This document shows, piece by piece, positions 1 through 6,815 of a stretch of DNA of 6,815 nucleotides. Each line of letters starts with the position of its first letter. Positions within the stretch are counted from its first letter, which is position 1. Made by a program: the position numbers and the translations under genes. Origin of the DNA: Sulfurimonas sp. (GTDB taxonomy: Bacteria > Campylobacterota > Campylobacteria > Campylobacterales > Sulfurimonadaceae); assembly GCA_022712775.1 (NCBI GenBank), contig JAFLJZ010000256.1, forward strand, positions 1 through 6,815. The letters are read 5' to 3'. Under the pieces are notes generated by a model that was given only the letters and a program-made list of their open reading frames with translations, had not been told where the DNA came from and did no database searches.

Positions 1-132
1 AATGATAAACACTTAGACTTAGATAGTGCGATACAAGAGGTGAAAGAAGTTAGGAAGCTTTATCCCCTCGATGATAAGTTAAAAATGGTGGAAATAGAAC
101 TAGAACATAAAAGAGCTAGTCAGTCCAATTAG
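1..132 (+). CDS. 3' end of an unidentified protein gene (partial)
   Basis: Frame 1 is open from the first base to a TAG stop at 130-132, giving the last 43 residues of a protein whose start lies outside the window. The visible part is hydrophilic and probably helical, with alternating acidic and basic residues and a short 'LYPLDDKL' segment that vaguely recalls the turn between TPR-type helices, but this is too short to assign a family. No membrane segment is visible. The gene converges on the DUF445 gene and their 3' ends overlap by 33 bp (100-132), so the last 11 codons are also antisense coding sequence. No terminator is seen in the overlap. The product is unknown; only a coding-like open frame is supported. 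Confidence 0.6.
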   Translation, partial: NDKHLDLDSAIQEVKEVRKLYPLDDKLKMVEIELEHKRASQSN

Positions 133-810
133 TCCACCAAAAACTCCACCCCAAACAACTAACCAGTCAAGATGTTCTTTGATTAGCTTTTGAACTATCT
201 CTTTTACCATTTGAGGAGTAAGTTCATTTAGTCTTGTGTCGATTACATTTTCGATAGATTCAAGCATATCATCATTTAAAGATGAACCTTGCATATGCTG
301 TGTTAGTGTTGTGTTAAAAGATTCAGAGTTTACTATTTTAATAACAGCAGATTTCATTTTTGATGAAAAAGGTTCACGTAGTGCGTCAAGTGCTGATTCC
401 CCTCCAAACATTCCAAGCATTCCTCCAAATGATGATTCCATAACTGTTTTACTTAAAGCATCAAAAGCAGGGGAAAAATCAGTTTCTTCGATAATAGGTT
501 CTAAGTTAATTTTTTTCTCTTCACTTTCAAAGAAGCTTTCAAGTTGTTCACGTGTAAAAAATTCACTCATCATAAGATTTTTAATTGCTTCTTTAAATGC
601 TTCAAAACGAGATGGAATCACACCTGAACCATAAAGAAATGGAACTTTTTCAAAAAGCATATGAATCGCAAGCTGATTTGTTACAGCACCGGAGAGGGCA
701 AATAAGCCTGTAAAAAGTAAAAGAGTTGTATATTCATTTTCAAGTACAAAAGAGAGAGTAATTAAAATTACTGCAAAGAAATTTGTTAGTAGGCTTTTAT
801 TTATTTTCAC
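100..810 (-). CDS. DUF445 family membrane protein
   Basis: The 236-residue product matches the DUF445 family of inner-membrane proteins, whose biochemical role is not established. Two hydrophobic segments lie near the N-terminus (about residues 8-23 and 28-43), followed by the family signature 'GAVTNQLAIHMLF' (41-53) and 'YGSGVIPSR' (60-68). A soluble helical middle of about 160 residues follows. The C-terminus has the typical 'WLVVWGGVFGGLIGL' membrane segment (216-230) and ends six residues later. The start is GTG (808-810): it begins the open frame, sits 6 nt after an AAAGGA ribosome-binding site, and the next in-frame Met (residue 51) would remove both N-terminal membrane segments. The gene follows the c-di-GMP cluster on the same strand after a 66-bp gap that contains a good -10 box, so it is probably transcribed separately, although read-through is possible because no terminator is visible. 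Family assignment is strong; function is unknown. Confidence 0.9.
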   Translation of the reverse strand: MKINKSLLTNFFAVILITLSFVLENEYTTLLLFTGLFALSGAVTNQLAIHMLFEKVPFLYGSGVIPSRFEAFKEAIKNLMMSEFFTREQLESFFESEEKKINLEPIIEETDFSPAFDALSKTVMESSFGGMLGMFGGESALDALREPFSSKMKSAVIKIVNSESFNTTLTQHMQGSSLNDDMLESIENVIDTRLNELTPQMVKEIVQKLIKEHLDWLVVWGGVFGGLIGLTSSFMF

Positions 811-816
811 ACTATT

Positions 817-822
817 TCCTTT
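817..822 (-). promoter_or_regulatory. ribosome-binding site fixing the GTG start of the DUF445 gene
   Basis: AAAGGA read on the minus strand lies 6 nt before the GTG codon at 808-810. It supports the non-ATG start, since no ATG is available nearby in this frame. Confidence 0.7.
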
Positions 823-833
823 TTTTAAAAGAA

Positions 834-839
834 ATTATA
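834..839 (-). promoter_or_regulatory. candidate sigma-70 -10 box for the DUF445 gene
   Basis: A perfect TATAAT hexamer on the minus strand lies 23 bp before the start codon. No good -35 hexamer sits at 17 +/- 1 bp, which is common for promoters in Campylobacterota. The box lies in the 66-bp gap after the c-di-GMP cluster and suggests that DUF445 has its own promoter. Confidence 0.5.
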
Positions 840-876
840 CTAGAACAATATTAAGTAAGGTTATTCCCCTTTTTAT

Positions 877-2910
877 TTAGAATTTCGATAGATGTTTTAC
901 TCTTAACGCATTTTCCATTTCTATTAATATACTAGAAAGGTATCTATAAGCTTCTTTCCAAGCATAGATAAACTCCTGCGTCATTGTATCTTTGAAAACC
1001 TCTTCAATAGCTTCGATAAAGCATGCTCCTATCATTACATAATGTTCTTTTTTTATATCAGCTTCTACATGCGCTTTAGCAATTACTAAAAGTGCGGGGG
1101 TTAAGAGATGAAGCTTATCGATATTTATAGCAAATATGGATATAGATTCAGCCATTCTTGTAAAGTCTTCTTTATTTGTATATGTAAATAAGCTTTCAAG
1201 TTGAGGAAATTTTTCAAATAATAATTTAAACATTACTGAAGTAATCGTGTACGTATGAGTTGTGAGTAAAGGAGCTGTATCTTGAATAATGTGAATGATT
1301 TTTTTAGAGAGCTCTTTTTTTATTAATAATGCTTCTGGTCTACCAAAATAGTAGCCTTGTGAATAATCAACACCTAAGTCTTTTAAAATATTAAATATAT
1401 TTTTATTTGTGACATATTCTCCAACTGTTTTAATATTTTGGCTTTTTGCGAATGTTACAATTGTTTTCACAATGGATAATGATAGCTCGTTCTCTTCAAT
1501 ATTTTTAATTAATGAACCATCTATTTTTATGATATCAGGTTGGTATTCTAGTAATCTGATAAAGTTAGAATATCCAGCACCAAAGTCATCTATAGCTATC
1601 TTAACACCTAGGCTTTTTACCTCTGCTATAAATTCCTTAATAACATTGAAATCTTTTACTTCTTCATCTTCTAAAAGTTCAAAAACTATTCTCGAAGCAT
1701 CTTCTTCATGTTTATATAAAAGTGTAAAAAGTTTTTTTCGTGTAGATTCTTTTTCAATATCTAATATAGAAATATTAATAGTAATATCCATATCTGTATG
1801 TGAGAGTGCTGCAAAAGAATTTTCTAAAACTACAGAGGTGATTTTTGAATAATATCTCCCTTTTTTTGAAACATTTATAAATTCATAGGGAGAAACAATC
1901 TTTTCACTTTGATCAATGAGTCTGACTAAGGATTCATATTTTTCTATGTTATTTGTTTGATTATTTATAATCGGTTGAAAGTAAGATATGATTTGGAAAT
2001 TATCAACTGCTTTTTGAATCATTTTGAGGGTTTTAATGTTTTTCTTTGCATTGTCATGTTCTTTTTTTGCAAAGTTATTTGACACAATGAAGTTATGTTT
2101 CGTTTTTAAAAGTTTTTTCATTCCATATTTAGCATTTTCAAATGAGTTTTTTCCATAAGAGATACTAATAATGATAGATATGTCATACGATAAAGTACCT
2201 ATATTGATATGTGCGTTGTCTATTGTTTCTTGAAAGTCTTTTAATTTTTCTACAGCTTGCTCAATACTGTTTGTACATTCTTCTAAGTTTTTAGCAAAGG
2301 CATATTCTCCATTTCCTAAGATATATACTTTCTTAAACATACTGTCTATAGGTGAGTGTTTTAATAAATCATTCGCAAAACTATCTTCAATTTGCTGTGT
2401 TAACCTTTGTCCATAAAAGTTTTCAATATCATCAAAACCTTCAATTTTAAGTAAAGCAAGAACTGTCTCATCCGAAGAATTAATTAAATCAGTAAGCTGG
2501 CGTTTTGGATTCATAATATCAGTAATATCATCTCGAAGGGCGACAAATTCAATAATCTCATTATCCTTATCTAAAATAGGAATAATCGTTGTTTTAACAT
2601 AATAAGAAGTATTGTTTTTGCTTCTATTTCTAATCATTCCTTTCCATGTTTTTTTTTCATTTTTTATAGTATTCCATATATTTTTAAAGAAAGATTTTGA
2701 ATTATCTGGATGTCTTATAATATTATGGTTCTTACCAATCAACTCATCTTGTGTATATCCTGAAATATTACAAAATTCATCGTTGGCATATGTGATGATT
2801 CCTTTTAGATTTGTTTTAGATACGATTACACTATGGTTAATTGCTTTTTGATACTGTTGTAGGAGTAAAATATTTTGTTCATCATTATTGTTTGTATAGT
2901 TAAATAACAT
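877..2910 (-). CDS. PAS - degenerate GGDEF - EAL phosphodiesterase with a C-terminal globin domain
   Basis: This 677-residue soluble protein has no membrane segment and probably hydrolyses cyclic di-GMP in the cytoplasm. Residues about 22-132 form an Aer-like PAS domain, with 'YANDEF' (41-46), 'NHNIIRHPD' (61-69), W79 and 'RDDIT' (126-130). Residues about 145-280 resemble a GGDEF domain whose signature has become G-N-G-E-Y (199-203), so cyclase activity is unlikely. Residues about 305-530 form an EAL domain. Its motif reads E326-S-L, and N379, E411, D441-D442 ('DDFG'), K462, E498 and Q518 ('QGY') are kept, but the usual EGVE motif reads EYVT. Residues about 540-672 align without gaps, up to a two-residue insertion late in the domain, to the flavohaemoglobin globin: CD1 Phe (F575), proximal His F8 (H614), and equivalents of E. 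coli Hmp Tyr95 (Y624) and Glu135 (E666). The ATG start lies one base after the upstream stop codon, so the gene is probably cotranscribed and translationally coupled. Activity and haem binding are inferred. Confidence 0.9.
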   Translation of the reverse strand: MLFNYTNNNDEQNILLLQQYQKAINHSVIVSKTNLKGIITYANDEFCNISGYTQDELIGKNHNIIRHPDNSKSFFKNIWNTIKNEKKTWKGMIRNRSKNNTSYYVKTTIIPILDKDNEIIEFVALRDDITDIMNPKRQLTDLINSSDETVLALLKIEGFDDIENFYGQRLTQQIEDSFANDLLKHSPIDSMFKKVYILGNGEYAFAKNLEECTNSIEQAVEKLKDFQETIDNAHINIGTLSYDISIIISISYGKNSFENAKYGMKKLLKTKHNFIVSNNFAKKEHDNAKKNIKTLKMIQKAVDNFQIISYFQPIINNQTNNIEKYESLVRLIDQSEKIVSPYEFINVSKKGRYYSKITSVVLENSFAALSHTDMDITINISILDIEKESTRKKLFTLLYKHEEDASRIVFELLEDEEVKDFNVIKEFIAEVKSLGVKIAIDDFGAGYSNFIRLLEYQPDIIKIDGSLIKNIEENELSLSIVKTIVTFAKSQNIKTVGEYVTNKNIFNILKDLGVDYSQGYYFGRPEALLIKKELSKKIIHIIQDTAPLLTTHTYTITSVMFKLLFEKFPQLESLFTYTNKEDFTRMAESISIFAINIDKLHLLTPALLVIAKAHVEADIKKEHYVMIGACFIEAIEEVFKDTMTQEFIYAWKEAYRYLSSILIEMENALRVKHLSKF

Positions 2911-2911
2911 T

Positions 2912-5197
2912 CTAGTTTAATCCTTTTAAAAGTATGTCTTTCATTTTATTTGCTTGAGTAGGTTTTGAGTAAAAATATCCTTGAATATTTTTACAACCAT
3001 GTCCAACGATAAAATCTTTTTGCTCTTTTGTCTCAACACCTTCGGCAATAATATCTAAGTGTAAGTTTTTAGCTAAAGCGATGATTGCTCTAACAATTTC
3101 AGAATCTTCATCATTGGTAGATAAATCATCTATAAATGATTTGTCTATCTTGAGTTTACTAATAGGTAATTTTTTAAGATAAGAAAGTGATGAATAACCT
3201 GTTCCAAAATCGTCTATAGCTATTTTAACACCTATGCTATTGATTTGATTTAATATTTTAATGGCATCTTCTGGGTTTGTCATGATTTGAGATTCTGTTA
3301 CTTCAAGTTCTAACCATTCTGGTTTACATCCTGTTTTTTTAATTAAGTTTTTAAATATTGCGACAAAATCTGTTTGTTGAAGTTGTTTAATCGCAAGATT
3401 CATTGCAAGAATTCCCGGGTTGAGACCTTGTTTATACCATTGGGATATTTGTGTCATTGCTATTTCCATTACAAGTCTATCAAGTTCAACTATAAGTCCT
3501 GTAGACTCAGCAAGTGGAATAAATCTATCTGGTGTAATTAAGCCCATGCTAGGGTGTTGCCATCTTACTAATGCTTCCATACCCACTAGGGTGTCATTTG
3601 AACCATCCACTTGTGCTTGATAATATACTACAAAATCTTTGTTTTTTATGGATGTTCTCAGGTTTGATTCCATAGTAACTCTTTGTAATGCCAGGTGCGT
3701 CATATCTGAACTATAATATTGGAAATTATTTCTACCCTCATTCTTTGCTTTATACATAGCTGAATCAGCATATTTTAGAAGATCTTGCGTGGAAGTACCA
3801 TCATCAGGGTAGATACTAATACCTATACTACTTGATATATAAAGTATGTTTTCTTTAATAATTATAGGTTGAAGAAGTGTATCGATAATCTTTTGTGCTA
3901 GTATAGATGTACCCTGTGCATTCTTTAAATTTTCTATAATAATTGTGAATTCATCACCTCCTAACCTTGCTAAAGAATCTCCTTCTCTTATCGTAGTATT
4001 AAGCCTCTCCGCAATTATCTTTAAGACTTCATCACCAACTGCATGACCTAATGAGTCATTGATTTCTTTAAAGTGATCAAGATCAATAAATAATAAAGCG
4101 AGTTTTCTTTTTTTTCTTTTTGCCTTCAATATTCCTTGTGTTAACCTGTCATTAAAAAGAACTCTATTGGGTAATTTAGTAAGAGCATCATGATTTGCTT
4201 GATAATGCAATATGTCTTTTTGAGCACGTAGCTCATCTTGGGCTTCGAGATGAGACGTGATGTCCCGAGCAGATTCAATAATACCAATGCAGTTTTGCTC
4301 TTTATCAAATAATGGAGATGCTGATAATTCTACATAATTTTTATTTCCATCTACGTCATAATGCGCGTGGATTACAGATGTATGTTGATTCGAATTTAAG
4401 ACATCTCTTAAGGGACAAGGGTGATCAGCACTATCACATGGACTTGAGCGTTGATGTGATACTTCATAACATTTAGGATTATTTAAATCAGCAATAAAAT
4501 TTTTATTTATTCTTATCTCTACAGGATAATTTTTAAGTGTAACATTGTAATCAGCATCAATAACCATTATGGGTTCATGTACACCATCGATTATAGTTTG
4601 CAAATATTTATATTGCTCTTCTAAATCTTTGGTTCTTTCCATGACTTTTTCTTCTAGGATTATATTGATATTTTCTAAATTATTTTGCGTTTCTTTTTCA
4701 ATAGTTATATTTTCAATATTAGCAATAACAGTAATCATATCTTCTTCAATCTCGATACCAAATCCTATTCGAATGGGAAATAGAGTGCCATCTTTATGTT
4801 TTGCTTTAAGTTCTATATTTGTAGATGTTCCTGCTAGTTTTTTACTTTTCATAAAAGCTTTAGATGCTTTTTTATATTTTTTTATTAGGTAATCTGGAAT
4901 GATATTATGCAAGGAAACTTTATTGAGCATTTCATGTTTAGAAAAACCAAACATATTTTCAGCACTTTTATTAAAAATAGTTACAATTTGTTGTTCATTT
5001 ATCGCGATTATTGCATTTTTATTTGATTCTATAATTGTAGAAGTAAAGTGTTCTTTTTGCTTTAAAGTATCTAAAATTTCATTGTATTTTTTGCTAACAA
5101 CACTGTTTTGTTGAAGCGCTTGTTCTGATAGTTTTTCTTTTCTTTTAAGCTTTTTTATCTCTAACTCTAACTCTTTTATTTTGTTTTCTAAAGACAT
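2912..5197 (-). CDS. PAS-PAS-GGDEF-EAL bifunctional cyclic di-GMP enzyme
   Basis: This 761-residue cytoplasmic protein has no membrane segment. Residues 1-50 are a Lys/Glu-rich coiled coil. Residues about 50-167 are a first PAS domain. Residues about 168-200 are a second coiled coil of the kind that links PAS domains to outputs. Residues about 197-315 are a second PAS with a Cys/His-rich insert (C243, H248, C254, H259, C261) and the closing 'ESARDIT'. The GGDEF domain (about 330-500) has an intact GGDEF at 413-417 and an inhibitory I-site R404-x-x-D407 exactly five residues before it, so product-inhibited diguanylate cyclase activity is expected. The EAL domain (about 505-755) keeps E541-A-L, N600, E632 ('EVTE'), D662-D663 ('DDFG'), K683, E719 and E722 ('EGVE') and Q739, so phosphodiesterase activity is also expected. 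Which activity dominates cannot be read from sequence. The ATG lies 6 bp after the ODP-like gene's stop and the gene ends 1 bp before the EAL-globin gene, which indicates an operon. The ribosome-binding site is weak (AAAGTAG), suggesting translational coupling. Confidence 0.93.
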   Translation of the reverse strand: MSLENKIKELELEIKKLKRKEKLSEQALQQNSVVSKKYNEILDTLKQKEHFTSTIIESNKNAIIAINEQQIVTIFNKSAENMFGFSKHEMLNKVSLHNIIPDYLIKKYKKASKAFMKSKKLAGTSTNIELKAKHKDGTLFPIRIGFGIEIEEDMITVIANIENITIEKETQNNLENINIILEEKVMERTKDLEEQYKYLQTIIDGVHEPIMVIDADYNVTLKNYPVEIRINKNFIADLNNPKCYEVSHQRSSPCDSADHPCPLRDVLNSNQHTSVIHAHYDVDGNKNYVELSASPLFDKEQNCIGIIESARDITSHLEAQDELRAQKDILHYQANHDALTKLPNRVLFNDRLTQGILKAKRKKRKLALLFIDLDHFKEINDSLGHAVGDEVLKIIAERLNTTIREGDSLARLGGDEFTIIIENLKNAQGTSILAQKIIDTLLQPIIIKENILYISSSIGISIYPDDGTSTQDLLKYADSAMYKAKNEGRNNFQYYSSDMTHLALQRVTMESNLRTSIKNKDFVVYYQAQVDGSNDTLVGMEALVRWQHPSMGLITPDRFIPLAESTGLIVELDRLVMEIAMTQISQWYKQGLNPGILAMNLAIKQLQQTDFVAIFKNLIKKTGCKPEWLELEVTESQIMTNPEDAIKILNQINSIGVKIAIDDFGTGYSSLSYLKKLPISKLKIDKSFIDDLSTNDEDSEIVRAIIALAKNLHLDIIAEGVETKEQKDFIVGHGCKNIQGYFYSKPTQANKMKDILLKGLN
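2921..2926 (-). promoter_or_regulatory. ribosome-binding site of the EAL-globin gene inside the preceding gene's end
   Basis: AAAGGA on the minus strand lies 10 nt before the ATG at 2908-2910, within the last codons of the upstream GGDEF-EAL gene. The spacing is slightly long, and coupling to upstream translation probably helps initiation. Confidence 0.5.
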
Positions 5198-5203
5198 TTA
5201 TAA

Positions 5204-5986
5204 CTACTTTAAATCTGCATATACTATATCTAAACCACAGCGTAAGTTTCTTAAGTAATCTAGTGCATTAGAGACATTGTCTGAATTTATTATTGAACCA
5301 TGTTGAGGTAATATTGCTTGTATATTTTCATTTTCTATATTTCTTACAAAACCTCGTGCTGCAATATTTGAAGCCATATAATCTATATGAAAAAGATCCA
5401 TATTTTGTTTATGTTTTTCAAAATCCTTAACAACGAGATTCCATTCAATGTCTAGTGCTGCCCATATATCTCCAGAAAATAACATATTTGCACTTAGGTC
5501 TAAGGTTGTAAATGCTCCTGGAAAATGTAAAAAAGGTGCCTCAATAAATTTTAAAATTTTCCCACTCTTAAATACATAGTTTCCTTCTTGGGATATGTCA
5601 TAAAAGTTATAGCCACTTCGACCATAATAAGGGAGCAAAACATTTGTTCTTGCGGAAGTTATGATGGTGATTTCATTGTTAATATCAATCCAATCAACCA
5701 TAGAAGAAGCTATGTCTGGATCTTGGTGACAAAGGATTAGAGCAGATATTTTATCTGGGTTTACAATTGTTGCAATTCTTTTTTTTAATTCTTGATGATA
5801 CAGTCTACTTCCTGGATCTACAAGGATATATTCATCATTATCCTCAATAAGGTAAATATTACATCTAAATGCGGTTTCTTCTTCTATACCCATCCACCAA
5901 ATTTTATGACCATCTAAACTATATAACAAGACTGGATCCTCAGAATCTACAGTAGCATCTATATTTTTTAGCATTGAATTAATCAT
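5204..5986 (-). CDS. ODP-like diiron protein with metallo-beta-lactamase fold
   Basis: The 260-residue protein has a metallo-beta-lactamase fold with the diiron ligand pattern of flavodiiron proteins but no flavodoxin domain, as in the oxygen-binding diiron proteins (ODP) that act as O2/redox sensors in spirochaete chemotaxis. Candidate ligands are H87, D89 and D91 in 'CHQDPD', then H154, D173 ('FSGD') and H229 ('LPQHG'). Sixty-two residues separate D91 from H154 and eighteen separate H154 from D173, matching the flavodiiron spacing H-x-E-x-D-x62-H-x18-D; the last interval is 55, against about 60. The residue after D91 is Ile, where many family members have His. There is no signal peptide or membrane segment, so the protein is cytoplasmic. 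It is the first gene of the cluster, 6 bp before the GGDEF-EAL gene, which suggests it senses for or signals to those enzymes. The ATG at 5984-5986 follows a poor GGGGT ribosome-binding site; Met5 is an alternative start. A hydrolase or NO/O2 reductase role is not excluded. Confidence 0.85.
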   Translation of the reverse strand: MINSMLKNIDATVDSEDPVLLYSLDGHKIWWMGIEEETAFRCNIYLIEDNDEYILVDPGSRLYHQELKKRIATIVNPDKISALILCHQDPDIASSMVDWIDINNEITIITSARTNVLLPYYGRSGYNFYDISQEGNYVFKSGKILKFIEAPFLHFPGAFTTLDLSANMLFSGDIWAALDIEWNLVVKDFEKHKQNMDLFHIDYMASNIAARGFVRNIENENIQAILPQHGSIINSDNVSNALDYLRNLRCGLDIVYADLK

Positions 5987-6032
5987 TTGTACCCCATTTG
6001 TCGTGTTAATATGTAATTATTTTTTATACTCT

Positions 6033-6063
6033 ATGCAGAAATAGTACAAAAAGAATTAGTCAA
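6033..6063 (-). promoter_or_regulatory. candidate promoter of the three-gene c-di-GMP cluster
   Basis: On the minus strand TTGACT (6058-6063) resembles a -35 box, and TATAAA (6033-6038) or the overlapping AGTATA resembles a -10 box. The spacing is 19 bp to TATAAA and about 17 bp to AGTATA. The -10 lies about 46 bp before the ODP-like start codon. The -35 overlaps the left copy of an 11-bp tandem repeat, so a bound regulator there could control the cluster. This is a pattern match in AT-rich DNA only. Confidence 0.4.
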
Positions 6064-6080
6064 AATTTGGTCAAAATGGG
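6059..6080. repeat. 11-bp tandem direct repeat, possible operator
   Basis: Two abutting copies, GTCAAAATTTG (6059-6069) and GTCAAAATGGG (6070-6080), match at 9 of 11 positions. The 11-bp period puts both copies on the same face of the helix, as in binding sites of OmpR/PhoB-type response regulators. The repeat lies in the divergent intergenic region and overlaps the candidate -35 box of the minus-strand cluster. Regulator and function are unknown. Confidence 0.4.
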
Positions 6081-6102
6081 ATAGTGCAGATTGTTTACAA
6101 AT

Positions 6103-6117
6103 TAGGATATAATCCTA
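6103..6117. repeat. 15-bp palindrome over the -10 box of the SPOR gene
   Basis: TAGGAT and ATCCTA form perfect 6-bp inverted arms around a central ATA, and the TATAAT -10 box of the plus-strand gene lies inside. It could be a repressor operator, or a chance symmetry created around a -10 box in AT-rich DNA. Confidence 0.35.
6108..6113 (+). promoter_or_regulatory. sigma-70 -10 box for the SPOR-domain gene
   Basis: A perfect TATAAT lies 18 bp before the start codon at 6132. No clear -35 hexamer is present at standard spacing (TGCAGA at 6085-6090 is poor), as is common in Campylobacterota. Transcription would begin around 6120, leaving a very short leader that still includes the ribosome-binding site. 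Confidence 0.6.
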
Positions 6118-6119
6118 TC

Positions 6120-6126
6120 AAAGGAG
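6120..6126 (+). promoter_or_regulatory. strong ribosome-binding site of the SPOR-domain gene
   Basis: AAAGGAG lies 5 nt before the ATG at 6132-6134 and is the best Shine-Dalgarno match in the window. It fixes the start of this gene. Confidence 0.85.
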
Positions 6127-6131
6127 TTACA

Positions 6132-6815
6132 ATGAAATTACTAGTTATAGTTATTCTATTCTCAAGTATACTTTTTTCAGCACAAAAACAAATCATTCTT
6201 GGAAGTTATTCTGTCCAAAGTAATGGTATAGGAGCAGTGAAAACTGTTACAAAGCAGATAGAAAATGATGAAAATCTTCAAGAGCTAATGCAAAAAAATT
6301 CATTACGAGTTATTTCAACAAAAATAAGTGGGTATACAGTGGTTTCTGTAAATGCATTAGGATCATATACTGAGTTACTTAGAACCTTAAAGATATTTAA
6401 AACATACTATACAGATGCTTTTGTTTTAACGTATCCAACTCAAAATATACAAGATATAGAATCTTTAGCAGCAATAGAGCATAAAGCACAAGAAGAAAAT
6501 GCTAATGCTAAAGAAGAAGAGATAATTGAAGAAGAAAGACTTGAAGCTTTAGCACTAGAGAGACTTGAAAAAGAAAGATTACAAGAGCTTCAAGAACAAA
6601 GAGAAGCTCGTCTTATAGAAGAGAAAGTAGAAAAAGAAAGACTTTTGGCACTTCAAACGAAAAGACTTGAAGAGGCACAGGCTTTAAAAATGACTCAAGA
6701 TAAAGCAGAAATAGAAGATGATATGAGTGAGTACTACCTCTTTATAGCACTTGGTTTATTACTTATTTCAATCGCTGGATTTGTTGTGTATTCACAAATA
6801 AATAAAAAAGAAGAA
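6132..6815 (+). CDS. secreted SPOR-like, coiled-coil, transmembrane protein (3' end outside the window)
   Basis: An ATG-started frame stays open for 228 codons to the window's end with no stop, so the gene is incomplete. Residues 1-17 are a signal peptide, hydrophobic with a 'FSA-Q' signal peptidase I-type site and no lipobox Cys. Residues about 19-101 resemble a SPOR domain, which binds denuded peptidoglycan: 'IILGSYSVQS' (21-30) and 'GYTVVSVNALGSYTELLRTL' (67-86) match the two beta-strand regions, and the domain ends in 'DAFVLTYP'. Residues about 110-198 are a Glu/Arg/Leu-rich coiled coil. Residues about 201-220 are a transmembrane helix, followed by a charged 'NKKEE', so the continuation should be cytoplasmic. 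This gives a periplasmic peptidoglycan-facing region, a coiled-coil stalk and an inner-membrane anchor. The gene diverges from the c-di-GMP cluster. A transmembrane sensor with a cytoplasmic output is possible but cannot be judged from this part. Confidence 0.85.
   Translation, partial: MKLLVIVILFSSILFSAQKQIILGSYSVQSNGIGAVKTVTKQIENDENLQELMQKNSLRVISTKISGYTVVSVNALGSYTELLRTLKIFKTYYTDAFVLTYPTQNIQDIESLAAIEHKAQEENANAKEEEIIEEERLEALALERLEKERLQELQEQREARLIEEKVEKERLLALQTKRLEEAQALKMTQDKAEIEDDMSEYYLFIALGLLLISIAGFVVYSQINKKEE

What the first reader, a model, noticed from the sequence alone, without database searches (positions are those of the whole stretch)
895..1293. Globin domain fused to the C-terminus of an EAL phosphodiesterase
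Residues about 540-672 align nearly gaplessly with the flavohaemoglobin globin (compared with the E. coli Hmp sequence from memory). CD1 Phe (F575), proximal His (H614) and equivalents of Hmp Tyr95 and Glu135 (Y624, E666) are kept. The distal pocket differs: B10 Tyr is Phe (F561) and E7 Gln aligns with Asp (D582). Known globin-coupled sensors usually place a sensor globin at the N-terminus, ahead of the output; here a flavohaemoglobin-type globin follows the EAL domain. It may be a haem sensor with altered ligand preference that controls c-di-GMP hydrolysis.
Basis: partly seen in the sequence, partly recalled or inferred. Interest (0 to 1): 0.75.

Follow-up and report, generated by a model that had tools for sequence, protein, structure and literature searches.

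The report
Globin tail on a c-di-GMP phosphodiesterase
A bacterial enzyme that probably breaks down the signal molecule cyclic di-GMP carries a haemoglobin-like domain at its tail end, where such sensors are not normally found, so it probably lets a gas or redox change adjust the decision between swimming and settling.

Summary

Beyond the finding: (1) the N-terminal PAS is Aer-type and keeps five of the seven Aer FAD-pocket residues named in print; GGDEF is degenerate; EAL catalytic residues are intact. So probably a dual-input phosphodiesterase, FAD redox plus haem. (2) Four more fusions (P0001, P0003-5); 118 of 123 held relatives end within 20 residues of EAL. (3) The five globins form one clade (98/95), their backbones two (AU p=0.000135), as if the tail moved. 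(4) The gene is third in a tight row behind an oxygen-binding di-iron protein and a PAS-GGDEF-EAL.

Haem, FAD, ligand and PDE control are inferred. It is not a flavohaemoglobin (no reductase) nor a classical globin-coupled sensor (globin not N-terminal). Six searches of an open-access library listed no EAL-globin paper.

The parts
877..2910 (-). Gene for the 677-aa PAS / degenerate GGDEF / EAL / globin protein
   Evidence: ORF; domains; model
895..1311 (-). F-type globin domain, residues 534-672
   Evidence: model of residues 531-677 pLDDT 88.8, pTM 0.82; fold matches
1228..1230 (-). B10 position F561 (Tyr in E. coli Hmp and in the four other fusions)
1165..1167 (-). E7 position D582 (Gln in Hmp; Asn or Gln in the other fusions)
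1186..1188 (-). CD1 Phe F575
1069..1071 (-). Proximal (F8) His H614
1039..1041 (-). Y624, equivalent of Hmp Tyr95
913..915 (-). E666, equivalent of Hmp Glu135
1333..2022 (-). EAL phosphodiesterase domain, residues 297-526; E326, N379, E411, E414, D441, D442, K462, E498, Q518 kept
2071..2508 (-). Degenerate GGDEF-like domain, residues 135-280 (motif reads GNGEY)
2518..2853 (-). Aer/NifL-type PAS, residues 20-131; H62, R66, W79, N95, R126 match Aer FAD-pocket residues
   Evidence: alignments; Aer residues from PMC9668731 passages; codons
2912..5197 (-). Upstream neighbour: PAS-PAS-GGDEF-EAL, 761 aa, intact GGDEF motif
5204..5986 (-). [quoted passage not shown]
   Evidence: Pfam ODP 4.7e-60; PDB 6qrq 8.9e-39, 6qnm 1.1e-36 with the HQDPD motif kept

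Best explanation
A cytoplasmic c-di-GMP phosphodiesterase with two cofactor sensors. At the N-terminus an Aer-type PAS probably holds FAD and reads the redox state; a degenerate, non-catalytic GGDEF links it to an EAL domain with a complete catalytic set; at the C-terminus an F-type globin probably holds haem b on H614. Ligand binding or a change of haem oxidation state shifts the globin, which is joined to EAL by a linker of only about nine residues, and so changes EAL activity. In this protein the B10 Tyr that holds bound O2 in flavohaemoglobins is replaced by Phe and E7 is Asp, so tight O2 binding and NO dioxygenation are unlikely; NO, CO or haem redox state, or O2 at higher concentration, is the likelier signal. 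With the upstream ODP and PAS-GGDEF-EAL genes it would form one oxygen/redox/NO-to-c-di-GMP control unit. Shown here: sequence, domain order, residues, predicted fold, relatives, gene order. Inferred: cofactors, ligand, regulation, co-transcription.
For: Globin family and fold matches. Proximal His, CD1 Phe, Tyr and Glu kept in all five fusions. EAL catalytic columns invariant in the 31 sequences. Five Aer FAD-pocket residues kept. The globin is optional on this backbone: P0006-P0008 and P0062 (528-532 aa, 60-76% identical) end just after EAL, P0003-P0005 carry it, as one would expect of an added input module. A neighbour is an ODP, a family with members solved as oxygen-binding di-iron proteins. 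The three genes are 6 and 1 bases apart on one strand. Separate F-globin and GGDEF-EAL genes lie side by side in a Rhizorhabdus plasmid (73 bases apart) and a Caballeronia plasmid; two cases only, not a survey.
Against: No spectrum, binding or activity data. Globin identity between this protein and its nearest fusion P0003 (55.5%) is much lower than for the other domains (76-84%), which could mean weak constraint. Full-length pTM is 0.56, so how globin and EAL touch is unknown. Of the seven Aer FAD-pocket residues named in the passages, M69 is Ile (I78) here and T27 could not be placed in the printed alignment. Conservation of the ODP neighbourhood could not be tested, because the contigs of P0001 and P0003-5 could not be fetched. 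The globin clade is judged against only 16 non-fused globins, one of them from Campylobacterota.
Confidence: 0.6

Rival explanations
1. The globin is a tethered NO- or O2-consuming haem enzyme (NO dioxygenase) that protects the FAD-PAS or lowers NO locally, and does not signal to EAL.
For: Flavohaemoglobins are NO dioxygenases (PMC3820574 title and passages); the proximal His-Tyr-Glu set is kept; the PAS flavin might serve as reductant (inference).
Against: No reductase domain in the chain. In E. coli flavohaemoglobin the B10 Tyr hydroxyl is reported as essential for O2 binding and catalysis (title of Gardner 2000 seen in the reference list of PMC3820574) and here it is Phe. The other fusions keep Tyr, so this rival is stronger for them.
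Confidence: 0.12
2. An ordinary high-affinity O2 sensor, as in DosP or globin-coupled sensors, with only the domain order changed.
For: Four other fusions keep B10 Tyr and E7 Gln or Asn; the neighbour is an oxygen-binding ODP; O2-controlled EAL proteins are known (PMC8846402 passages).
Against: F561 and D582 in this protein.
Confidence: 0.13
3. The tail has lost haem sensing and is a decaying or purely structural (dimer) domain in this protein.
For: Large divergence of the globin relative to the backbone and two distal-pocket changes.
Against: The frame is open to the end, proximal His, CD1 Phe, Tyr and Glu are kept, and the model is confident.
Confidence: 0.1
4. The FAD of the PAS reduces the globin haem in cis or across a dimer, making one redox relay in which haem turnover and not binding sets EAL activity.
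For: The chain appears to hold both cofactor types of a flavohaemoglobin.
Against: No NAD(P)H-binding domain among the Pfam hits; no PAS-globin contact could be judged at pTM 0.56; pure inference.
Confidence: 0.05

Closest known systems
Flavohaemoglobin Hmp and single-domain F-globins (thermoglobin, Vitreoscilla Hb, Campylobacter Cgb)
   Same: Globin sequence and fold; proximal His, CD1 Phe, Tyr95 and Glu135 equivalents
   Different: No reductase; fused behind EAL; B10 Phe and E7 Asp, where the natural comparison sequences have Tyr and, mostly, Gln
Globin-coupled sensors (DgcO, DcpG, GCS-HD-GYP)
   Same: Haem-globin input joined to a c-di-GMP enzyme (passages of PMC10882959, PMC8846402)
   Different: Those have an N-terminal globin (protoglobin/S type); here an F-type globin sits at the C-terminus
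DosP/PdeO
   Same: Gas-linked EAL phosphodiesterase; DosP structures are among the top full-length Foldseek matches, at low TM (about 0.35) because domains are placed differently
   Different: DosP uses a haem PAS at the N-terminus; here the PAS looks like an FAD PAS and the haem domain is the tail
HGbRL of Methylacidiphilum infernorum (F-like globin with Roadblock/LC7)
   Same: Haemoglobin-like globin proposed as a sensor; matches by sequence, 2.3e-8 (3wfw; start of the PMC4476040 abstract)
   Different: Globin is N-terminal; different partner; swapped haem sites
REC-PAS-GGDEF*-EAL and PAS-GGDEF*-EAL proteins of Campylobacterota
   Same: Same backbone, 36-76% identical among the 120 listed
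   Different: No globin in 117 of the 120 listed; by my count 102 of the 120 carry a receiver domain (PF00072)

Membership tests
F-type globin | 3-over-3 globin fold | tested here: met
F-type globin | Sequence closer to flavohaemoglobin globins than to protoglobin/S globins | tested here: met
   NCBIfam flavohaemoprotein 1e-31; no protoglobin hit for this protein at E up to 1; P0003 and P0005 give protoglobin matches below the cut-off
F-type globin | Proximal His, CD1 Phe, Tyr95/Glu135 pair | tested here: met
F-type globin | Distal B10 Tyr and E7 Gln (typical, not essential to the fold) | tested here: not met
   F561 and D582
F-type globin | Binds haem b | not testable with these tools
   needs protein
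Flavohaemoglobin (Hmp) | C-terminal FAD/NAD(P)H reductase in the same chain | tested here: not met
   The chain ends with the globin; NCBIfam match covers positions 2-143 of 399
Globin-coupled sensor | N-terminal globin before the output | tested here: not met
   Globin at 534-672 after EAL at 297-526; definition in PMC1457004 passages
Globin-coupled sensor | Ligand at haem changes output activity | not testable with these tools
   needs assay
EAL c-di-GMP phosphodiesterase | EAL fold and metal/catalytic residues (residue list recalled from RocR-type enzymes) | tested here: met
   the EAL triplet itself reads ESL, first Glu kept
EAL c-di-GMP phosphodiesterase | Hydrolyses c-di-GMP | not testable with these tools
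   needs assay
Active diguanylate cyclase | GG(D/E)EF motif | tested here: not met
   GNGEY at 199-203; no Pfam GGDEF hit at E up to 1
Aer-type FAD PAS | Aer FAD-pocket residues named in PMC9668731 passages: T27, H53, R57, M69, W70, N85, R115 | tested here: met
   5 of 7 kept: H62, R66, W79, N95, R126 in the alignment; M69 is I78 here; T27 could not be placed (the printed chain has Gln there by my numbering)
Aer-type FAD PAS | Binds FAD | not testable with these tools
   needs protein
ODP (neighbour gene) | ODP sequence family and HQDPD motif | tested here: met

The most novel reading that the evidence does not exclude
F-type globin tails are a mobile sensor module that has been clipped on to, and exchanged between, PAS-EAL phosphodiesterases which already read redox through FAD, giving a phosphodiesterase that carries both cofactors of a flavohaemoglobin. 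In this protein nature has made the B10 Tyr-to-Phe change that laboratories made in thermoglobin and Vitreoscilla Hb, turning an O2-holding globin into an NO/CO or haem-redox sensor, possibly reduced in cis by the PAS flavin.
Probability: 0.15. Interest if true: 0.85.

Novelty: new variant of a known kind. Interest (0 to 1): 0.6.

Why it matters
The passages I read describe globin control of c-di-GMP only through N-terminal globin/protoglobin sensors. A C-terminal F-type globin on an EAL enzyme would show that the respiratory/NO-defence branch of globins has also been drawn into c-di-GMP signalling, and that EAL activity can be set from both ends of the chain. The set of fused and globin-less siblings (P0003-5 against P0006-8) is a ready natural experiment: what does the tail add? 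The five fusions also differ at B10 and E7, a natural series for ligand choice.

Tried and rejected
Chance match: rejected. Flavohaemoglobin proper: rejected, no reductase. Classical globin-coupled sensor: rejected on domain order and globin type. That B10 Phe belongs to the architecture: rejected, P0001 and P0003-5 have Tyr. Thermoglobin as a natural B10-Phe precedent: rejected, the PDB chain 7dih is an engineered Y29F mutant (title). One single backbone for all fusions: rejected (AU p 0.000135), with the caution that the program warns of long branches meeting in that tree. Caballeronia and Rhizorhabdus plasmid hits as further fusions: rejected, they are separate neighbouring genes. Plasmid tblastn with the full protein: 0 of the 5000 best-scoring records hold 80% of it in one place (the 5000-record limit was reached). 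Genome-contig scans: the first found no relative, the second two Clostridium globins and no fusion (pattern-based, so weak negatives). Viral contigs: none. Promoter scan no better than shuffles (3 against a mean of 2.4) and no Rfam family at the gathering score. Alignment A4 misplaced two Clostridium globins and was not used for folding. No dN/dS could be computed for P0003-5, whose DNA was out of reach. The full-length fold search is filled by EAL rows and does not test the globin; it was folded alone for that.

Full report
WHAT IS THERE. The minus strand of the window carries, in order of transcription, an ODP-family metallo-beta-lactamase (5986-5204), a PAS-PAS-GGDEF-EAL protein (5197-2912), the 677-aa protein in question (2910-877) and a DUF445 protein (810-100). 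The first three genes are 6 and 1 bases apart, so they are probably one transcription unit (inference). The window has 29.8% G+C. No whole genome is held for it. Where the listed relatives of the backbone bear names, these are Sulfurimonas, Hydrogenimonas, Arcobacteraceae and Campylobacterota, so the source is probably a Campylobacterota bacterium (inference).

POCKET. In an alignment of 22 globins CD1 Phe, proximal His and the Tyr95 equivalent are kept in 22 of 22 rows; the Glu135 equivalent in 20 of 22, the other two being rows cut short there. B10 is Tyr in 20 of the 21 rows other than the window; the exception is 7dih, an engineered Y29F mutant by its PDB title. The window has Phe. E7 is Gln in 16 of the 21, Asn in 3 (P0003-5), His in 2 (two copies on one Sulfurimonas plasmid, one truncated), and Asp only in the window. 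These rows are hand-picked: the five fusions, 14 globins from 13 of the 300 plasmid records with a hit, two Clostridium loci and one PDB chain. A title in the reference list of PMC3820574 (Gardner 2000) says the B10 Tyr hydroxyl of E. coli flavohaemoglobin is essential for O2 binding and catalysis (seen as a title). That is why I infer weak O2 binding and little NO dioxygenation for this protein.

THE REST OF THE CHAIN. The PAS matches 3ewk (2.3e-29; that this is MmoS is recalled), Aer (8dik, 1.2e-24) and NifL (2gj3, 5.3e-18), and more weakly LOV domains. Of the Aer residues that the passages of PMC9668731 place around FAD, H53, R57, W70, N85 and R115 line up with H62, R66, W79, N95 and R126 here; M69 lines up with I78, and T27 could not be placed in the printed alignment. 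The GGDEF-like part reads GNGEY and gives no Pfam hit, so it is judged non-catalytic. In EAL, E326, N379, E411, E414, D441, D442, K462, E498 and Q518 are invariant in the 31-row alignment A5; that these are the catalytic and metal residues is recalled from RocR-type enzymes.

RELATIVES. A search with the globin region found one fusion among 823 candidates, P0001 (689 aa, 39% identical over 674 columns), and a search with P0001's globin found only P0001 itself among 220. These searches need shared exact words, so remote fusions could be missed. A profile search with the window and P0001 gave 5083 proteins at E up to 1e-10 among 7995 scored candidates (a capped set), of which 120 were listed; 3 of those 120 carry PF00042 (P0003, P0004, P0005; 673 aa, 74-75% identical). 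P0001 itself was not in that list, though a query member, for a reason I do not know. P0006, P0007, P0008 and P0062 (528-532 aa) are the same backbone, ending within a few residues of EAL. Of the 123 proteins held (window, P0001-P0122), only the five fusions have more than 20 residues after residue 526 of the window. By my count 102 of the 120 listed carry a receiver domain. So the fusion looks rare: five proteins including the window.

HISTORY. A tree of the backbone (residues 15-526; 53 of the 123 proteins held, chosen by me) puts the fusions in two places: window with P0003-5, sister to globin-less P0006; and P0001 in a clade with globin-less P0009, P0012, P0013, P0016 and P0053. One clade for all five is rejected, AU p=0.000135; the program warns that long branches meet. 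A tree of 21 globins (one truncated duplicate left out) joins the five fused globins with support 98/95. Distance ratios globin/backbone with bootstrap ranges are 3.2 (2.1-4.7) for window-P0003, 3.6 (2.4-5.3) for window-P0005, 1.8 (0.9-3.4) for P0003-P0005 and 0.75 (0.52-1.11) for window-P0001. Tail and backbone therefore seem to have different histories. Either the tail moved between backbones, or it was gained more than once from a related globin, or it was gained early, lost often and sped up in the window's line. The small set of non-fused globins (16, one of Campylobacterota) cannot decide between these.

NEIGHBOURS. The ODP gene matches two ODP structures at 8.9e-39 and 1.1e-36 with the HQDPD motif kept. 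An ODP as an oxygen sensor in chemotaxis (Muok 2019) is known to me here from a reference title seen. In two plasmids an F-globin gene and a GGDEF-EAL gene lie side by side: Rhizorhabdus wittichii Swit_5299/5300 and Caballeronia, read from ORFs in an unannotated stretch. This is a hint that the pair works together, from two cases that the search itself drew to my attention.

HOW IT PROBABLY WORKS. FAD-PAS reads the redox state, the globin reads a haem ligand or haem oxidation, and both act on one EAL enzyme, lowering or sparing c-di-GMP and so shifting motile against sessile life. The direction of each effect is unknown. The linker between EAL and the first globin helix is short (about 527-535, lowest confidence at 530-532), so a movement of the globin could reach EAL directly (inference).

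LITERATURE. Ten searches of the open-access library were used. Six bore on the fusion, and by title and start of abstract none of the listed papers deals with an EAL protein carrying a C-terminal or F-type globin, 15 of 23 papers were listed, and subscription papers are mostly not held. I read passages only, of PMC1457004, PMC10882959, PMC8846402, PMC9668731, PMC9665402, PMC10653840 and PMC3820574. [quoted passage not shown] PMC10882959 describes GCS-HD-GYP and DcpG.

VERDICT. A real and unusual architecture: a new variant of haem-sensor control of c-di-GMP, with the function inferred.

Noticed in passing
window 5204-5986 (-): ODP-type di-iron metallo-beta-lactamase heads the gene row; ODPs are oxygen-binding, so two or three oxygen/redox sensors may feed one c-di-GMP unit.
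   Followed up: partly
window 2912-5197 (-): PAS-PAS-GGDEF-EAL neighbour keeps the GGDEF motif, with REGD five residues before it, the usual place of an inhibitory site (recalled), so cyclase and phosphodiesterase may be paired as in dosCP.
   Followed up: no
window 6059-6077: Direct repeat GTCAAAAT at 6059-6066 and 6070-6077, 11 bases apart, between the divergent genes; seen by eye, below the length limit of the repeat search. Could be a regulator site.
   Followed up: no
L003 4998-5429 and 10022-10414: Sulfurimonas lithotrophica plasmid holds two single-domain F-globins with E7 His; the second is a near-identical copy with a different, shorter end.
   Followed up: partly
L006 1959-4614; L004 2368-5598: F-globin or flavohaemoglobin genes lie directly beside GGDEF-EAL genes in a Rhizorhabdus and a Caballeronia plasmid: separate genes, the same pairing as the fusion.
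   Followed up: partly
L005 3227-5578: Sulfurimonas aquatica plasmid carries a REC-REC-PAS-GGDEF-EAL relative without globin, flanked by HipA-family toxin genes.
   Followed up: no
P0037, P0040, P0047, P0050, P0061, P0068, P0117 (1004-1009 aa): Seven listed relatives of the backbone have a further Pfam domain PF08376; this may be a nitrate/nitrite-sensing domain (name recalled), i.e. another swapped sensor on the same backbone.
   Followed up: no
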